DNA of 64,000 bases, taken from positions 1-64,000 of the forward strand of contig VGRW01000011.1 of assembly GCA_016875225.1 (NCBI GenBank), written 5' to 3'. Below the pieces are notes generated by a model. It did not search any database and was not told the origin of the DNA. It was given only the letters and a program-made list of their open reading frames with translations. Source of the stretch: Deltaproteobacteria bacterium (GTDB taxonomy: Bacteria; Myxococcota_A; UBA9160; SZUA-336). The first letter of the stretch is position 1; the number at the start of each line of letters is the position of its first letter. Both the position numbers and the translations under genes were made by a program. Below, piece by piece: positions 1 to 64,000 of this stretch.

Positions 1-1
1 T

Positions 2-103
2 CGAAGGCCGCCGCTGGCCCTCGGCCGCCGAGCCACCACCGCCGACGCCCTCGCAGCGCACCGCGACCACCTACGGATCACCGTGGTGAGAAATGCGGGC
101 TAG
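2..103 (+). CDS. 3' end of an unidentified gene
   Basis: The window opens inside a forward reading frame that runs 33 codons and ends in RITVVRNAG followed by TAG at 101-103. Too little is present to recognise a family. The main support is context: its stop interlocks with the stop of the minus-strand gene at 100 in a CTAG overlap, the same geometry seen at six other convergent junctions here. It could still be chance open frame in GC-rich DNA. Confidence 0.4.
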   Translation, partial: RRPPLALGRRATTADALAAHRDHLRITVVRNAG

Positions 104-720
104 CCCCGGGCCACCGGTCGGATCTGCACCAGCTGCGGATCATCGCGGTGCTCGACCAGGATCCGGCGAACCCGATCCTGCCAGACGCGCGCGAACCCGG
201 CCGCGTCCGCGCCTCCTTCCCCATCGGACGCGAGCGCGCGCGGCAGCAGCGCCTGCATGGAGGAATCGGGCGGGACGGTTGCTGCGCTGTATGCCACGTC
301 GACGGCCGCGCCGGTGTCGAGGCGCGTGAAGCGGATCTCCCCCGGTCCGGGCACGTCGAAGCGCAGCAGGTCGCGGCGGTCGAAGCGCCCGGCCAGCCCC
401 TTGAATCCGTCCGCCTGCCGCGCGCCCGTGATCAGCGAGACGACGCCGGCGATCACGCCCGTCACGCCCTGCGTGGCGTTGGCCCTGAATTCGACGCGGA
501 TCGCGCCGCGCTCGGGCAGCGCGTCACCGTAGAGTGTCGCGAGCGCCCTCGCGGTCATCAGGTACGCGCCGGCCACGGTCGGGCACGAGTGCCCGGCGAG
601 CCGCACCGCGTCCAGGTAGCCGTAGTCCACCACGCCGTCGGCGAAGCTGCCCAGGAATGCGGCGAGCGGATCGCGAAGCGCGATCCGCGGCACCTGGTCG
701 AAGAACTCGGGGTGGGGCAT
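100..720 (-). CDS. FmdE-like domain protein
   Basis: This 206-residue protein resembles the FmdE domain, named after subunit E of formylmethanofuran dehydrogenase. Stand-alone versions occur widely in bacteria and their role is mostly unknown. The visible signature is LAGHSCPTVAGAYL around residues 41-54, where His and Cys match the usual metal-binding GHxCP core, followed by an alpha/beta stretch to about residue 105. No signal peptide or membrane segment is seen. The ATG is preceded by AGAGGAG at a 6-nt spacing, which supports this start. The gene stands alone, divergent from the transporter at 819. No other methanofuran-pathway gene is present, so a C1 role should not be assumed. Confidence 0.6.
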   Translation of the reverse strand: MPHPEFFDQVPRIALRDPLAAFLGSFADGVVDYGYLDAVRLAGHSCPTVAGAYLMTARALATLYGDALPERGAIRVEFRANATQGVTGVIAGVVSLITGARQADGFKGLAGRFDRRDLLRFDVPGPGEIRFTRLDTGAAVDVAYSAATVPPDSSMQALLPRALASDGEGGADAAGFARVWQDRVRRILVEHRDDPQLVQIRPVARG

Positions 721-818
721 CTCGGACTCCTCTGCGCAGGTGGTCGGAGGTTAACCGATCCGCAGAGTGCTGTAGCCTTCGGCCGACTCGCGAAGAGCGT
801 GCGATCGGAGGTGCCGCT

Positions 819-1835
819 GTGACCGACCAACCCGTCGTTCGAGTCGAGCGGGACCTGCCCGAGCTCGCAGGTCCGCATCACCCGGAGAGCGCGGCCGGGC
901 ACCTCGTCACCACCGTGCCTCTCGCTCGGCCGGAGCAGTCCGTCGCCGGGGTGCTGGAGCAGCTCGCGCGCCAGGCGTACGACGCGCTCGAGGCGATCTA
1001 CGTGCTGGACGGCGGCGGCCGTCTGCTCGGAGCGGTGCGACTTCCAGACCTGCACCGCGCCGCGCGCGAGCAGACGATCGGAGAGCTCGTGGACCGCGGC
1101 TACCCGCGCGTCGGGTCGCACTTCGACCAGGAGCGCGTCGCGGCCGAGGCGCTGCGCGCGCGCGCGAGCTCGGTGGCGGTGGTCGACGACGAGCAGCGCC
1201 TGATCGGGGTGGTCGGGTCGCTCTCGCTGCTCGAGATCCTGCGGCGCGAGCACGTCGAGGATCTGCACCGGCTCGCCGGAATCACGCGCGAGCGATCTCG
1301 CAATCGCAGCGCGCTCGAGGCTCCGCCGGCGCGGCGCGCGCGCCACCGCTTGCCGTGGCTGCTCTTCGGGCTCGCGGGAAGCATGCTCGCGGCGTTGGTG
1401 GTCGCGCGCTTCGAGCACCTGCTCGAGGACAAGCTCGCGATCGCGTACTTCGTTCCGGCGATCGTGTATCTGGCGGACGCGATCGGCACGCAGACCGAGG
1501 CGATCGCGGTGCGCGGTCTGTCGCTCTCCCGCTTGTCGCTGCGCGAGCTGCTCGCGGGGGAGCTCCGGACCGGGCTGCTGATCGGGCTCGCGCTCGCGGC
1601 GATCGCGCTGCCGCTCGTCGCGCTCGGCGTCGGCGACCTGAGGCTCGGATTCGCGGTCGCGGCCGCGATCGTGGTCGCGGGCACGGTCGCGACCACGATC
1701 GGCCTGCTCCTGCCCTGGCTGCTCCAGAGCGCCGGCCGCGACCCCGCCTTCGGCAGCGGGCCAGTCGCGACCGTGATCCAGGACGTGCTGAGCCTGCTGA
1801 TCTACTTCGCGATCGCGACCTGGATCGCGAGCTAG
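819..1835 (+). CDS. mgtE: MgtE-family magnesium transporter lacking the N-domain
   Basis: This 338-residue protein matches the CBS pair and membrane part of MgtE, the Mg2+ channel/transporter of the inner membrane. A first CBS repeat begins near residue 28 (LVTTVPLARPEQSV) and a second ends near residue 145. The membrane domain starts at HRLPWLLFGLAGSMLA (about 177-192) and keeps the GTQ motif at 223-225. The conserved C-terminal region DPAFGSGPVATVIQDVL retains the aspartate expected in the ion path. Canonical MgtE is about 450 residues and carries an N-terminal superhelical domain, which is missing. The GTG start follows GGAGG with a 7-nt spacing; the open frame extends further upstream but without a comparable ribosome site. 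It could transport another divalent ion. Confidence 0.85.
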   Translation: MTDQPVVRVERDLPELAGPHHPESAAGHLVTTVPLARPEQSVAGVLEQLARQAYDALEAIYVLDGGGRLLGAVRLPDLHRAAREQTIGELVDRGYPRVGSHFDQERVAAEALRARASSVAVVDDEQRLIGVVGSLSLLEILRREHVEDLHRLAGITRERSRNRSALEAPPARRARHRLPWLLFGLAGSMLAALVVARFEHLLEDKLAIAYFVPAIVYLADAIGTQTEAIAVRGLSLSRLSLRELLAGELRTGLLIGLALAAIALPLVALGVGDLRLGFAVAAAIVVAGTVATTIGLLLPWLLQSAGRDPAFGSGPVATVIQDVLSLLIYFAIATWIAS

Positions 1836-1871
1836 CGCCCGCGCGCGCGGCAAGCCATCGAGCTCTTCTCG

Positions 1872-2591
1872 ATGGACGACGACACGACCGACGATCGCAG
1901 CGCGCCCACCGTGAGCCTCGCCGACGAAGAGGGCGTGAAGCGCGTCCTCGTCGATGCCATGTTCGGCCTCTGGGCGACCGTGAACACTCTGTCGCGCCTG
2001 CGACCGACGAAGCGCGAGCGCTATCGCGTGAGCATCTTCGGCTCGGCGCGCACCGCACCGGGGCACTGGGTCTACGGCGAGGTCAAGAGCATGGCCGCGG
2101 CGCTCTCCGCGCTCGGCTGCGACATCGTCACCGGCGGCGGCCCCGGCCTGATGCAGGCCGCCAACGAGGGCGCAATCGAGGCCGGGGCGGGTGAACGGGT
2201 GCAGAGCATCGGCATTCGCGTCGAGCTGCCCTTCGAGCAAGACGTGAATCCCTTCGTCGATCAGGCCTTCGAGCACGAGACCTTCTTCACCCGGCTGCAC
2301 CAGTTCGTGTTGATGTCGGATGCCTTCATCGTCGCCCCGGGCGGCATCGGCACGGTGCTCGAGGCGATGATGATCTGGCAGCTCCTGCAGGTGCGGCACC
2401 TGGACGACGTGCCGCTCGTCTTCACCGGACGGATGTGGAGGGGGCTGGTCGATTGGGCGAGCGGGGCGATGCTGCGCCCGGGCTTCGAGCTCGCAAGCCC
2501 CGCGGACCTGCGGATTCCCCACTGCGTCGACGACGCCGAGCAGGCCATCGCGATCGTGCGCGAGCACCACACACGCTGGCGCTCGGCTTAG
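1872..2591 (+). CDS. LOG-family (TIGR00730-like) Rossmann-fold protein
   Basis: This 239-residue protein belongs to the LOG family, once mislabelled lysine decarboxylases. Characterised members are phosphoribohydrolases that release bases from nucleoside 5'-monophosphates, including cytokinin precursors. The diagnostic elements are present: a nucleotide-binding region with TGGGPGLMQAANEGA near 87-101 and the active-site motif PGGIGTVLE at 156-164. The first 45 residues are a less conserved extension, as in the longer LOG subgroup. It lies 36 nt after the mgtE stop and may be cotranscribed, though the functions are not obviously linked. Its TAG interlocks with the stop of the convergent SDR gene. 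The substrate cannot be read from sequence. Confidence 0.85.
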   Translation: MDDDTTDDRSAPTVSLADEEGVKRVLVDAMFGLWATVNTLSRLRPTKRERYRVSIFGSARTAPGHWVYGEVKSMAAALSALGCDIVTGGGPGLMQAANEGAIEAGAGERVQSIGIRVELPFEQDVNPFVDQAFEHETFFTRLHQFVLMSDAFIVAPGGIGTVLEAMMIWQLLQVRHLDDVPLVFTGRMWRGLVDWASGAMLRPGFELASPADLRIPHCVDDAEQAIAIVREHHTRWRSA

Positions 2592-3571
2592 CGCCGGGAC
2601 GCGGCGCGCGACGCGACGAAGTACTCGAAGGTCTCGAGCGTGGTCTTGCGCGGCCGGTAGCCGAACTCCTGCACGAGCCTGCGGTTCGAGAGCACCGGGC
2701 GGTAGCGCAGGAAGCCGACCTGCTCGGGGCCGTACTGGGTGAGGCGGAGCTTCGAGAGCGCCCAGAGCCCCGCCGCGAGCAGCGCGGGCGGGATCTCGAC
2801 GTAGGGCTTGCCCAGGCGCTTCGCGATCTCGCGGACGGTGAGCGCGCCGTCGCCGGCCAGGTTGTAGCAGCCCGTGCCGCCGCGCCGCACGCCGAGCAGG
2901 ATCGCGCCGACCACGTCCTGATCCCAGATGAACACGAAGGGGCTCGCGGAGCCGCCGACACCGAGCACGATCCGGCCGTCGAAGAGGTCCGTGATCTGGT
3001 TTCGAGTGGTGGCGCCCAGGATCGTGCCGGGCCGGAGCACCAGCTGCAGCAGCTCGGGGTGCTTCGCGCGCCAGTCGGCGAGCATCTCCTCGACCTGGCG
3101 TTTGTGGTCGGAGTAGGCGAACTCGCGGTTGCCGCGCAGCGGGTGTGACTCGTCGAGCCACTCGGGGTTGTCGGCGTGGTAGCCGTAGGCCGCTCCGCTC
3201 GAGGTGTACACCAGCTTGCGTACGCCGGCCTCGAGGCAGGCCTCGAGCACGTTCTTCGTGCCGCCGACGTCGACCTGCCACTCGAGCTCACGGTTGGAGC
3301 CGCGCCCCGGCGTGACGATCGCGGCCAGGTGCACCACGACGTCGGGGCGGTGGCGGCGGAAGCTCGCGCGCACCGCCGCGCCGTCGCGCACGTCGAGCGC
3401 GTCGGCGACCACGCCGGCCGGGGTGTCGTGCGGCGGCAGCGGTCGCAGGTCGCTCGCGACGATCGTCTCGACGCCGCCAGGCTCCGCCGCCAGCGCCGTC
3501 ACGAGCTGGCGCCCGAGATAGCCGGCCGCGCCGGTCACGAGCACGCGGCGGAACTCGCCGTCGGCGGTCAT
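2588..3571 (-). CDS. NAD(P)-dependent epimerase/dehydratase-type SDR
   Basis: A 327-residue extended short-chain dehydrogenase/reductase, probably cytosolic. The Rossmann glycine motif GAAGYLG is at 14-20 and the catalytic Tyr153/Lys157 pair sits in AYSDHKRQ. Length and motif spacing fit NAD-dependent epimerases that act on nucleotide sugars or related keto/hydroxy substrates. It is translationally coupled to the upstream ThDP enzyme through an ATGA overlap at 3568-3571. That overlap fixes the start and suggests that the two act in one pathway, for example carboligation or decarboxylation followed by carbonyl reduction. The substrate is unknown. Confidence 0.85.
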   Translation of the reverse strand: MTADGEFRRVLVTGAAGYLGRQLVTALAAEPGGVETIVASDLRPLPPHDTPAGVVADALDVRDGAAVRASFRRHRPDVVVHLAAIVTPGRGSNRELEWQVDVGGTKNVLEACLEAGVRKLVYTSSGAAYGYHADNPEWLDESHPLRGNREFAYSDHKRQVEEMLADWRAKHPELLQLVLRPGTILGATTRNQITDLFDGRIVLGVGGSASPFVFIWDQDVVGAILLGVRRGGTGCYNLAGDGALTVREIAKRLGKPYVEIPPALLAAGLWALSKLRLTQYGPEQVGFLRYRPVLSNRRLVQEFGYRPRKTTLETFEYFVASRAASRR

Positions 3572-5325
3572 TCGCCCGCCGGCTCCTGGTGCATGTCCTT
3601 GAAGTGCGCGAGCCCGGGCGCGAACAGGTGCGCGCCCGCGTCCACGTCGACGTGGATCACGGTGCAGCGACGCGAGGCCAGCGCCGCGCGCAGCACCGGC
3701 TCGAGCTTCGCCGCGTCGGAGACGCGCTCGCCGGACGCGCCCATCGCGCGCGCGAGCTCGTCCCAGGCGATCTCGCCAAGGTCCGTGTTGATCGTGCCCT
3801 CGTGGTCCGGGCCGAGCGCGCGCGCGAAGCGCTCCTTGGTCGGACCGAGCGCGAACTTCTGGTTGATCTTGACCATGCCCCACTGGCGGTCGCAGCAGAC
3901 CACGAAGACCACCGGCAGCCCGTGGCGCACCGCCGTCTCGACCTCCTGCATCTGGAAGCCCATCGCGCCGTCGCCGATCATGCACACGACTTGCTTGCCC
4001 GGGCGCGCGACCGCCGCGCCGAGCGCCTGGCCGACGCCCGCGCCGAGGTGCCCCATGTGCGCGGTCTGCAGCATCGTGTTGGGCGCGCGCAGCTCGAAGA
4101 AGCTGTGGCCCCAGACGGCGGTGTTGCCGCCGTCGAAGACGATCACCGCGTCGTCGTCGAGCACGCGGCGCAGCGTCGCGCCGACGTGCGCGGTCACCAT
4201 CGGAACGCGCTGGTGCGCGAGCAGGGCGTCGAGCTCCGCGCGGTGCCGGCTCTTGTGCTCGGCCAGCTTCGCCACCGCGGCGCGCCGGTCCGCGAGCGGG
4301 ATCCGGCCGGCCAGCGGCTCGAGCGCGAGCGCGAGCGCGGCCAGGAAGCCGCGCGCGTCGGAGAGCACGGCGAGATCGGCGGGCCGGTTGCGGCCCAGCC
4401 GCGCCTCGTCCGCGTCGACCTGGATCAGCCGCTGCCGCGCGGGCGTCGCCCAGTACGGCGCCTTCCCCCACCAGTCGGTCTCGCCGAGCTGCGCGCCGAC
4501 GACGAGCGCGCAGTCCGCCTCGTTTCGCAGCTGGTTGCAGGCCTCGATGTGCACCATCGGCCAGGCGAGCGGGCTGGTCTCGGGCAGCACGCCGCGCGCG
4601 CTCCACGAGGTGGTGACCGGCGCGTGCAGAAGCTCGGCCACGCGCGCCAGCTCCGCGAACGCGCCGGACCAGATCACGCCGCTTCCGGCGTGCAGCACCG
4701 GCAGGCGCGCCTCGACCAGCATCCGCGCCGCGCGCTCGACCAGCGCGGGATCGGGTCGCTGCGGCTCGCTGCGTCGGTACTGCGCGGGCGGGCGCAGGAT
4801 CGGCTCGGCGCACGGCCCGTTGATCAGATTCTCGGGCACGTCCAGGTGGACCACGCCGGGCCGGCCGCTCCACGCCGCGCGAAGCGCCGCGCGGAACAGC
4901 TCGGGGATGCGCTCGGCGGAAGCCGCGCTCTCGGAGAACTTCGCCATCGGGCGGATCACGCCGACCTGGTCGAAGCACTGGTAGCTGCCGCCGCGGTCGG
5001 GGTAGGTGATCCCCGTGCGCCGGGAGCTGGTGATGAGCAGCACGCGATTGCCCTCGGCGTTCTCGACGGCCACGCCCGGAAGCGCGTTCGCGACGCCCGG
5101 GCCGTTGCTCGCGATCGCAACCCCGAGCCCGCCGGTGAGTCGCGCGTACGCGCCGGCCATGTGCAGCGCGATCGACTCGTGCCGCGGCGAGACCAGCTCG
5201 ATCCCGTGCTCGACGCACCACGCGAACAGCTGCGTGTAGGTGCCGTCGACGATTCCGAAGAACTTCTCGACACCCTCCGCCGCCAGCATCCGCGCCAGAA
5301 CCGCACCGCCCGTCGTCTCGGCCAT
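3568..5325 (-). CDS. Thiamine-diphosphate-dependent enzyme, acetolactate synthase/decarboxylase-like
   Basis: This 585-residue protein has the three-domain layout of ThDP enzymes such as acetolactate synthase, benzoylformate decarboxylase and oxalyl-CoA decarboxylase. The catalytic glutamate that activates ThDP is Glu50 in SPRHESIALHMAGAY. A central FAD-type domain spans roughly 190-330. The C-terminal ThDP-binding motif begins at MIGDGAMGF and is followed 25 residues later by CCDRQWG, so Asp stands where an Asn usually completes the Mg2+ site. The start is chosen because GGGAGG lies just before the ATG; the open frame upstream has no equivalent. It is coupled to the downstream SDR. The reaction type remains open. 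Confidence 0.85.
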   Translation of the reverse strand: MAETTGGAVLARMLAAEGVEKFFGIVDGTYTQLFAWCVEHGIELVSPRHESIALHMAGAYARLTGGLGVAIASNGPGVANALPGVAVENAEGNRVLLITSSRRTGITYPDRGGSYQCFDQVGVIRPMAKFSESAASAERIPELFRAALRAAWSGRPGVVHLDVPENLINGPCAEPILRPPAQYRRSEPQRPDPALVERAARMLVEARLPVLHAGSGVIWSGAFAELARVAELLHAPVTTSWSARGVLPETSPLAWPMVHIEACNQLRNEADCALVVGAQLGETDWWGKAPYWATPARQRLIQVDADEARLGRNRPADLAVLSDARGFLAALALALEPLAGRIPLADRRAAVAKLAEHKSRHRAELDALLAHQRVPMVTAHVGATLRRVLDDDAVIVFDGGNTAVWGHSFFELRAPNTMLQTAHMGHLGAGVGQALGAAVARPGKQVVCMIGDGAMGFQMQEVETAVRHGLPVVFVVCCDRQWGMVKINQKFALGPTKERFARALGPDHEGTINTDLGEIAWDELARAMGASGERVSDAAKLEPVLRAALASRRCTVIHVDVDAGAHLFAPGLAHFKDMHQEPAGE

Positions 5326-5346
5326 CGTTCCTCCCTTGTGCGCCGC

Positions 5347-5352
5347 ATTGTA
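5347..5352 (-). promoter_or_regulatory. Candidate -10 element (TACAAT) for the ThDP-enzyme operon
   Basis: Read on the minus strand this is TACAAT, five of six matches to the -10 consensus, placed 21 nt upstream of the ATG at 5325. It lies inside an imperfect palindrome (GCATTGTACGATGC, 5345-5358) that could also bind a regulator. No convincing -35 hexamer is visible at 16-18 nt. Confidence 0.35.
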
Positions 5353-5400
5353 CGATGCAAAGGCGTGCGGGCGGTGGGGCCCGCGCTTGGAGGGGTGGCG

Positions 5401-7044
5401 ATGCGCTGGTTCTGCCTGCTTCTTCTCGTGCCGGGCCTGGGCTTCGCGGCGGTGATCGAGGGCGACGTCCGCGACGCTTCGGGAAAGCCCGTTCCGGGCG
5501 CGCTCGTCACGCTCTACGAGAACGCGACCGGCTACGCCGAGACGGTGTACGCGGGAGGGCAGGGGGCGTTCCGGCTTCGCACCCGGGTCGAAGGCGCGGC
5601 CACGCTGCGCGTCCGGGCGGCCGGGCACGCCGACCAGACGCGCGGGCTCTCGCTCGCGCCCGAATCGAGCGAACGCGTCTCGATCTCGCTCGGGAGCTTC
5701 GCGACGCCCGAGGCCGAATCGGAGAGCCAGCCCGCGAGCGCGCACGTCGCGAAGCTCCTCGCGAAGCTACCCGACGCCGATACGCGCAAGCGCTTCTCGG
5801 TGCACTGCGTGACCTGTCACATGCAGGGCGCGCCGTACAACCGCGGGCCGCGCGACGCCGAGGCCTGGCGCGTCGTCGTGCAGCGCATGCAGCGCCAGTA
5901 CATCGGCGCGAACAACCCGGAGCTCGAAGAGATCTACGTCCGCGCGCTCACCGAGGGCAACGACGGCAAGCCCGTGCGCTCGCGGCCGGCGCAGACGCCG
6001 AGTCCCGAGGCGCTTCGCGCGCGGGTGATCCAGTACCCGCTCGGCGCAGCGGTTCTGGTCCCGCACGACGCCCTCGTCGCGCCCGACGGGCTCGCCTACA
6101 CGATCGACCAGGGCAGCGACACGATCTTCGTGACCGATCTCGCGAAAGCCACCACGAAGGCGGTTGCGATGCCGCAGGAGGGCCACAACGCGGGCGGCAA
6201 GTTCGCGCGGCTCGGTCTGCCGCTCGTGCCGTCGATCACCACGAGCTTCCACGGTCCGCACGGAATTCTTCCGGGCCCCGACGGGCGCCTCTACCTGTTG
6301 TCGGCCGCGGCCTGCGAGGTCGCCGCGTACGACCCGCGCACGGGCGCGTTCGAGTTCTTCCCGACCGGCGGCGGCGGACTCTACCCGCACACCGGCCGCT
6401 TCGACGCCGACGGCGTGCTCTGGTACACGCTCGCGTTCTCGAACCAGGTCGCGCGGCTCGATCCGAAGACGAAGCAGACCGAGCTCGTCGATCTGCCGAA
6501 AGAGGGCAAGCGCGCCGCCTGGGAGCCACCGGTCCTGTACGGGCTCGACGTGAATCCCAAGGACGGAAGCGTCTGGTACTCGAAGCTCTACGCGGATCGG
6601 ATCGGCCGAATCGACGCGAAGACGCGCGAGGTGCGCGAGTTCGACGTGCCGCTGGTCGGCCCGCGCCGCATGCGCTTCGGCCGCGACGGAATGCTCTGGA
6701 TCCCCGCGTTCGGCGACGGGACATTGGTGCGGCTCGACCCCGGCACGATGAAGTACGACGCGTTCCCGCTGCCGCAGCTGTCGCCCGAGGACGTCGAGAT
6801 GCCCTACGCGGTCGCGGTCGAGCCGCGCAGCGGCGACGTCTGGGTGACCTCGAACACGAGCGATCGCGCCTTCCGCTTCCTGCCGAAGGAGCGTCGCTTC
6901 GTGGTGTACCCGATGCCCTCGCGCTTCACCTACACGCGCGACATCTCGTTCACCAAGGACGGCTGGGCCTGCTCGGTCGAGAGCAACTTCCCGGTGAACA
7001 CCACCGAGCACGGCGACAAGCTGCTCTGCATCGATCCGGGCTAG
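5401..7044 (+). CDS. Exported beta-propeller (NHL/virginiamycin-lyase-like) protein with a c-type haem motif
   Basis: A 547-residue predicted exported protein. Residues 1-16 form a signal peptide. Residues 18-95 look like a carboxypeptidase-regulatory-like beta-sandwich (VIEGDVRDASGKPVPGALV). A single CxxCH haem-attachment motif follows at 136-140 (CVTCH), and from about 200 to the end there are repeated propeller blades of the DGRLYLL / DGVLWYT type, as in virginiamycin B lyase and NHL proteins. A similar carboxypeptidase-like plus haem plus propeller order occurs in uncharacterised periplasmic proteins, sometimes near quinoprotein systems. The ATG follows GGAGGGG. Its stop interlocks with the convergent membrane-protein gene. 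Electron transfer or small-molecule binding is plausible but unproven. Confidence 0.75.
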   Translation: MRWFCLLLLVPGLGFAAVIEGDVRDASGKPVPGALVTLYENATGYAETVYAGGQGAFRLRTRVEGAATLRVRAAGHADQTRGLSLAPESSERVSISLGSFATPEAESESQPASAHVAKLLAKLPDADTRKRFSVHCVTCHMQGAPYNRGPRDAEAWRVVVQRMQRQYIGANNPELEEIYVRALTEGNDGKPVRSRPAQTPSPEALRARVIQYPLGAAVLVPHDALVAPDGLAYTIDQGSDTIFVTDLAKATTKAVAMPQEGHNAGGKFARLGLPLVPSITTSFHGPHGILPGPDGRLYLLSAAACEVAAYDPRTGAFEFFPTGGGGLYPHTGRFDADGVLWYTLAFSNQVARLDPKTKQTELVDLPKEGKRAAWEPPVLYGLDVNPKDGSVWYSKLYADRIGRIDAKTREVREFDVPLVGPRRMRFGRDGMLWIPAFGDGTLVRLDPGTMKYDAFPLPQLSPEDVEMPYAVAVEPRSGDVWVTSNTSDRAFRFLPKERRFVVYPMPSRFTYTRDISFTKDGWACSVESNFPVNTTEHGDKLLCIDPG

Positions 7045-7565
7045 AAGGGCTTCACGATCGCGAGCACGAACATCAGCGGGATCAGCACCTGCACCAGCGG
7101 CTCGGTGACGCGGAAGAAGAGCCAGTGGCGCGCCATCGTGCGCTCGTAGCGCCCGGGCTCGCCGTGCCTTCGGATTCGCGCCTTGTTGCCGCCGAGGTGT
7201 GACAGGTGGATGTCGATCGCCTCCATCGGCAGGATCACCAGGATCCCGATCCAGAGCTTCGCCGAGACGAAGCTCCACCGCGTCAGATCGAAGCCGCCGA
7301 GCCAGAGCATCAGGCCCGCCGTCGCGACCAGGACTGCGAGCGCCACGTGCTCGATCGCCACGCCGCGATCGAAGCCCTCCATCAGCCAGTCGCGCGTCGC
7401 GCGCGCGCTCGCGTCGTCCGGATGGCGCTGCGCGCGCAGGAACGCGGGCTTCAGGTAGTAGGCGTAGGCGACGGCGGTCGTGAACGACCAGAGCCCGGCC
7501 GCGATCACGTGGATCGCCTTCACGACCGCGTAGTGGGGGGCGAGCAGGTCGCGAAGCTCCGTAAT
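7041..7565 (-). CDS. Four-helix integral membrane protein (CopD/DUF2269-like)
   Basis: The protein has about four membrane segments. These begin with VKAIHVIAAGLWSFTTAVAYAY, where a His in helix 1 resembles haem- or copper-linked CopD/DUF2269 proteins, and end with LVQVLIPLMFVLAIV. No ATG lies near the expected start. The strongest ribosome site, GAGGAG, lies 5 nt before an in-frame ATT at 7565, giving 174 residues, so I give that start tentatively. A GTG at 7523 would give 160 residues but has no ribosome site. The longer upstream frame to 7691 crosses the AT-rich operator region and is unlikely to be translated. The gene is divergent from a GntR regulator and may be its target. Confidence 0.65.
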   Translation of the reverse strand: MTELRDLLAPHYAVVKAIHVIAAGLWSFTTAVAYAYYLKPAFLRAQRHPDDASARATRDWLMEGFDRGVAIEHVALAVLVATAGLMLWLGGFDLTRWSFVSAKLWIGILVILPMEAIDIHLSHLGGNKARIRRHGEPGRYERTMARHWLFFRVTEPLVQVLIPLMFVLAIVKPF

Positions 7566-7587
7566 GCTCGCTCCTCGGCAGAGGATC

Positions 7588-7595
7588 TGTATACA
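7588..7595. promoter_or_regulatory. Palindromic operator candidate TGTATACA
   Basis: A perfect 8-bp palindrome in an AT-rich island between two divergent genes. The GTATAC core is shared with the second palindrome 60 bp away and is the kind of site bound by FadR-subfamily GntR regulators, which fits the adjacent GntR gene. It would overlap the promoter of the minus-strand membrane protein. Confidence 0.5.
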
Positions 7596-7647
7596 ATACG
7601 GCACCGATATCGCTGATTTGTTAGTTCTGGTAGATTCATCACAGGTA

Positions 7648-7657
7648 TCGTATACGA
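7648..7657. promoter_or_regulatory. Palindromic operator candidate TCGTATACGA
   Basis: A perfect 10-bp palindrome with the same GTATAC core as the site at 7588-7595. It lies 33 nt upstream of the GntR start codon at 7690, where bound protein would block transcription of the regulator itself. The two sites have centres 61 bp apart, about six helical turns, which would suit cooperative binding or looping. This reading is inference from sequence symmetry. Confidence 0.5.
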
Positions 7658-7689
7658 ACCTTGGGCGTATTGGGGTTGGAGGCCGCGGC

Positions 7690-8334
7690 ATGGATCAGTC
7701 CGAGCGCGCGTACCACGCGATTCGCGACGGGATCGCCGCGGGCCGCTACGCCCCCGGCGCGCGGCTGGTCGAAGAGGCGATCGCGGAACGCGAGGGCGTC
7801 TCGCGAACGCCGGTCCGACAGGCGCTGCGCCGGCTCGAACGGGAAGGCGTGGTCGAGATCCGCGAGCGCCGCGGAGCCGCGGTGCGGCCGATGTCGCCGC
7901 GCGAGCTCTCGGACCTGTACGAGGTGCGCGCGCGGCTCGAGGCGTTTGCCTGCGAGCTCGCCGCCGAGCGCGCCGAGCCGGCGCAGATCGGCGAGCTCGA
8001 TCGGGTGGCCGAGGACTTCGAGCGCGCGACCGGGATTTCCGACGACGACGCGCGGCTCGAGGCGGTTCGCGAGCGCAACGACGCGTTCCACCAGAAGATC
8101 GCCGAGGCGACGGGAAACGCGTTCCTGTCGCTGGTGCTGACGGCGATCCGCGACAACCCGCTCGCGCTGCGCTCGTTCCGGAGCTTCAGCAGCCATGAGC
8201 TCGGCCGCTCCGCGCTCTTCCACCGCATGATCGCGCGCGCGATCGGCGAGCGCCGCGGCGACCGGGCCGCGCGGCTCATGATCGAGCACGTGCTGCAGGC
8301 GCGCGACGCGCTGCGCGAGGGCGGGCCGCCATGA
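7690..8334 (+). CDS. GntR-family transcriptional regulator, FCD/FadR subgroup
   Basis: A 214-residue regulator. The N-terminal winged helix-turn-helix includes SRTPVRQALRRLEREG at 38-53, the usual recognition-helix signature. Residues from about 75 on form the all-helical FCD ligand domain, with Asp/His residues (NDAFHQ, SSHELG, FHRMIARA) that in relatives bind a metal and a small carboxylate. GGAGG precedes the ATG. Two GTATAC-centred palindromes lie upstream, consistent with autoregulation and control of the divergent membrane-protein gene at 7565. The effector is unknown. The VOC gene 104 nt downstream has its own possible -10 (TACACT, 8350-8355) and may or may not share the transcript. 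Confidence 0.9.
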   Translation: MDQSERAYHAIRDGIAAGRYAPGARLVEEAIAEREGVSRTPVRQALRRLEREGVVEIRERRGAAVRPMSPRELSDLYEVRARLEAFACELAAERAEPAQIGELDRVAEDFERATGISDDDARLEAVRERNDAFHQKIAEATGNAFLSLVLTAIRDNPLALRSFRSFSSHELGRSALFHRMIARAIGERRGDRAARLMIEHVLQARDALREGGPP

Positions 8335-8437
8335 CCCCGCTCCGCGCTCTACACTGGCGAGTGCCGCAATTCATCCCGTCGCCGGACTCCCGGAGCCTCC
8401 GGGATCCGGCGCCGCGGAGCCGACGAGGAATGGACCC

Positions 8438-8989
8438 ATGACCGACGAGACCACGATCCGCTCCAAGCACCTGCACCACGTCGCGTACGCCACCCGGGAT
8501 TCCGAGGCGACCTACGACTTCTACGCCAACAAGCTGGGCATGAAGCTGCTCCGCACCGAGAACCACCGGCAGGGCGAGGGCTACTTCCGGCACTTCTTCT
8601 TCGACATGGGCGCTGGCGAGTGCCTGGCCTTCTTCGAGATCAGCAACGTCGGCGAGGAGCCCGGGTACCGCACCGCGATCGCGGTCGGCAACGGCCTTCC
8701 GGTCTGGGTGAACCACCTGGCCTTCGCGCTCGATTCGCTGGAGGAGCTCGAGCTGATGAAGAAGCGCCTGCGAAACCGCGGCGTCGAGCAGATGACCGTG
8801 CTCGACCACGGCTGGTCGACATCGCTCTATCTCGTGGATCCGAACGGCATCATGGTCGAGTTCTGCGTCACGACCGACGCCGGGCACTTCCTGCAGACCG
8901 AGGCGGAGGCGCTGCGCCTGATGCGCCTGCCTCCCGACCAGATCGCGGAGGAGACGCGCAAGGAGACCAGCGCGGCGCGGCGCGTCTAG
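8438..8989 (+). CDS. VOC-superfamily (glyoxalase/extradiol dioxygenase-like) protein
   Basis: A 183-residue cytosolic protein with two beta-alpha-beta-beta-beta repeats of the vicinal oxygen chelate superfamily. Candidate metal ligands stand at the usual places: His14 in HLHHVAYATR, His93 in WVNHLAFALD and Glu141 in GIMVEFCV. Members include glyoxalase I, extradiol dioxygenases, epimerases and antibiotic-binding proteins, and the exact reaction cannot be chosen here. The C-terminal 35 residues extend beyond the fold and are charged. It follows the GntR gene, so regulated metabolism of a small acid or aromatic is possible. Its stop interlocks with that of convergent tupA. Confidence 0.8.
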   Translation: MTDETTIRSKHLHHVAYATRDSEATYDFYANKLGMKLLRTENHRQGEGYFRHFFFDMGAGECLAFFEISNVGEEPGYRTAIAVGNGLPVWVNHLAFALDSLEELELMKKRLRNRGVEQMTVLDHGWSTSLYLVDPNGIMVEFCVTTDAGHFLQTEAEALRLMRLPPDQIAEETRKETSAARRV

Positions 8990-9813
8990 CGAGCGGGCTC
9001 GAGCGGCCGGAACAGCGGCTCGCCGTGCGTCGTGCGGCCGAACTCGGCGATCGCCCGAGCGGTCTTCGCGCGGAGCATCCACTCGACGAAGATCGAGGCG
9101 TCCTCGGCGTGGATCCGGCCGGGGAACGCCTCCGGGCGCACGGGCAGGAGCGAGTAGACGTTGCGCAGGTCGTCCGGCGTGCGCGTGAGCCGCGCGAGCC
9201 CGGTGCGCTTCTGGAACGCGAGGAATGTGGCGAGGTCGGACAGGACGTACGCGCGCTTCTCGCCGGCCACGAGCAGCGTCGCGGCCATTCCCGCGCCCGT
9301 GCGCACGACGCCGGGCCACTCCGGCCGCGCACCGAGCCCGGCCGCGAGCAACAGCTCCTGCTCGCGCTTGTGCGTGCCGGAGTCGTCGCCGCGGCTCGCC
9401 AGGGCCGCCGTAGCTGTGGCGATACGCCGGAATGCGTCGGCTCCGTCGCTCGCCTCGCGCGCGCCGGCCGGGTCTTCGGCCGGCCCCGCGATCAGGAAGT
9501 GGTTCTCCATGAACGGAGTCCGGGCGGCGAACACGTTCGTCTTCATCAGCTCGAGCTCGGCCGCGGGCGCGTGCGAGAGCACGACGTCGGCGTTGCCGTC
9601 CGCTCCCATCCGCAGCGCGGCTCCCGAGCCGACCGCGATCACGCGCACCGCGACGCCTGTCTCCTTGGTGAGTTGGGGCAGGAGGACGTCGAGCAGCCCG
9701 GAGTCCTGCACGCTCGTGGTGGTGGCGAGCAGGACCTCGCGCTCGGCGGCGAGTGAGTCGAACGCGAGGCAAGCGTAAAAGGCGGCCGCTAGGAGGACGT
9801 GGGTGATTCGCAT
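8986..9813 (-). CDS. tupA: Tungstate ABC transporter substrate-binding protein
   Basis: A 275-residue periplasmic binding protein. A signal peptide ends near residue 22, followed by the hallmark oxyanion-loop sequence LATTTSVQDSGLLDVLLP (29-46), which identifies the TupA group. A second characteristic stretch is RGDDSGTHKREQEL near 140-153. TupA captures tungstate, in some homologues molybdate, for import to make tungsten or molybdenum cofactors. The cognate permease and ATPase are not adjacent; they are encoded about 30 kb away (39919-41777). The start overlaps the end of the upstream CHAD-CYTH gene by 25 nt, so it may be read as the last gene of that minus-strand run. Confidence 0.9.
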   Translation of the reverse strand: MRITHVLLAAAFYACLAFDSLAAEREVLLATTTSVQDSGLLDVLLPQLTKETGVAVRVIAVGSGAALRMGADGNADVVLSHAPAAELELMKTNVFAARTPFMENHFLIAGPAEDPAGAREASDGADAFRRIATATAALASRGDDSGTHKREQELLLAAGLGARPEWPGVVRTGAGMAATLLVAGEKRAYVLSDLATFLAFQKRTGLARLTRTPDDLRNVYSLLPVRPEAFPGRIHAEDASIFVEWMLRAKTARAIAEFGRTTHGEPLFRPLEPAR

Positions 9814-11267
9814 GCGAGGCGCAGGTTACTGAACGCGGGCTCGTCGGTCACTTCACGCACGACCACGGGTGCGAGCCATTCTGGAAACGCGATCTCCGAC
9901 TCAGCGGAGGGAAGCTCGATCTCGGCCAGCACGAGCGGACGGTCGAGGAATTCGTCGATCTCCCAGACGAGCACATCGGCCGGGACCAGATAGCGGCGCT
10001 TGCGCAGCCGCGCGCCCTCGGTGAGCGGCCAGAGGCGCGCGAACTCCGCTTCGGGCAGCTCCTCCTCGAACTCGGCTCGCACGACCCCGGTTCCGAGCTT
10101 GACGGTGCGGGTGAAGCGCGTTCCGCGCGGACCCGACGCGCGGCGCAGGCGCTCGCGCACCGTCGACCCCGGCAGATAGCCCTGCTCGATCTCGATCGAC
10201 TCCGCGCCGCGCACGCGCTCGGGGAGCTTGCGAAGCAGGTACTTCCGCTCGATCTCCAGACTCGAGCCGTCGAGCCGGCCGAGCTCCGCGCAGAACTCGG
10301 CGACGCGATCGAAGAAGACCTGTCCCTTCTCGCCGAGCCAGCTCGAGGCGAGCTCGGCGAAGAGCGCGTCGGCCTGCTCTCTAGCGCGCCGGATCAGCTC
10401 GAGGAGCAGGTTCTCGAGCGGCCGCGCGCGCAGCCTGCGCTCGGCTTGCTCGTCGCGCGATCGGATCGCACGCGCAAGCGCGCTCGCGCTTGCGATCGCC
10501 GCCTGTTCGGCGGCAGAGACCAGGATCGCCGCCAGCACGTCGCGGTCGTGGCGCTCGCCGATCAGGTCCTGCAGCCCCTTCAGGTCCTCGACCAGCGCCG
10601 GGCCATCGGCGCCGAGCCTGCGCACCGGCTCGAGCAGATAGCGCAGCCGCTTGGCCACGATTCGCGCGCGGTGCTCCGAGGCGATCTCCTCTGGCCCGGT
10701 CACTCCCGCCAGCGCGGCGTCGAGCTCCTCGGCCGTCGCGCGAATCTCGCCGGCCGCGACCGCGGCAAGGCTGGGCGAGCGCGCGTCGCCGCCCGACGAG
10801 ACGCGCGCTCGGTAGGTCTCGAGTGTGCCGCGCAGGTCGGCTTCGATTCGCGCGAAGTCCGCGGCGAGGCCGGCGTCGGAGCGCCCGTGCCGCGACGAGA
10901 CGCGCAGCTCGAGTGACTCGATCAGCGGATCCAGCCAGCGTCCCCGCGCGGGTCGAAGCTCGGCGCGCTCGCGGCGGAGCCACTCGAGCGCGACCTGCGC
11001 GTCGCGCGCCTCGCCCGTCCGCGACGCCAGGCGACCCAGACGGGCCAGCGCATTTCGGGTCGTCTCGGGGTCGAGGAATCCGCGGTACGCCGCGAGTGTG
11101 CTGCGCAGACGGCGCAGCGAGACGCGCAGATCGTGGATCGCCTCGAGGTCGTCCGGATCGGAGACGCGCGCGCACGACGCTTGCACCTCGTCGAGCTGGC
11201 GCAGCGCCACCAGCCTGGCGCCGGCCTCCGCGGGTCGGCGAACGTCTTCGGGCTCGAGCTCCACCAT
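9789..11267 (-). CDS. CHAD-CYTH fusion protein
   Basis: A 492-residue fusion. The N-terminal CHAD domain, which binds polyphosphate, covers about 15-325 and shows the conserved helices HDLRVSLRRLRS (45-56), RIVAKRLRYLLEP (202-214) and LQDLIGERHDRDV (232-244). The C-terminal CYTH domain, the triphosphate tunnel fold, starts at EIERKYLL (338-345) and continues with basic and acidic strands to about 480. Most described CYTH-CHAD proteins have CYTH first, so this order is reversed. CYTH enzymes hydrolyse inorganic triphosphate or thiamine triphosphate or make cAMP. Neighbouring SixA suggests a phosphate or polyphosphate-related role. The gap to sixA is only 9 nt. Confidence 0.85.
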   Translation of the reverse strand: MVELEPEDVRRPAEAGARLVALRQLDEVQASCARVSDPDDLEAIHDLRVSLRRLRSTLAAYRGFLDPETTRNALARLGRLASRTGEARDAQVALEWLRRERAELRPARGRWLDPLIESLELRVSSRHGRSDAGLAADFARIEADLRGTLETYRARVSSGGDARSPSLAAVAAGEIRATAEELDAALAGVTGPEEIASEHRARIVAKRLRYLLEPVRRLGADGPALVEDLKGLQDLIGERHDRDVLAAILVSAAEQAAIASASALARAIRSRDEQAERRLRARPLENLLLELIRRAREQADALFAELASSWLGEKGQVFFDRVAEFCAELGRLDGSSLEIERKYLLRKLPERVRGAESIEIEQGYLPGSTVRERLRRASGPRGTRFTRTVKLGTGVVRAEFEEELPEAEFARLWPLTEGARLRKRRYLVPADVLVWEIDEFLDRPLVLAEIELPSAESEIAFPEWLAPVVVREVTDEPAFSNLRLACESPTSS

Positions 11268-11276
11268 CGCGACTCG

Positions 11277-11777
11277 CTAGCGCAGCCGGCGCAGCTGGCC
11301 GGGGCGCAGCAGCCAGACGAGCCGCGCCTGGCCGGGAGCGATCCGACCCGGGATCTCGACCAGGCACGCGCCGCCCTTTCCGAGCTCGAGAAGACTCCGC
11401 GACAGGCCCGAGACGAGCCAGGTGACCAGCGTCGAGAGACCGGGCTCGTGCCCGACGATCGCGACCGTCGACTTCCCCTCGATTCCGCGCAGCCAGGCGG
11501 CCAGCTGCTCTGGCTTCGCGCCCGGCGACAGAGCGTCCACGGTCTCGACGGCGACGCCGCCGAGCTCGTCCGCGATCGCCTGCGCGGTCTCGTCCGCGCG
11601 GCGCAGGCCGCTCGAAGCCAGCACGTCCACCTTTCCGACCAGGCGCGCGAGCGCGATCGCGGCGCGGCGCGCGCGCTTGCGGCCCGCAGCGCTGAGCTTC
11701 TGTTTCGCCTCCGCGCGGGCTCCGAGCGACGGGTCGCGCGGCTCGGCTTCGTCGTGGCGGATCACGAGCAGCTCCAT
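11277..11777 (-). CDS. sixA: SixA-type histidine phosphatase
   Basis: A 166-residue member of the histidine phosphatase superfamily, close to SixA, which removes phosphate from phosphohistidine proteins. The catalytic motif is Arg7-His8-Asp9, where the family usually has RHG or RHA. The second set is SSGLRRADETA (55-65) and His110 in IVGHEPGLS. The small size fits the SixA subgroup rather than phosphoglycerate mutases. It sits between an M20 hydrolase and the CHAD-CYTH gene with gaps of about 10 nt, implying one transcript. Pairing of SixA-like phosphatases with CHAD proteins is recurrent in bacterial genomes as I recall it. Confidence 0.85.
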   Translation of the reverse strand: MELLVIRHDEAEPRDPSLGARAEAKQKLSAAGRKRARRAAIALARLVGKVDVLASSGLRRADETAQAIADELGGVAVETVDALSPGAKPEQLAAWLRGIEGKSTVAIVGHEPGLSTLVTWLVSGLSRSLLELGKGGACLVEIPGRIAPGQARLVWLLRPGQLRRLR

Positions 11778-11788
11778 CGGCCGCCTCG

Positions 11789-12979
11789 CTAGCCCGAGAG
11801 CGCGCGAAGCGCGAGCGCGGCGTGCAGCGCGATGCCGGCGGCCATTCCCTCCTCGTTCAGGAGCATGCGATTGGAGTGACAGGGCGCGGGCGGAGCGTCG
11901 CCATCGGGCCGGACCCCCAGGATGATCATCGCGCCGGGAATGCGCTCGAGCACGAAGGAGAAGTCCTCTGCGCCCATGACCGGCTGCGGCATCGGGATGA
12001 ACGCATTCGCGCCGAAGAGCTCGTCCGCGACCTCGCGCGCGAACTCGGTCGCGCTCGCGTCGTTCACCGTCACCGGGTAGCCCTCGACGATGTCGAGCTT
12101 CGCCTCGACCTCGTGCGCGGCCGCGATCCCCTCGACCACGCGCCGCAGCCCCGCATGCGCGCGCTCGCGCGCCCGCGGCGAGGTCGCGCGGATCGTGCCG
12201 AGCATCTCGGCGGATTCCGGGATCACGTTGCCGGTCGTGCCCGAGGTGATCCGGGTCACCGTGATCACGACGGGGTCGAATACGTCGATCCGGCGAGTCA
12301 CCAATGTCTGGATCGCGGTCACGATCTCGCAGGCGACCGGAACCGGGTCGATCGTGTCGTGCGGCATCGAGGCATGGCCGCCGCGCCCGGTGAGCGTCAT
12401 GGCGAACCCGTCGGCCGATGCGAGCAGCGCGCCGGCGCGCGACGCGACCCGGCCGACCGGAATGCGCGGATCGATGTGCAGCGCGAACGCGCGCGAGACG
12501 GAGGCGGGGTCGATCAGACCCTCGTCGAGCATCACCCGTGCGCCCGCGAAGCCCTCTTCTCCGGGCTGGAACATGAACAGCACGTCGCCGGCGAGCGCGT
12601 CGCGGTGGCGATCGAGAAGGTGAGCCGCGCCGACCAGCATGGCGGTGTGCGCGTCGTGGCCGCAGGCGTGCATCTTCCCCGCGTTTCGCGATGCGAACTC
12701 GAGCCCGGTGTCCTCGGGCATCGGCAGCGCGTCCATGTCCGCGCGAAGCAGCAGCGTCGGGCCGCGGCGCGCGCCGCGAAGCCGCGCGAAGACTCCGCTG
12801 GTCTTGCGGCTCGGCGTGAGCTCGAGCTCGAGTCCCTCGAGGGACTCCAGCACCGCCGCCGTCGTCGCCGGCAGATCGAGCCCGAGCTCCGGGCTCGCGT
12901 GGATGCGGCGCCGCAGCGCCACCGCGCGCGGCAGACCTTCGCGGGCCTCGGCCAGAAGCTTCTCGTCCATCAGCGTCAC
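11789..12979 (-). CDS. M20-family amidohydrolase (hippurate hydrolase-like)
   Basis: A 396-residue metallohydrolase that cleaves N-acyl amino acids or related amides in the cytosol. Metal-site signatures include RADMDALPM near 79-87, HACGHDAHTAML at 104-115 and the acidic pair in FQPGEEGFAGA near 137-147. A dimerisation domain with GRGGHASMPH lies in the middle, and PVMGAEDFSF near the end supplies the last ligand region. I choose the GTG at 12979 because it has an upstream GGAG at 6 nt and overlaps the stop of the preceding gene as GTGA. An ATG three codons later is the alternative. The natural substrate could be hippurate, an N-acetyl amino acid or an auxin-like conjugate. Confidence 0.9.
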   Translation of the reverse strand: MTLMDEKLLAEAREGLPRAVALRRRIHASPELGLDLPATTAAVLESLEGLELELTPSRKTSGVFARLRGARRGPTLLLRADMDALPMPEDTGLEFASRNAGKMHACGHDAHTAMLVGAAHLLDRHRDALAGDVLFMFQPGEEGFAGARVMLDEGLIDPASVSRAFALHIDPRIPVGRVASRAGALLASADGFAMTLTGRGGHASMPHDTIDPVPVACEIVTAIQTLVTRRIDVFDPVVITVTRITSGTTGNVIPESAEMLGTIRATSPRARERAHAGLRRVVEGIAAAHEVEAKLDIVEGYPVTVNDASATEFAREVADELFGANAFIPMPQPVMGAEDFSFVLERIPGAMIILGVRPDGDAPPAPCHSNRMLLNEEGMAAGIALHAALALRALSG

Positions 12980-13356
12980 GAGGGTCTCCTCACGATCAAC
13001 AGCTCGAATCGTCCGCTCGGCCCGATCCATCCCGAGGCGAGCCACGAGACGAAGCTGACCACGCACGCGCCGAAGAACGCCGGCCAGAAGCCCGAAATCG
13101 CGAACGAGTCGAGCAGCCCGGCGACCAGCCCCAGCATCGCCGCGTTCACGACCAGCAGGAACAGCCCCAACGTGAGCAGGGTGATCGGCAGCGTCAGGAT
13201 CACGAGCAGCGGCCGCACGACGGCGTTCGCGAGTCCGAGCAGGAACGCCGCCAGCGCGAGCGTTCCCACCCCCGTGATGGTCATTCCCGGCACGATCGCC
13301 TGCGCGATCCAGAGCCCGAGCATTCCGATCGCCAGCCGGATCAGGAAGCCGTTCAT
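12976..13356 (-). CDS. Phage-holin-IV-type small membrane protein
   Basis: A 126-residue integral membrane protein with four helices. It matches the family called mycobacterial 4-TMS phage holin (superfamily IV), which is widespread on chromosomes and not tied to prophages. Typical features are the GxxNAxxRPLLxILTLPITLLTLGLF segment near 42-67 and a short loop before the last helix. No phage genes are nearby, so lysis is an unlikely role. Its stop overlaps the GTG of the M20 gene, making it the first gene of the run 13356-8986. Confidence 0.8.
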   Translation of the reverse strand: MNGFLIRLAIGMLGLWIAQAIVPGMTITGVGTLALAAFLLGLANAVVRPLLVILTLPITLLTLGLFLLVVNAAMLGLVAGLLDSFAISGFWPAFFGACVVSFVSWLASGWIGPSGRFELLIVRRPS

Positions 13357-13386
13357 CGCCTCATCCTACTGGATCGGCGCGCGCGG

Positions 13387-13392
13387 TAGTAT
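13387..13392 (+). promoter_or_regulatory. Candidate -10 element (TAGTAT) for the cti operon
   Basis: TAGTAT lies 18 nt before the cti ATG, with GGAGGG between them as the ribosome site. No -35 match is obvious. It is one of several TAGnnT boxes found just upstream of first genes in this window. Confidence 0.35.
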
Positions 13393-13410
13393 CCGATTCA
13401 GGAGGGTTGG

Positions 13411-15798
13411 ATGGATCTGCGCTCTGCGGCTGCGGCTCTCGGCGTCTTCTCACTCGTTCTGGTCGGTGGAGGCTGCGCGCGCGAAGCGCAGGAATCCCCG
13501 ACTCCCGGCGCAGTCGGCCTGCCACTGCTGGAGGGGCTCGACCGTCCCGTCGATTTCGCGACCGACGTCGTGCCGGTGCTCGAGAACCGCTGCGTCGTCT
13601 GTCACGCGTGCAACGACGCTCCGTGTCAGCTCCTCCTGTCCTCGCACGAAGGGGTGATGCGCGGGGCGACCAAGGAGAAGGTCTACGACTCCGCCCGGGT
13701 GGTCGCGAAGGATCCGACGCGGCTCTTCGTCGACGCGCACGGCGTCGACGCGTGGCGCGCGAAGCAGTTCTTCCCGGTGGTCGACCCGCCCGCGGCGGCC
13801 GGCTCGCCGAAGACGTCCGACGCGCTGCTGCTGCGCATGCTCGCGCTCGGAAGGGCGCACCCGTTCGCGGAGCGAGCGCGGCTTCCGGACTCGGTCGGCC
13901 TCGGCATCGACCGCAAGCTCAGCTGCGCGCAGGGCGACGAGTTCGAGGCCTACGCGCGCGAACAGCCGCTCGGCGGCATGCCCTACGGCACCGCGCCGCT
14001 TCGCAGCGACGAGCTCGCGACGCTGGTGGCTTGGGTCGCGCAGGGCGCGCAGGGCTCGGCCACGCCCGCACTCCCGCCCGAGCTGCGCGCGCAGATCGAC
14101 GCCTGGGAGGCGTTCCTCAACCGGCCGTCGCTCGAGCAGAGGATCACGAGCCGGTACCTGTACGAGCACTGGTTCCTGGCGGAGCTGCACTTCGAGGACC
14201 GTCCCGCGGGGCCGTTCTTCCGCGTCGTTCGCTCGCGCACGGCGCCGGGCCAGCCGGTCTCCGAGATCGCGACGGTGCGTCCCTACGACGATCCCGGTCC
14301 CGAGTTCTGGTACCGGCTGCTGCCGATCGAGGCGAGCATCGTCCACAAGACGCACATCGTCTATTCGATCGGACCCCGGCGCCTCGCGCGCCTCGAGAAG
14401 CTGTTCTTCGCGGTGGATTGGAAGGCCACGCGCCTGCCCGGTTACACCGCGGAGGAGGCGTCGAATCCGTTCGCCGCCTTCGATCAGATCCCCGCGCGCA
14501 GCCGCTACCAGTTCATGCTCGACGACGCGCAGTACTTCGTGATGACGTTCATCCGCGGGCCGGTGTGCAGGGGGCAGGTCGCGGTCGACGTGGTCGACGA
14601 CCACTTCTTCGTCGCGTTCCTCGATCCGGATCGCGATCTCTCCGTCGCCGATCCGACCTTCCTCGAGCGGACGAAGTCGCTGCTGCGGCTTCCCGCCGAG
14701 AATCGCGGCCGGCTCCTGCCCGGCGAGATCTTCCTCGCCTACGCGCGCGACCAGCACCGCTACCTGAATGCGCGCGAGGCCGCCTACGACGTGCTCGACC
14801 CGCAGCGTCGCGGACCCGCGCTCGACTGGATCTGGGACGGCGACGGCGAGAACACCAACGCGCTGCTCACGGTGTTCCGGAACTTCGACAATGCGACGGT
14901 GGTGCGCGGATTCGTGGGCGAGATCCCGAAGACGGCCTGGATCATCGACTATCCGCTCTTCGAGCGGCTCTACTACGATCTGGTCGCCGGGTTCAACGTC
15001 TACGGCAACGTCGTGCACCAGGTTTCGACGCGCCTGTACATGGATCACCTGCGCATGCAGTCCGAGAATCTCTTCCTGGGCTTTCTGCCCAAGGAGAAAC
15101 GCGAGTCGATCCGCGCCTCCTGGTACGTCGGCGCGACGCACCAGCTCCGCTACTTCTTCGCCAATCGCATGCGGGGCGTCGATCATTCGACGCAGATCCA
15201 GTTCCGCGGCACAGATCCGAAGGCGGAGCTGATCGCCAAGATCCTCGCCCGGAGCCCGGCCGTCTCGGGGCCGCCCGATCTGCTGAACCGCTGCGCGTCG
15301 CCGCCGTGCCTGCGCCCGGATGCGTCGCCGGTGGAGCGTGCGGTCGAGGCGGAGCTGCAGCGGCTCGCCTCGGTTCGCGGCGCCTGGGTCGCGTGGCTTC
15401 CCCAGGTCTCGCTCTTGCGCGTGCGCGTCGACGCGAGCGGCGCGAGTGATCTGGTCTACGGCCTGATCCACAACGACGCGCACACCAACGTCGCGTTCAT
15501 GTTCGGCGAGGACGCGCGGCGACTGCCGGCCGAGGACACCGTGACGGTCGTGCGCGGCCAGTTCGGCAGCTATCCGAACTTCTTCTTCGAGGTGGAGCAC
15601 GCGCGCGCGGGCGAGTTCGTCGACGAGCTCCGCGCGGTCGCCTCGGCCGCGGATCTGGAGCGTTTCGTCGCCCGCTACGGCATCCGGCGCAGCGATCCGC
15701 GCTTCTGGGAGACGTCCGACTGGCTGCGCGAGGATCTGCGCCGGCGCCAGCCCGGCGAGGCGGGGATCTACGATCTCGCCCGCTACGAAAATCTCTAG
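13411..15798 (+). CDS. cti: Fatty acid cis/trans isomerase, haem-containing
   Basis: A 795-residue homologue of Cti, the periplasmic enzyme that converts cis-unsaturated membrane fatty acids to trans forms under solvent or heat stress. The N-terminus is a lipoprotein-type signal with Cys22 in LVLVGGGC. A c-type haem motif CVVCH at 61-65 continues as ACNDAPCQLLLSS, the typical Cti context, and the remainder matches the long catalytic region. The presence of Cti indicates a Gram-negative envelope with unsaturated phospholipids. The start has a strong GGAGGG site. An SDR follows after 11 nt and a metallo-beta-lactamase lipoprotein after that, probably on one transcript. Confidence 0.9.
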   Translation: MDLRSAAAALGVFSLVLVGGGCAREAQESPTPGAVGLPLLEGLDRPVDFATDVVPVLENRCVVCHACNDAPCQLLLSSHEGVMRGATKEKVYDSARVVAKDPTRLFVDAHGVDAWRAKQFFPVVDPPAAAGSPKTSDALLLRMLALGRAHPFAERARLPDSVGLGIDRKLSCAQGDEFEAYAREQPLGGMPYGTAPLRSDELATLVAWVAQGAQGSATPALPPELRAQIDAWEAFLNRPSLEQRITSRYLYEHWFLAELHFEDRPAGPFFRVVRSRTAPGQPVSEIATVRPYDDPGPEFWYRLLPIEASIVHKTHIVYSIGPRRLARLEKLFFAVDWKATRLPGYTAEEASNPFAAFDQIPARSRYQFMLDDAQYFVMTFIRGPVCRGQVAVDVVDDHFFVAFLDPDRDLSVADPTFLERTKSLLRLPAENRGRLLPGEIFLAYARDQHRYLNAREAAYDVLDPQRRGPALDWIWDGDGENTNALLTVFRNFDNATVVRGFVGEIPKTAWIIDYPLFERLYYDLVAGFNVYGNVVHQVSTRLYMDHLRMQSENLFLGFLPKEKRESIRASWYVGATHQLRYFFANRMRGVDHSTQIQFRGTDPKAELIAKILARSPAVSGPPDLLNRCASPPCLRPDASPVERAVEAELQRLASVRGAWVAWLPQVSLLRVRVDASGASDLVYGLIHNDAHTNVAFMFGEDARRLPAEDTVTVVRGQFGSYPNFFFEVEHARAGEFVDELRAVASAADLERFVARYGIRRSDPRFWETSDWLREDLRRRQPGEAGIYDLARYENL

Positions 15799-15809
15799 GA
15801 GGAACACGC

Positions 15810-16655
15810 ATGGCCAGACTCGAGGGAAAGGTCGCGATCGTCACCGGCGCGAGCCGCGGGATCGGCAAGGAGATCGCGAAGCTCTTCGCGGCCGAGGGCG
15901 CGCGCGTGGCGTGCACCGCGCGCACCGTCGAGGAGGGCGCGCACCGGCTCGCCGGGTCTCTCGACGCGACGCTCGCCGAGATCGCCGACGCCGGCGGCGA
16001 GGCGATCGCGATCGCAGGCGACGTCTCGTCGTTTCCGGACTGCGAGCGGATCGTGCGCAGCGCGCGCGAGGCGCTGGGGCCGATCGACGTGCTCGTGAAC
16101 AACGCCGCGCTCACCTACTTCATCCCGGTGGCGGAGTTCCCGGTCGAGAAGTGGCTGAAGTCGTTCGCGGTGAACCTGCACGGCCCGTTCTTCATGAGCC
16201 GGCTGGTTCTCGAAGAGATGATCGCGCGCGGATCGGGCGCGATCGTGAACATCTCGAGCGGCGCGGCGATCGGCCCCGGGCGGGGGCCGTACAAGAGCGC
16301 CCCGATGCGCGGCGGAACGCTGTACGGCGCGGAGAAGGCGGCGCTGGAGCGCTTCACGCAGGGGCTCGCGGCCGAGGTCTACGGCGACGGCGTCAGCGTC
16401 GCCTGCGTGAGCCCGTCGCAGGTCGTGCCCACGCCGGGCGTGATGTTCCACAAGCTCCTCGACCGCCCCGACGCCCCGCACGCCGAGCCGGTCGAGATGA
16501 TGGCGCGCGCGGCGCTGCTGCTCGCGACCGAGCCGATCGAGAAGGTGAGCGGCCGCGTCAGCTACAGCCAGCAGATCCTGCAGGAGTTCGGCTGGATCGA
16601 AAAAGGGCGCGGACTCGGAATCGATGTGCGAGGCTCGGGCTACTCACAGATCTGA
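15810..16655 (+). CDS. Short-chain dehydrogenase/reductase
   Basis: A 281-residue classical SDR. It shows TGASRGIG at 13-20 for cofactor binding, the NNAA motif near 95, the catalytic Ser in VNISSGAAI and the YGAEK motif in which Tyr and Lys are conserved. About 18 residues (GPGRGPYKSAPMRGGTL) lie between Ser and Tyr, slightly longer than usual; this loop is seen in some SDRs of fatty-acid or steroid metabolism. Its AGGAGG ribosome site sits within the short spacer after cti. A role in oxidising or reducing a lipid alcohol fits the neighbour but is inference. Confidence 0.85.
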   Translation: MARLEGKVAIVTGASRGIGKEIAKLFAAEGARVACTARTVEEGAHRLAGSLDATLAEIADAGGEAIAIAGDVSSFPDCERIVRSAREALGPIDVLVNNAALTYFIPVAEFPVEKWLKSFAVNLHGPFFMSRLVLEEMIARGSGAIVNISSGAAIGPGRGPYKSAPMRGGTLYGAEKAALERFTQGLAAEVYGDGVSVACVSPSQVVPTPGVMFHKLLDRPDAPHAEPVEMMARAALLLATEPIEKVSGRVSYSQQILQEFGWIEKGRGLGIDVRGSGYSQI

Positions 16656-16668
16656 TCGGGGAGGCTCG

Positions 16669-17685
16669 ATGCATCGCTGGCCCGCGCTCGCTCTTCTCGC
16701 GCTCTCGCTCTCCGGCTGCGAACGACTGGTCGAGCGGCAGATGGAGCGGAACTTCACGCGCGTCGACGCGAGCGTGCTCGAGTCTCCGGAGCTGCAGATC
16801 GTGATCTGCGGCAGCGGCTCGCCGCTCCCCGACGCGAGCCGCGCGGCGGCCTGCACCGCGGTGATCGCGGGCGGGGAGTTCGTGCTCGTCGACTCGGGGC
16901 CGGGCTCCTGGGAAGTGCTCGATCTCGAGAACCTGCCGGTCGCGAGCGTCTCCGCGGTTCTCCTCACGCACTTCCACTCCGACCACATCGGCGGGCTCGG
17001 CGAGGCGATCACGCAGAGCTGGATCGCGGGCCGCGCGAAGCCGCTTCCGGTGTACGGGCCCGAGGGCGTGGCTCGCGTCGTCGATGGGTTCGCCGCGGCG
17101 TACGCCGCCGACGTCGACTACCGGGTTGCGCACCACGGCGAGGGCTACATGTCGCGCGCCGCGGCACCCGCGCAGGCGCACGAGATCGCGCTCGGCGACG
17201 CGCCCAACGCGAGCGCCGTCGTCTTCGAGCGGAGCGGCCTCACGGTCACGATGTTCCGCGTCGGGCACGAGCCGGTGCACCCGGCGGTCGGCTACCGCTT
17301 CGACTTCGCCGGGCGCTCGGTGGTCGTGTCAGGCGACACGGTTCGCAGCGCGAGCCTGGTCGAGCACGCGAGATCGGCGGACGTGCTGGTCCACGAGGCT
17401 CTGCAGAAGGAGCTGATCGGGCGAGGTGTCGCGATCGCCTCGCGGCTCGGTCTCGAGCGCGTGGCGAAGCTCGCGGGCGACATCCCGGACTACCACACGT
17501 CCCCGGTCGAGGCCGCCGAGGTCGCGCGCGATGCGGGCGTGGCGAAGCTCGTGCTCACGCATCTGGTGCCCGCGCCCAACAACGTCCTGGCGCGCCGGCT
17601 CTTCCTCGCCGGCGTCTCCGACGTCTACGAGGGCCCGGTCGTGATCGCGGAGGACGGAATGCGCATCTCGCTCGCACCGCGCTGA
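16669..17685 (+). CDS. Metallo-beta-lactamase-fold lipoprotein
   Basis: A 338-residue hydrolase with a lipoprotein signal (lipobox LSGC, Cys17), so it is probably anchored in the periplasm. The metal motif HFHSDH occupies 101-106, VSGDT carries another ligand, and LTHLVPAP near the end provides the last histidine. The GSGSPLPD...AACTAV opening matches the arylsulfatase / RNase Z-like branch of the superfamily. The ATG follows GGGGAGG. It begins 13 nt after the SDR stop, so cti, SDR and this gene likely form an operon. The substrate is unknown; an ester or phosphodiester is likely. Confidence 0.8.
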   Translation: MHRWPALALLALSLSGCERLVERQMERNFTRVDASVLESPELQIVICGSGSPLPDASRAAACTAVIAGGEFVLVDSGPGSWEVLDLENLPVASVSAVLLTHFHSDHIGGLGEAITQSWIAGRAKPLPVYGPEGVARVVDGFAAAYAADVDYRVAHHGEGYMSRAAAPAQAHEIALGDAPNASAVVFERSGLTVTMFRVGHEPVHPAVGYRFDFAGRSVVVSGDTVRSASLVEHARSADVLVHEALQKELIGRGVAIASRLGLERVAKLAGDIPDYHTSPVEAAEVARDAGVAKLVLTHLVPAPNNVLARRLFLAGVSDVYEGPVVIAEDGMRISLAPR

Positions 17686-17722
17686 GCCAGGCTCCCGACG
17701 GGAAGCCGGGACCCGGACCTGA

Positions 17723-17728
17723 TAGCCT
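17723..17728 (+). promoter_or_regulatory. Candidate -10 element (TAGCCT) immediately before the RND adaptor gene
   Basis: TAGCCT ends 6 nt before the ATG at 17735. If used, transcription would start at or next to the A of the start codon, giving a leaderless message. The gene also lacks a Shine-Dalgarno sequence, which agrees. No -35 box is visible, so the call is tentative. Confidence 0.35.
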
Positions 17729-17734
17729 CCGGGC

Positions 17735-18799
17735 ATGCGCCGTCTCGCATCCCCCTTCGCGACAGCATTGGCGGCCGTCTGGCTCGCAGCTTGCGGATCG
17801 GGTGAGGACCAGGCCGGTTTCGCGCGGCCGGCGCCGGTGGTCGAGGTGCTCACGGTCGAGGCCGAGACGATCCGCGACACGATCGGCCTGGTCGGGCAGC
17901 TGGACTCGGAATCCTCGGTTTCGATCCAGCCGGAGATCGACGGGATCATCGAGTCGATCGAGTTCACCGAGGGCCAGACGGTGAAGAAGGGCGACGTGCT
18001 GGTCACGCTTCGCGACGCCGAGCAGGCCGCGCACGTGCGCGAGGCGAGGGCGCGCGCGAAGCTCGCCTCGGAGATCTTCGAGCGCATCAGCGCCCTCGCC
18101 AAGAAGGAGGTCTCCGCGCAGGCCGAGTACGACCGCGCCAGCGCCGAGCTCGAGGTCGCGCGCGCGGAGGTGCAGCTCCGCGAGGTCGAGCACGCGAAGA
18201 CGCGCGTCCGCGCGCCCTTCGACGGCGTGGTCGGCGCGCGGCTGGTATCGCCCGGCGAGCGGGTCCGCCGCATGACGAAGATCGTGCGCATCGACGCCGT
18301 CGACCGGCTGCAGCTCGTCTTCGCGCTGCCCGAGATCGGCGTGCCCTTCGTGCGCGTCGGTATGCCGGTGACGATCACCGTGACACCGTTTCCCGAGGTC
18401 CGGTTCGAAGGGGAGGTGTTCTTCGTCTCGCCCACGCTCGACGCGACCACGCGCCGGCTCACGCTGAAGGCCTGGGTGCCCAACCCCGGCCGCAAGCTGC
18501 AGCCGGGTCTGTTCGCGAACCTCGAGGTGCAGCTCGCCGAGCGGGAGAACGCGGTGGTCGTCCCGGATTCGGCGATCCTGGTCGATCAGGCCGGCGCGTT
18601 CGTCTGGCGGATCGGCGACGACGGCAAGGCGATTCGGGTTGCGGTCGAGACGGGCCTGCGAAAGGCGTCGCGCGTCGAGATCAGGTCGGGGCTTTCGGCC
18701 GGCGACCGGATCGTCTCGGCGGGAACCCAGAAGGTGACCGAGGGCGAGGCGGTCACGATCGCCGGCAAGGCCGCGCCCGAGGCCGATCGCCCGCTATGA
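17735..18799 (+). CDS. RND efflux periplasmic adaptor (AcrA/HlyD type)
   Basis: A 354-residue membrane fusion protein with a lipobox ending at Cys20 (WLAAC). The order is the usual one: a beta-barrel strand, a lipoyl half-motif (PEIDGIIESIEFTEGQTVKKGDVLV), an alpha-hairpin from about 100 to 155, the second lipoyl half (RAPFDGVVGARLVSPGERV), then beta-barrel and membrane-proximal domains. It links an inner-membrane RND pump to an outer-membrane channel. It is coupled to the pump gene by an ATGA overlap at 18796. No TolC-like gene is present, so the pair probably shares a channel encoded elsewhere. Confidence 0.92.
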   Translation: MRRLASPFATALAAVWLAACGSGEDQAGFARPAPVVEVLTVEAETIRDTIGLVGQLDSESSVSIQPEIDGIIESIEFTEGQTVKKGDVLVTLRDAEQAAHVREARARAKLASEIFERISALAKKEVSAQAEYDRASAELEVARAEVQLREVEHAKTRVRAPFDGVVGARLVSPGERVRRMTKIVRIDAVDRLQLVFALPEIGVPFVRVGMPVTITVTPFPEVRFEGEVFFVSPTLDATTRRLTLKAWVPNPGRKLQPGLFANLEVQLAERENAVVVPDSAILVDQAGAFVWRIGDDGKAIRVAVETGLRKASRVEIRSGLSAGDRIVSAGTQKVTEGEAVTIAGKAAPEADRPL

Positions 18800-21700
18800 G
18801 GCTGCCGGAAGTCTGCATCGAGCGACCGGTGCTGACGACCGTGATGTCGCTCGCGATCGTGCTGATCGGCGCGATCGCGCTGCAGCGCCTGCCGAACCGC
18901 GAGCTTCCGGACGTCGATCCGCCGGTGGTCGGGGTGAGCACGGTGTTTCGCGGCGCCGCGGCCGAGGTCGTCGAGACCTCCGTCACGCAGGTGCTCGAGG
19001 ACCAGCTGATCGGGATCGAGGGCATCCGGCACGTCACGTCGGTCTCGCGCGAGCAGGTGTCGTCGATCAGTGTCGAGTTCGAGCTGTACCGAGACGTGGA
19101 CGCGGCCGCGGCGGACGTGCGCGACCGCGTCGCGCGCGCGCGACGCGACCTGCCCCAGGACGTCGACGAGCCGGTGATCGCCAAGCGCAGCGCGGACGCG
19201 CGGCCGATCCAGTGGATCTCGCTCTCGGGCGGGGGGCTGTCGCAGATCGAGATCTCGACGCTGGCGGAGACGAAGCTGAAGGACCGGCTGGCGCGGCTGC
19301 CCGGCGTGGCCGAGGTCATGCTCGCGGGCGAGCGCCGTTTCGCGATGCGGATCTGGATCGACAACTCGCTCCTCACCGGCCACTCGCTCACGATCGCCGA
19401 CATCGCATCGGCGCTCGGGCGCGAGAACGTCGACATCCCCTCCGGCCGCATCGAGGGCAGCGAGCGCGAGTTCACCGTGCGCACCCCGGGCGAGCTGAAG
19501 ACGCCCGAGGAGTACGAAGCGCTGATCCTGGCCGAGACCCCGTCCGGACCGGTGCGGCTTCGCGACGTGGGCCGCGCGGAGATCGGCGCGGAGGACGACC
19601 GCAAGCTGGTCCGCTTCAACGGGGTGCCGGCGGTGGCGCTCGGCATCGTCAAGCAGTCGAAGGCGAACACGCTCGACGTGGCTGCGGCGGTACGGGCGGA
19701 GCTCGGGCCGCTCGCGGACGAGCTTCCGCCCGGGGTTTCGACCGAGGTCGCGTTCGACTCCTCGATCTTCGTCGAGCGCTCGATCGAGGACGTGACCCGG
19801 ACGATCTTCGAGGCCGTCCTGCTGGTCGTGATCGTGATCTACCTGTTCCTGCGCAGCGCGCGGGCCACGCTGCTCCCGGCCGTCGCAATTCCGGTCTCGG
19901 TCGTCGGCACGTTCGCGGTCCTGTACGCGCTCGACTTCTCGATCAACACGCTGACGCTGATGGGCGTGACGCTCGCGATCGGGCTGGTGGTCGACGACGC
20001 GATCGTCGTGCTCGAGAACATCACGCGCTGGATCGAGCAGGGAACGCCGCGGATGGAGGCGGCGCGGCGCGGCATGAACGAGATCCTGTTCGCCGTGATC
20101 GCGGCGACGGTCTCGACGATCGCGGTGTTCCTGCCGCTGGCGTTCCTGACCGACACGACGGGCCGGCTGTTCCGCGAGTTCGGAGTCACGGTCGCGGCCG
20201 CGGTCGCGATCTCGGGCTTCGTGGCGATCACGCTCACGCCGTCGCTGGGCGCGCGGGTCCTGCGCGCGCACGTCGGCGAGCACGGCTTGAAGGCCGTGCT
20301 CGCGCGCGGCTTCGACCGGCTCGCGAGCGCCTATGCGGCGACGCTCGGGCCGGTGCTCGCCCGGCCCGGCCTGGTGGTGCTCGCGGGCGCGGCCTGGGTC
20401 GGGCTCGGGTTCCTGCTGCTCGCGGTGATCCCGCGCGAGTTCGTGCCGCCGGCCGATCGCGCCACCGTGCTCACCTTCGTCCGCGCTCCCGAGGGCAGCA
20501 CGCTCGACTACACCGCGCGTTACCAGGAAGAGGTCGAGAAGCTCGTGCTCGCGACGCCAGAGGTCGCGCGAAGCTTCTCGATCGTCTCGCTCGGAATGGG
20601 CGGCCCGGGAATGGTGAACGAGGGGGTGCTGTTCACGTCGCTAAAGCTCTGGGAAGAGCGCGACCGCACCCAGCAGCAGATCGTCGACGAGTGGCGCGAG
20701 ACCTTCGGGAGGATCGCGGGCGTCCAGGCGTTCCCGGTGAACCCGGACGCGCTCGGGCAGAATCTGCGCCCCGCGGCGGTGTCGCTCGTCGTGCAGGGGC
20801 CCGACATCTACGAGGTCGCGCGCTACGCGGACCAGATCGTGCACGAGGCTGCGGGCATCCCGGGCCTGGTGAACCTGCAGTCGGACCTGCTGATCAACAA
20901 GCCGCAGCTCGAGGTCGACATCGACCGCAACCGCGCCAGCGACCTGGGCGTCTCCGCGCGCGACATCGCCTCGACGCTGCAGACGCTCCTCGGCGGCCAG
21001 GAGCTCTCGACCTTCAAGCTCGGCGGCGAGACCTACAAGGTGATGGTCCAGCTGGAGCAGAAGGACCGCACCGACCCGCGCTCGGTCCTGCGCGCCTACG
21101 TGCGAAACACCTCGGGCCTGCTCATGCCGCTCGCCTCGTTCGTCGACGTGCGCGAATCGGTCGCGCCGCGCGGGCTGCCGCACTTCGATCGGGTTCGCTC
21201 CGCAACCATCACCGGAAGCCTCGCCGAAGGCGCCGCGCTCGGCGCGGTACTCGAGCAGGTGCAGCGAGTCGCGGCGGAGGTGCTCCCGACGGGCAAGGGC
21301 TACAAGACGGTGTTCTCGGGCGAATCGGAGCAGTTCTACGCCTCGGGCAACGCGCTGCTGTTCGCGTACCTGCTCGCGGTCGTCGCGGTGTACCTCGTGC
21401 TCGCGGCCCAGTTCGAGAGCTTCCTGCACCCGATCACGATCCTGGTCGCGGTCGCGCTCTCGTTCACCGGCGCGCTCGTCACGCTCCTGGCCGTGGGCGC
21501 GACGCTGAACCTGTTCAGCCAGATCGGCCTCGTCATGCTGGTGGGTCTGGTGACGAAGAACTCGATCCTGATCGTCGAGTTCGCGAACCAGCTCCGCGAG
21601 CAGGGCATGGCGCCGCGCGAGGCCGTTTTCGAATCCTCGCGGATCCGCTTCCGGCCGATCCTGATGACGGCGCTCGCGACGATGGCGGGTATCCTGCCGA

Positions 21701-21891
21701 TCGCGATCGGCAGCGGCGCGGGCGGCGAGTCGCGCGCGCCGCTCGGGATCGCCGTCGTGGGGGGGGTGGGGTTCTCGACCGCGCTCACCTTCATCGTCGT
21801 TCCCGCGGTCTATCTCGTCTTCGCGAACCTGAGCCAGCGCCTGGCGCGGCGCGCCGAGGTCGCGGTGGCCAGCGGAGAAGCGAGCGCCTGA
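18796..21891 (+). CDS. RND multidrug efflux transporter (HAE1/AcrB type)
   Basis: A 1031-residue inner-membrane proton-driven pump. The N-terminus shows the family start (RPVLTTVMSLAIVLIGAIAL), two large periplasmic loops flank the expected helices, and the proton-relay Asp pair is seen in GLVVDDAIVVLENI. The second half repeats the pattern with GLVTKNSILIVEFAN. The length matches AcrB/MexB relatives. It is cotranscribed with the adaptor upstream. The substrate range cannot be inferred. The opening FRGAAAEVVETSVTQVLEDQL is typical of HAE1 pumps rather than heavy-metal (CzcA) pumps. Confidence 0.93.
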   Translation: MRLPEVCIERPVLTTVMSLAIVLIGAIALQRLPNRELPDVDPPVVGVSTVFRGAAAEVVETSVTQVLEDQLIGIEGIRHVTSVSREQVSSISVEFELYRDVDAAAADVRDRVARARRDLPQDVDEPVIAKRSADARPIQWISLSGGGLSQIEISTLAETKLKDRLARLPGVAEVMLAGERRFAMRIWIDNSLLTGHSLTIADIASALGRENVDIPSGRIEGSEREFTVRTPGELKTPEEYEALILAETPSGPVRLRDVGRAEIGAEDDRKLVRFNGVPAVALGIVKQSKANTLDVAAAVRAELGPLADELPPGVSTEVAFDSSIFVERSIEDVTRTIFEAVLLVVIVIYLFLRSARATLLPAVAIPVSVVGTFAVLYALDFSINTLTLMGVTLAIGLVVDDAIVVLENITRWIEQGTPRMEAARRGMNEILFAVIAATVSTIAVFLPLAFLTDTTGRLFREFGVTVAAAVAISGFVAITLTPSLGARVLRAHVGEHGLKAVLARGFDRLASAYAATLGPVLARPGLVVLAGAAWVGLGFLLLAVIPREFVPPADRATVLTFVRAPEGSTLDYTARYQEEVEKLVLATPEVARSFSIVSLGMGGPGMVNEGVLFTSLKLWEERDRTQQQIVDEWRETFGRIAGVQAFPVNPDALGQNLRPAAVSLVVQGPDIYEVARYADQIVHEAAGIPGLVNLQSDLLINKPQLEVDIDRNRASDLGVSARDIASTLQTLLGGQELSTFKLGGETYKVMVQLEQKDRTDPRSVLRAYVRNTSGLLMPLASFVDVRESVAPRGLPHFDRVRSATITGSLAEGAALGAVLEQVQRVAAEVLPTGKGYKTVFSGESEQFYASGNALLFAYLLAVVAVYLVLAAQFESFLHPITILVAVALSFTGALVTLLAVGATLNLFSQIGLVMLVGLVTKNSILIVEFANQLREQGMAPREAVFESSRIRFRPILMTALATMAGILPIAIGSGAGGESRAPLGIAVVGGVGFSTALTFIVVPAVYLVFANLSQRLARRAEVAVASGEASA

Positions 21892-21907
21892 ACCGAGGGG
21901 GAGGTCC

Positions 21908-22978
21908 GTGCCGATGTCGAGCACCGCGATGTACTTCGAGGAGATCCGACATGGCGGCTGCTGCGCGTACTTGGTCGGCTGCGAGCGGGCGCGCGTGGCG
22001 GCGATCGTGGACCCGGAGCTGCACGAGATCGACCGCTATCTCGGGGTCGCAGCGTCGCGCGGGTTCCGGATCGCGTACCTGATCGACACGCACACGCACG
22101 CGGACCACTTCTCGGCCGTGCGCGAGCTCGCCGCGCGGCTCGGGGCTCCGGCGGTCATGCACGCGCGAGCGCCGGCACCGTACGTCGACGTGCGCGTCGC
22201 GGATGGCGAGACGCTGATCGTGGGCGAGCTGCGGCTGCGCGTGCTCTACACGCCGGGGCACACCGCCGACTCGATCTGCGTCGTGCTTCCCGATCGCGTT
22301 CTCACCGGCGACACGCTCCTGCTCGGTGGGACCGGGCGCTCGGATCTTCCCACCGGTGACGCGGACGCGCTCTGGGACAGTCTGTTCCATCGGCTGCTGC
22401 GTCTGGACGACCGGCTGCTCGTCTGCCCGGGCCACAACTACAAGAACACGCCGACCGCGACGCTCGCGCACGAGCGCGAGACCAACCCCCGGCTGCAGAA
22501 GTCCGATCGCGACGCCTTCGTCGCTCAGATGGCGAGCTTGAATCTGTCACTGCCCAATCACCTGACCGAGGCGCTGCGGACGAACAGCACCGGCGGAAAG
22601 TCCGTCGACCAGCTGATCCGCGAGGCGGCCAGCCGGATCGCCTTCATGGGCATGGAGGAGCTGCGCGACCGCATCGCGAGCGGCAAGCCGGGCGTCACCG
22701 TCGTGGACGTGCGCGAGGCCGACGCATTCGCGCTCGAGCACATTCCCGGCGCGATCCACCTGCCGCGCGGCCAGCTCGAGCTTCGCGCCGACACGGCCTT
22801 CCCCGATCCGCGAGCGCGGATGGTCGTCTGCTGCGAGATCGGAAGGATCTCGACGCTCGCCGCTGCGACGCTGCGTCAGATGGGATTCACCGGAGCCGTC
22901 GCCCTCGACGGGGGAATCCGTGCCTGGAAGGAGGCCGGTCATCCGCTCGAGAGCGGGAAGCCGGCGGCCCGGACCTAG
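21908..22978 (+). CDS. Persulfide dioxygenase-like metallo-beta-lactamase fused to rhodanese
   Basis: A 356-residue fusion. Residues 1-220 form an ETHE1/glyoxalase II-type domain with ligands His62, His64, Asp66, His67 (THTHADHFS), His118 (TPGHT), Asp135 (TGDT) and His176 (CPGHNY). Residues from about 240 form a rhodanese domain with the active-site loop starting at Cys309 (CCEIGRIS). Such fusions oxidise glutathione persulfide and shuttle sulfane sulfur, so this is probably part of sulfide detoxification. The GTG at 21908 follows GGGGGAGGT; an ATG two codons later is equally possible. It lies 16 nt after the RND gene, but the functions are not clearly linked. Confidence 0.88.
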   Translation: MPMSSTAMYFEEIRHGGCCAYLVGCERARVAAIVDPELHEIDRYLGVAASRGFRIAYLIDTHTHADHFSAVRELAARLGAPAVMHARAPAPYVDVRVADGETLIVGELRLRVLYTPGHTADSICVVLPDRVLTGDTLLLGGTGRSDLPTGDADALWDSLFHRLLRLDDRLLVCPGHNYKNTPTATLAHERETNPRLQKSDRDAFVAQMASLNLSLPNHLTEALRTNSTGGKSVDQLIREAASRIAFMGMEELRDRIASGKPGVTVVDVREADAFALEHIPGAIHLPRGQLELRADTAFPDPRARMVVCCEIGRISTLAAATLRQMGFTGAVALDGGIRAWKEAGHPLESGKPAART

Positions 22979-22985
22979 CGGCGGG

Positions 22986-23984
22986 TCACCAGCGCGCGGC
23001 GTGGGTCCGCACGTCGACGTGCACCCACGGGCCGTGGGACCCGGTCGCCGGGTAGTAGCCGGCGCCGCCCACGAACCAGTCCTCGCCCGGGTCGCGGTCG
23101 AGCGCGTCGGCCAGAGCGAAGAGGTGCTCGGAGTCGCGCACGTCCACCACGCCGTTGCCGTCGAGGTCGTCCATGCGCCCGTCGCGCGGAGACTCGTCCA
23201 CGAAGACGTCCGCCGCCGCGCCCCAGAGGTGCCGGCTGAAGCTCGTCGCGTTTCCGAGCGCGCGGTTGTAGGCCGGCGTGCGATACCCGCTCATCACGGT
23301 GAGCGTCTGCGCGGGGGTTCCCGCGGCGCGGATCGCGTCGAGCAGCGCCTCGAGCTTTCCGGGCAGCCGCTCGTCGAGGACGACGTACTTCGGGAACGCG
23401 CTCTCCTGTTTGCACAGGAACTGTCCGAGCCGGAGCCGCGGCGAGATCGGGGTGTCGATGTTCTCGCGCGTGACCTCGATGAAGCCGCTCGGCGGCTCCA
23501 CCCTCGCGCCCTGGACCAGCGCCGCCTCGGGGTAGCGGCCGATCGCGTAGCCGTTCAGCGCCTGCTTCGCGGACTTCGCGCGGGGCACGATCACGAAGAC
23601 GTTCAAGCGGATCTCGTCGCGGGCTTGCGCGCTCGACACGCGAAGCACGCGCAGTCCGGGGCGCTTCGGCGCACTCAGCACCCATACACCGCGTCGCGTC
23701 GGAGTCAGACCCTTCGCGCCGGTGACCTCGATCTCGAGCGGCGCTCCGTCGCGATCGAGCGCGGCGATTTCGAGCGTGGCGCCGGGAAGCACCGCCGTGC
23801 TCGCGATGCGCAGCCGGCTCGAGACGCCCCCGCGGCGCAGCGCGAAGCGCGCCCGCACGTCCGTGGCTTCCCAGAGCCGGCTCTCGGTCGCCGGGCTCGG
23901 TGGGGCATTCGTGCTTGCGGCGAGCGCGAAGACCGCGACGAACGCGATCGCGAGTGCGAAGCTCGGGGTTCGGGTTGCTTTCAT
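22986..23984 (-). CDS. M15-type peptidoglycan peptidase with an inserted EF-hand-like loop
   Basis: A 332-residue exported protein with an N-terminal hydrophobic signal. Residues 35-135 look like a beta-sandwich. The C-terminal part (about 185-330) matches the zinc D-Ala peptidase M15A/DUF882 group, with MSGYRTPAYN (231-240), His252 and Asp259 in SRHLWGAAAD, and His322 in VHVDVR. Between them sits DDLDGNGVVDVRD (272-284), an EF-hand or dockerin-type calcium loop not usual for this fold. The ATG at 23984 is chosen because it opens directly into the signal peptide; its ribosome site is weak. The next gene, a transpeptidase, is divergent. Cell-wall trimming is the likely role. Confidence 0.75.
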   Translation of the reverse strand: MKATRTPSFALAIAFVAVFALAASTNAPPSPATESRLWEATDVRARFALRRGGVSSRLRIASTAVLPGATLEIAALDRDGAPLEIEVTGAKGLTPTRRGVWVLSAPKRPGLRVLRVSSAQARDEIRLNVFVIVPRAKSAKQALNGYAIGRYPEAALVQGARVEPPSGFIEVTRENIDTPISPRLRLGQFLCKQESAFPKYVVLDERLPGKLEALLDAIRAAGTPAQTLTVMSGYRTPAYNRALGNATSFSRHLWGAAADVFVDESPRDGRMDDLDGNGVVDVRDSEHLFALADALDRDPGEDWFVGGAGYYPATGSHGPWVHVDVRTHAARW

Positions 23985-24064
23985 CACTGCCGTCGAAGGT
24001 GTACGTGGCGGCGCCGCCTCGGGCAAGCGACGTGTCGCCACACTCCATCGGATCGGAACCGCTG

Positions 24065-25726
24065 ATGCGAGAGACGCGTCCCCGCGCATCGCTCCCGGTG
24101 ATCGTCATCACACTCACGCTGCTTCTCGGACACGCAGCTCGCGGTGAAGATCCGGCGTTGGAAAGCGAGATCCTGCGTGCGCGCGTCGAGCAGATCCGCG
24201 ACGACCCGTCGTTCAGCATCCTGGGCGCGGAGTTCGCGGCGAAGCGGCTGATCGCGGACCTGTATGCGCGGCGTGGCTTCACCCGGGTCTGGACCGCGCC
24301 GAGCTCGAGCGACGCTCTGCTTCGCGCGATCCGCGACAGCGCGGCCGACGGGCTCGACCCCGAGGACTACCTGCTCGGCGCGCTCGTGACCGCGCAGCGC
24401 GCCGCGCAGGCGCCGGCCGCGTCGGCGCAGGTGCAGATCGATTGCGACCTGCTCCTCACCGAAGCGCTGATCCGGCTGCTCTACCACGTGAGCTTCGGCA
24501 AGGTCGATCCGAAGAGCCTCGATCCGAGCTGGAACTTCACGCGCAGGATTCACGAAAGCGATTCGGCGGCGCGGGTGCAGCAGCTGATCGACTCGGGCGA
24601 GCTGTACGCCCGCATCGAGCTCGCCAAGCCCCAGCACGCCATGTACCGCGGCCTGAAGGCGGAGCTCGCGCGCCACCGCGCGCTCGCGCAGGCTGGCGCC
24701 TGGCCGACGGTGAGCGCCGGCCCGACGCTCGAGCCGGGAGCGAGCGATCCGCGCGTCCGCGAGCTGCGGTCGCGGCTCGCGGCGACCGGCGACCTGGCCG
24801 CGATCCCGCCGATCGACGAGCTCGTCTACGACGAGGTCCTCGTTGCCTCGGTCGAGGCGTTCCAGGCCCGCCACGGACTCGACGTCGACGGACGGGTCGG
24901 GCGAGCAACCCTCGAGGCGCTGAACGCGCCGGTCGGCGAGCGCATCGAGAAGATCCTGGTGAACCTCGAGCGCGGCCGCTGGCTGCTGCACGAGCTCGAC
25001 CCGACGTTCGTGGTCGTGAACGTCGCGGGGTTCCAGGTCTACTACCTGCGCGACCGCGAAGTGGTCTGGTCCGCGCGCGCCGTCGTCGGGCAGCAGTACC
25101 GCGCCACGCCGATCTTCCGCTCGACCATGACGTACCTGGTCTTCAATCCGACCTGGACGGTACCGCCCGGCATTCTCGAGCACGACATCCTGCCCGAACA
25201 GCGACGCGATCGATCGACGCTGGCGAGGAAGCAGCTCGAGGTGATCGATGCGAGCGGCCGGACCGTGCCGGCGTCGGCGATCGACTGGTCGAGCGCCACG
25301 GCGCGGAGCTTTCCCTACCTGCTGCGCCAGCGGCCCGGACCCGAGAACGCCATGGGCCGGGTGAAGTTCATGTTCCCGAACGCGCACTCCGTGTACCTGC
25401 GCGACACGCCGAGTCGCGATCTCTTCGAGCGGAGCAGGCGAGCGGCAAGCTCCGGCTGCATCCGGATCGAGAATCCGCTCGAGCTGGCGGCGCTCCTGCT
25501 CGAGGGACAGAGCGGGTGGGACCGGGCCGCGATCGAGCGCGCGATCGAGAGCGGCGCGACCCGGACCGTGACGCTCGCGCGGCCGGTCCCGGTGCTGCTC
25601 GCGTACTGGACCGCCTGGGTCGACCGCAACGGAGTGCTGCAGCTCCGGCCCGACATCTACGGCAGCGACGCGAAGGTCGCGAAAGCCCTCCGTGCCGAGT
25701 TCCGCTTCCGCCGCCGGACGCGGTAG
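24065..25726 (+). CDS. YcbB/LdtD-type L,D-transpeptidase
   Basis: A 553-residue periplasmic enzyme that makes 3-3 cross-links in peptidoglycan or attaches proteins to it. A signal peptide ends near residue 27. A scaffold domain follows, then a peptidoglycan-binding repeat at about 228-285 (DPRVRELRSRLAATG and VASVEAFQARHGLDVDGRVG) and the YkuD catalytic domain from about 310. The nucleophile is Cys465 in ASSGCIRIENP, which keeps the Ser-Ser-Gly-Cys form of E. coli YcbB. The ATG opens directly into the signal peptide. It is divergent from the M15 peptidase and is followed after 20 nt by an acyltransferase. Confidence 0.9.
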   Translation: MRETRPRASLPVIVITLTLLLGHAARGEDPALESEILRARVEQIRDDPSFSILGAEFAAKRLIADLYARRGFTRVWTAPSSSDALLRAIRDSAADGLDPEDYLLGALVTAQRAAQAPAASAQVQIDCDLLLTEALIRLLYHVSFGKVDPKSLDPSWNFTRRIHESDSAARVQQLIDSGELYARIELAKPQHAMYRGLKAELARHRALAQAGAWPTVSAGPTLEPGASDPRVRELRSRLAATGDLAAIPPIDELVYDEVLVASVEAFQARHGLDVDGRVGRATLEALNAPVGERIEKILVNLERGRWLLHELDPTFVVVNVAGFQVYYLRDREVVWSARAVVGQQYRATPIFRSTMTYLVFNPTWTVPPGILEHDILPEQRRDRSTLARKQLEVIDASGRTVPASAIDWSSATARSFPYLLRQRPGPENAMGRVKFMFPNAHSVYLRDTPSRDLFERSRRAASSGCIRIENPLELAALLLEGQSGWDRAAIERAIESGATRTVTLARPVPVLLAYWTAWVDRNGVLQLRPDIYGSDAKVAKALRAEFRFRRRTR

Positions 25727-25746
25727 TCTGCGCGCGAGAAGTCGAC

Positions 25747-26310
25747 GTGCTGAAGCTGATCGCGAAGCTGGTCCTGTTGGCGACGGGCTGGAGGCCGGAG
25801 GGCGAGAAGCCGGCGGAGAAGCGCTTCGTGCTGATCGCCGCGCCGCATACCTCCAACTGGGACCTGGTGTACCTGCTCGCGCTCGCGGAGATCTTCGACG
25901 TGCGCATCTCGTGGATGGGCAAGGACACGATCTTCCGGCCTCCCTTCGGCGGGCTGATGCGGCGGCTCGGTGGAATTCCGGTGGTGCGCCACCAGCGCGG
26001 CAATCTGGTCGCGCAGGCCGCGCAGCGCTTCGCGGCGTCAGAGGAGCTCGCGCTCGTGGTTCCGGCCGAGGGCACGCGCGGCGCGGTCGAGCACTGGAAG
26101 TCGGGCTTCTACCACATCGCGCGCAGCGCCGACGTGCCGATCGTGCTCGGCTATCTCGACTACGCGCGCCGCCGCGGCGGCTTCGGCTCGTCGCTGCGCG
26201 CGACCGAGAACGTGCGCAAGGACATGGACCAGATCCGCGCGTTCTACGCCGACAAGACCGCGAAGCACCCCGAGATGTTCGTGGAGCCGAGGCTGAAGGA
26301 AGAGCTCTAG
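25747..26310 (+). CDS. Lysophospholipid acyltransferase-family protein (PlsC-like)
   Basis: A 187-residue enzyme with the two main motifs of glycerolipid acyltransferases: HTSNWD (His34-Asp39, the HX4D catalytic pair) and AEGTR at 107-111, which binds the phosphate. The short form lacking strong membrane helices is known in bacteria and is often annotated as 1-acyl-sn-glycerol-3-phosphate acyltransferase. Its acceptor is not certain. The start is a GTG; the ribosome site is poor and an upstream start inside the transpeptidase tail is not excluded. It lies 20 nt after the L,D-transpeptidase gene and may share its transcript. Confidence 0.8.
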   Translation: MLKLIAKLVLLATGWRPEGEKPAEKRFVLIAAPHTSNWDLVYLLALAEIFDVRISWMGKDTIFRPPFGGLMRRLGGIPVVRHQRGNLVAQAAQRFAASEELALVVPAEGTRGAVEHWKSGFYHIARSADVPIVLGYLDYARRRGGFGSSLRATENVRKDMDQIRAFYADKTAKHPEMFVEPRLKEEL

Positions 26311-26321
26311 GCGCGGCGCGG

Positions 26322-27599
26322 CTAGCGCGCCCGACCGCGACCGCGGCCGCGACCTCTCCCGCCTCCGCTCCCGCTCCGCGACCGGGAGCCGGATCCGCCG
26401 CCGCCTCCGCCGGAGCCGCGTCGACCGTGCTGCGGCGACCGCGAGGCCGGCGGCGCGATGCTCGGCACGCCCTGCGGGCCGTAGTCGAAGTCGGGCACCG
26501 TCACGCGCGGCAGGCGCTTTCCGATCGCGCGCTCGATTCGCGCGACATCGGCCTCCTCCTCGTGCGAGACGAAGGTGAAGGCGTCGCCGGTCGCCTCGGC
26601 GCGCGCGGTGCGGCCGACGCGGTGGATGTAGTCCTCGGGCACCTTGGGCACGTCGAAGTTCACGACGTGGCCGAGCGCCTCGACGTCGATTCCACGCGCC
26701 GCGATGTCGGTGGCGACCAGCACGCGGTGCTTGCCGCTCTTGAAGCCGGCCAGCGCCGCGGTGCGCTGCGACTGCGAGCGGTTGCCGTGGATCCGCTCGG
26801 CCTTGATCCGGGCCTTGATCAGGAACGCGGCGAGCCGATCGGCGCGGTGCTTGGTGCGCGTGAAGACGAGCGCGTCCTTTATCAGCCCGCTCTCGAGCAG
26901 CGTGAGCAGAAGCGGGCCCTTCTTCTCGCCGCTCACCGGGTAGACCGCCTGCGTGATGCCGATCGCGGGAGCCGCCTGGCGTGCGAGGTTGATCGTGGCG
27001 GGATCGTGGAGCAGCTCGCGCGTCAGCTCCGCGATCGGCGGAGGCATGGTGGCGCTGAAGAACAGCGTCTGCCGCTTCGCGGGGATGTGCTTCAGCACGC
27101 GCTTGATGTCGGGCAGGAAGCCCATGTCGAGCATCCGGTCCGCTTCGTCGAGCACGAGGAACTCGAGTCCTCGCAGCTTCGCGTAGGGCGCGCGGAAGTG
27201 GTCGAGCAGGCGGCCGGGCGTGGCGACGATCACCCCTACACCGCTGCGGAACGCGTGCTCCTGCGCGCCCATTCCGACGCCGCCGAAGACGGCCGCGCCG
27301 GAGATCGGCGTGTGCACGGCCAGGTCGTTCAGGTCCTCGAGGATCTGCGCGGCGAGCTCGCGGGTGGGCGTGAGCACCAGCGCGTAGGTCGTGCCGCGCT
27401 TGCGCTCGATCAGCTGGTGGAGGATGGGCAGCAGGAACGCGGCGGTCTTGCCGCTGCCGGTGGTCGCGCACGCGAGCACGTCTCGGTGCAAGAGCGCAGG
27501 CGGGATGGCCTGCTCCTGGATCGGTGTGGGCCGGGTGAATCCCAGCTCCTTGATTCCCTTGAGAAGGCTGGGATGCAGCCCGAACGAAGTGAAAGGCAC
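26322..27599 (-). CDS. rhlE: DEAD-box RNA helicase, RhlE-type
   Basis: A 425-residue ATP-dependent RNA helicase. Visible motifs in order: Q motif (FTRPTPIQEQAIP, 21-33), Walker A ATTGSGKT (45-52), PTRELA (78-83), DEAD (151-154), SAT (182-184), ARGID and HRVGRTAR. After about residue 385 the chain becomes a low-complexity Gly/Ser/Arg tail (26326-26420 in DNA), typical of RhlE-like proteins and probably RNA-binding. It acts in ribosome assembly or mRNA decay and is often induced by cold. The GTG start has GGAG 9 nt upstream. Confidence 0.92.
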   Translation of the reverse strand: MPFTSFGLHPSLLKGIKELGFTRPTPIQEQAIPPALLHRDVLACATTGSGKTAAFLLPILHQLIERKRGTTYALVLTPTRELAAQILEDLNDLAVHTPISGAAVFGGVGMGAQEHAFRSGVGVIVATPGRLLDHFRAPYAKLRGLEFLVLDEADRMLDMGFLPDIKRVLKHIPAKRQTLFFSATMPPPIAELTRELLHDPATINLARQAAPAIGITQAVYPVSGEKKGPLLLTLLESGLIKDALVFTRTKHRADRLAAFLIKARIKAERIHGNRSQSQRTAALAGFKSGKHRVLVATDIAARGIDVEALGHVVNFDVPKVPEDYIHRVGRTARAEATGDAFTFVSHEEEADVARIERAIGKRLPRVTVPDFDYGPQGVPSIAPPASRSPQHGRRGSGGGGGGSGSRSRSGSGGGRGRGRGRGRAR

Positions 27600-27700
27600 G
27601 TGAATCGACTCCTGATACGGGGGCGCACTCGGTCTACGAGGCGCGGGGTAGGGCCGGAGCCTAGCCCAGATGTGATCCGGTTACGATCGCGGATCCGATT

Positions 27701-28234
27701 TCACGGCTCGATCGACCGCGACATGAGGATGAACGGGACCGTGACTCCGTCGGGAAGCCGCGTGTCGATCCGCTCGCTCGGCTCGAAGCCGAAGGCGCGG
27801 TAGAGCGGCTCGCCGGGAAGCGTCGCGGCGAGCGCGAGCGCGCGGAAGCCGTCGGCGCGCGCCGCCCGGATGCACGCCTCCATGAGCCGCGAGCCCACGC
27901 CGCGGCGCGCGTGCTCGGGCCGCACGAAGAACGCGCGGATCCGCGCTGGCTCGCGTGCGGGATCGAGCAGCGGATCGGGGCCGCTCTTCATCTGGTCGCC
28001 GCCGAAGAGCGTTCGGCGCCGGCTCCAGCCGCCGCAGCCCGCGATCGCGTCGCCAACAAGCGCGACGAAGTAGGTGCCGTCGGCGACGAGCTGCGTGTCC
28101 ACGCCGAAGACGTGTCGGATCGCGCTCTCGATCTGCTCGGGCGTGTAGTGGCCGCGGCCGAGCGCGCGCACCGAGTCGGGGATCAGCTCGCGCAGGGCGG
28201 GAAGATCCGCCGCGGTCGCGACTCGCAAGGTCAT
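27701..28234 (-). CDS. GNAT-family N-acetyltransferase
   Basis: A 177-residue acetyltransferase. The acetyl-CoA loop is seen in RPEHARRGVGSRLMEACI, with the R-x-x-G-x-G/A pattern, and the C-terminal LPGEPLYRAFGFEPSERI matches the last conserved strand region. The substrate is unknown. The ATG at 28234 is chosen because GAGGTGA lies 5 nt upstream, an almost perfect anti-rRNA match; an in-frame GTG three codons earlier is the alternative. It is divergent from the dienelactone hydrolase with 59 nt between starts. Confidence 0.88.
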   Translation of the reverse strand: MTLRVATAADLPALRELIPDSVRALGRGHYTPEQIESAIRHVFGVDTQLVADGTYFVALVGDAIAGCGGWSRRRTLFGGDQMKSGPDPLLDPAREPARIRAFFVRPEHARRGVGSRLMEACIRAARADGFRALALAATLPGEPLYRAFGFEPSERIDTRLPDGVTVPFILMSRSIEP

Positions 28235-28293
28235 CTCGCTCACCTCGCCTCCCGGGAATCGAGCATAATCGATCGCTCGCGAGGGAGGATTCC

Positions 28294-29106
28294 ATGGCCC
28301 AGCCGCGCAAGCTCGGAGCGCTCTCGACCGGATACCCGCGAATCCTGCCGCCGACGCCGACGGCGCTGCGCACACCCGCGGACGGGCTGGTCGAGGGAGC
28401 GGTCTGGGTGCCGGTCGAAGACGGCGAGCTGCCAGGGTACCGGGCGATGCCCGCCGGCGCGGGGCCGCACCCGATCCTGCTCGTCGTCCAGGAGATCTTC
28501 GGCGTCGACGAGTACCTGAAGGACATCTGTCGGCGCGCGGCGCACGCGGGCTACGTCGCGATCGCGCCCGAGCTCTACGCCCGCGAGGCCCGGCCCGGCG
28601 AGTGCGAGACGCTCGAAGCCGTGCTCGAGATCGTCCGCAACGCGCCCGATGTGCGCGTGCTCGGCGATCTGGACGCGAGCGCGGAGTTCGCCGTGCGCGA
28701 GTGCTCGGGCGACCCGACACGGATCGGCGTCACCGGCTTCTGCTGGGGCGGGCGGATCGTCTGGCTCTACGCCGCGCACGAGGCGCGGCTGCGCGCCGGC
28801 ATCGCCTGGTACGGGCGGCTGGTGGGCGACACCGACCCGCGTCACCCCCGCCAGCCGCTCGACGTCGCCCCCGAGCTGCGCGTGCCCGTGCTCGGCCTGT
28901 ACGGCTCCGAAGACACCGGCATCCCGCTCGAGACCGTCGAGCGGATGAAGACCGCGCTCGACGCCTCCGATTCGGGCTCGACGTTCGTGGTCTACGAGGG
29001 CGCCCCGCACGCCTTCCACGCCGACTACCGCTCCAGCTACCGGCCCGAGCCCGCGCGCGACGGCTGGGCGCGGATGCTGGCCTGGCTGCGAGCGCACGGC
29101 GCGTAG
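28294..29106 (+). CDS. Dienelactone hydrolase-family protein
   Basis: A 270-residue alpha/beta hydrolase. The catalytic triad is Cys150 in GFCWGGR, Asp207 in YGSEDTGIP and His239 in GAPHAFH, the Cys-Asp-His arrangement of carboxymethylenebutenolidase. An N-terminal extension of about 30 residues precedes the fold, without a clear signal peptide. The family opens lactone rings in aromatic degradation but also includes general esterases. No chlorocatechol genes are nearby, so the substrate is undetermined. The start has GGGAGG. A CATAAT box 24 nt before the ATG (28264-28269) is a possible -10 element. Confidence 0.9.
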   Translation: MAQPRKLGALSTGYPRILPPTPTALRTPADGLVEGAVWVPVEDGELPGYRAMPAGAGPHPILLVVQEIFGVDEYLKDICRRAAHAGYVAIAPELYAREARPGECETLEAVLEIVRNAPDVRVLGDLDASAEFAVRECSGDPTRIGVTGFCWGGRIVWLYAAHEARLRAGIAWYGRLVGDTDPRHPRQPLDVAPELRVPVLGLYGSEDTGIPLETVERMKTALDASDSGSTFVVYEGAPHAFHADYRSSYRPEPARDGWARMLAWLRAHGA

Positions 29107-29110
29107 CTCG

Positions 29111-29440
29111 CTACGCCAGGATCGCGACGTAGACCAGCTTGCAGACCAGGTGCAGCCCCTGGTCCTGGTTGAAGGAGAGGCGGCCCTCGCACTTCATGAA
29201 GTCGATCGCGACGTGGATCGCCGCCTCGAGCGCGCCGAGCGGCCACAGGCCCGAGATCAGGTAGACCGCGCCACCGTGGGTGATCCCGTGTGCGCCGAGC
29301 CAGTAGTACCAGGGCGGAAAGCCGGGCCCGCGGGCCGCCGCCATGTCGCGCCGGCGGCTCTTCCCGCTCCCCATCGCCTCGCCCTGCAGCACCCCGTCGC
29401 AGACCGCGTGCGCGACGATGAAGAGAAAGAGCTGCTCCAT
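29111..29440 (-). CDS. DUF3307-type small membrane protein
   Basis: A 109-residue protein resembling DUF3307. It starts with a hydrophobic helix (LFLFIVAHAVCDGVLQ), has a second segment around GITHGGAVYLISGLWPLGALEAAIHVAIDF, and ends with FNQDQGLHLVCKLVYVAI, the conserved DQxLH helix of the family. The function is unknown. A perfect TGTGA-N6-TCACA site lies 60-75 nt upstream of its start, so control by a CRP/FNR-family regulator is possible. Confidence 0.75.
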   Translation of the reverse strand: MEQLFLFIVAHAVCDGVLQGEAMGSGKSRRRDMAAARGPGFPPWYYWLGAHGITHGGAVYLISGLWPLGALEAAIHVAIDFMKCEGRLSFNQDQGLHLVCKLVYVAILA

Positions 29441-29497
29441 TCGCCGCGCGCCCTCGCGATGGTTGAGCTGCAGGCTACGCCTCGGCGTCGCCGCGAC

Positions 29498-29517
29498 ACT
29501 GTGAATTCCTTCACAGT
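29498..29517. promoter_or_regulatory. CRP-like palindromic site TGTGA-N6-TCACA
   Basis: Eight-base arms (ACTGTGAA and TTCACAGT) flank TTCC. The core is exactly TGTGA-attcct-TCACA, the E. coli CRP consensus half-sites with the right 6-bp spacing. It lies in the 96-bp gap between uspA and the DUF3307 gene, centred about 67 bp before the latter's ATG. Because it follows the uspA stop it could also act as a weak hairpin, but there is no T-tract. Confidence 0.55.
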
Positions 29518-29536
29518 CCGCGCGGTGCCGGGGCGT

Positions 29537-29989
29537 TCAGCGCGACGGGCGGTGCACCAGAACGGGGACCTTCGCCTGCGCGAGCACCTTCTGCGTCTCG
29601 CTGCCGAGCAGCAGGCCGCGGATTCCGCGCCGGCCGTGCGAGGCCATCACGATCAGGTCGCACTTGCGCCGCTTCGCCTCGGCCAGGATCGCGTCGGCGG
29701 GAAAATCGCTCTTCACGCAGACGCTGCTGCAGGGCACCCCGGCCGCCTTCGCGGCCTTCTCGATCTGGCCCAGGTGCGTCGCCGCGGCCTTCTCGATCAG
29801 CTCCTCGTTCTTGCGCGTGGTCGAGTAGCCGGCGGGCAGGCGATTGCGGAACAGGATCGGCGTCGCGGCCGGCGCCGCGAAGAGCCCCGTGATTCGCGCG
29901 CCCAGAGCGCGGGCCAGCGCGATCGCGTCGCGGACGGCGGCTCGCGAGAGCGGCGAGCCGTCGGTCGGAACCAGGATGTGCGTGTACAT
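29537..29989 (-). CDS. uspA: Universal stress protein (UspA family)
   Basis: A 150-residue UspA domain. It opens with MYTHILVPTDGSPLS, and near the C-terminus HGRRGIRGLLLGSETQKVL supplies the G-2X-G-9X-G-S/T nucleotide-binding motif, so this is an ATP-binding type. A conserved DLIVMASHG strand precedes it. Such proteins modulate stress responses and often partner with transporters. Here it follows an ion-transporter gene by 15 nt on the same strand, so it may regulate or sense that transporter. Confidence 0.92.
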   Translation of the reverse strand: MYTHILVPTDGSPLSRAAVRDAIALARALGARITGLFAAPAATPILFRNRLPAGYSTTRKNEELIEKAAATHLGQIEKAAKAAGVPCSSVCVKSDFPADAILAEAKRRKCDLIVMASHGRRGIRGLLLGSETQKVLAQAKVPVLVHRPSR

Positions 29990-30004
29990 CGACTCGACCT
30001 CCGG

Positions 30005-31318
30005 CTAGTTCGCGTACGGTAGCACCCAGATCAGCATGCCCAGCGCGTAGCAGACGATGGAGCAGACCAGCGTGAACGGCACGCTCCAGGCCAGGAACTC
30101 GCGCAGCGAGATCTTCCGACCCTCTTCCTTCTCGGCCAGGCTCAGCGCGACGTAGAGCGCGGGCGCGCCCGCGATGCTGAGGTTGCTGCCGAGCGTCCCC
30201 GACCAGAGCAGCATCCAGTACAGCGGCCAGGGCTCGATCCCGGCGTGGCCCAGGTCCCGGATCGTGTACAGGAACGTGAGGATGTACGCGTCGTGCTCGA
30301 CCAGCCCGACGATCGGGATCGTGATCCAGTACAGCACCGTCGCGCCGAGCGGGTAGCTCTGCGCGAAGAGCGGCTTGATCCCGCCGGCGAGCAGCTCGAG
30401 GATGTGGCTCTTCTCGAGCCCGCCGACCAGCGCGAAGAGCGCGATGTAGAAGAAGATCGCGCGCCAGTCGAGCTCGCCGACCATCGCCTCGATGCTCGGC
30501 GCCTTCGCGCGGCTGCCGAGCAGGGTGAGCGCCAGCACGAGCGTGACCGCGCCGGTGAGCGCGATGAAGCCGAGCTTCACGTCGAGCGCCTCGCGGAACG
30601 ACATCGCCACCACGGTGCCCACGAACCAGAGCACCACGACCGAGGCGAACAGGGGATTGGGGATGCGCGCGTCGATGCCGAGCGCCGCGATGTCGCGCAC
30701 GCGCTCGCGGCCGCGGAAGCCGTAGGCGTACATCGCGGCCAGCGTGATCAGGAACGTGACGAGCAGGATCGGAAACGACGACGGCCGGCCGAACTGCCAG
30801 ATGAAGTCGAAGAACTCCGCGCCGGCCACGCCGTGCAGCATCTGCGGCGGCAGGTCGCCGATGATCAGCGCGGTGCCCATGAAGTTCGCGCCGAAGCCGA
30901 TCATCAGGATCACCGGCGCGGCGGCGAGCTTCATCGCGCGCGCCAGCGGCAGCGCGACCGGCGTCATCATCAGGATGGTCACGACGTTGTCGACGAACAT
31001 CGAGATGATCCCGGCCAGGAAAGCGAGGATCATCACCAGCAGCCCCGGCCGCCCGCCGGAGAGCCGCAGCGCCTGCAGCGAGAGCCAGCTCGGCACGCCG
31101 CTGTGCCCGAAGTAGCCCGCGATCAGCCAGACGCTGACCAGGATCGACATCACGTTCCAGTCGACGTAGCCGAACGCGTCGACCTCCGTCATCACGCCGA
31201 GCCAGATCATCGCGCTCACGCCGAGCAGCGCGGAGAGCGTGCTGTCGATCCGGTTGCTGACGACGGCCGCGATCGTGACGGCGAAGATGCCCAGCGCCAG
31301 CCACTGCGATGCGTCCAT
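30005..31318 (-). CDS. Ion transporter of the ArsB/NhaD (CitMHS) superfamily
   Basis: A 437-residue inner-membrane protein with about 11-12 helices. It resembles NhaD-type Na+/H+ antiporters and ArsB/SLC13 permeases. The conserved hairpin regions are IISMFVDNVVTILMMTPVALPLA in the first half and GLVEHDAYILTFLYTIRDLG with GTLGSNLSIAGAPALYVAL in the second, showing the inverted repeat of the fold. The transported ion could be sodium, arsenite or a dicarboxylate. The ATG at 31318 is chosen because the sequence becomes membrane-like directly afterwards. It is followed by uspA after 15 nt. Confidence 0.85.
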   Translation of the reverse strand: MDASQWLALGIFAVTIAAVVSNRIDSTLSALLGVSAMIWLGVMTEVDAFGYVDWNVMSILVSVWLIAGYFGHSGVPSWLSLQALRLSGGRPGLLVMILAFLAGIISMFVDNVVTILMMTPVALPLARAMKLAAAPVILMIGFGANFMGTALIIGDLPPQMLHGVAGAEFFDFIWQFGRPSSFPILLVTFLITLAAMYAYGFRGRERVRDIAALGIDARIPNPLFASVVVLWFVGTVVAMSFREALDVKLGFIALTGAVTLVLALTLLGSRAKAPSIEAMVGELDWRAIFFYIALFALVGGLEKSHILELLAGGIKPLFAQSYPLGATVLYWITIPIVGLVEHDAYILTFLYTIRDLGHAGIEPWPLYWMLLWSGTLGSNLSIAGAPALYVALSLAEKEEGRKISLREFLAWSVPFTLVCSIVCYALGMLIWVLPYAN

Positions 31319-31346
31319 CCCGTCCACCCCCGTTTCGCGCCGCGGG

Positions 31347-31352
31347 ATTGTA
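31347..31352 (-). promoter_or_regulatory. Candidate -10 element (TACAAT) for the transporter-uspA pair
   Basis: Minus-strand TACAAT, five of six consensus bases, lies 28 nt upstream of the ATG at 31318. The same hexamer appears before the ThDP enzyme and cstA. No good -35 is seen. Confidence 0.35.
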
Positions 31353-31371
31353 CACGTGAAGCGGCGCGCTC

Positions 31372-31626
31372 CTAGTCCCACTCTCCGGTCGGGACGAGCT
31401 CGAGCGCGGCGCTGCGGCAGCGCGGGCACTCGACCGGGGGCGCCAGCTCCCCTCCGCACCTCGGACAGCCGCGCGCGAAGCTCGCAGCGCGAACCGACAC
31501 GATCTCGCGGCAGCGATCGCAGCGAGCGAGACGCCGCTCGCTTTCCGGCCCCGACATCCCGCCGCCCTCGAGCAGGTCGCGGGCTTCGTACCCGCACGGG
31601 CAGATCGCGTCGACCATGCAGCCCAT
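31372..31626 (-). CDS. Small zinc-ribbon protein
   Basis: An 84-residue Cys-rich protein. Nine cysteines (3, 9, 11, 36, 39, 54, 57, 67, 70) include three clean CxxC knuckles (CDRC, CPRC, CPRC), enough for one or two zinc ribbons. No known family is recognised. It sits 10 nt downstream of the LLM oxidoreductase on the same strand, which supports a real gene. Regular CxxC spacing is unlikely by chance. A role in protein or nucleic-acid binding is possible. Confidence 0.6.
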   Translation of the reverse strand: MGCMVDAICPCGYEARDLLEGGGMSGPESERRLARCDRCREIVSVRAASFARGCPRCGGELAPPVECPRCRSAALELVPTGEWD

Positions 31627-31636
31627 GCGGCGGGAC

Positions 31637-32641
31637 CTAGCCGTGAAGCTTCGCGATCAGCTCGCGCGGGCTCTGCTTCCCGCCGCCTCCGAACGTGAGC
31701 GTGACGCGGTCGACCACGTCGCCGTAGCGCGACGCGAGCTTGGGCACGATCTCGTCGGGCGTGCCGACGATCGCGAACGCCTCGAGGATGCGGTCGTCGA
31801 TGCGCTCGCCCATCTCGTCCCACTTGCCCTGCTTGCTCAAGCCATTGAGCTCGCCCTGCAGCCCGCCCCAGCCGTGCAGCTCGAGCACCGGGCGATAGGC
31901 CGGCGTCGAGCCGTAGAACGCGATCTGCTTGCAGACGGCGGTTCGCTGCGCCATCCACGACTTCTCGTCGGCGCCGGTGACCACGAACGCGGGGAAGGCG
32001 ATCTGGAAGTCCTTGCGCGCGCGGCCGGACTTCGCGAGCCCGCGCGAGAGCGCGGGAAGCGTCACCTCGCGCAGGTAGCGCTCGGTGGTGAAGGCGTGCG
32101 CGATCATTCCGTCCGCGGTCTCGCCCGCGACCTCGGTCATCAGCGGCCCGACCGCGGCCAGGAACACGCGCGGCACGCCGTGCTGCGTGTCGGTGGGCGT
32201 GAACATCGGCGTCATCAGCGTGTGGGTGTAGAACTCGCCGCGGAACTCGAGCTTCTTGCCCTCGTACCAGCAGGCCCAGATCGCGCGCATGGCCAGGATC
32301 AGCTCGCGCATCCGCGCGGCCGGGTGCGACCACGGCTGGCTGAAGCGCTTGGTGATGTGCGGCTGGATCTGCGAGCCGAGCCCGAGGATGAAGCGCCCCT
32401 TCGAGAACGCGTTCAGGTCGTGCGCAAGGTTCGCCAGGATCATCGGGTTGCGCGCGAACGCCACCGCGATCGAGGTCATGAGCTCGATCCGCGTGCTGTG
32501 CTCGGCCGCAAGGAGCAGCGGAAAGAACGGGTCGTGCGACGTCTCGGCCGTGATCGCGCCGTCGTAGCCTGCGGCCTCGAGCTCGCGAATGCGCCTCGGC
32601 ACCTCTTCGAGACCGCCCAGCAATCCTGCATCGACCTTCAT
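31637..32641 (-). CDS. LLM-class F420-dependent oxidoreductase
   Basis: A 334-residue luciferase-like monooxygenase-fold flavoprotein. The TIM-barrel opening MKVDAGLLGGLEEVPRRIRELEAAGYDG, the SIAVAFARNPMILANLAHDLNAFSKGRFILGLG region and the FLAAVGPLMTEVAGETADGMIAH strand are typical of the F420-dependent subgroup widely found in actinobacteria and some proteobacteria. It probably reduces or oxidises a small organic substrate with coenzyme F420, although FMN use cannot be excluded. The ATG follows GGAGGAACGAG. A small zinc-ribbon gene follows on the same strand. Confidence 0.88.
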   Translation of the reverse strand: MKVDAGLLGGLEEVPRRIRELEAAGYDGAITAETSHDPFFPLLLAAEHSTRIELMTSIAVAFARNPMILANLAHDLNAFSKGRFILGLGSQIQPHITKRFSQPWSHPAARMRELILAMRAIWACWYEGKKLEFRGEFYTHTLMTPMFTPTDTQHGVPRVFLAAVGPLMTEVAGETADGMIAHAFTTERYLREVTLPALSRGLAKSGRARKDFQIAFPAFVVTGADEKSWMAQRTAVCKQIAFYGSTPAYRPVLELHGWGGLQGELNGLSKQGKWDEMGERIDDRILEAFAIVGTPDEIVPKLASRYGDVVDRVTLTFGGGGKQSPRELIAKLHG

Positions 32642-32708
32642 CTCGTTCCTCCTTCGCGCTGCGCGGGCATCCTATCAGCCCTCGACTCGGCCGGCAGTGC
32701 GCCGCCGG

Positions 32709-33848
32709 CTACGGGCGGGCGAACACCCCCAGCGTCTCGACGTGCTCGGTGTACGGGAACAGGGCGAAGCACTCCAGCCGCCGCAGCTCGAGCACGCCCG
32801 CGTCGAGCCAGCGCGAGGCCTCGCGCAGGAACGCGTCGAGGCCGCAGCTCGCGTACACGAGCTGCGCGGGGGGATGCGCCCGGATCGCGTCGACGAGCGC
32901 GGGCCCGAGGCCGCGCCGCGGGGGATCTACGATCGCCGAGTCCGCCGATCCGAGACGATCGGCGAAGTCGGCCGCGTCGCCGGGCAGGATCTCTGCGCGC
33001 GACCGCTCGTCCGCGGGCCGGGCGGCGATTCCGAGCTCCAGCCCGCGCAGCCCGTGCGCCGAGATCTCGTTCAGCGCCACGCTCCGCGCGCGTCCGAGCA
33101 GGCCGAGCCCGATCGCGCCCGTGCCCGCGAAGAGCTCGAGCACGCGCGCGCCGTCGGGAACCGCCGCTCGCGCCCGGCTCGCGAGAACCTCGAAGAGCCC
33201 GGCGTGGCTCTGGCCGAACGCCCCGGGCGGCTGGAACACGTCGACGCCCGCGATCGTCTCGCGCAGCGCCTCTTCGCCCGAGACGCGCTCCCAGAGCGGC
33301 CCGAGGATCGCGTTCGCGCCGCCGGGATTTCCGTTCCAGAACAGCCCCGAGAGCCGCGGCCCGAGCTCGCGCTCGAGCGCCGTGAAGGTGGAGCGCAGCG
33401 GATCCGGGGTCGCGTCGTTTCCGACCAGAACGACCTGCGCGCGCGACGTGGCGCGCTCGACCGCGATCTGCGCATAGCGGAGCTGGCCGAGCTTCGAGTC
33501 CTCGCCATACGGCGCCACGCCGCTGGCGCGGATCGCGCGGCGCAGTGCGGCGGCGACTTCGTTCACGAGCGGGTGGTGGATCCGACACCGGGGAATGTCG
33601 GTGACCCGGTGCGTTCCCTCCGCGAAGATCCCGAGCTTCGGCGCGCGCGCGCGGCCGCGAACCGCGAGCCTGGCGCGGGTGCGAAATCCCAGCGCCGCGC
33701 CGACGTGGACTTCCGGCCCGGGCAGGCCCGCGCGAGACGCGAGCTCGGCGAGCCGCAGCGCCGCTCCGCGCGCGATCCCCGGCTCGCCGTAATTCGGGCA
33801 GCCGGGGCAGGGCGGGCGGTGCGGGCAGGGAGGGATCTCTTCGCTCAC
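32709..33848 (-). CDS. RNA uracil-C5-methyltransferase (RlmD/TrmA family)
   Basis: A 379-residue SAM-dependent RNA methyltransferase that makes 5-methyluridine in 23S rRNA or tRNA. Candidate 4Fe-4S ligands are Cys8, Cys14, Cys17 and Cys88, with the RlmD-like CX5CX2C spacing. FQPPGAFGQ (205-213), the SAM loop LELFAGTGAIG (237-247) and DPPRRGL (308-314) follow. The catalytic Cys335 is in YASCGLDAF, where most homologues have SCNP. The N-terminal TRAM domain of RlmD is absent. The GTG at 33848 lacks a ribosome site; an ATG at 33878, which overlaps the divergent YgiQ start, would add ten residues. Confidence 0.88.
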   Translation of the reverse strand: MSEEIPPCPHRPPCPGCPNYGEPGIARGAALRLAELASRAGLPGPEVHVGAALGFRTRARLAVRGRARAPKLGIFAEGTHRVTDIPRCRIHHPLVNEVAAALRRAIRASGVAPYGEDSKLGQLRYAQIAVERATSRAQVVLVGNDATPDPLRSTFTALERELGPRLSGLFWNGNPGGANAILGPLWERVSGEEALRETIAGVDVFQPPGAFGQSHAGLFEVLASRARAAVPDGARVLELFAGTGAIGLGLLGRARSVALNEISAHGLRGLELGIAARPADERSRAEILPGDAADFADRLGSADSAIVDPPRRGLGPALVDAIRAHPPAQLVYASCGLDAFLREASRWLDAGVLELRRLECFALFPYTEHVETLGVFARP

Positions 33849-33859
33849 GCGGCGGAGGC

Positions 33860-33865
33860 TATACT
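33860..33865 (+). promoter_or_regulatory. Candidate -10 element (TATACT) before ygiQ
   Basis: TATACT matches five of six consensus bases and ends 11 nt before the ATG at 33877. The spacer has no Shine-Dalgarno sequence, so the message would have a leader of only a few bases. No clear -35 is present. Confidence 0.4.
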
Positions 33866-33876
33866 CCGCGGCCCCC

Positions 33877-35829
33877 ATGCGCCGCACGAAGCCCGCCTCC
33901 AGCGACGAGTTCCTGCCCACCAGCGCGGACGAGATCCGCGCGCGCGGCTGGACGCAGCCCGACGTCGTGCTGGTCTCGGGCGACGCGTACATCGACCACC
34001 CGTCGTTCGCGGCGGCGATCCTCGGCCGCTGGCTCGAGGCGAACGGCTACCGCGTCGCGATCCTGCCCCAGCCCGACTGGCGAAGCGCCGAAGCGTTTCG
34101 GTCGCTCGGCCAGCCGCGGCTCTTCTTCGGCGTGAGCGCGGGCAACATGGACTCGCTGATCAACCACTACACGGCGAACCGGAAGCGCCGCAACGCCGAC
34201 GCGTACTCGCCCGGGGGGCGCACCGGCCTGCGCCCCGACCGCGCGCTCGCCGTGTACGCGCAGCGCTGCCGCGAGGCGTTCCCGGGCGTGCCCGTGATCG
34301 CGGGCGGCGTCGAGGGCTCGCTGCGCCGCATCGCGCACTACGACTACTGGTCCGACAAGGTCTGGCCGAGCAGCCTGGTCACGTCGAAGGCACACGCGCT
34401 GGTGTACGGGATGGGCGAGGTGGCGATTCTCGAGATCGCGCGGCGACTCGACGCGGGTCTCGGCGTCGAGGGGCTCCGCGACCTGCGCGGGCTCGCGTAC
34501 CTGCTCGGGAAGTCCGAGGCCGTTCCGACGCACCACTTCGGCGGCGCGAGCGGATCGGACCGGGACGTGGTCCTGCCGAGCTTCGAGAGCGTCGTCGCCG
34601 ACAAATCCGCCTTCGCCGTGATGACCCACGACATGCACCGCGAGACGAACCCGCGCAACGCCCGCCGCCTGCTGCAGAAGCACGGCGACCGGATGCTGGT
34701 CGTGAATCCCCCGACGCTCGCGCTCTCCGAGGCGCAGATGGACGCGCTCTACGACCTGCCGTACACGCGTCGGCCCCATCCTCGCTACACGGAGGAGATC
34801 CCGGCCTGGCAGATCATCAAGGACTCGATCCAGATCATGCGCGGGTGCTTCGGCGGCTGCTCGTTCTGCTCGATCACGATGCACCAGGGCCGAGCGATCC
34901 AGAGCCGCAGCCCCGAGTCGATCCTCGGCGAGGTCCGCGCGCTCGCGCAGACCCCCGGCTTCTCCGGGCACGTGAGCGACCTCGGCGGGCCGACCGCGAA
35001 CATGTACCGGATGCGCTGCACGAAGCCCGAGGCCGAGGCGGTCTGCCGGCGCCTGTCCTGCGTACACCCGACGGTGTGCAAGCTGCTCGGCACCAGCCAC
35101 GAGCCCACCAAGGCGCTGATGCGCGAGGCGCGCGCCGTGCCGGGCGTGGTGAAGGTGCACGTCGCCTCGGGCATCCGCATGGACCTGGCGCGGAAGGACC
35201 CGGAGTACCTCGACGAGCTCGCCGCCCACCACGTCGGCGGCCATCTCAAGGTCGCTCCGGAGCACGTCTCGGAGCGAGTGCTCGCGCGCATGAAGAAGCC
35301 CGGGATCGAGGCCTTCGAGGAGTTCGCGGAGCGCTTCGAGGCGGCGTCGCGCCGCGCCGGCAAGGAGCAGTTCCTGGTGCCGTACTTCATCGCGAGCCAT
35401 CCGGGCTCGACGGTGGAGGACATGATCGAGCTCGCGATCTTCCTGAAGCAGCGCGGCTACCGGCCGCGGCAGGTGCAGGACTTCATCCCCGCGCCGATGG
35501 ACCTGGCGACCTGCATGTACTGGACGGGGCTCGATCCGTTCTCGATGAAGCCGGTCGAGACCGCGCGCAAGCTGCACGACCGGAAGGTGCAGCGCGCGCT
35601 GCTGCAGTTCTTCGCGCCCGAGAATTACTTCACGGTGCACCAGGCGCTCGAGCAGGCCGGACGCGCGGATCTGATCGGGGACGGACCCGACTGCCTGATC
35701 CCCTCGCGCCCGCCGCGCGAGGCGATCGAAGCGCGCCGGCAGGAGGCGCAGGACGCCGCCGAGCGCGCCACACGTCCGGGCTACCGCCGCGCCGCGCGCG
35801 AGGGTGGCAAGCGCGGCTCGCCGCGGTAG
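33877..35829 (+). CDS. ygiQ: YgiQ-family radical SAM protein
   Basis: A 650-residue member of the UPF0313/YgiQ family. An N-terminal B12-binding-like part (about 25-200) is followed by the radical SAM core with cluster cysteines Cys324, Cys328 and Cys331 in MRGCFGGCSFCSI. Long conserved stretches such as VSDLGGPTANMYRM and DLATCMYWTG identify the family. The reaction is still unknown despite wide distribution. The ATG is supported by the conserved N-terminus (SSDEFLPTSADEI). The pseudo-cyclase gene follows after 11 nt. Confidence 0.93.
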   Translation: MRRTKPASSDEFLPTSADEIRARGWTQPDVVLVSGDAYIDHPSFAAAILGRWLEANGYRVAILPQPDWRSAEAFRSLGQPRLFFGVSAGNMDSLINHYTANRKRRNADAYSPGGRTGLRPDRALAVYAQRCREAFPGVPVIAGGVEGSLRRIAHYDYWSDKVWPSSLVTSKAHALVYGMGEVAILEIARRLDAGLGVEGLRDLRGLAYLLGKSEAVPTHHFGGASGSDRDVVLPSFESVVADKSAFAVMTHDMHRETNPRNARRLLQKHGDRMLVVNPPTLALSEAQMDALYDLPYTRRPHPRYTEEIPAWQIIKDSIQIMRGCFGGCSFCSITMHQGRAIQSRSPESILGEVRALAQTPGFSGHVSDLGGPTANMYRMRCTKPEAEAVCRRLSCVHPTVCKLLGTSHEPTKALMREARAVPGVVKVHVASGIRMDLARKDPEYLDELAAHHVGGHLKVAPEHVSERVLARMKKPGIEAFEEFAERFEAASRRAGKEQFLVPYFIASHPGSTVEDMIELAIFLKQRGYRPRQVQDFIPAPMDLATCMYWTGLDPFSMKPVETARKLHDRKVQRALLQFFAPENYFTVHQALEQAGRADLIGDGPDCLIPSRPPREAIEARRQEAQDAAERATRPGYRRAAREGGKRGSPR

Positions 35830-35840
35830 TAGGAGGAGGC

Positions 35841-36773
35841 ATGACCTCGAGTGCAGAGCAGCGAAGACCCCCGGCGATCCTGAGCGGCAACGTGTGCGGC
35901 GCCGACCCGAGCATGGCCTGGCGCGAAGAACTCGGGCCGATCTTCCGCGAGCACCAGGGTCGGGTGCTCGAGAGCGGCGACGGCGAGTTCATGGCGGAGT
36001 TCGCGACGGCGGCGGCGGCGGTGGCCTGCGCGCGCGAGATCTCGTCGATCGCGGGCGCCGAGTCCAGGATCGGCGTGCACAGCGGCGAGCGGCCGGCGAG
36101 CGTCGCCTCGAGGCTGCGGGATCTGGCGGCGCCGGGGGCGATCTGCATTTCCGAGGCGGTTCGCGCACAGCTCGACAGGAAGCTCGAGCTTCGCTTTCAG
36201 GATCTGGGCGAGCAGACGCTGGAGCAGGCGCCTGCGCCCCTACGCGCCTATCTCGTTCGCAGCGCCGCGCCCGCCGCGAGACAGCCCGAATTCCGACGTT
36301 TGGTGCTCCTGGTCCTCGGGGCGCTGGTCGCCCCGGGCATGATCGGGCTCGCCGGAGTCGCCTACCTGACGACGATCTGGCGCGCTCCGGGGCCCTCCGT
36401 CGCTCCGCTCGCCTCGGTCGCCGTGCTTCCCTTCGAGAACGTCGGACCCGACGCGGACCCTGCGCGGCTCGCGGATGGCATCGCCGAGGAGCTGATCCAG
36501 ACGCTCTCGGGAGTCGACGCGCTCCGCGTGGTCACGCGCCCGTCCGCGGAGATCGCCCGAAAGGACGGGATCGGATCGGTCGTCTCCGGCAGCGTGCGCC
36601 GCTCGGGAGATCAGGTCCGGATCACCGCCCGCCTGATCCGCGCGGCGGACGCCTCCGAGATCTGGTCCGCGAGCTACGACCGCACGCCGGACGACGCCGC
36701 CACCGTCCGCCAGGAGATCGCGCGCGAGGTCGCCGCTGCGATCCGGGCTGGAGGGCCGGCGAAGGCCGACTAG
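35841..36773 (+). CDS. Degenerate class III cyclase-like domain, membrane helix and TolB/FlgO-like domain
   Basis: A 310-residue membrane protein. Residues 10-125 resemble a class III adenylate cyclase, keeping ESGDGEFMAEF (44-54) and RIGVHSGE (76-83). The first metal-binding Asp is replaced (LSGNVCG instead of ADISG), and the Asn-x3-Arg transition-state region is shortened to VASRL, so catalysis is unlikely. One membrane helix spans about 153-180. Residues 190-300 match the periplasmic domain often placed behind such cyclases (VAVLPFENVG, DGIAEELIQTLS, GSVRRSGDQVRITARLI). AGGAGGAGG lies just before the ATG. It could be a signalling adaptor. The gene upstream is ygiQ, and it interlocks with htpX at its 3' end. 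Confidence 0.7.
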   Translation: MTSSAEQRRPPAILSGNVCGADPSMAWREELGPIFREHQGRVLESGDGEFMAEFATAAAAVACAREISSIAGAESRIGVHSGERPASVASRLRDLAAPGAICISEAVRAQLDRKLELRFQDLGEQTLEQAPAPLRAYLVRSAAPAARQPEFRRLVLLVLGALVAPGMIGLAGVAYLTTIWRAPGPSVAPLASVAVLPFENVGPDADPARLADGIAEELIQTLSGVDALRVVTRPSAEIARKDGIGSVVSGSVRRSGDQVRITARLIRAADASEIWSASYDRTPDDAATVRQEIAREVAAAIRAGGPAKAD

Positions 36774-37636
36774 CCCTGCATCGCGCGCAGCGCGGCGATC
36801 CGCTCGTCGAGCGGCGGGTGGGTCATGAACAGGCGCGAGATCGCCTTGCCACCGCCCGAGATCCCGAACGCGCCGAGCTGATCGGGGAGCGGCTGCTCGT
36901 GCGCGGCCTTCAGGCGCTCGAGCGCCGAGATCATGTTCGGCCGGCCCGCAAGGCGCGCGCCGCCGGCGTCCGCGCGGAACTCGCGCTGGCGCGAGAACCA
37001 GAACACGACCACGCTCGCGAGCAGCCCGAAGAGGATCTGCAGCGCCATCACCGACAGGAAGTAGCCGGGGCCGTGCTCGCGCTCGGAGCGGAACACCGCC
37101 TTGTCGACGATTCCCCCGATCACGCGCGACAGGAACATCACGAAGGTGTTGAGCACGCCCTGGATCAGCGTGAGCGTGACCATGTCGCCGTTGGCGACGT
37201 GAGAGATCTCGTGGCCGAGGACCGCGTCCACCTGCTCTCGGTTCATCGAGTGGAGCAGCCCCGTCGAGACCGCGACCAGCGCCGAGTCGCGCCGCGCGCC
37301 GGTCGCGAACGCGTTGGGCTGCGGCGCGTCGAAGATGCCGACCTCGGGCATGCCGATTCCCGCCGCCTGCGCGTGGCGCGCCACGGCGTTCACGAGCCAC
37401 TGCTCCGCGTCGCCGCGCGGCTCCGCGATCACCTTCACGCCCATCATCCGCTTCGCGCTCCACTTCGAGATCGCAAGCGAGATGAACGAGCCGCCCATGC
37501 CGAAGATCGCCGCGAACGCGAGCAGGGCGCCGTACTGACCCGGCACGGCCCGGTCCACCCCGAGCAGCCGCGCGACGATCCCGAGAACCACGAGAACGGC
37601 CAGGTTGGTGACGATGAACAGGACCACGCGTTTCAT
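36770..37636 (-). CDS. htpX: HtpX membrane zinc protease
   Basis: A 288-residue integral membrane metalloprotease (M48) that degrades misfolded membrane proteins under envelope stress. The zinc motif is VLGHEISHVANGD, with helices before it and a hydrophobic pair after it. A downstream glutamate region, REFRADAGGARLAG, supplies the third ligand. The length equals that of typical HtpX. It is divergent from dsbD, and the 123-bp gap holds a TTGACA on the minus strand (37715-37710) that could be its -35. Confidence 0.93.
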   Translation of the reverse strand: MKRVVLFIVTNLAVLVVLGIVARLLGVDRAVPGQYGALLAFAAIFGMGGSFISLAISKWSAKRMMGVKVIAEPRGDAEQWLVNAVARHAQAAGIGMPEVGIFDAPQPNAFATGARRDSALVAVSTGLLHSMNREQVDAVLGHEISHVANGDMVTLTLIQGVLNTFVMFLSRVIGGIVDKAVFRSEREHGPGYFLSVMALQILFGLLASVVVFWFSRQREFRADAGGARLAGRPNMISALERLKAAHEQPLPDQLGAFGISGGGKAISRLFMTHPPLDERIAALRAMQG

Positions 37637-37693
37637 TCGATTCGATACCTCCGTGCGGCGGTCGGCGGACCGTCGCCGTCGACTGAGACGATC

Positions 37694-37740
37694 GAGCCCG
37701 ACCCGGTGGTGTCAAGGCCGGAGCCGGCGCGGTCGGGCTC
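37694..37740. repeat. Perfect 10-bp inverted repeat in the htpX-dsbD gap
   Basis: GAGCCCGACC at 37694-37703 and GGTCGGGCTC at 37731-37740 are exact inverted copies separated by 27 nt. The right arm abuts the TAGATT box before dsbD. It may be a regulator site with two half-sites or a hairpin in a longer transcript. No T-tract follows, so a terminator is unlikely. Confidence 0.5.
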
Positions 37741-37743
37741 CTG

Positions 37744-37749
37744 TAGATT
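37744..37749 (+). promoter_or_regulatory. Candidate -10 element (TAGATT) before dsbD
   Basis: TAGATT ends 10 nt before the ATG at 37760, immediately after the inverted repeat. The spacer contains TGGCGG rather than a good ribosome site, and no -35 match is obvious. Confidence 0.35.
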
Positions 37750-37759
37750 CTGGCGGACG

Positions 37760-40030
37760 ATGCGCCTGGCGATTCCGATCCTGCTGCTCGGCCTGCTCGC
37801 GGCGGGCTCCGCCCGGGCGCTTCCCGAGCTGCCCGAGTCCGCGGTCGGGGTCGGAGCTGCGGACGGCGACGACGCGCGGGTCGAGGCCCGCCTGTACGTG
37901 GAGAGCGAGTCGGTCGCCCCCGGAGAGCCGCTGCGGCTCGGGGTGCACTTCAACCTCGACCGCCGCTGGCACGTCTACTGGCGAAACTCCGGTCAGTCGG
38001 GGCTGCCGACCAAGCTCACCTGGACGATCGACGGCGCGCAGGTCGCCCCGATCGCGTGGCCGTTCCCCGAGGTCTTCCGCGAGGCCGACGGCTTCGTCAC
38101 GACCTACGGCTACTCGCGCGAGGTGATGCTGATCTCCGAGGCGGTCTTCGCGCCGGAGACGCGCGGCGAGGTCGAGATCCAGGTCCACGTGGAGTTCCTC
38201 GCCTGCGAGGTGCAGTGCATCCCCGGCGAGGCGCGGCTGCGCCGCACGGTCCGCGTCGATCCCGAGCCGGCGCTTCCCGATCCGGAGACGCACGCGTTCT
38301 TCGAGGCGTGGAGCGCGCGGGTCCCGCGCGACCCGGCGCAGCTCGGACTCGAGCTCGAGGCGGTCTACTCGCGCTCGGCGATCCGGCCCGGCGACGAGTT
38401 CCGCGCGGCGCTCGCCGTGCGCGGCTGCTCCGCGCCGGGCGCGGATCCGGCGGACTGCCCGACGCTCGCGCCGGGAACGCGCAATGCTACGAGCGCGTTC
38501 GTTCCGGACCGGATCGACGGCGTCGAGCTCGAGGTCACGGGAGGACGCCGCCCCGACTTCCTGGCGGGCGGATTCCTGCTCACGCTCTCGGGCCGCGCGG
38601 CCGCGGATTCTCCGCACGACGCGGGTGAACGGCTGCGCGGCGCACTCGCGCTCGACCGCGACGGTCGGCCCGCGTACGTCGAGGTCGATCTGCCGCTTCC
38701 GCGCGCGGAGGCGGGCGCGAACGTACTCGCGCTGGACAGCCCGTGGCTCGAGCCCGCGGAGCTGGCGAGCCCCGCGCTCGCGGTCCCGCTCTGGCGCGCG
38801 CTCCTGCTCGCGCTCGCGGGGGGGCTGATCCTGAACCTGATGCCGTGCGTGCTGCCGGTGCTGGCGATCAAGGTCTTCGGCATCGCGGAGCTCGCGCACA
38901 AGCATCGCGGCGTGGTGATCCAATACGGTGTCGCCTATCTCGCCGGCGTGCTGGTGACCATGCTCGCGCTCGCGGGGGTCGTCGGCGCCCTGCGCGCCGC
39001 GGGAACCTCCGTCGGCTGGGGCTTCCAGTTCCAGGAGCCGCTCTTCGTCGCGGCGGTGGCGGCGGTGCTGGTCGTCTTCGCGCTGAACCTGTTCGGCGTC
39101 TACGAGATCGGCTTCGACGTGACGCGCCTGGCCGCCGCGGGCGAGAGCGCGGTCGGCGCGCGGCGCAGCTTCTTCGAGGGGCTGCTCGCGGTGGTCGTGG
39201 CGACGCCCTGCTCGGCGCCGTTCCTGGGCACGGCCGTGGGCTTCGCGTTCGCGAGCCCCTGGCCGCTGATCGTCGCGATCTTCCTCGCGATCGGCGTCGG
39301 TCTCGCGCTTCCGTTCGTGCTCGTGACGCTGGTGCCGGGCTGGGCGCGTTTCATCCCGCGCAGCGGACGCTGGATGCTGCACCTGCGCGCGGGGCTCGGC
39401 TTCGCGCTCCTCGGCACGGTCGTCTGGCTGCTCTGGATCATGGGGCGCTCGGCGGGAGCGGGCGCGCAGACGGCGCTGCTCGCGTACCTGCTCGTCGTCG
39501 CCGCCGGAGCCTGGCTCTTCGGGACGCTGCAGCGCGCGGAGCGTCCGGGCGTCGCGCGTCTGGCCCTGATCTCGCTGATCGGGTTCGCAGCCCTCGGCCT
39601 CGGCGCGCTTCCGGTCGCCGGAGCCCGGAGCGATCTGCCCGCGCAGCCCGAGGCGGGCGTCGCGAGCGCGCGCGCGTTCGCGCCGCAGCAGATCGGCGAG
39701 GCGCTGGCGAGTGGCAAGCCCGTCTTCGTCTACTTCACCGCGGACTGGTGCCTGACCTGCAAGGTGAACGAGCACATCGTCTTTGCGGACGCGCGCGTGC
39801 GCGAGGCGCTTGCGCGGCTCGGCTTCGAGGTCTTCGCCGGCGACTGGACGCGCCGCGACGAGGCGATCCGACTCGAGCTCGCGCGCTTCGGCAAGGCGGG
39901 CGTGCCGCTGTATCTGGTCTACTCGCCCGGCGCCCCGGATCGGCCGGTCGTGCTGCCGGAGATCCTCACGGTCGATCTGTTCCTGGAGGCGCTCGCAGAT
40001 GCCGCGCCGGAGCTCGACGCGGCGTCCTGA
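37760..40030 (+). CDS. dsbD: DsbD/ScsB-like thiol:disulfide interchange protein
   Basis: A 756-residue inner-membrane reductant carrier. After a signal peptide (1-21), a large periplasmic part includes FLACEVQCIPGEA, as in ScsB/DsbD variants. The membrane domain begins near residue 350 with NLMPCVLPVLAIKVFG and later VATPCSAPFLGTAVG, the two electron-relaying cysteines. The C-terminal thioredoxin domain carries Cys664-x-x-Cys667 in TADWCLTCK. It moves electrons from cytosolic thioredoxin to periplasmic partners, including c-type cytochrome assembly, which fits the haem-motif proteins here. Its last 112 bp overlap the convergent tupC reading frame. Confidence 0.92.
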   Translation: MRLAIPILLLGLLAAGSARALPELPESAVGVGAADGDDARVEARLYVESESVAPGEPLRLGVHFNLDRRWHVYWRNSGQSGLPTKLTWTIDGAQVAPIAWPFPEVFREADGFVTTYGYSREVMLISEAVFAPETRGEVEIQVHVEFLACEVQCIPGEARLRRTVRVDPEPALPDPETHAFFEAWSARVPRDPAQLGLELEAVYSRSAIRPGDEFRAALAVRGCSAPGADPADCPTLAPGTRNATSAFVPDRIDGVELEVTGGRRPDFLAGGFLLTLSGRAAADSPHDAGERLRGALALDRDGRPAYVEVDLPLPRAEAGANVLALDSPWLEPAELASPALAVPLWRALLLALAGGLILNLMPCVLPVLAIKVFGIAELAHKHRGVVIQYGVAYLAGVLVTMLALAGVVGALRAAGTSVGWGFQFQEPLFVAAVAAVLVVFALNLFGVYEIGFDVTRLAAAGESAVGARRSFFEGLLAVVVATPCSAPFLGTAVGFAFASPWPLIVAIFLAIGVGLALPFVLVTLVPGWARFIPRSGRWMLHLRAGLGFALLGTVVWLLWIMGRSAGAGAQTALLAYLLVVAAGAWLFGTLQRAERPGVARLALISLIGFAALGLGALPVAGARSDLPAQPEAGVASARAFAPQQIGEALASGKPVFVYFTADWCLTCKVNEHIVFADARVREALARLGFEVFAGDWTRRDEAIRLELARFGKAGVPLYLVYSPGAPDRPVVLPEILTVDLFLEALADAAPELDAAS

Positions 40031-41121
40031 TCCGCGCCCGAGTCGCGCGCGAGGACGTGCACGTCGCCCGCCTGCGCCGAGAGCAGCACCGCGTCGCCGG
40101 GGGCGAGCGTCTTCGCGAGGCCGCGGCCCGCGACCAGATGCGTGCGCAGCTCGTGGCCGGCCCAGGCGATCGCGACCGTACACAGAAGTCCGTCGGAAAC
40201 CACGCGCCGGACGATTCCCTTTCCGATCGGCTCGGTCTCGCCGCGGCCGACGTCGAGCTTGAGCCGCTCGGTCTCGCCGCGGCCGACGTCGAGCTTGAGC
40301 CGCTCGGGCCGAAGCCCGGCGAGCACCGGAGTCCCGGGCGGGAATGCGCAGGCCGCCGCGAGCCGGTGCTCGGCGTCGATCGCGATGCTGCGGCCGTCCT
40401 CCGCCACGACGCCCGGCACCAGGTTCGACATTCCGACCAGCCGCGCGATCGTCGCGGTCGCAGGGCGCTCGAGCACCTCGGCCGTCGCGCCGACCTGCCG
40501 TACGCACCCGCCGTGCAGCACCGCGAGTCGATCCGAGATCGAGACCGCGCGGCGCAGGTCGTGGGTCACCAGAGCGACTGCGACGCCGGTCTCGGCCAGC
40601 GCCGCGCGCAGGTCGAGCGAGAGCGACTCCTGCGCGGCGGCGTCGAGATCCTCGAAGGGCTCGTCGAGCAGAAGCGCCGCGGGCTCGAGCGCGAACGCGC
40701 GCGCCAGCGCGAGCCTGCGCAGCTCGCCGCCCGAGAGCGCGGCGGCGCGCCGCGTCGTGAGGTGTGTGATGCCGAAGCGCGCGAGCGCGCGCGCACGGCG
40801 CGCGTCGCGTTCGGCGCGCGAGAGCCCCGATCCGTAGAGCGCGGCGTGCAGGTTGTGCCCGACCGTTCCCGCAAGTGCGACCGGCCGCTGGAAGACCATC
40901 GTCACCCGGTCCGCCCCGCGCTCGATCGAGCCGGCGATCGGCGGCGAGAGGCCCGCGAGCGCGCGCAGCAGCGTGCTCTTTCCGGCGCCGTTGGGCCCGA
41001 GCACGCAGAGCACCTCGCCCGCGCGCAGCTCGAGGTCGGGCACGCGGAGCTCGAAGCGCGCCGCGCGCGAGCGCCGCCGCACGACCAGCTCGCGCGCCCG
41101 CACGATCACGCGCCCGCTCAC
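39919..41121 (-). CDS. tupC: Tungstate ABC transporter ATP-binding protein
   Basis: A 400-residue ABC ATPase. Walker A is GPNGAGKST, the signature LSGGELRRLALARAFA follows, then LLLDEPFEDLD and the switch His in VTHD. A C-terminal TOBE-like domain (about 270-370) contains a perfect duplication of ERLKLDVGRGET encoded by a 36-bp tandem repeat. The GTG overlaps the tupB stop (GTGA, 41118-41121). The last 37 residues are low-complexity Ser/Ala/Gly and antisense to the end of dsbD, so they may be a read-through tail. Assignment to tungstate rests on tupB. Confidence 0.88.
   Translation of the reverse strand: MSGRVIVRARELVVRRRSRAARFELRVPDLELRAGEVLCVLGPNGAGKSTLLRALAGLSPPIAGSIERGADRVTMVFQRPVALAGTVGHNLHAALYGSGLSRAERDARRARALARFGITHLTTRRAAALSGGELRRLALARAFALEPAALLLDEPFEDLDAAAQESLSLDLRAALAETGVAVALVTHDLRRAVSISDRLAVLHGGCVRQVGATAEVLERPATATIARLVGMSNLVPGVVAEDGRSIAIDAEHRLAAACAFPPGTPVLAGLRPERLKLDVGRGETERLKLDVGRGETEPIGKGIVRRVVSDGLLCTVAIAWAGHELRTHLVAGRGLAKTLAPGDAVLLSAQAGDVHVLARDSGADQDAASSSGAASASASRNRSTVRISGSTTGRSGAPGE
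40235..40306. repeat. Perfect 36-bp tandem duplication inside tupC
   Basis: Two exact, directly adjacent 36-bp copies (40235-40270 and 40271-40306) each encode the same 12 residues on the minus strand. A further 4 bp of periodicity precede the first copy. The length is a multiple of three, so the frame is kept. Perfect identity suggests a recent event or an assembly artefact. Confidence 0.9.
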
Positions 41122-41777
41122 CGCCGGTCCGCCTGCTGGATCCAGGTGAGCAGCCCGGCGAGCGCGAGCATCAGCAGAAGCAGCACGCCCGCGAGCGCGA
41201 GTGCGGTCTCGAAGCGGCCCATCTGCGTGTGCATCAGGATCGCGGTCGTGAGCACGCGCGTCTCGCCCTCGAGGTTGCCGCCGACCATCATCACCGCGCC
41301 GACCTCGGAGAGGATGCCGCCGAGCGCGACGATCACGGCCGCGAGCAGCCCCATGCGGATCTCGCGCAGCAGAAGCCAGGCGCGGTAGCGGCGCGGGATG
41401 CCCAGCGTCCGCACCTGGAGCGCCCAGTCCTCGTCGAGCGCGCCGACCGCCGCGAGCGTGATCCCGACCACCAGCGGCAGCGCGATCAGGACCTGCGCGA
41501 AGACCATCGCCGGCTGCGAGTACATGAGCCCGAGCGCGCCGAGCGGCCCGCTTCGCCAGAGCAAGAGCGCCACGAGCAGGCCCACCACGACCGGCGGCGC
41601 GCCCATGCCGGAGTTCACCAGCGCCACGATCGCCGCGCGGCCGGGGAAGCGCCGCGCGCCGAGCCAGACCCCGATCGGAACTCCGACCGCGACCGCAAAC
41701 GCGAGCGCGGCCCCGCAGACCGCGAGCGTGCGCAGCGTGATCTCGGCGATCAGACCCGCGTCGAGCGTTTCCGGCAC
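41118..41777 (-). CDS. tupB: Tungstate ABC transporter permease
   Basis: A 219-residue inner-membrane permease with about five helices. The family signature of tungstate/molybdate permeases is clear: LVNSGMGAPPVVVGLLVALLL, then SGPLGALGLMYSQPAMVFAQ and the EAA-like loop GALDEDWALQVRTLGIPRRYRAWL that contacts the ATPase. It works with TupC downstream and presumably TupA encoded at 8986-9813. It begins 30 nt after the stop of the pyrophosphatase gene and may be read from that transcript. Confidence 0.9.
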   Translation of the reverse strand: MPETLDAGLIAEITLRTLAVCGAALAFAVAVGVPIGVWLGARRFPGRAAIVALVNSGMGAPPVVVGLLVALLLWRSGPLGALGLMYSQPAMVFAQVLIALPLVVGITLAAVGALDEDWALQVRTLGIPRRYRAWLLLREIRMGLLAAVIVALGGILSEVGAVMMVGGNLEGETRVLTTAILMHTQMGRFETALALAGVLLLLMLALAGLLTWIQQADRR

Positions 41778-41807
41778 GGCGCGAGTCTACACCGCAGCGG
41801 CTTCGCG

Positions 41808-44255
41808 CTAGGCCGAGGCGCCCTCGATCCGCATGCCGTAGAAGGAGCGGTAGACGAAGTACGCGGAGACGACGAAGAAGCCCGCCGCGAGCACGTGCGT
41901 GAGTGCCGGGTTGCTGTGCCCCAGCTCGACGGCGAGCTCGACCGCGAGCAGCCCGAACAGCGTGGTGAACTTGATCACCGGGTTCAGCGCCACCGACGAG
42001 GTGTCCTTGAACGGGTCGCCGACCGTGTCGCCCACCACGCAGGCGTCGTGGAGCGGCGTGCCCTTCGCCTTCAGCTCCGTCTCGACGATCTTCTTGGCGT
42101 TGTCCCAGGCGCCGCCCGCGTTGGCCATGAAGATCGCCTGGTACAGGCCGAAGATCGCGATCGAGATCAGGTAGCCGATGAAGAAGAATGGCTCTACGCA
42201 GGCGAAGGCCAGCGTGCCGAAGAAGATCGCCAGGAAGATGTTGAACATGCCGCGCTGCGCGTAGATCGTGCAGATCTCGACCACCTTCTTGCTGTCCTCG
42301 ACCGACGCCTTCTCGACGCCCTCGAGCCGGATGTTCTGCTTGATGAACTCGACCGCGCGGTAGGCGCCGGTCGAGACCGCCTGCATCGACGCGCCCGAGA
42401 ACCAGTAGATCATCGCGCCGCCCGTGATCAGGCCGAGCAGGAAGGGCGCGTGGATCAGCGAGAGGTTCTCGAGATCCGTGGTCATGCCGTTGGTGAGCGA
42501 GAGGATGATCGAGAAGACCATCGTCGTGGAGCCCACGACCGCGGTGCCGATCAGCACCGGCTTCGCGGTGGCCTTGAACGTGTTGCCGGCGCCGTCGTTC
42601 TCCTCGAGGAACTCCTTGGCGCGCTCGAAGCTCGGCTCGAAGCCGAAGTCCCGCTTCACCTCGGACTTCACGTTCGGGATCGCCTCGATCAGCGAGAGCT
42701 CGTAGACGGACTGCGCGTTGTCGGTGACCGGCCCGTAGCTGTCGACCGCGATCGTGACCGGGCCCATGCCCAGGAAGCCGAATGCGACCAGGCCGAAGGC
42801 GAAGACCGGCGAGGCGTCGATCATCGAGCCGGCGATCGGGAACAGCGCCTGCAGCCCCATCGTCGAGACGCCCCAGGCGATGCCCATCAGCGCGACGATC
42901 ACCATGCCCATCCAGTAGGCGCTGAAGTTGCCCGCGACCAGGCCGGAGATGATGTTCAGCGACGCGCCGCCCTCGCGGGAGCTCGTCACGACCTCGCGCA
43001 CGTGGCGAGAGTTCACCGACGTGAAGACCTTCACGAGCTCGGGGATGATCGCGCCCGCGAGCGTGCCGCAGGTGATGATCGTGGATAGCTTCCACCAGAG
43101 CGTCCCGTCACCGAGGTCGGCGATCAGCGCGTACGAGACGATGTACGTGAGCACCACCGAGACGATCGAGGTCAGCCAGACCAGGAACGTGAGCGGCTGC
43201 TCGAAGTCCATGTGGTCGGAGTTCGCGTAGCGCCCGCGGGCGATCGCGTCGTTGATCAAGTAGGCGGCCAGGCTCGCGATCACCATCATGATGCGCATCG
43301 CGAAGATCCAGACCAGAAGCTGCACCTGGACCTGGGGGTCGTGGGACGCCAGCAGGATGAAGGTGATCAGCGCCACGCCCGTCACGCCGTAGGTCTCGAA
43401 GCCGTCCGCCGAGGGGCCGACCGAGTCGCCCGCGTTGTCGCCGGTGCAGTCCGCGATCACGCCCGGGTTTCGCGCGTCGTCCTCCTTGATCTTGAAGACG
43501 ATCTTCATCAGGTCGGAGCCGATGTCCGCGATCTTGGTGAAGATGCCGCCGGCGATGCGCAGCGCGGCCGCGCCGAGCGATTCGCCGATCGCGAAGCCGA
43601 TGAAGCAGGGGCCGGCGAAGCTGCCGGGCACGAAGAGCAGGATCGCCAGCATGATCAGCAGCTCGACCGAGATCAGCACCATGCCGATCGACATTCCCGC
43701 CTGGAGCGGAATGGAATAGGTGGGGAAGGGCTTGCCGCGCAGGCTCGCGAACGCGGTGCGCGAGTTCGCGAAGGTGTTCACGCGGATGCCGAACCAGGCG
43801 ACCCCGTAGCTGCCGGCGATTCCGATCAGGCTGAAGCCGAGGATCATGGCGACCCGGAACGGAGTCATCTCGGCGTCTTGGATCAGGAACCCGAAGTAGA
43901 GCACGATGACCGCGCCGATGAAGAGCCAGAGGATCGCGATGAACTTGCCCTGCGTGACGAGATACTGCTTGCAGGTCGCGTAGATGAGCTCGGATATCTC
44001 GAGCATCGATTTGTGGACCGACATGTTCCGGAGCTGCATGTACTGGAACAGTCCGAAGCCCATCCCGAGGGCGCAGACCAGCAGGCCCCACATGAGGATG
44101 CTGGCGCCGCTGGTCGAGCCGCCGAAGAAGGCGGGGTCCGCGAAGCTCGGCAGCACGAGCGACGCCTCGCTCGCGTGCGCCGAGGCGGCGGCGAGGATCG
44201 AAAGGAGCGCCGCGGCGGCGCCGGACCAAACGAAGCGCGGGACGAACTTGTGCAT
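41808..44255 (-). CDS. hppA: Membrane-bound ion-translocating pyrophosphatase
   Basis: An 815-residue integral membrane pyrophosphatase that couples PPi hydrolysis to H+ or Na+ transport, with about 16 helices. It starts with a predicted signal-like segment (1-28), unusual for bacterial HppA. The acidic substrate motif is DCTGDNAGDSVGPSADGFE; the Asp residues at positions 1, 5 and 9 are kept but neighbours differ from canonical DNVGDNVGD. In GNTFKATAKP (557-566) a Lys stands where K+-independent enzymes have Lys and K+-dependent ones have Ala, which suggests K+ independence. The ion specificity is not certain. It is divergent from serC. Confidence 0.92.
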   Translation of the reverse strand: MHKFVPRFVWSGAAAALLSILAAASAHASEASLVLPSFADPAFFGGSTSGASILMWGLLVCALGMGFGLFQYMQLRNMSVHKSMLEISELIYATCKQYLVTQGKFIAILWLFIGAVIVLYFGFLIQDAEMTPFRVAMILGFSLIGIAGSYGVAWFGIRVNTFANSRTAFASLRGKPFPTYSIPLQAGMSIGMVLISVELLIMLAILLFVPGSFAGPCFIGFAIGESLGAAALRIAGGIFTKIADIGSDLMKIVFKIKEDDARNPGVIADCTGDNAGDSVGPSADGFETYGVTGVALITFILLASHDPQVQVQLLVWIFAMRIMMVIASLAAYLINDAIARGRYANSDHMDFEQPLTFLVWLTSIVSVVLTYIVSYALIADLGDGTLWWKLSTIITCGTLAGAIIPELVKVFTSVNSRHVREVVTSSREGGASLNIISGLVAGNFSAYWMGMVIVALMGIAWGVSTMGLQALFPIAGSMIDASPVFAFGLVAFGFLGMGPVTIAVDSYGPVTDNAQSVYELSLIEAIPNVKSEVKRDFGFEPSFERAKEFLEENDGAGNTFKATAKPVLIGTAVVGSTTMVFSIILSLTNGMTTDLENLSLIHAPFLLGLITGGAMIYWFSGASMQAVSTGAYRAVEFIKQNIRLEGVEKASVEDSKKVVEICTIYAQRGMFNIFLAIFFGTLAFACVEPFFFIGYLISIAIFGLYQAIFMANAGGAWDNAKKIVETELKAKGTPLHDACVVGDTVGDPFKDTSSVALNPVIKFTTLFGLLAVELAVELGHSNPALTHVLAAGFFVVSAYFVYRSFYGMRIEGASA

Positions 44256-44326
44256 CGGACGGGCTCCCTCTTCCCGGTTGCGGGCGGCCGTCTAGTAGCA
44301 CAGATGCGCGCCCCCGGTCGAATCAG

Positions 44327-44332
44327 TAGCCT
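44327..44332 (+). promoter_or_regulatory. Candidate -10 element (TAGCCT) before serC
   Basis: TAGCCT ends 9 nt before the serC ATG at 44342, and the spacer GCGGCCACG has no Shine-Dalgarno match. It is the same hexamer as before the RND adaptor gene. No -35 match is visible. Confidence 0.35.
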
Positions 44333-44341
44333 GCGGCCACG

Positions 44342-45508
44342 ATGCGCCCCACCAAGCCGAACGATCGCCCGAGTCGCCCCGAATTCTCCTCCGGCCCCTG
44401 CGCGAAGCGCCCGGGCTGGAGCCTCGACGCGCTGAAGGACGCCCTGGTCGGTCGCTCGCACCGCGCGAAGCAGCCCAAGGAGCGGCTCGCGGCGGTGATC
44501 GAGCGCAGTCACCGCCTGCTCGGCATGCCCGCCGACTACAAGCTCGCGATCGTGCCGGCCTCCGACACCGGCGCGTTCGAGATGGCGATGTGGTCACTGC
44601 TCGGCGAGCGCCCGGTCGACGTGCTCGCCTGGGAGAGCTTCGGCCAGGAGTGGGTCACGGACCTGACGAAGCAGCTCCGGCTCGACGCGCGCGTGCTCTC
44701 GGCGCCGTACGGAGAGCTTCCCGACCTGTCGCAGGTCGACTTCGACCGCGACGTGGTCTTCCCCTGGAACGGCACGACCTCGGGCGTGCGCGTGCCCGAC
44801 GACGGCTGGATCCCGGAGACGCACTCCGGGCTCGTGCTCTGCGACGCGACCTCGGCCGTGTTCGCGATGAAGCTTCCCTGGCGCAAGCTCGACGTGGTGA
44901 CCTGGAGCTGGCAGAAGGTGCTCGGCGGCGAGGCCGCGCACGGCATGCTCGCGCTTTCGCCGCGCGCGGTCGCGCGCCTGGAGAGCTACACCCCGCCGCG
45001 GCCGCTCCCGAAGATCTTCCGGCTGACGAAGAAGGGCAAGCTCGACTCCGAGCTCTTCTCCGGCGCGACCATCAACACGCCGTCCATGCTCTGCGTCGAG
45101 GACGCGCTCGACGGCCTCGCCTGGGCCGAGCGCGTCGGCGGGCTCGACGCGCTGGTCGTGCGCAGCGAGGGCAACCTCGCGGTGGTGGCGGCCTGGGTCG
45201 CGCGCACGCCCTGGATCGAGTTCTTAGCTAGCGAGCGCACGACCCGCTCCTGCACCTCCGTCTGCCTGAAGATCGTCGACCCCTGGTTCGAGGCGCAGGC
45301 CGAGGCCGCGCGCGCCGACGTGGTGAAGAAGCTGGTCGCGCTGCTCGAGAAGGAGGGCGTGGCGCTCGACATCGCGAGCTACCGAGACGCGCCGGCGGGC
45401 CTGCGCATCTGGTGCGGCGCCACGATCGAGCGCGACGACGTCGAGGAGCTGCTGCCCTGGCTCGACTGGGCCTGGGCGGAAGTGCGCCAGGCGAACCCGG
45501 GTCGCTAG
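44342..45508 (+). CDS. serC: Phosphoserine aminotransferase, alphaproteobacterial-type
   Basis: A 388-residue PLP enzyme that converts 3-phosphohydroxypyruvate to phosphoserine in serine biosynthesis. The sequence follows the TIGR01365-like branch, with [13 protein letters not shown] near the N-terminus and the PLP lysine Lys192 in [11 protein letters not shown]. The Asp that pairs with the PLP nitrogen is in [12 protein letters not shown] (Asp168). It is the only gene of serine biosynthesis here. The stop interlocks with the ybdD stop in CTAG. Confidence 0.92.
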
Positions 45509-45632
45509 CAGCAGCGACCGCGCTTCTCTCCGTGCTCGCAGAGCGCGCGGCGCGGATCGGCGCCGAGCTCGGTCGCCCCGACGTAGCCGCGCAGGAAGTC
45601 GCGAACGGCCGCGAGCGCGCGTCGCAGTCGGC

Positions 45633-45636
<4 letters not shown>
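45505..45636 (-). CDS. ybdD: YbdD/YjiX-type small protein
   Basis: A 43-residue protein that fits the DUF466 family, small partners encoded directly after cstA. It begins [19 protein letters not shown] and ends in the characteristic RGRCC. Family members are usually about 65 residues, so this one is short, lacking much of the middle section. The GTG overlaps the cstA stop (GTGA, 45633-45636), which fixes the start. Confidence 0.65.
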
Positions 45637-47639
<2,003 letters not shown>

Positions 47640-47645
47640 CGCGGC

Positions 47646-47651
47646 ATTGTA
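47646..47651 (-). promoter_or_regulatory. Candidate -10 element (TACAAT) before cstA
   Basis: Minus-strand TACAAT ends 6 nt before the cstA ATG, so the transcript would begin at the start codon. No ribosome site is visible there, in agreement. The -35 region is unclear. Confidence 0.4.
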
Positions 47652-47674
47652 CTGTCCGCGGGAAAGGGGGACGG

Positions 47675-48118
47675 ATGCGGCGCAGGGTTCTCGGCCTGGT
47701 CACGGCTCTCGCGCTCGGCGCGGGAATGCTCGGCTGCGCGAAGATCGGCAGCTTCATGCGGCCGCTGACCTACGGGCCGAACTTCGACTACATCACCAAG
47801 GAGCAGCTGAAGTCGGTGATGTGGCAGCTGGCGCGCGACGTGAATCGCATCGACGCGCTGGTGAACGATCCGGCGGGCGTCGGCCCGGCGCAGCGCGACG
47901 AGATCGCGCGCCTGCTCGTGATCATGGAGGACGCGACCGGGCGGCTCGGTCGCGAAGGCATCCGCACGAACCACCCGCTGGTCGACGAGCACCGCGATCA
48001 GTTCCGCGCGGACCTCGCAGCCGCGCGGCGCGGCGTATCCGCGGAGCCGCCGAGCTACACCCTGACGAGAGAAGTCTCGGGCGCGTGCCTGCACTGTCAC
48101 CGGCACGGCACGCGCTGA
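47675..48118 (+). CDS. Small c-type cytochrome lipoprotein
   Basis: A 147-residue predicted lipoprotein, with the lipobox ending at Cys21 (GMLGC). The middle is helical (QLKSVMWQLARDVNRIDALV, RDEIARLLVIMEDATGRL). A single C-terminal haem-binding motif CLHCH is at 138-142, near the end as in cytochrome c'-type four-helix proteins. The helical pattern and haem position support that fold, although similarity is too weak to be sure. It is divergent from cstA with 35 nt between starts and is followed by an SDR after 39 nt. A role in electron transfer or gas sensing is possible. Confidence 0.65.
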   Translation: MRRRVLGLVTALALGAGMLGCAKIGSFMRPLTYGPNFDYITKEQLKSVMWQLARDVNRIDALVNDPAGVGPAQRDEIARLLVIMEDATGRLGREGIRTNHPLVDEHRDQFRADLAAARRGVSAEPPSYTLTREVSGACLHCHRHGTR

Positions 48119-48157
48119 CTCCGACGCTTCGCTGATCGAAACCGAGGGGAGGGCGCG

Positions 48158-49021
48158 ATGAAGGAAGTCCTGGGCAAGGTCGCCGTGATCACCGGCGCCG
48201 CGAGCGGAATCGGCCGCGGCATGGCGGAGAGCTTCGCCTTCGCGGGAATGAAGCTGGTCCTGGCCGACGTCGACGCGGATCGGCTGCGCTCCGTCGCCCG
48301 CGAGCTCGAAGAGACCGGCGCCGAGGTGCTGCCGGTCGCGACCGACGTCTCGCGTCAGGACGAGGTCGACGCGCTCGCGCGGCGCGCGCTCGACGCGTTC
48401 GGCGCCGTACACGTGGTCTGCAACAACGCGGGCGTCGCACACGGCGGCGTGCCGACCTGGGAGAGCACGCTCCACGACTGGGAATGGATCGTCGGAGTGA
48501 ACCTGATGGGCGTGGTCCACGGCGTGCGCACGTTCACGCCGATCCTGCTCGAGCAGGGCGAGGGCCAGATCGTGAACACCGCGTCGATGGCCGGGCTGAT
48601 CAGCGGCGCGGGTAACGCGCTCTACGGCGTGACCAAGCACGCGGTCGTCGCGCTCTCGGAGGCGCTCTTCAACGAGCTCGCCGCGCAGGGGAAGCCGGGC
48701 GTGCGCGTGTCGGTGCTCTGCCCGGGCTGGATCAACACCAAGATCCTCGAGTCGTCCGAGCGCAACCAGCCCGAGGCCGTGCGCCACCACCTGCCGCAGG
48801 ACCGCACCAGCCCCGAGGGCGAGATTCGCCGAAAGATGGTCGAGTCGATGCTCGCCAGCGGCCTCGACCCGCGCCGCGTCGGCGATCTGGTGCTCGAGGC
48901 GATTCGCGCCGAGCGCTTCTGGATCCTCACCCACCCGCAGTGGAAGTCGATGATCCGCCACCGCGTGGAGAACATCCTCGAGGAGCGCGACCCGACGCCC
49001 GCGACCGGGCCGAGGGGCTGA
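48158..49021 (+). CDS. Short-chain dehydrogenase/reductase
   Basis: A 287-residue classical SDR: TGAASGIG near 11-18, NNAGVA near 89, the catalytic Ser in VNTASMAG and YGVTK for the Tyr/Lys pair. The C-terminal extension, with SMIRHRVENILEERDPTP, is longer than in minimal SDRs and resembles those acting on lipid or steroid substrates in soil bacteria. The ATG follows GGGGAGGGC. The substrate is unknown. Confidence 0.88.
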   Translation: MKEVLGKVAVITGAASGIGRGMAESFAFAGMKLVLADVDADRLRSVARELEETGAEVLPVATDVSRQDEVDALARRALDAFGAVHVVCNNAGVAHGGVPTWESTLHDWEWIVGVNLMGVVHGVRTFTPILLEQGEGQIVNTASMAGLISGAGNALYGVTKHAVVALSEALFNELAAQGKPGVRVSVLCPGWINTKILESSERNQPEAVRHHLPQDRTSPEGEIRRKMVESMLASGLDPRRVGDLVLEAIRAERFWILTHPQWKSMIRHRVENILEERDPTPATGPRG

Positions 49022-49031
49022 GCTCCCGCGC

Positions 49032-50366
49032 CTAGTGCTCGTGCTTCGGCAGCGGCTTGGGCGGCGGGAGCGCGGCGAACTCCGGGTGCGTGGGCGAGCC
49101 GCGCGTGAGCGCGAGCGCGTAGAGCAGCGGCGGGAAGGGCAGCGTCTTGCGCCCTCCGACCAGAAGCATGGGCGTGCCGTGGATGTCGTTCGCGACCGCC
49201 CAGGCGATGTCGTCCTGGAGCTTGCGCTCGGTCTCGGGCGCGCGCAGACAGGCGTCGAGCTCCGCGCGCGGCAACACCCGCGAGGCGATCTCGAGCACGA
49301 TCGGCTCGGAGAGCTCGCGCTGGCGCCGGAACAGCTCGCCGCTCATCTCGAACGCCCCGGGCCGGCCCTCGGCGCAGATCTGCGCGCGCGCGCTCGTGCA
49401 GGGCACGGGGTTGCTCTTTTCGCGCTGGACGCTCGCGTTGCAGGCCGGATCGAGCGGGTAGTAGTGGGGAGCGAGCGAGAAGGCGTCGTGGCCGAAGCGC
49501 TGCCGGAGCTGCTCGAGTGTCTGGTGCAGCTGGGCGCAGTGACTGCAGAGTGTGTCGGACCACTCGGTCAGGGCCAGGCGCGCGTTCGGCGGGCCGATCA
49601 CGGTTCGCGTGGGCGGCGGCGTCAGGACCGGGCTCGCCGCGTAGTCGGCCAGCGTGTCGGAAAGCATCTGGCGCAGCTCCGGGGACGCCTCGCGGATGAA
49701 GCGAGCGAGCTCCGCGTCGTCGCTGCCCCCCGCGGGAAGCCGCGCGACCTCGGAGACGGCTCGCGCCCCCGCACCCATCGGGTTCTGCGGCGTGCCCAGT
49801 CCGGGCACGAGCAGGACCGCGAACGCGACGACCAGCGCACCGGCGGCCAGCCCCGCTCCGTGTGCCAGATCGGCGCGCAGCGTCTTGCTCACGCCGTAGA
49901 AGCACAGCGCCGCGTAGCCGAGCATGAGCAGGTAGGTGAGCCCGCAGGTGGTGCAGAGCGCGCCGAAGCGCAGCGAGATGCCGATCAGCGCCGCCACGCC
50001 GAGCGCGCCCGCGACGCCGGTGCAGAGCGTCGCGGCGATCCAGATCTCGGCCGCTCGCCGGCGCGAGAGCCGCGCGCGCGCGACGAGCGGAAGCGCGAAC
50101 GCGACCAGACCCCAGGCGACGCCCCAGCCCGCGACCGGCAGCCCCGTCCACGCGTGCACGGCGGCCGCGAACGGGGAGTCCCAGACCTCGGCGCAGTGAC
50201 CGCCGCCGACCGGCGAGCAGAAGATCTCGCCGCCACGCCGTCCGACCACGAGCTGCCACCACTGGAACGCGGCCCAGCCGGCCGACGCCGCGCCGAGCAG
50301 TGCCGCCAGCCACAGCGCGCCGGGACGAGCCTCCGTCCGTTCGAGCTTGCGTCGACTCTTCGCCAC
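49032..50366 (-). CDS. VKOR-DsbA fusion (disulfide-forming enzyme)
   Basis: A 444-residue membrane fusion. Residues 15-160 form a vitamin K epoxide reductase-like domain with shuttle cysteines Cys50 and Cys58 and the active CTTC at 138-141. After a further helix, residues 255-430 form a DsbA-like thioredoxin domain with Cys274-x-x-Cys277 (DTLCSHC) and the cis-Pro loop GTPMLLVGG. The module oxidises periplasmic proteins and passes electrons to quinone, replacing DsbA/DsbB. The chain also has extra cysteines (PACNASV, NPVPCTSARAQIC). With DsbD at 37760 the window holds both oxidative and reductive branches. Confidence 0.9.
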   Translation of the reverse strand: MAKSRRKLERTEARPGALWLAALLGAASAGWAAFQWWQLVVGRRGGEIFCSPVGGGHCAEVWDSPFAAAVHAWTGLPVAGWGVAWGLVAFALPLVARARLSRRRAAEIWIAATLCTGVAGALGVAALIGISLRFGALCTTCGLTYLLMLGYAALCFYGVSKTLRADLAHGAGLAAGALVVAFAVLLVPGLGTPQNPMGAGARAVSEVARLPAGGSDDAELARFIREASPELRQMLSDTLADYAASPVLTPPPTRTVIGPPNARLALTEWSDTLCSHCAQLHQTLEQLRQRFGHDAFSLAPHYYPLDPACNASVQREKSNPVPCTSARAQICAEGRPGAFEMSGELFRRQRELSEPIVLEIASRVLPRAELDACLRAPETERKLQDDIAWAVANDIHGTPMLLVGGRKTLPFPPLLYALALTRGSPTHPEFAALPPPKPLPKHEH

Positions 50367-50430
50367 GCGGCTACGCTAGCGAACTCGTCCGTGGTTTGAC
50401 GCCCGCCCGAACCGGTGGGAGGCTCCGCGG

Positions 50431-50739
50431 ATGGCCGCACCCACGAAGCTCGGCGAGAAGCAGATCGAGAGCGCCCTGCGGGCGCTGCCGGGCTGGTCGA
50501 TCCGCGCTGGCAAGCTGCACCGGGAGCTGCGCTTCGCCGACTTCAGCGCGGCGTTCGGGTTCATGACGCGGGTCGCGCTCGAGGCCGAGAAGCGCGATCA
50601 CCACCCGGAGTGGTCCAACGTCTGGAGCCGCGTCTCGATCGACCTGGTCACGCACGAGTCCGGCGGAATCACCGAACGCGACGTCGCGCTCGCGCAGGTG
50701 ATCAGCGAGCTCTCGCGAGCCGGGGGCGCGATCTCGTAG
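50431..50739 (+). CDS. phhB: 4a-hydroxytetrahydrobiopterin dehydratase (pterin-4-alpha-carbinolamine dehydratase)
   Basis: A 102-residue enzyme that recycles the pterin cofactor. The conserved motif EKRDHHPEW at 53-61 gives the catalytic His pair (His57, His58), and His75 in [10 protein letters not shown] completes the site. The length is standard. Aromatic amino acid hydroxylases are not nearby; in their absence this enzyme often serves molybdopterin or other pterin chemistry. Confidence 0.92.
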
Positions 50740-50746
50740 CCGCGCG

Positions 50747-52291
50747 TCACTCCCGCGCAGCGAGCGCTGCGAAGAGCTCGGCGTCGCTCGAGACCCCCAG
50801 GATCCCGCGCGCCGCGTTCACGCCCGACGTCACCACGCCGTAGACGCCGCCGCCCGGCTGCGCCCAGTGACCCGCGAGCCAGAGCCCGGGAAGCGGCGTC
50901 TCGTTCCCGGGCCGGCCCGGCCCGATCTGGTCCGGGGAGAGCGCCCAGCCGTACATCGCTCCGTCGCTGTTCCGTGTATAGCGCTCCAGCGTGCGCGGCG
51001 TGCCGCCCTCGGCGAAGCGGACCGATCCGGCCAGGCCGGGAAAGCGCGAATCCGCGACCTGGATCATCGCGTCCACGCGCGCCGATTTCTCTGCGCGCCA
51101 GTCGCGCTGCGCCCCGTAGGGAAGCAGCGTCGTGAGCGTCATCAGGTGCGTGCCCTCGGGCGCGAGCGTAGGATCCGCGAGCGTCGGCACGGTCGCGGTC
51201 CACCAGCCCGGCCGGCCCGCGAGCGTCGCTCCGAAGGCGGCCTCGTGGTCGAAGTCCGGGTACACGAACGTCTCGTGCGACGCGCCGAGCCGGGCCAGGT
51301 CGAGATCGGTCGCGAGATAGGTGACGAACGCCGAGATCGACGGCGTGAGCCGCGCCAGCGGCCGTCGGAAGCGCGCGGAGAAGTGCTCGGGCCCCACGAG
51401 CTCGAAGACCGTCTGGCGCAGATCGGCGTTCGAGACCACCACGGGCGCCGCGACGCGCTGCCCGTTCTCGAGCACGATGCCGGTCGCCCGGCCGCCCTCG
51501 ACGCTGATGCGCCGCACCGAGCTGCGCAGCAGCACCTCGCCGCCGTCGCGCTCGACCGATCGCGCGAGAGCGCGCGCGAGCCGCTGGAAGCTGCCCCGGC
51601 AGTAGTACGCGCCCTCGGCGACGTACGAGAGCAGCATGGTCGCGAAGTAGAGGAACGAGACGCGCTGCGGCGGCAGGCCGAGATACGGCCAGAAAGTCGC
51701 GAACGCCGCCTTCGCGCGCGCGTCGTCCAGATGCTCGTCCATGACTCGCGAAAGCGTCGCGCGCCGGTAGCGCAGCAGCGTCGGAAAGCGCCCCGGTCGC
51801 TGCATGACCTCGAACGGCGAGGCGAGCTCCGCCGCGCGCCGCGCCTCGCTCTGGATGGAAAGGCACTCCTGGAGCAGGTCGTGAAGCCCCTTGCGCTCGG
51901 CGGGGAATACCTGCGCGTGCGAGCGCTCGAACTCGTCGAGGCCGAGCCTGGGCCGCAGCTCCAGGCCCGGGTAGACCGCGGTGTAGAGCGGATCGATCCG
52001 CTCGAAGCGCAGCTCCGCGCGGGCGCCGACCGCCTCGAGCACGCGGTGCAGCAGCCCGCCGCCCTCGAACGGCGTCGGCTCGCAGCCGCCGACCAGATGC
52101 ACCGCCGAGTCGAAGACGCAGCCGTTGCGGCGGAACGAGTGCGCGTAGCCGCCGGGGCGATCGTGGCGCTCGACCACGAGCACCGACCGGCCGGCGCGCG
52201 CGAGCAGAGCTGCGCAGCTCAGGCCCCCCAGCCCGCTGCCCACGACGATCGCGTCGTAGCGGTCGCGTCGCGCCTCGCGGCGGAACCTCAT
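50747..52291 (-). CDS. Phytoene desaturase/retinol saturase-like FAD oxidoreductase
   Basis: A 514-residue flavoprotein of the CrtI/all-trans-retinol saturase group. The FAD-binding GSGLGG is at 18-23, with ERHDRPGGYAHSF as the following ribityl/phosphate loop and a matching C-terminal FAD segment (GLWLAGHWAQPGGGVYGVV). These enzymes desaturate, saturate or isomerise polyene chains. No other carotenoid gene is near. The ATG at 52291 is preferred; an in-frame TTG at 52327 could add 12 residues. It is divergent from the carrier-protein operon, with a TTGAAA-N17-TAGATT promoter for this strand, so joint regulation and function in one product pathway are likely. Confidence 0.85.
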   Translation of the reverse strand: MRFRREARRDRYDAIVVGSGLGGLSCAALLARAGRSVLVVERHDRPGGYAHSFRRNGCVFDSAVHLVGGCEPTPFEGGGLLHRVLEAVGARAELRFERIDPLYTAVYPGLELRPRLGLDEFERSHAQVFPAERKGLHDLLQECLSIQSEARRAAELASPFEVMQRPGRFPTLLRYRRATLSRVMDEHLDDARAKAAFATFWPYLGLPPQRVSFLYFATMLLSYVAEGAYYCRGSFQRLARALARSVERDGGEVLLRSSVRRISVEGGRATGIVLENGQRVAAPVVVSNADLRQTVFELVGPEHFSARFRRPLARLTPSISAFVTYLATDLDLARLGASHETFVYPDFDHEAAFGATLAGRPGWWTATVPTLADPTLAPEGTHLMTLTTLLPYGAQRDWRAEKSARVDAMIQVADSRFPGLAGSVRFAEGGTPRTLERYTRNSDGAMYGWALSPDQIGPGRPGNETPLPGLWLAGHWAQPGGGVYGVVTSGVNAARGILGVSSDAELFAALAARE

Positions 52292-52350
52292 CGCGCCCGC
52301 TGCACCGGATCGCGAGCCGGCCGCCAATCGAAGCGTCGCATTCTCGCCGC

Positions 52351-52379
52351 AATCTAGACGAGCGCATCCGGCGTTTCAA
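52351..52379 (-). promoter_or_regulatory. Promoter for the desaturase-like gene
   Basis: On the minus strand TTGAAA (52379-52374) and TAGATT (52356-52351) are separated by exactly 17 nt. That gives five and four matches to the sigma-70 hexamers. Transcription would start near 52344, leaving a leader of about 50 nt. It is one of the best sigma-70-like promoters visible here. Confidence 0.55.
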
Positions 52380-52385
52380 CGCGCC

Positions 52386-52415
52386 TTGACAAGCCGAGCG
52401 GCGCGGTGCGAAACA
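52386..52415 (+). promoter_or_regulatory. Possible promoter for the carrier-protein operon
   Basis: TTGACA at 52386-52391 is a perfect -35 hexamer. The -10 at 18 nt, GAAACA (52410-52415), is poor. Its -35 lies only 6 bp from the -35 of the divergent desaturase promoter, so one regulator could control both. The start codon follows after about 10 nt. Confidence 0.4.
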
Positions 52416-52425
52416 CGGTGGCGCG

Positions 52426-52683
52426 ATGAGCTGGAGCCGCGAAGCGCTGACGACCCGAATCCACCAGATCCTCCGCGACGAGCTGCTTTCGGTGGGGGAC
52501 GAGTTCACGCCCCAGTCCGACCTCGTCGCGGCGGGGCTCGACTCGCTGGCGGTGACGCAGCTCCTGCTCGCGATCGAGGAGAGCACGGGCGTCTGGGTCG
52601 ACGAGAGCCTGCTCACCGAGAAGACGCTCGCGAGCGCGGAGACCCTGGCGGCCTGCGTGCATGACCAGCTCCCTGGCCGCTAG
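52426..52683 (+). CDS. Acyl/peptidyl carrier protein
   Basis: An 85-residue four-helix carrier protein. The attachment serine for 4'-phosphopantetheine is Ser40 in AGLDSLAVTQLL, and the surrounding helices fit the PP-binding domain. The LDSL form is common to both fatty acid-type and NRPS-type carriers, so its cargo could be acyl or aminoacyl. It is the first gene of a coupled set of four; the next gene begins 22 nt before its stop. No phosphopantetheinyl transferase is encoded in the window. Confidence 0.88.
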   Translation: MSWSREALTTRIHQILRDELLSVGDEFTPQSDLVAAGLDSLAVTQLLLAIEESTGVWVDESLLTEKTLASAETLAACVHDQLPGR

Positions 52684-54013
52684 CCCGGTTCCGCTCACCG
52701 GCGCGGACTGCTTCCTGCGCGCCTTCGACGCCGAGGTGCGCCGGACCGCGGGCTCGAGCCACCTGTCGCAGCTGGTGCTGCGACTCGGGCCGGGTCTCGA
52801 TCTCCAGCGCCTGCGCGCGCTGCTGGCCGAGGTCGCGCGCGCGCAGCCGCTGCTTCGCGCGCCGATCCGCCGGCCGTTCGGCCTGCTGCCGCCGGTGTAC
52901 CGCACGGATCTCGCGGCGCGCGCGACCCCGCCGCGGATCGAGGTGCACGAGCGCGAAGCCGGCCCCGACGGCCCGGATTGCGCGGTTCCGGAGCCGATCC
53001 AGATGCGCCTGAACGATCGCCTCGACGGCCGGAGCGGCGATCTGCTGCGCTGCGACGTCGTGCGCTGGAACAGCGGCGCGGCCGGAAGCGACGTGGCCTT
53101 CACCTGGCTGCACATGCTGCTCGACGGCTCCGGCAGCGAGCGCTTCGTGCGCTGGCTCGACGAGGTCGGACGCGGCGCGCGGCGGGCCGACCAGCTGCCC
53201 GAGGAGGCCGAGGCGCGAACGGCCCGGGCCGCGCAGACCGCGAAGGCGCGCGGCGACGACGCGCTGCGCTGGCAGGCGCGGATGCGCTCGTTCGCCGCGA
53301 GGGCGCCGAGGTCGCTCGCGGGGCCGCTCGCGCGCCGCGCGCAGAACCTCGGCTACGACGTCGAGAGCTTCGCCCCCGACGAGACCGCGCGGATCGTCGC
53401 GCGCGCGAAGCAGAGCGCGGGTTTCCTCACGCCGATGCTCTTCTACCTGGCCGCGGGCGTGCGCGCTCACCACGCGGTGTTTCGCGCGCGCGGCGTCGAC
53501 CCGGGAAGCTTCGTGGTGCCGCTGCCGGTGAACCTGCGCGCGAAGGGCGGGCAGGGCGAGATCTTCGGCACGCGCATCTCGCTGATCTGGTTCCAGGTGT
53601 TTCCCGAGCAGGCCGAGAGCCTCGAGGGCCTGATCGCGCAGCTGAAGGCGCAGCGGCTCGCGGCGATCAAGGAGGAGCTCGTCGAGGCCGGCAGCGCGGC
53701 GATGGACTTCGCGCGCTGGCTGCCGCGCCGCTTCTACACCGGAATGGCGCGGCACACGTTCGCGGGCGAGCTCTGCTCGTTCTTCTTCGCCTACACCGAC
53801 GAGTTCCTGCCCGGAATGACGCGCTTCCTGGACTGCGAGATCCGCAACGCCTTCCACGCGCCGTCGGTCCCGCCCTCGCCCGGAAGCGGCGTGGTCTTCT
53901 CGCTGCGCGCGGGGCGGCTGAACACCACGCACGTGCGCCAGCAGGGCGTGTTCTCCGACGCGGAGGCGGCGCTGTTCCGGCGCGCGCTGCGCGCCGACCT
54001 GCTCGGCGGGTGA
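52661..54013 (+). CDS. Condensation-domain-like acyltransferase
   Basis: A 450-residue protein that fits the chloramphenicol acetyltransferase/NRPS condensation superfamily. The catalytic HxxxDG is His151-Met-Leu-Leu-Asp155-Gly156 in WLHMLLDGSGS, at the usual position. The second half contains VPLPVNLRAKG, a typical strand and latch region. Free-standing members include PapA-type and wax-ester-type acyltransferases and esterifying condensation enzymes. It probably takes the acyl group from the carrier protein to an alcohol or amine. It overlaps the carrier gene by 23 nt and its own stop overlaps the FAD gene's start (GTGA). Confidence 0.75.
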   Translation: MTSSLAASPVPLTGADCFLRAFDAEVRRTAGSSHLSQLVLRLGPGLDLQRLRALLAEVARAQPLLRAPIRRPFGLLPPVYRTDLAARATPPRIEVHEREAGPDGPDCAVPEPIQMRLNDRLDGRSGDLLRCDVVRWNSGAAGSDVAFTWLHMLLDGSGSERFVRWLDEVGRGARRADQLPEEAEARTARAAQTAKARGDDALRWQARMRSFAARAPRSLAGPLARRAQNLGYDVESFAPDETARIVARAKQSAGFLTPMLFYLAAGVRAHHAVFRARGVDPGSFVVPLPVNLRAKGGQGEIFGTRISLIWFQVFPEQAESLEGLIAQLKAQRLAAIKEELVEAGSAAMDFARWLPRRFYTGMARHTFAGELCSFFFAYTDEFLPGMTRFLDCEIRNAFHAPSVPPSPGSGVVFSLRAGRLNTTHVRQQGVFSDAEAALFRRALRADLLGG

Positions 54014-55284
54014 AGGTGGCCGCGAACGCCTCGCGCTTCGACGTGGCCGTGATCGGCGGCGGAAGCGCCGGGGTCGCGGCGGCGCTCGCTGCTTCGCGCT
54101 GCGGCGCGCGCACGCTTCTGGTCGAGCGCGAGGCGAGGCTCGGGGGAAACGCCGCGCACGCGCTGGTCCACACGATCTGCGGCCTGTACCTGCCCGCGGA
54201 TGCGGGCGAGCCGGTCCTCGCCAACGGCGGCGTCCCGCGCGAGATCGCGCTCGCGCTCGGCGGCGTGGCCGAGCGCGCGGGGAAGGTCTGGGTCCTGCCG
54301 GCGCCGCCCGCCGCGCTCTCCGCGCTCTACGGCGATCGGTGTCGGGCGGAGCCCGCGCTCGCGCTGCGCCTGCACGCGGAGCTGGTCGCGGTCGAGCTCG
54401 CGACCGACGCGCGGCGCGAGAGCGCGCTGCGGCTCCGCGGTCCCGACGGGGAGATCGAGCTTGGCGCACGCGCGGTGATCGACGCCAGCGGCGACGCGGC
54501 AGTGGCCTTCCTCGGCCATGCCGACTGGGAGATCGAGCCTCCGGCGCGGCTGCAGTGCCCGTCGTACGTCTTCCGGATCGAGGGCGTCGCGGCCGGAGCG
54601 ACCTCCGGCTTCGAGCGCGTGCGCCTCACCGCAGCGCTCGCGGCGGCCACGCGCGCGGGCGCGCTTCCGCAGCTCGCGGAGTCGGTGGTGCTGCGCAGCT
54701 GCGGCGAGCCGGGGCAGGTCTTCGTGACGCTGAACCTGGCGCGGCCCGAGGGCGAGGCGTGGCGACCGCTGGACCCCGACTGCGTGGCCGCGCTCGAGGC
54801 GAGCGCGCGTGCCGGCGCAGAGGCGATCGCGGTTTTCCTGCGCGATTCGCGCCCCGGCTTCGCGGCGAGTCGGATCGCCGAGCACCCGCTGCGGCTCGGC
54901 ATCCGCGAGACGCGCCGCGCGCTCGGCCCGGTCGTGCTCGGGGCCGACGACGTGCTCGATGGCGTCCGGCGCGACGACGAGGTCGCCGTCTCGACCTGGC
55001 CCCCCGAGCTGTGGCAATCGCACGCGCGCGCCAGCCTGGAATACCCGCGTGGCGCGTGCTCGGTTCCGCTCGGCGCGCTGGTCTCGCGCACGCATCCCCG
55101 GCTCGGCGTGGCCGGGCGCTGCGTGTCGGCCACGCACGAGGCGCTCGGCGCGCTGCGAGTGATCGGCACGTCGCTCGCGACCGGCGAGGCGATCGGTCGC
55201 GCGGCCGCGCTCGCGGTGGACGCGGGCGTCGCGCTCGGCGCGATTGCGCCGGCGCGGGTCCGCGAGCAAACTCGCGCGACGTGA
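54010..55284 (+). CDS. FAD-dependent oxidoreductase (PF12831-like)
   Basis: A 424-residue flavoprotein. The FAD Rossmann motif is VIGGGSAG at 14-21, followed by VEREARLGGNAAHALV, as in the FAD-dependent oxidoreductase group that includes some amine and dehydrogenating enzymes. The C-terminal part has GVAGRCVSATHEALGALRVIGTSLATGEAIG, the second FAD contact typical of PF12831. It lacks the WxWxIP motif of tryptophan halogenases. It is coupled by GTGA overlaps to the condensation gene before (54010) and the ligase after (55281). It likely oxidises a carrier-bound intermediate, though this is inference. Confidence 0.8.
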   Translation: MKVAANASRFDVAVIGGGSAGVAAALAASRCGARTLLVEREARLGGNAAHALVHTICGLYLPADAGEPVLANGGVPREIALALGGVAERAGKVWVLPAPPAALSALYGDRCRAEPALALRLHAELVAVELATDARRESALRLRGPDGEIELGARAVIDASGDAAVAFLGHADWEIEPPARLQCPSYVFRIEGVAAGATSGFERVRLTAALAAATRAGALPQLAESVVLRSCGEPGQVFVTLNLARPEGEAWRPLDPDCVAALEASARAGAEAIAVFLRDSRPGFAASRIAEHPLRLGIRETRRALGPVVLGADDVLDGVRRDDEVAVSTWPPELWQSHARASLEYPRGACSVPLGALVSRTHPRLGVAGRCVSATHEALGALRVIGTSLATGEAIGRAAALAVDAGVALGAIAPARVREQTRAT

Positions 55285-56735
55285 GCGAGACCGTCGTCGA
55301 CCTGATCCGCGCGCACGCGCTGCGCGCGCCCGAGAGGGCAGCGCTGGTCGTGTCGGGCGGCGCGGGCGCCGCGCCCGAGCGCGTCTCGTACCGAGAGCTC
55401 GTGTCGCGCGTCGACGCGCTCGAGGCGGAGCTGCGCTCGGCGGGAGTCGGAAGCGCGCAGCGCGTCGGCCTGGTCGCGCGCCAGGGTCGCGGCTTCATCG
55501 AGCTGGCGCTCGCGATCCTCTCCTGCCGCGCGTGCCTGGTGCCGATCGCCGACGACCACAAGGGCGCGGTGCTCGAGGCCTTCGCGGAGCGCGCACAGCT
55601 GCACGCGATCGCGATCGAGCGCGAGAGCGCGCCGGGCTTCGAGCTCGTCGTCCGCCCGCAGGCGCGCGCCGTCGACGCAAACGCGGATCGCGACTTCGCC
55701 GCGCTCGATCCCGCGTACCTGCGCTTCACGTCCGGCACCACCAGCCGGCGCAAGGGCGTGATCCTCGGTCACGCGGCGATCCTCGCGCGACTCGCCGCGG
55801 CCAATCGCGGGCTCGGCGTCGGACCGGGCGACCGGATCCTCTGGCTGCTGCCGATGGCGCATCACTTCGTGGTGTCGATCCTGCTCTACCTGCGCTACGG
55901 AGCGTCGATCCTGCTTCCCGCGGCTTCGCTCGCCCGGCCGATCCTCGAGCTCGCCTCGCGCGAGCGCGCGACGATTCTCTACGCCTCTCCGTACCACATG
56001 AACCTGCTCGCGAAGGATGCCTCCGAGCTGCAGCTCGCGGACGTGCGGCTCGCGATCTCGACCGCGGAAGGCCTGCGCCCCGAGATCGCGCGCGCCTTCG
56101 CGTCGCGTTTCGGAAGGCCGGTCGCGCAGGCGCTCGGCATCATCGAGGTCGGCCTGCCGGTTCTGAACGCCGCGAGCGCGGCCCACAAGCCCGGCTCGCT
56201 CGGCCGGCCCCTTCCCGACTACGAGGTCTGGCTGCGCGGCGAGGACGGGCTTCCGGTCTCACCGCCCACTTCGCCCGACAAAACCGGCGAGATCTGCATC
56301 CGCGGGCCCGGCTGCTTCGACGCGTATCTCGATCCGTGGACGCCCGCGCGCCTCGTGCTCGAGCCCGACGGCTTCCGCACCGGCGATCAGGGCTGGTTCG
56401 ACGCCGAGGGCGACCTGTTCCTGGTCGGGCGGCGCGCGAACCGGATCAACATGGCGGGGATGAAGTTCTTCAGCGAGGAGGTCGAGGCCGTGCTCGACGC
56501 GCATCCGCGGGTCCGGCGCAGCCGCGTCCGCGCGCGCGAGCACGCGCACCTCGGAGAGATTCCCATCGCCGACTTCGAGCCGGCCGATCCCGCGAATCCG
56601 CCGACGAGCGCCGAGCTCGCGGCCTGGTGCCGCGAGCGCCTGCCCGCGTACAAGATCCCGCGCGAGTTCCGCATCGTCGACTCGCTTCCCGAAACCGCGA
56701 CCGGAAAGCTCGCCCGCGGCGCCGCGGATGCGTAG
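55281..56735 (+). CDS. Adenylate-forming acyl ligase
   Basis: A 484-residue ANL-superfamily enzyme. The P-loop is FTSGTTSRRKG (149-159), the A5 region LGIIEVGLP follows, then TGDQGWFDAEGDLFLVGR (A7/A8) and the C-terminal catalytic Lys476 in TATGKLARG. It activates a carboxylic acid as the acyl-AMP and would load it on the carrier protein of this operon, or on CoA. The A5 region differs from the GxTE of fatty acyl-CoA ligases, so the substrate is hard to predict. The GTG overlaps the upstream stop. Confidence 0.88.
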   Translation: MSETVVDLIRAHALRAPERAALVVSGGAGAAPERVSYRELVSRVDALEAELRSAGVGSAQRVGLVARQGRGFIELALAILSCRACLVPIADDHKGAVLEAFAERAQLHAIAIERESAPGFELVVRPQARAVDANADRDFAALDPAYLRFTSGTTSRRKGVILGHAAILARLAAANRGLGVGPGDRILWLLPMAHHFVVSILLYLRYGASILLPAASLARPILELASRERATILYASPYHMNLLAKDASELQLADVRLAISTAEGLRPEIARAFASRFGRPVAQALGIIEVGLPVLNAASAAHKPGSLGRPLPDYEVWLRGEDGLPVSPPTSPDKTGEICIRGPGCFDAYLDPWTPARLVLEPDGFRTGDQGWFDAEGDLFLVGRRANRINMAGMKFFSEEVEAVLDAHPRVRRSRVRAREHAHLGEIPIADFEPADPANPPTSAELAAWCRERLPAYKIPREFRIVDSLPETATGKLARGAADA

Positions 56736-56792
56736 CTGCGGATTCTCACCACGCCGCTGCTTCGAGCGGAGCGCGCAGCGCGGGGAGGCGCG

Positions 56793-57863
56793 ATGAAGTC
56801 CGGCGCACGGATCGCCCGGCGGGTGCTTACGGCCGTGGGCGCGGCCGTCGCGCTCTTCCTGGCGTACCTGGCGATCGTCGCGGTGGTGCCCGGCATGGCG
56901 GTTCCACCGCAGCCGTTCGGGACTGACACGGCTGCGGTCGCTCGCGGTGACTCCGACGCGGGGCTCGGCCGGAGGCGGGTCGCGTTCGAGGTGAACGGCA
57001 CTCCGGTGAACGGGTGGCTGTATCTGCCGGACGACCTGGCCGCGCCGGTGCCCGCGGTCGTCATGGCCAATGGGGCCGGCGGCACCGTGGAGATGGCCGT
57101 GCCGGAATACGCGGCTCGGTTCCGCGAGGCCGGCTACGCGGCGCTGGCGTTCGACTACCGCTGCTGGGGCGAGAGCGGAGGGGCGCCGCGGCAGCTGCTC
57201 TGGATCCCGGACCAGCTGGTCGACCTGGCGGCGGCGCTCGAGTTCGCGCGCGGCCGGCCCGAGATCGACGCCTCGCGCATCGCCCTGTGGGGCACGTCGT
57301 TCGGAGGGGGCCACGTCCTCGTGACGGCGGCCGAGGACCCCGGCGTGCGCGCGGTCATCGCGCAGGTGCCGTTCCTCGACGGACGGGCGGCGATGGAGCT
57401 GGAGCGCGAGGACGAGTCCATTGGCCTGGGGCTGCGGGCGATCGCGCACGCCCAGCGCGATCTCGTCCGCTCGTGGCTGGGGTTGCCGGCGCACTACGTC
57501 CCGTTCGTCGGTCGGCCCGGAACCATCGCCGTGCTCGCGGGCAAGGAGGCGTGGGACTTCTTCAGCGCGCATGCGCCCGCGGGCTACGAGAACCAAGTCC
57601 CGGCGCGCATCCTGATCCGCGCCGACAAGTACCGCCCGGTCAGCCGGGCCCGCGAGGTTCGGGCGGCAGTGCTGCTGCAGATGGCCGAGCGCGACCGCTT
57701 CGCGCCCGCCAGCGCGATCGAGGCGGCCGCACGGGAGCTCGGCGAGCGCGCGACGCTGAAGCGCTACCCGATCGGCCACTTCGAGATCTACGCGGGCGCG
57801 GCCTTCGAGCAGAGCGTGGCCGATCAGCTGGCGTTCCTGGACCGCGAGCTCGGACGGAAGTGA
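56793..57863 (+). CDS. Membrane-anchored or exported alpha/beta hydrolase
   Basis: A 356-residue hydrolase. An N-terminal hydrophobic segment (about 12-35) suggests export or an anchor. The nucleophile is Ser169 in LWGTSFGGGH, the His is in RYPIGHFEIY, and an acid in AERDRFAPAS. The extended core resembles dipeptidyl peptidase or X-Pro acyl hydrolases more loosely than simple esterases. It is 57 nt after the ligase gene and could be part of that cluster, for example as a release or tailoring enzyme. GGGGAGG precedes the ATG. Confidence 0.82.
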   Translation: MKSGARIARRVLTAVGAAVALFLAYLAIVAVVPGMAVPPQPFGTDTAAVARGDSDAGLGRRRVAFEVNGTPVNGWLYLPDDLAAPVPAVVMANGAGGTVEMAVPEYAARFREAGYAALAFDYRCWGESGGAPRQLLWIPDQLVDLAAALEFARGRPEIDASRIALWGTSFGGGHVLVTAAEDPGVRAVIAQVPFLDGRAAMELEREDESIGLGLRAIAHAQRDLVRSWLGLPAHYVPFVGRPGTIAVLAGKEAWDFFSAHAPAGYENQVPARILIRADKYRPVSRAREVRAAVLLQMAERDRFAPASAIEAAARELGERATLKRYPIGHFEIYAGAAFEQSVADQLAFLDRELGRK

Positions 57864-57898
57864 ATCCTCCGCGCGGCGCGACGGGGTCGACGAGGAGC

Positions 57899-58861
57899 TC
57901 AGCCGAGCGAGCGCAGGAATTCGACCAGGATGCGGTTCACCTCCTGCGGCCGCTCCTGCTGGGTCCAGTGGCCGCAGCCGGGCAGCATCTCGCTGCGGCG
58001 CAGCGTGGGCACCGTCTTGGCCAGGTCGGTCACCGCCTGCGGATTGGCCATCACCACGCCGTCGCGGTCGCCCGCGACGAAGAGCGCCGGCACGCGGATC
58101 CGCGCGCCGCGCAGCGCGCGCATCTGCTGCCATGAGCGGTCGATGTTGCGGTACCAGTTGAGACCGCCGCGAAAACCCGTGCGCTCGAACTCGCCGGCGT
58201 AGAAGTCGAGGTCCTGCTCCGAGAGCCAGGCCGGCGGCTTCTCGGGCTTTGCGAACCCGTCCGAGAACTTCGCGGTCTTGGCCAGCTGTCCGAGCTTGGT
58301 GGTCTCGATCCGCACGTCGCCCGACGCGGTGTAGAAGAACATCTCGAGCCAGCCGCGCACGTCGGCCTCGAGCTCGCGCTCCGCCTTGCCGGGCTCCTGG
58401 AAGTAGAGGATGTAGTGGAACCGGTCGCCCGCGAGCGCCTTCAGCAGCTGCGTGGGCGGGAGCGGCGGCGCCGGCGAGAGCGGCACCGAGAGCGCGCCGA
58501 CGGCGCGGAACAGGTCCGGGCGCAGCAGAGCCGCGTTCCAGGCCACCGGTGCGCCCCAATCGTGGCCGATGATCACCGCCTCGCTCTCGCCGAGCGCCGC
58601 GACCAGGCCGACCATGTCGCCGACCAGCTCGAGCTGGCCGTAGGCCTCGACCTCGTGCGGGCGCGCGCTGCGGCCGTAGCCGCGCATGTCGGGCGCGACC
58701 GCGCGGAATCCCGCCGCGGCGAGCGCGTCGAGCTGATGGCGCCACGAGTACCACGACTCGGGGAAGCCGTGGCAGAGCAGGACCAGCGGCCCCTCGCCCT
58801 GCTCGGCGACGTGAAGCCGTGTGCCGTGCGCGTCGACGAAGCGGTGTCTGGGCTGCGCCAT
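57899..58861 (-). CDS. Epoxide hydrolase-like alpha/beta hydrolase
   Basis: A 320-residue soluble hydrolase. CHGFPESWYSW (30-40) provides the oxyanion motif, Asp101 in IIGHDWGAPVAW is the nucleophile as in epoxide hydrolases, and GHW with His298 completes the triad. A cap with LGQLAKTAKF lies between. It opens epoxides to diols or acts as a dehalogenase-like enzyme. GGAGG lies 7 nt before the ATG, which fixes the start. It is divergent from the acyl-CoA dehydrogenase with 101 nt between starts. Confidence 0.9.
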   Translation of the reverse strand: MAQPRHRFVDAHGTRLHVAEQGEGPLVLLCHGFPESWYSWRHQLDALAAAGFRAVAPDMRGYGRSARPHEVEAYGQLELVGDMVGLVAALGESEAVIIGHDWGAPVAWNAALLRPDLFRAVGALSVPLSPAPPLPPTQLLKALAGDRFHYILYFQEPGKAERELEADVRGWLEMFFYTASGDVRIETTKLGQLAKTAKFSDGFAKPEKPPAWLSEQDLDFYAGEFERTGFRGGLNWYRNIDRSWQQMRALRGARIRVPALFVAGDRDGVVMANPQAVTDLAKTVPTLRRSEMLPGCGHWTQQERPQEVNRILVEFLRSLG

Positions 58862-58962
58862 GAGCGTCCTCCAGTCCGAGCGTATCAGCCTGCATCCGCC
58901 GTCGCCGGCGGATAGGATTGCCCCGAAGTCAGCGGCGACGACCCGTCCCACCAGGAGGATCC

Positions 58963-60189
58963 ATGGCGATCGATTTCAGCTTCGATGAGGACGTCCAGCT
59001 CGCGATCGACCACACGCGCAAGTTCATGGACGACGTCGTCCGCCCGGCGGAGAAGGAGATCGACCTGCACCCGGACTCGCGCGAGGTCCTGGTCAAGCAG
59101 GTGATCCGGATGCGCAAGGCGGCGCAGGAGTGGGGACTGTGGCTGCCCCACATGCCGGCGGACTGGGGAGGCATGGGGCTCGGGCACGTGGCGATGGCCG
59201 CCGTCTCCGCCGAGGCCGGCCGGACGCGCTTCGGCCCCTTCGCACTGAACGCCCAGGCCCCCGACGAGGGGAACATGCACACGCTCCTGCACTGGGCGAC
59301 GCCGGAGCAGAAGGAGAAGTACCTGCGCCCGCTGTGCAAGGGCGTGGCGCGCTCGTGCTTCGCGATGACGGAGCCCGATGTCGCGGGCTCCGACCCGACG
59401 CTGATCCGGACCCGCGCGGTGGAGAGGGAAGACCACTGGCTCGTGAACGGGCACAAGTGGTTCATCTCCGGCGCCCGCGGCGCGCAGTTCGCGATCCTGA
59501 TCGCGCGCACCGAGGAGAGCCCCGAGATTCCGCAGGCCTGCAACACCGCTTTCCTGGTCGACATCCCGTCGCAGGGCTGGGACATCCTGCGCGACATCGA
59601 GACCATGAGCGGCGGCCACAACCACTGCGAGATCCGGATCACCGACCTGAAGGTGCCCAAGTCGAACCTGCTGGGCGGGCGCGGTCAGGGCCACCGCCTG
59701 GGCCAGTACCGGCTCGGGCCCGCGCGCCTGGCGCACTGCATGCGCTGGATCGGCCAGGCCGAGAACGCGCTCGACATGACGATCGAGCGCGCGCTGCACC
59801 GCTTCTCGCACGGGTCGCTGCTTGCCGAGAAGCAGGGCATCCAGTGGATGATCGCCGACTCGACCATGGAGCTGTACCAGTCGAAGCTGATGGTGCTGCA
59901 CGCCGCCTACCGGATCGACAAGGGGCTCGACTTCAAGAGCGAGGTCTCGATGGCGAAGCACTTCGTGGCCAACGCGCTGGGGCGGATCATCGACCGCGCG
60001 ATCCAGGTCCACGGCGCGCTGGGCTACAGCAAGGACTCGCCGCTGGCCTCGATGGCGACGCAGGCGCGCTGGGCGCGCTTCGCGGACGGCGCCGACGAGA
60101 TCCATCAGTGGCGGATCGCGGAGCGCTCGATCGAGGCCTACGCGAAGACGGGCAGCGTGCGGGCGGCCGCAGGCGACCTGCCGCTCTAA
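58963..60189 (+). CDS. Acyl-CoA dehydrogenase
   Basis: A 408-residue flavoprotein. Domains appear in order: N-terminal helical, central beta (MTEPDVAGSDPTLIRTRA) and C-terminal helical (LGRIIDRAIQVHGALGYSKDSPLA). The ISGARGAQFAILIARTEE stretch resembles the ACAD10/11-like group that uses long or substituted substrates. The candidate base region ARFADGADEIHQW is retained. AGGAGG precedes the ATG, with a TAGGAT box 45 nt upstream (58913-58918). It may degrade an acyl-CoA with branched or hydroxylated chain. Its stop interlocks with the following convergent gene. Confidence 0.9.
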   Translation: MAIDFSFDEDVQLAIDHTRKFMDDVVRPAEKEIDLHPDSREVLVKQVIRMRKAAQEWGLWLPHMPADWGGMGLGHVAMAAVSAEAGRTRFGPFALNAQAPDEGNMHTLLHWATPEQKEKYLRPLCKGVARSCFAMTEPDVAGSDPTLIRTRAVEREDHWLVNGHKWFISGARGAQFAILIARTEESPEIPQACNTAFLVDIPSQGWDILRDIETMSGGHNHCEIRITDLKVPKSNLLGGRGQGHRLGQYRLGPARLAHCMRWIGQAENALDMTIERALHRFSHGSLLAEKQGIQWMIADSTMELYQSKLMVLHAAYRIDKGLDFKSEVSMAKHFVANALGRIIDRAIQVHGALGYSKDSPLASMATQARWARFADGADEIHQWRIAERSIEAYAKTGSVRAAAGDLPL

Positions 60190-60674
60190 TCGCCCGCGCG
60201 CGCGGGCGCCAGCGTGGCCTCGTAGCCGCAGGCGTCGCTCGAGATGTGCACGACGCCGTCCGGGTCGCGGCGCACGCGGCGATTCTCGAGCTCGGCGACG
60301 TCCGTCGCCAGGAAGTGCGCGCGGTGGAAATCGCGGAGCACGTTCTCAGGCGGGACGGGCAGGGCGCGGCCGAGCCTGGATTCGCTCTGCACCTCCAGCC
60401 CGACCTGCACGAGCGTGAACGCCGTCGCGCCGAACGGCGTGAGCCCGATCAGCACGAGCCGGTCGCCGCTCTTCTGCGCGACCAGCCCGTAGGCCTCGTC
60501 GACGCGGTGGCCGCGCACGCGGATCCGCTCGTGGATCAGAAAGTCGCTCGCTAGATCGGCGGTGGACACGAGGCTCCCCGCGCAGTCCGGAATCCGCGGC
60601 GGCGGTCGCAGCTGGCAGGCCGCGGACGCGGCGAGTGCGAGCACGAGAGCGAGAGAGAGCCGATCAGGCCGCAC
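60186..60674 (-). CDS. DUF3261-like lipoprotein
   Basis: A 162-residue lipoprotein, lipobox ending at Cys20 (ASAAC). The beta-rich body includes RLVLIGLTPFGATAFTLVQ and, near the C-terminus, RRVRRDPDGVVHISSDACGYEATL. This resembles DUF3261 lipoproteins found with MMPL exporters in aryl-polyene and xanthomonadin clusters. The GTG at 60674 overlaps the end of the MMPL gene by 11 nt, indicating cotranscription. It would act at the outer membrane together with the exporter and the LolA-like protein. The family match is from memory of short motifs, so it is moderate. Confidence 0.65.
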   Translation of the reverse strand: MRPDRLSLALVLALAASAACQLRPPPRIPDCAGSLVSTADLASDFLIHERIRVRGHRVDEAYGLVAQKSGDRLVLIGLTPFGATAFTLVQVGLEVQSESRLGRALPVPPENVLRDFHRAHFLATDVAELENRRVRRDPDGVVHISSDACGYEATLAPARAGD

Positions 60675-63030
60675 GGCCGGAGTCCGAGTCCGCGCGCAGC
60701 GCCAGCAGCGAGAGCGGCGCGAGCGCGAGCGAGGCAACGATGCCGACGCCGGTCGTGAGACCGATCGCGCGCAGAGCCGGGTGACTCGAGAGCGCCAGCG
60801 TTCCGAAGCCGAGGATCGTGGTCAGGCAGCAGAGCAGACACGACACCAGGGTCGCGCCGATCTCCTCGCCCTTCGCGCTGCTGTCGACCACGAAGATGCC
60901 GTAGTCGACGCCCATTCCCATCACGATCAGAAGGCTCACGGCGTGCAGCAGGTTGGTCTCGGTGCCCGAGAGCGCGAACCCCGAGAGCACGAGGATCGCC
61001 GTGGCGAGCGCCGGCAGGAACGCGGCCAGCGCGCGGCGCAAGCTGCGGTAGCGGGCGACCAGGAGCCCCAGAACGCAGACGCTGCCGAGAACGATCTGCA
61101 GCAGCGTGCGGGTCCGGAAGCTCGCGGCGATCTGGTTCAGGAACGCGCCCTGCTCGAGGAAGTGCACGTCGGGAAGGCCGTCCAGCGCCGCGCGGATCCG
61201 CTCGGGGTCGTTCACGCCGCGCAGGTAGGTGATCACGGCGGTGCGCCCTTCCAGGTCCAGCACGAGCGTCGAGGCGAGCGCGCCGAGCGGCGAGGCGCGG
61301 AGCTCCGCGAGCGTGAGCGGCGGCGGCGGCGAATCGAGCGACTGCGCGAACGCCGCGAACGCGCCCGGGCGGAAGCCCGCCTCGCTGTAGGCGGTTTCGA
61401 TCCGCGCCGCGAGATCGGGGCTCGCGCGCAGAGCGTCGAGATTGCGCTGCTGGAGCTGCGGCGACCAGAGCAGGTCGTGCAGCGAGCGCATCCCGCCGAG
61501 CTCTCCGCTCTCGACCAGCGCTTCGAGCCGCGCGTGGACCTGCTCGTCGCGCTCGAGCGCGGCTTCGGGCCGATCGGCGAGCGCGATCACGAAGCGTCCG
61601 CCGTCGAAGCTCGAGACGCGCGCGCGAACGCGCGCCTCCTCCGCGCGCAGCTCGGGGTCGGGCTGCCCGAGGCTCGAGAGGTCGTCGTTCCAGGACAGCT
61701 TCGGCAGCGCGAACACCCCGAGCGCGAGGATCGCGGCGGGCACCAGCGCGAGCGCGCGGCGCCGCGCGCGAAGCCGGGCCAATCCGGCCGCGAAGCCGCG
61801 TGCGAGCCGGGCCGAGATCGGCGGCGCGGGGCGATCCCGCGGGACCAGATCCGGAAGGAGCAAGAGCGACGCCGCGAGCGCCCCGGCGACACCGACCAGC
61901 GCGAAGACGCCGAGCTCTCGAAAGCCGCGAAACGAAGTGATCGCCAGGCCCGCGAAGCTCACGATCGTGGTGAGCGCGGCCAGCGAGAGCGATCCGGAGA
62001 GCCGGCGCGCCAATCGCCACGGAGAGGTGAGCGGCGGCGAGAAGCTGCGCAGGATCAGGTAGTGGATCGGGTAGTCGATCGTGACGCCGATCAGGGACGC
62101 GCCGAAGCCGATCGTCGTGCCGTCGAGTCGGCCGAACACTGCGAGGCCGACCGCCGTCGCGAGCGACAGCCCGAGCACAACCGGAACGAGCACCAGCGCC
62201 AGCTGCGCTGCGGAGCGGAAGAAGAGCCAGGAGAGCAGCGCGACGCCCGCGAACGAGAGCGTCGAGATCATCGATGCGTCGGCGCGCAGCTTCGTCTCGG
62301 CGTCGAGCGCGAAGCGGTTCGCGCCGCTCTGCTCGAGCGACAGGTCGGGGCCCAGCCGCGCGCGGAGCGAGTCGAATTCCGAGCGGATCGCTTCGAGCAG
62401 CGGCCGCTGCGCGACGGTGTCGAACGCGGAGCGCTTCGTCGCGAGCAGGATCACGGCGTGGTGCCCGTCGCGGGTGACGAAGGCGCCGTCGCGGGTCGCC
62501 AGCGGCGGCTCGCCCGCCTGCATGCGCTCGAGCACGCCGCGGAACGCGCCCAGCGGATCCTCGGGCGCGATCCGCTTCAGCAGCGGCGAGATCGGCAGCG
62601 CGAGGCTGCGGCGCAGCTCGGCCGCCTCGGCGCGCAGGCCGGAATCGGAGAGGCGCGCGGGAAGCTCGCGCTCCGGATCGTCGGAGACGAAGTAGAGCCG
62701 GCGCGGGAAGTAGAGCCGGTAGAGCTGCTCCTGCAGCTCGGAGTCCGCGCCGGTGCGAAGCCAGGCGACCTCGGGATGGGCGCGAATCGCCGCCGAAAGC
62801 GCCTTCGCCGCCTCGATCGCGTCCGCAGGATCGTCCGCGCCGATCGAGAGCACCATCGTGCGCGCGAGGTCGCTGCGCACGAGCTCGCGCGAGATCTGCG
62901 CCAGCTCCGCGCCTCGACCGTCGGGCAGGAAGTTCGTGATGTCGGTGCTGAACGTGATCCGGCTCGCGCTGTAGGCGAAGAGCGAGAGCCCGAGCGCCGC
63001 CCAGGCCACGAGCCGCGCGCGCCGGCTCAC
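60664..63030 (-). CDS. MMPL-family exporter
   Basis: A 788-residue RND-type membrane protein with two sets of helices around periplasmic loops. Family marks include FGASLIGVTIDYPIHYLILR and, in the second half, IVMGMGVDYGIFVVDSSAKGEEIG. The size fits the exporters of lipid-like products, for example polyene or hopanoid transport. Its GTG overlaps the stop of the LolA-like gene (GTGA, 63027-63030). It probably moves a hydrophobic product out of the inner membrane and hands it to the LolA-like carrier. Confidence 0.88.
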   Translation of the reverse strand: MSRRARLVAWAALGLSLFAYSASRITFSTDITNFLPDGRGAELAQISRELVRSDLARTMVLSIGADDPADAIEAAKALSAAIRAHPEVAWLRTGADSELQEQLYRLYFPRRLYFVSDDPERELPARLSDSGLRAEAAELRRSLALPISPLLKRIAPEDPLGAFRGVLERMQAGEPPLATRDGAFVTRDGHHAVILLATKRSAFDTVAQRPLLEAIRSEFDSLRARLGPDLSLEQSGANRFALDAETKLRADASMISTLSFAGVALLSWLFFRSAAQLALVLVPVVLGLSLATAVGLAVFGRLDGTTIGFGASLIGVTIDYPIHYLILRSFSPPLTSPWRLARRLSGSLSLAALTTIVSFAGLAITSFRGFRELGVFALVGVAGALAASLLLLPDLVPRDRPAPPISARLARGFAAGLARLRARRRALALVPAAILALGVFALPKLSWNDDLSSLGQPDPELRAEEARVRARVSSFDGGRFVIALADRPEAALERDEQVHARLEALVESGELGGMRSLHDLLWSPQLQQRNLDALRASPDLAARIETAYSEAGFRPGAFAAFAQSLDSPPPPLTLAELRASPLGALASTLVLDLEGRTAVITYLRGVNDPERIRAALDGLPDVHFLEQGAFLNQIAASFRTRTLLQIVLGSVCVLGLLVARYRSLRRALAAFLPALATAILVLSGFALSGTETNLLHAVSLLIVMGMGVDYGIFVVDSSAKGEEIGATLVSCLLCCLTTILGFGTLALSSHPALRAIGLTTGVGIVASLALAPLSLLALRADSDSGRAA

Positions 63031-63659
63031 CGGCTCGGCTCCGATCCGAAGATCGAGCGCTCCTCCTCGGGGCCGAAGGCGTGGTCGACCTCGCTCCTCT
63101 CGAAGAGCGTCTTCGTGCGGTCGCCGTCGCTCTCGGTGAGCTCCATCTCGCCGATCGCCGGCCCGTCCCCGGCGATCCGGATCGAGCGGATGAAGTCGCG
63201 AAGCGGCGCTTCCTTCGGCGAGAGCAAGAGCGTCCAGCGCGGGCCGTCGGCCGCGAAGTCGAGCCGGTAGAGCGACTCGAGCGCCTTCCGGTCGCCGCGC
63301 CAGAGCACGATCAGATTGTGGGCGAACTGCCGCGCGACGGGATTGGCGGAGAGGTCGATCTCGCTCACGCCCGCCTCGTCCTCGAAGCGCATCCGGTCGC
63401 CGAGCAGGAGCAGCCGGGTCGCGGCGGGGCTGCGCGTCACGCGGGCGAGCTTGTCGGGCGGAGCGAAGTAGAGCGTGCCGCGGGTCTCGAGCGGCGCCTC
63501 CAGAAGCGCGAGCCGTTTCTCCTCGCGGAACTCGGCCACGACCCCGCGCGTCGTCGCCATGTGCCGGAGCAGCTCGTCGAGCGTGAGGCTTCCGCCGGGA
63601 GCGGGCGCCTCGGCGCCGAGCAGGACCGCGGCGACGAGCGGGAGAAGCAGCGCCCTCAT
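63027..63659 (-). CDS. LolA-like outer-membrane lipoprotein carrier
   Basis: A 210-residue periplasmic protein with a signal peptide to about residue 18. The sequence GVVAEFREEKRLALLEAPLETRGTLYFAPPDKLARV matches the half-barrel of LolA-related proteins, and the later DFIRSIRIAGDGPAIGEMELTESDGDRT fits its C-terminal strands. Such variants sit next to MMPL exporters and carry lipid-like molecules rather than general lipoproteins. The ATG at 63659 opens directly into the signal peptide. It heads the minus-strand run LolA-like, MMPL, DUF3261. Confidence 0.8.
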   Translation of the reverse strand: MRALLLPLVAAVLLGAEAPAPGGSLTLDELLRHMATTRGVVAEFREEKRLALLEAPLETRGTLYFAPPDKLARVTRSPAATRLLLLGDRMRFEDEAGVSEIDLSANPVARQFAHNLIVLWRGDRKALESLYRLDFAADGPRWTLLLSPKEAPLRDFIRSIRIAGDGPAIGEMELTESDGDRTKTLFERSEVDHAFGPEEERSIFGSEPSR

Positions 63660-63806
63660 TCGCGCAGGTCTAAACAAAGCCACCGTCCGGCGCTAGGTTC
63701 GGGCGCGCTCGCGGGGATCCAGTCGCGCCTCCGCCGCGGAGACGCGAGCTCGATCGGGGCCGGCCCCGGGCAGGGCAACTGACGGGTTCTCATGCAACGG
63801 CGCTCG

Positions 63807-63836
63807 TTTACACCCCGAGAAGCGCGGTGGTAGACT
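63807..63836 (+). promoter_or_regulatory. Sigma-70-like promoter TTTACA-N18-TAGACT
   Basis: TTTACA (63807-63812) and TAGACT (63831-63836) are separated by 18 nt, giving a start near 63843 and a leader of about 43 nt to the ATG at 63886. It is the best forward promoter visible here. It lies in the 226-bp gap between the LolA-like gene and the partial gene at the edge. Confidence 0.55.
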
Positions 63837-63885
63837 CGCCGCCGGTGGGCGGGAACGGAGAGTTTTGAGAGGGCACGGAGAGCGG

Positions 63886-64000
63886 ATGCCCACGCGGACT
63901 TCGACGGCGTGGCGGGCGCTGCGAACCGGCGTCGCGTTCGCGGCGCTCGGGCTGATCAGCCTGTGGCTCGGCGCGGTATGGCTGCCGCTGCGCAGCGTCT
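63886..64000 (+). CDS. Start of a membrane protein, possibly a lysophospholipid acyltransferase (truncated by window)
   Basis: The last 115 nt open with MPTRTSTAWRALRTGVAF and continue as a hydrophobic helix ending ...WLPLRSV. GGAG lies 5 nt before the ATG. The WRxLRTGVAFAxxGL pattern recalls lysophospholipid acyltransferases that accompany MMPL, LolA and DUF3261 genes in aryl-polyene-like clusters. Only 38 residues are visible and the catalytic HX4D motif is beyond the edge, so the call is weak. Confidence 0.45.
   Translation, partial: MPTRTSTAWRALRTGVAFAALGLISLWLGAVWLPLRSV

What the first reader, a model, noticed from the sequence alone, without database searches (positions are those of the whole stretch)
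29498..29517. Perfect CRP-type site before a DUF3307 gene
TGTGA-N6-TCACA with an extended 8-bp arm is a complete match to the E. coli CRP core in a GC-rich genome where such an AT-rich palindrome is unlikely by chance. It lies between uspA and the DUF3307 gene, so the unknown membrane protein may belong to a cAMP or FNR-family regulon.
Basis: partly seen in the sequence, partly recalled or inferred. Interest (0 to 1): 0.5.

Follow-up and report, generated by a model that had tools for sequence, protein, structure and literature searches.

The report
CRP-type operator upstream of DUF3307 gene
A perfect copy of the DNA site recognised by CRP-type gene switches lies just before a small membrane-protein gene of unknown function, and comparison with related bacteria suggests it is a real switch rather than a chance match.

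Summary
The palindrome ACTGTGAATTCCTTCACAGT is at 29498-29517 as described. Its core matches TGTGA-N6-TCACA 10/10 (0.007 expected in the window). It is centred about 67 nt before the DUF3307 start codon and begins 19 nt past the uspA stop. The genome has three proteins with a CRP-type helix-turn-helix. One (contig C10, recognition helix RESVNK) has a one-mismatch copy about 67 nt before its own start. The only other exact copy lies before an M23-peptidase gene, whose ortholog in the genus-mate also has one. In 59 genomes (own included) TGTGAA-N4-TTCACA occurs 107 times, against one reversed-control place, and tracks possession of this CRP. Seven of 29 usable CRP loci, own included, carry a near-exact site upstream (about 0.1 expected). 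So do four of eight DUF3307 homologs elsewhere (0.06 expected), though the four are not all independent. Best reading: an operator in a small, autoregulated CRP regulon that includes DUF3307. In this window GC-rich flanks also extend the palindrome into a hairpin, so an mRNA role is not excluded. Binding, ligand and sign of regulation are untested. New member of a known kind.

The parts
29498..29517 (.). Palindrome ACTGTGAA-TTCC-TTCACAGT, proposed operator
29500..29515 (.). TGTGA-N6-TCACA core, 10 of 10 consensus bases
29111..29440 (-). DUF3307-like gene (109 aa, four long predicted helices), proposed target; site centred about 67 nt before its ATG
   Evidence: Pfam PF11750 22.5 bits against cut-off 23; homologs; model
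29537..29989 (-). uspA-like gene (PF00582) ending 19 nt before the palindrome; upstream neighbour, unlikely target
29480..29533 (.). GC-rich extension of the palindrome into a longer imperfect stem; rival reading as an RNA hairpin
   Evidence: no terminator-like site

Best explanation
The palindrome is an operator for a CRP-type dimeric regulator, most likely the GlxR-like protein encoded on contig C10. The protein, probably with a cyclic nucleotide bound, would contact the two TGTGA half-sites upstream of DUF3307 and change transcription of that gene; the same protein would control its own gene and an M23 peptidase gene through similar sites. Shown: the site, the regulator genes, near-exact sites before the regulator's own gene in several genomes, recurrence before DUF3307 homologs, and class-wide enrichment of the motif that tracks the regulator. 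Inferred: that this protein binds this site, the ligand, and the sign of regulation (an activator is plausible from the position about 67 nt before the start codon).
For: Exact core, 0.007 expected in the window. Three proteins with PF13545 in the genome; the C10 one has PF00027 and PF13545 domains, and the best PDB sequence matches are CRP/FNR-family regulators whose helix aligns as RETVNK to its RESVNK (that 4byy, 3r6s and 4cyd are GlxR and 3d0s, 3h3u and 3i54 M. tuberculosis CRP is recalled). GlxR's consensus is TGTGA-N6-TCACA (passages of PMC7999487; table passage of PMC5449483). Site TGTGAAGCGTTTCACT about 67 nt before the C10 CRP start. 7 of 29 usable CRP loci, own included, have a site with at most 1 mismatch within 250 nt upstream, against 0.07 expected, 1 of 29 downstream and 0 of 29 reversed. 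TGTGAA-N4-TTCACA: 107 places in 32 of 59 genomes, reversed control one place (sum). Genomes with a CRP match at E<=1e-40 have a site in 27 of 37, others in 5 of 22, p=0.0003. 4 of 8 DUF3307 homolog loci have a site with at most 1 mismatch in 250 nt upstream, 0.063 expected. Other exact own site lies before an M23-peptidase gene, and the genus-mate's ortholog (62% identical) also has one.
Against: No binding data. In the own genome only 3 places have TGTGAA-N4-TTCACA with at most 1 mismatch; at up to 2 mismatches 12 places stand against 7 reversed controls, so nothing beyond the few best exceeds background by much. 22 of 29 CRP loci have no near-exact upstream site, and 10 of 37 genomes with the CRP have no exact 12-base site. 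4 of 8 DUF3307 homologs lack a near-exact site. Of the four that have one, L021 and L023 share the neighbouring gene order, L017's overlaps the last bases of an upstream reading frame and L007's frame is open across the site. At E<=1e-30, restricted to larger genomes, the co-occurrence p is 0.058. No sigma-70-type promoter found. A second CRP-type protein (C131, helix RETITR) could be the binder.
Confidence: 0.74

Rival explanations
1. RNA hairpin: the palindrome with its GC-rich flanks is a stem-loop in the uspA-DUF3307 transcript that marks or protects the uspA mRNA end, and the CRP resemblance is secondary.
For: Starts 19 nt after the uspA stop codon. Folds at -30.6 kcal/mol, z -3.46, on the transcript strand with a GGAA loop and -33.9, z -4.25, on the other strand. 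With the palindrome held fixed and flanks shuffled, the real flanks still fold better (0.016 and 0.008 of shuffles as good).
Against: No T-run and no terminator-like site. The signal is stronger on the strand that is not the transcript. L007, L021 and L023 sites show no such flanking extension and have other upstream neighbours, and near-exact sites recur upstream of CRP genes. One other own site (C38) does show an extension on one strand (0.008).
Confidence: 0.14
2. Operator of another regulator (the C131 CRP paralog, or a TetR-type repressor with a similar palindrome) rather than of the C10 CRP.
For: C131 carries the helix RETITR and scores higher on the E. coli CRP model (119.7 against 78.7 bits). 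The DUF3307 sites in L007, L021 and L023 are of the form GTGAAC-N2-GTTCAC, which also resembles TetR-type operators (recalled); a TetR gene lies next to one genus-mate site.
Against: The motif recurs directly upstream of C10-type CRP genes and tracks them across genomes. No equivalent test was made for C131 or for TetR genes.
Confidence: 0.2
3. Chance match with no function.
For: About 0.4 exact cores are expected in the genome by composition and 2 are seen.
Against: 0.007 expected in the window and 0.0001 for the 12-base form; recurrence before DUF3307 homologs; the other exact site is shared with the genus-mate ortholog.
Confidence: 0.06

Closest known systems
E. coli CRP (CAP) operators, TGTGA-N6-TCACA
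   Same: Exact 10-base core, spacing, position shortly upstream of a gene, regulator gene carrying a site of its own (crp autoregulation in E. coli: abstract in the listing, PMC3050693)
   Different: Inner bases are A/T next to the half-sites (TGTGAA...TTCACA) instead of the recalled E. coli T...A; the C10 protein misses the NCBIfam CRP equivalog cut-off (78.7 against 266); ligand unknown
GlxR of Corynebacterium and CRP of Mycobacterium tuberculosis
   Same: Best PDB sequence matches of the C10 protein (protein names recalled); aligned helix RETVNK/RESVNK; GlxR consensus TGTGA-N6-TCACA (passage)
   Different: Different phylum; regulon seen here is small in the own genome and of other content
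Intrinsic terminators and stabilising stem-loops downstream of genes
   Same: Stable hairpin just after uspA
   Different: No T-run, not found by the terminator scan

Membership tests
CRP-type operator | TGTGA-N6-TCACA core | tested here: met
   10 of 10 bases
CRP-type operator | CRP-family regulator encoded in the same genome | tested here: met
   three PF13545 matches over cut-off
CRP-type operator | N6 spacing preferred over others in the genome | tested here: met
   TGTGA-Nx-TCAC: 14 distinct places at N6 against 35 over ten other spacings, Poisson p 1.9e-5; but 6 of the 14 lie inside predicted genes, and the non-coding excess (8 of 14 against 9 of 35) is only p 0.05
CRP-type operator | Recurs upstream of orthologous target genes | tested here: met
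   4 of 8 DUF3307 homologs, 0.063 expected; not all independent
CRP-type operator | Lies at a mapped promoter | tested here: inconclusive
   No sigma-70-type match; transcription start unknown
CRP-type operator | Bound by the regulator | not testable with these tools
   needs gel shift
CRP proper (C10 protein) | cNMP-binding and Crp-type HTH domains | tested here: met
   PF00027 81.5 bits, PF13545 53.2 bits
CRP proper (C10 protein) | Passes NCBIfam cut-off for CRP equivalog NF008732 | tested here: not met
   78.7 against 266 bits; so CRP-like, not filed as orthologous CRP
CRP proper (C10 protein) | Responds to cAMP | not testable with these tools
   needs a ligand-binding assay
Intrinsic terminator | GC-rich hairpin followed by a T-run | tested here: not met
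   0 terminator-like sites in 29000-30100

The most novel reading that the evidence does not exclude
A GlxR-like, autoregulated CRP with its own palindrome (TGTGAA-N4-TTCACA, mostly with C or G next to the A/T bases) runs regulons of very different size across this class, from about three near-exact places in the own genome to 32 exact core sites in one relative, and DUF3307 membrane proteins have been placed under such sites in this class and, separately, in Gammaproteobacteria.
Probability: 0.35. Interest if true: 0.45.

Novelty: new member of a known kind. Interest (0 to 1): 0.3.

Why it matters
It gives a gene family of unknown function, with one paper found by name, a testable regulatory context, and it gives an uncultured-looking group a predicted CRP motif and autoregulated regulator that can be checked by gel shift. 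The mechanism itself is a textbook one.

Tried and rejected
Orientation error: one search assumed all loci were oriented alike; it was replaced and recounted. In one search one locus (L099) had a negative projected start and an invalid 2175-nt 'upstream' stretch; it was dropped, leaving 29 of 30 loci. L079 has only 48 nt of upstream sequence and is kept as a miss.

Repeat-family idea: the 96-bp intergenic stretch has no second copy in the genome at a convincing E-value. Rfam: one chance-level match. Terminator: none. Inverted repeats with arms of 12 or more: none. Conserved uspA operon: the transporter gene upstream of uspA was found in 1 of 11 family genomes, the own one, so synteny could not be used. 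Larger DUF3307 sample: 3 of 90 class genomes at E<=0.001, counting the own genome and a weak match in G010 not treated as a homolog, and 2 of 377 phylum genomes at E<=1e-10. Structure of the DUF3307 protein: four long helices, mean pLDDT 81.7, no PDB match with E<=0.001. Papers: one search gave 1 paper for DUF3307 (passage seen); two searches gave none; one search gave 18, of which I saw 8 in the listing only; one search gave 6, of which two were seen in passages.

Full report
The observation. The window holds ACTGTGAATTCCTTCACAGT at 29498-29517, two perfect 8-bp arms around TTCC. The core is an exact TGTGA-N6-TCACA. By first-order composition 0.007 such cores are expected in this 71.4% G+C window and 0.42 in the genome; the 12-base form TGTGAA-N4-TTCACA is expected 0.0001 and 0.006 times. 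The genome has two exact cores and no reversed control. Palindromes with 8-bp arms as such are ordinary here (54 counted, overlapping registers included), and matches with up to two mismatches are at chance level (8 against 7.46).

Surroundings. The site lies between two minus-strand genes: uspA (29537-29989, PF00582) and a 109-aa gene matching DUF3307 just below Pfam's cut-off (29111-29440; 22.5 against 23 bits). It begins 19 nt after the uspA stop codon and its centre is about 67 nt before the DUF3307 ATG, so DUF3307 is the natural target.

Regulators. Three proteins pass the PF13545 cut-off. The C10 protein has a cyclic-nucleotide-binding domain and a Crp-type helix-turn-helix, does not reach the NCBIfam cut-off for CRP proper (78.7 against 266), and matches best in the PDB to CRP/FNR-family regulators, with RESVNK aligned to RETVNK (that these are GlxR and M. 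tuberculosis CRP is recalled). GlxR's consensus is TGTGA-N6-TCACA (passage of PMC7999487). The C131 protein has RETITR. The C32 protein looks FNR-like in its helix (recalled criterion).

Other sites in the genome. A spacing test with TGTGA-N1..11-TCAC gave 14 distinct places at N6 and 35 over the ten other spacings (Poisson p 1.9e-5). Six of the 14 lie inside predicted genes, and the excess of non-coding places (8 of 14 against 9 of 35) is only p 0.05; that rule counts the M23 site as 'inside' because of a long antisense frame. With TGTGAA-N4-TTCACA, three places have at most one mismatch: the window site, the C10 CRP promoter (about 67 nt before the start) and one on C73 between a META-domain gene and an enoyl-CoA-hydratase gene. 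At up to two mismatches, 12 places stand against 7 controls, so the rest is near background. The second exact core lies before an M23-peptidase gene, centred about 72 nt before its first ATG or 57 nt before a TTG. In the genus-mate G001, two of its three exact cores lie before the M23 ortholog (62% identical) and the CRP ortholog.

The class. In 59 genomes, own included, TGTGAA-N4-TTCACA occurs 107 times in 32 genomes; the reversed control gives one place. Genomes with a C10-type CRP at E<=1e-40 have a site in 27 of 37 cases, the others in 5 of 22 (p 0.0003); among genomes of at least 3.5 Mb and 80% completeness 25 of 33 against 4 of 13 (p 0.007). Other thresholds gave p from 0.058 to 3.7e-5, and the 1e-40 cut was chosen after seeing the data. 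Of 30 CRP loci fetched, 29 were usable; 7 of 29, own included, have a core with at most one mismatch within 250 nt upstream, against 0.07 expected, 1 of 29 downstream and 0 of 29 reversed. G035 has 32 exact cores and no control; I read 23 of the 32, and 15 of 23 lie outside predicted genes by a simple rule.

DUF3307 elsewhere. Of eight homolog loci with upstream sequence (L007 and L017-L023; L024 has none and L008 is not a clear homolog), four have a core with at most one mismatch within 250 nt upstream, 0.063 expected: L023 exact, L021, L007 and L017 with one mismatch. L021 and L023 share their upstream gene order. L017's site overlaps the last bases of an upstream frame, and L007's DUF3307 frame is open across the site although homology starts after it. 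L018 has a two-mismatch version; L019, L020 and L022 have nothing close.

Hairpin rival. The palindrome folds well on both strands (z -3.46 and -4.25). Even with the palindrome fixed, the real flanks add stability (0.016 and 0.008 of flank shuffles do as well). This extension is absent at the L007, L021, L023, C10 and C73 sites, but one strand of the C38 site shows it (0.008). There is no T-run. An RNA role, alone or in addition, is therefore possible but does not explain the recurrence upstream of CRP and DUF3307 genes.

Conclusion. Binding, ligand and direction are inferences.

Noticed in passing
G035 (loci L125-L144): A relative with 32 exact TGTGA-N6-TCACA cores and no reversed control, apparently a much expanded regulon.
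   Followed up: partly
L037:1503-1518 and L103:1501-1516: Exact CRP-type cores before orthologous M23-peptidase genes with a Csd3_N2 domain in the own genome and its genus-mate.
   Followed up: partly
L021 and L023: In two gammaproteobacterial loci DUF3307 follows genes that look like hydratase, acetaldehyde dehydrogenase and aldolase genes of a meta-cleavage pathway (named by eye); the site lies between them.
   Followed up: no
window 35841-36770, +: A reading frame that resembles a degenerate cyclase-like domain followed by a TolB/FlgO-like part by eye, with no Pfam match at E<=0.001.
   Followed up: partly
window 29111-29440: The DUF3307 protein has invariant His, Asp and Lys residues across 9 homologs and a four-helix model without a PDB match.
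   Followed up: partly
L047:1501-1516: A genus-mate site lies just after a TetR-type gene and before a small secreted-looking protein.
   Followed up: no

Follow-up and report, generated by a model that had tools for sequence, protein, structure and literature searches.

A compact five-gene module next to polyene export genes

The window, by which we mean the whole stretch of 64,000 nucleotides that was analysed, comprises bases 1–64000 of contig C11, which itself ends at position 67276. Five genes make up the module at 50747–56735:

50747..52327, minus strand: CrtI/CrtISO-like FAD flavoenzyme (likely ATG start at 52291)
52426..52683, plus strand: dedicated acyl carrier protein (ACP) with GLDSL (PF00550, 1.4e-8)
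52661..54013, plus strand: putative stand-alone condensation-like acyltransferase with HxxxDG (fold model; no Pfam match)
54010..55284, plus strand: PF12831 FAD oxidoreductase (PF12831, 3e-68)
55281..56735, plus strand: AMP-forming acyl ligase (PF00501, 3e-53; AMP-binding and C domain)

Profile searches against Pfam assign a family to every module protein except the condensation-like one. Coordinates confirm the coupling of the plus-strand genes that a preliminary description of this DNA had pointed out: the ACP and condensation-like genes overlap by 23 nt (52661–52683), and GTGA overlaps join the condensation-like gene to the PF12831 gene (54010–54013) and the latter to the ligase gene (55281–55284). 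The CrtI-like gene indeed diverges upstream of the ACP gene (50747–52327 on the minus strand, 52426 on the plus strand), with 134 bp between the two ATG codons. The further proposal that both directions share promoters in this gap is weakly supported: a promoter scan gave one sigma-70-like match, on the CrtI side, and most relatives carry an extra gene between CrtI and ACP, for a tryptophan-halogenase-like flavoenzyme (PF04820, WxWxIP motif).

Downstream of the module, the window continues with six genes:

56793..57863, plus strand: alpha/beta hydrolase (outside the conserved set)
57899..58951, minus strand: alpha/beta hydrolase, epoxide-hydrolase type (outside the conserved set)
58963..60189, plus strand: acyl-CoA dehydrogenase (outside the conserved set)
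60186..60737, minus strand: DUF3261 lipoprotein-like protein, compare ApeN (PF11659, 3e-6; kept beside MMPL in relatives)
60664..63030, minus strand: MMPL/RND-type exporter, compare ApeM (PF03176, 0.0026, below cut-off; HpnN-like, 1e-31; position conserved)
63027..63683, minus strand: LolA-like carrier, compare ApeL (LolA_3, 3e-14)

The LolA and MMPL exporter genes thus lie 4 kb downstream of the module, and the LolA-like protein is closest to the NCBIfam flexirubin LolA2 family (6e-16, below cut-off). The two hydrolases and the acyl-CoA dehydrogenase (56793–60189) stand between module and exporter in this species only among those compared; a sister species has none of them between the ligase and DUF3261 genes.

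The aryl-polyene core lies past the window edge

Profile searches of the remainder of C11 and of a second contig, C112, placed the module in the context of an aryl polyene (APE) cluster. Outside the window lie the following features:

C11, 63865–67043: PlsC-type acyltransferase, ACP, ACP and ligase-ApeI fusion
C112, 2791–3996: ketosynthase KS (PF00109/PF02801, TACSSG)
C112, 3993–4718: chain-length factor CLF, adjoining KS

The fusion combines PF00501 with PF22818 (2e-9), and PF00550 was matched twice, once for each of the two ACPs. After the fusion gene, C11 carries the start of a GT2 gene, some 28 codons, before it runs into one end of an insertion element. The reverse complement of C112 opens with an apparent transposase C-terminus followed by the rest of GT2, and then carries Lip_A_acyltrans, an ApeP dehydratase (PF22817, 1e-14), a ketoreductase (KR; PF13561), a membrane protein, CLF and KS. 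GT2 appears to be split by this element, whose ends terminate C11 (67170–67276) and C112 (right end) and which we call IS5-like from its translated ends rather than from a database search. From the split gene and the arrangement in the sister species we infer that C11 and C112 are neighbours in the genome; in that species (genome G010) one unbroken contig, C49, carries KS, GT2, ligase-ApeI, ACPs, LolA, MMPL, DUF3261 and the module ligase, and the PF12831 gene is divided between the ends of C49 and C168. The export and anchoring set (LolA, MMPL, DUF3261, PlsC and GT2) is present here, with GT2 interrupted by the insertion.

Two oddities of this genome accompany the split. About 27 residues are repeated in tandem and in frame within the ketoreductase (C112, L134:5471–6310), REITVNCVAPGLVDTEMLAGAPVAELAK occurring twice, as a duplication or an assembly artefact. 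The homologue of the halogenase-like gene lies on another contig (C158, L147, 1748–3088), where it occupies two frames through a frameshift or a sequencing error and adjoins a second PF04820 gene. With GT2 split and the halogenase-like gene apparently frameshifted, the APE cluster of this strain may be partly decayed.

These contigs also account for the impression, given in the preliminary description, of a unit lacking a ketosynthase and unlike polyene synthesis. The cluster seems to have no ketosynthase owing to the window edge and the contig broken at the insertion element: the KS and CLF pair is present in the genome, on C112 instead of C11, and adjoins the module region in relatives, and the module belongs to a type II PKS cluster of the APE type. 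A stand-alone compact carrier pathway working without a ketosynthase, for which the tight coupling of four genes with no KS among them might speak, is accordingly very improbable; we rejected it because APE genes including KS-CLF are linked to the module here and in relatives, and because APE genes occur in every one of the 23 genomes of the class that carry the module.

The module is co-inherited with aryl-polyene genes

Order and coding strands of the module are kept in about 20 other genomes, at roughly 50–70% identity, which argues that the arrangement is not due to chance. The genes keep together in relatives; the CrtI-like gene also adjoins the module in most of them.

Of the 91 genomes of the class, 23 encode an orthologue of the condensation-like protein, and every one of these 23 has APE genes. 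The ligase-ApeI protein is found at E<1e-60 in 21 of the 23 module genomes and in 12 of the 68 others (Fisher p=3e-10), and PF12831 orthologues at E<1e-100 in 22 of 23 and none of 68 (p=3e-20), with the caveat that the genomes are related, so that both p-values overstate independence. G028 and G041, the module genomes beyond the 21, carry APE genes other than this one next to the module. APE genes share the contig of the module in 17 neighbourhoods, while the other seven contigs end within about 4 kb downstream of it, a count over genomes of the class, the window and two contigs from the database, L010 and L011. The 12 genomes that have the APE ligase and lack the module indicate that the module marks a subtype of APE cluster. 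Outside the class, in a genome of another family (G106), condensation-like, PF12831 and ligase genes stand in the same order at 27–38% identity, and an APE cluster on another contig includes ApeI, KS, KR and an ammonia-lyase. Taken as a whole, the region 50747–56735 is best read as an accessory module of an APE/xanthomonadin/flexirubin-type cluster; to its membership of the APE cluster, taken alone, we assign a probability of roughly 93%.

How the module serves the cluster can be read in more than one way. In G054, a 90%-complete MAG, the ACP and condensation-like genes are kept and no orthologue of the ligase or the PF12831 enzyme was found, so the four module steps may not be obligatory. This genome lends some weight to an alternative in which the ACP and the condensation-like enzyme off-load the APE assembly line: the finished polyene would be moved to the module ACP and from there to an alcohol or amine acceptor, and the ligase and flavoenzyme would only prepare or modify the acceptor or the starter. 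In G080 and G081 the module ACP has APE-core dehydratase and acyltransferase genes as neighbours, which points the same way. We nevertheless consider off-loading unlikely, if a serious contender, since a genome of such completeness is not decisive and the flavoenzyme orthologue is kept in 22 of the 23 module genomes.

A condensation-domain fold and a ligase apparently lacking Asp235

The condensation-like protein matched no Pfam family in the profile search and gave no meaningful match among sequences of solved structures. Its AlphaFold2 model is confident (pLDDT 89, pTM 0.90) and shows the two-lobed C-domain fold, which supports a condensation-domain fold for this protein. Within the HHxxxDG motif of its homologues (alignment A1), the first His is variable, whereas the second His, the Asp and the Gly (H151, D155 and G156) are invariant. 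The best Foldseek match is AzeD (8s6l, TM 0.74/0.76), and C, Cy and E domains of NRPSs follow close behind with similar E-values. Fold and HxxxDG are common to AzeD, the NRPS condensation domains and this protein, which differs from them in its low identity (~13–18%) and in having no Pfam condensation match.

As AzeD is annotated as a dehydratase, the condensation reaction stays putative. The protein might instead be an AzeD-like dehydratase acting on a carrier-bound substrate, yielding an unsaturated or dehydrated acyl group with no transfer. AzeD does rank above all C domains, but these score almost as well and the fold does not decide the reaction; we regard this alternative as improbable. 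A brief look also turned up distant relatives of the condensation-like protein in G247, G186, G378 and G215. The one in G247, a genome of another family in which no ApeI match was found, adjoins a halogenase-like gene (G247:C371, L155, 3116–5872).

Among the other module proteins, the ACP was aligned with 23 homologues, in all of which LDS is invariant. In the ligase, H195, invariant in alignment A4, takes the place of Asp235, the residue for the alpha-amino group in NRPS A domains; the equivalence was read by eye against the A-domain motifs, with the distance to the next glycine motif as a guide. A His in this position makes an alpha-amino acid substrate unlikely. Loading of an amino acid was hence disfavoured, given the lack of Asp235 in this by-eye assignment, and the substrate is probably a carboxylic acid other than an alpha-amino acid, judging from the sequence.

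The PF12831 enzyme matches its family over the full length (231 bits, residues 11–419). Its fold matches are generic flavoenzymes (TM about 0.45), with an unspecific resemblance to flavin monooxygenases, and the attempt to derive a reaction from structure was dropped for this reason. The CrtI-like protein matches Pfam Amino_oxidase (3e-31) and, in NCBIfam, crtI_fam with 181 bits (below the cut-off of 238) and carot_isom with 155 bits.

Comparison with known clusters

The ApeA-R cluster of E. coli serves as the APE reference (PMC8253772). It has in common with the present cluster a ligase, ApeI- and ApeP-type dehydratases, KR, KS-CLF, two ACPs, a PlsC-type acyltransferase and a GT, along with LolA-, MMPL- and DUF3261-type export genes. 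The differences are that ligase and ApeI are fused here, that GT and lipid-A-type acyltransferase are separate here, and that the text consulted makes no mention of the five-gene module or of halogenase-like genes. The xanthomonadin and arcuflavin clusters (PMC3691225, PMC3949708) are likewise type II PKS pigment clusters with a halogenase-like gene, LolA, an exporter, a GT, an acyltransferase and an AMP ligase; in the text consulted no condensation-like, PF12831 or CrtI-like gene was found, and XanB2 stands where the present cluster type has an aromatic ammonia-lyase.

Flexirubin-type clusters share the LolA resemblance to LolA2 (below cut-off) and the ammonia-lyase in the cluster of relatives; they differ in that no dialkylresorcinol genes were recognised among the conserved genes here. 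The aromatic ammonia-lyase lies inside the APE cluster in most relatives and has a homologue in this genome on contig C2 (68% identical over 155 residues). Its place in the cluster suggests a cinnamate-type polyene starter, a starter also found in flexirubins. Celluxanthene (PMC12144888), considered as an aryl-polyene alkaloid parallel, was set aside because its cluster works with an iterative type I PKS together with a KASIII pair.

The claim that the gene combination matches no described pathway holds in part. The surrounding cluster belongs to the known APE class, whereas the four-gene core of the module has no matching class. A description of the module was not found in the open-licence literature on aryl polyene, phytoene and condensation, a weak indication, and as far as that literature shows the five-gene module itself is undescribed.

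A proposed role for the module

By analogy with E. coli (PMC8253772), the core genes (ligase-ApeI, two ACPs, KS-CLF, KR and ApeP) would make an aryl polyene acyl-ACP, the acyltransferases and GT2 would fix the polyene to an anchor, either a lipid or a sugar, and export to the outer membrane would fall to MMPL, LolA and DUF3261. The four coupled genes, a conserved unit, do supply what is needed for activation, loading, oxidation and transfer of an acyl group, as proposed earlier. The module would add a second arm: its ligase would adenylate a carboxylic acid and load it onto the dedicated ACP, the PF12831 flavoenzyme would oxidise the ACP-bound acyl group, and the condensation-like enzyme may link this group to the polyene or to the anchor through an ester or amide bond. 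The CrtI-like enzyme may tailor the polyene by isomerisation or desaturation, and the tryptophan-halogenase-like enzyme of relatives by halogenation or hydroxylation.

The data establish what the genes are, their coupling, the APE context and the co-inheritance; the substrates, the order of the steps and the bond made by the module are what we infer. An APE accessory module with an arm that loads, oxidises and transfers an acyl group is, as a whole picture, somewhat favoured by the data, while the specific order of chemical steps is tentative and, in our judgement, somewhat doubtful. It is possible, if fairly unlikely, that a discrete NRPS-like arm, made up of ligase, carrier, oxidase and free-standing condensation enzyme, couples an aryl polyene to a second acyl group that has been oxidised, in which case uncultured deltaproteobacteria-like lineages would make an undescribed class of conjugated aryl-polyene lipids.

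What looked like an orphan carrier unit is explained in this way as an extension of a pigment pathway that is among the most widespread in bacteria, and the genes of the module can serve as markers of a new aryl-polyene subtype.
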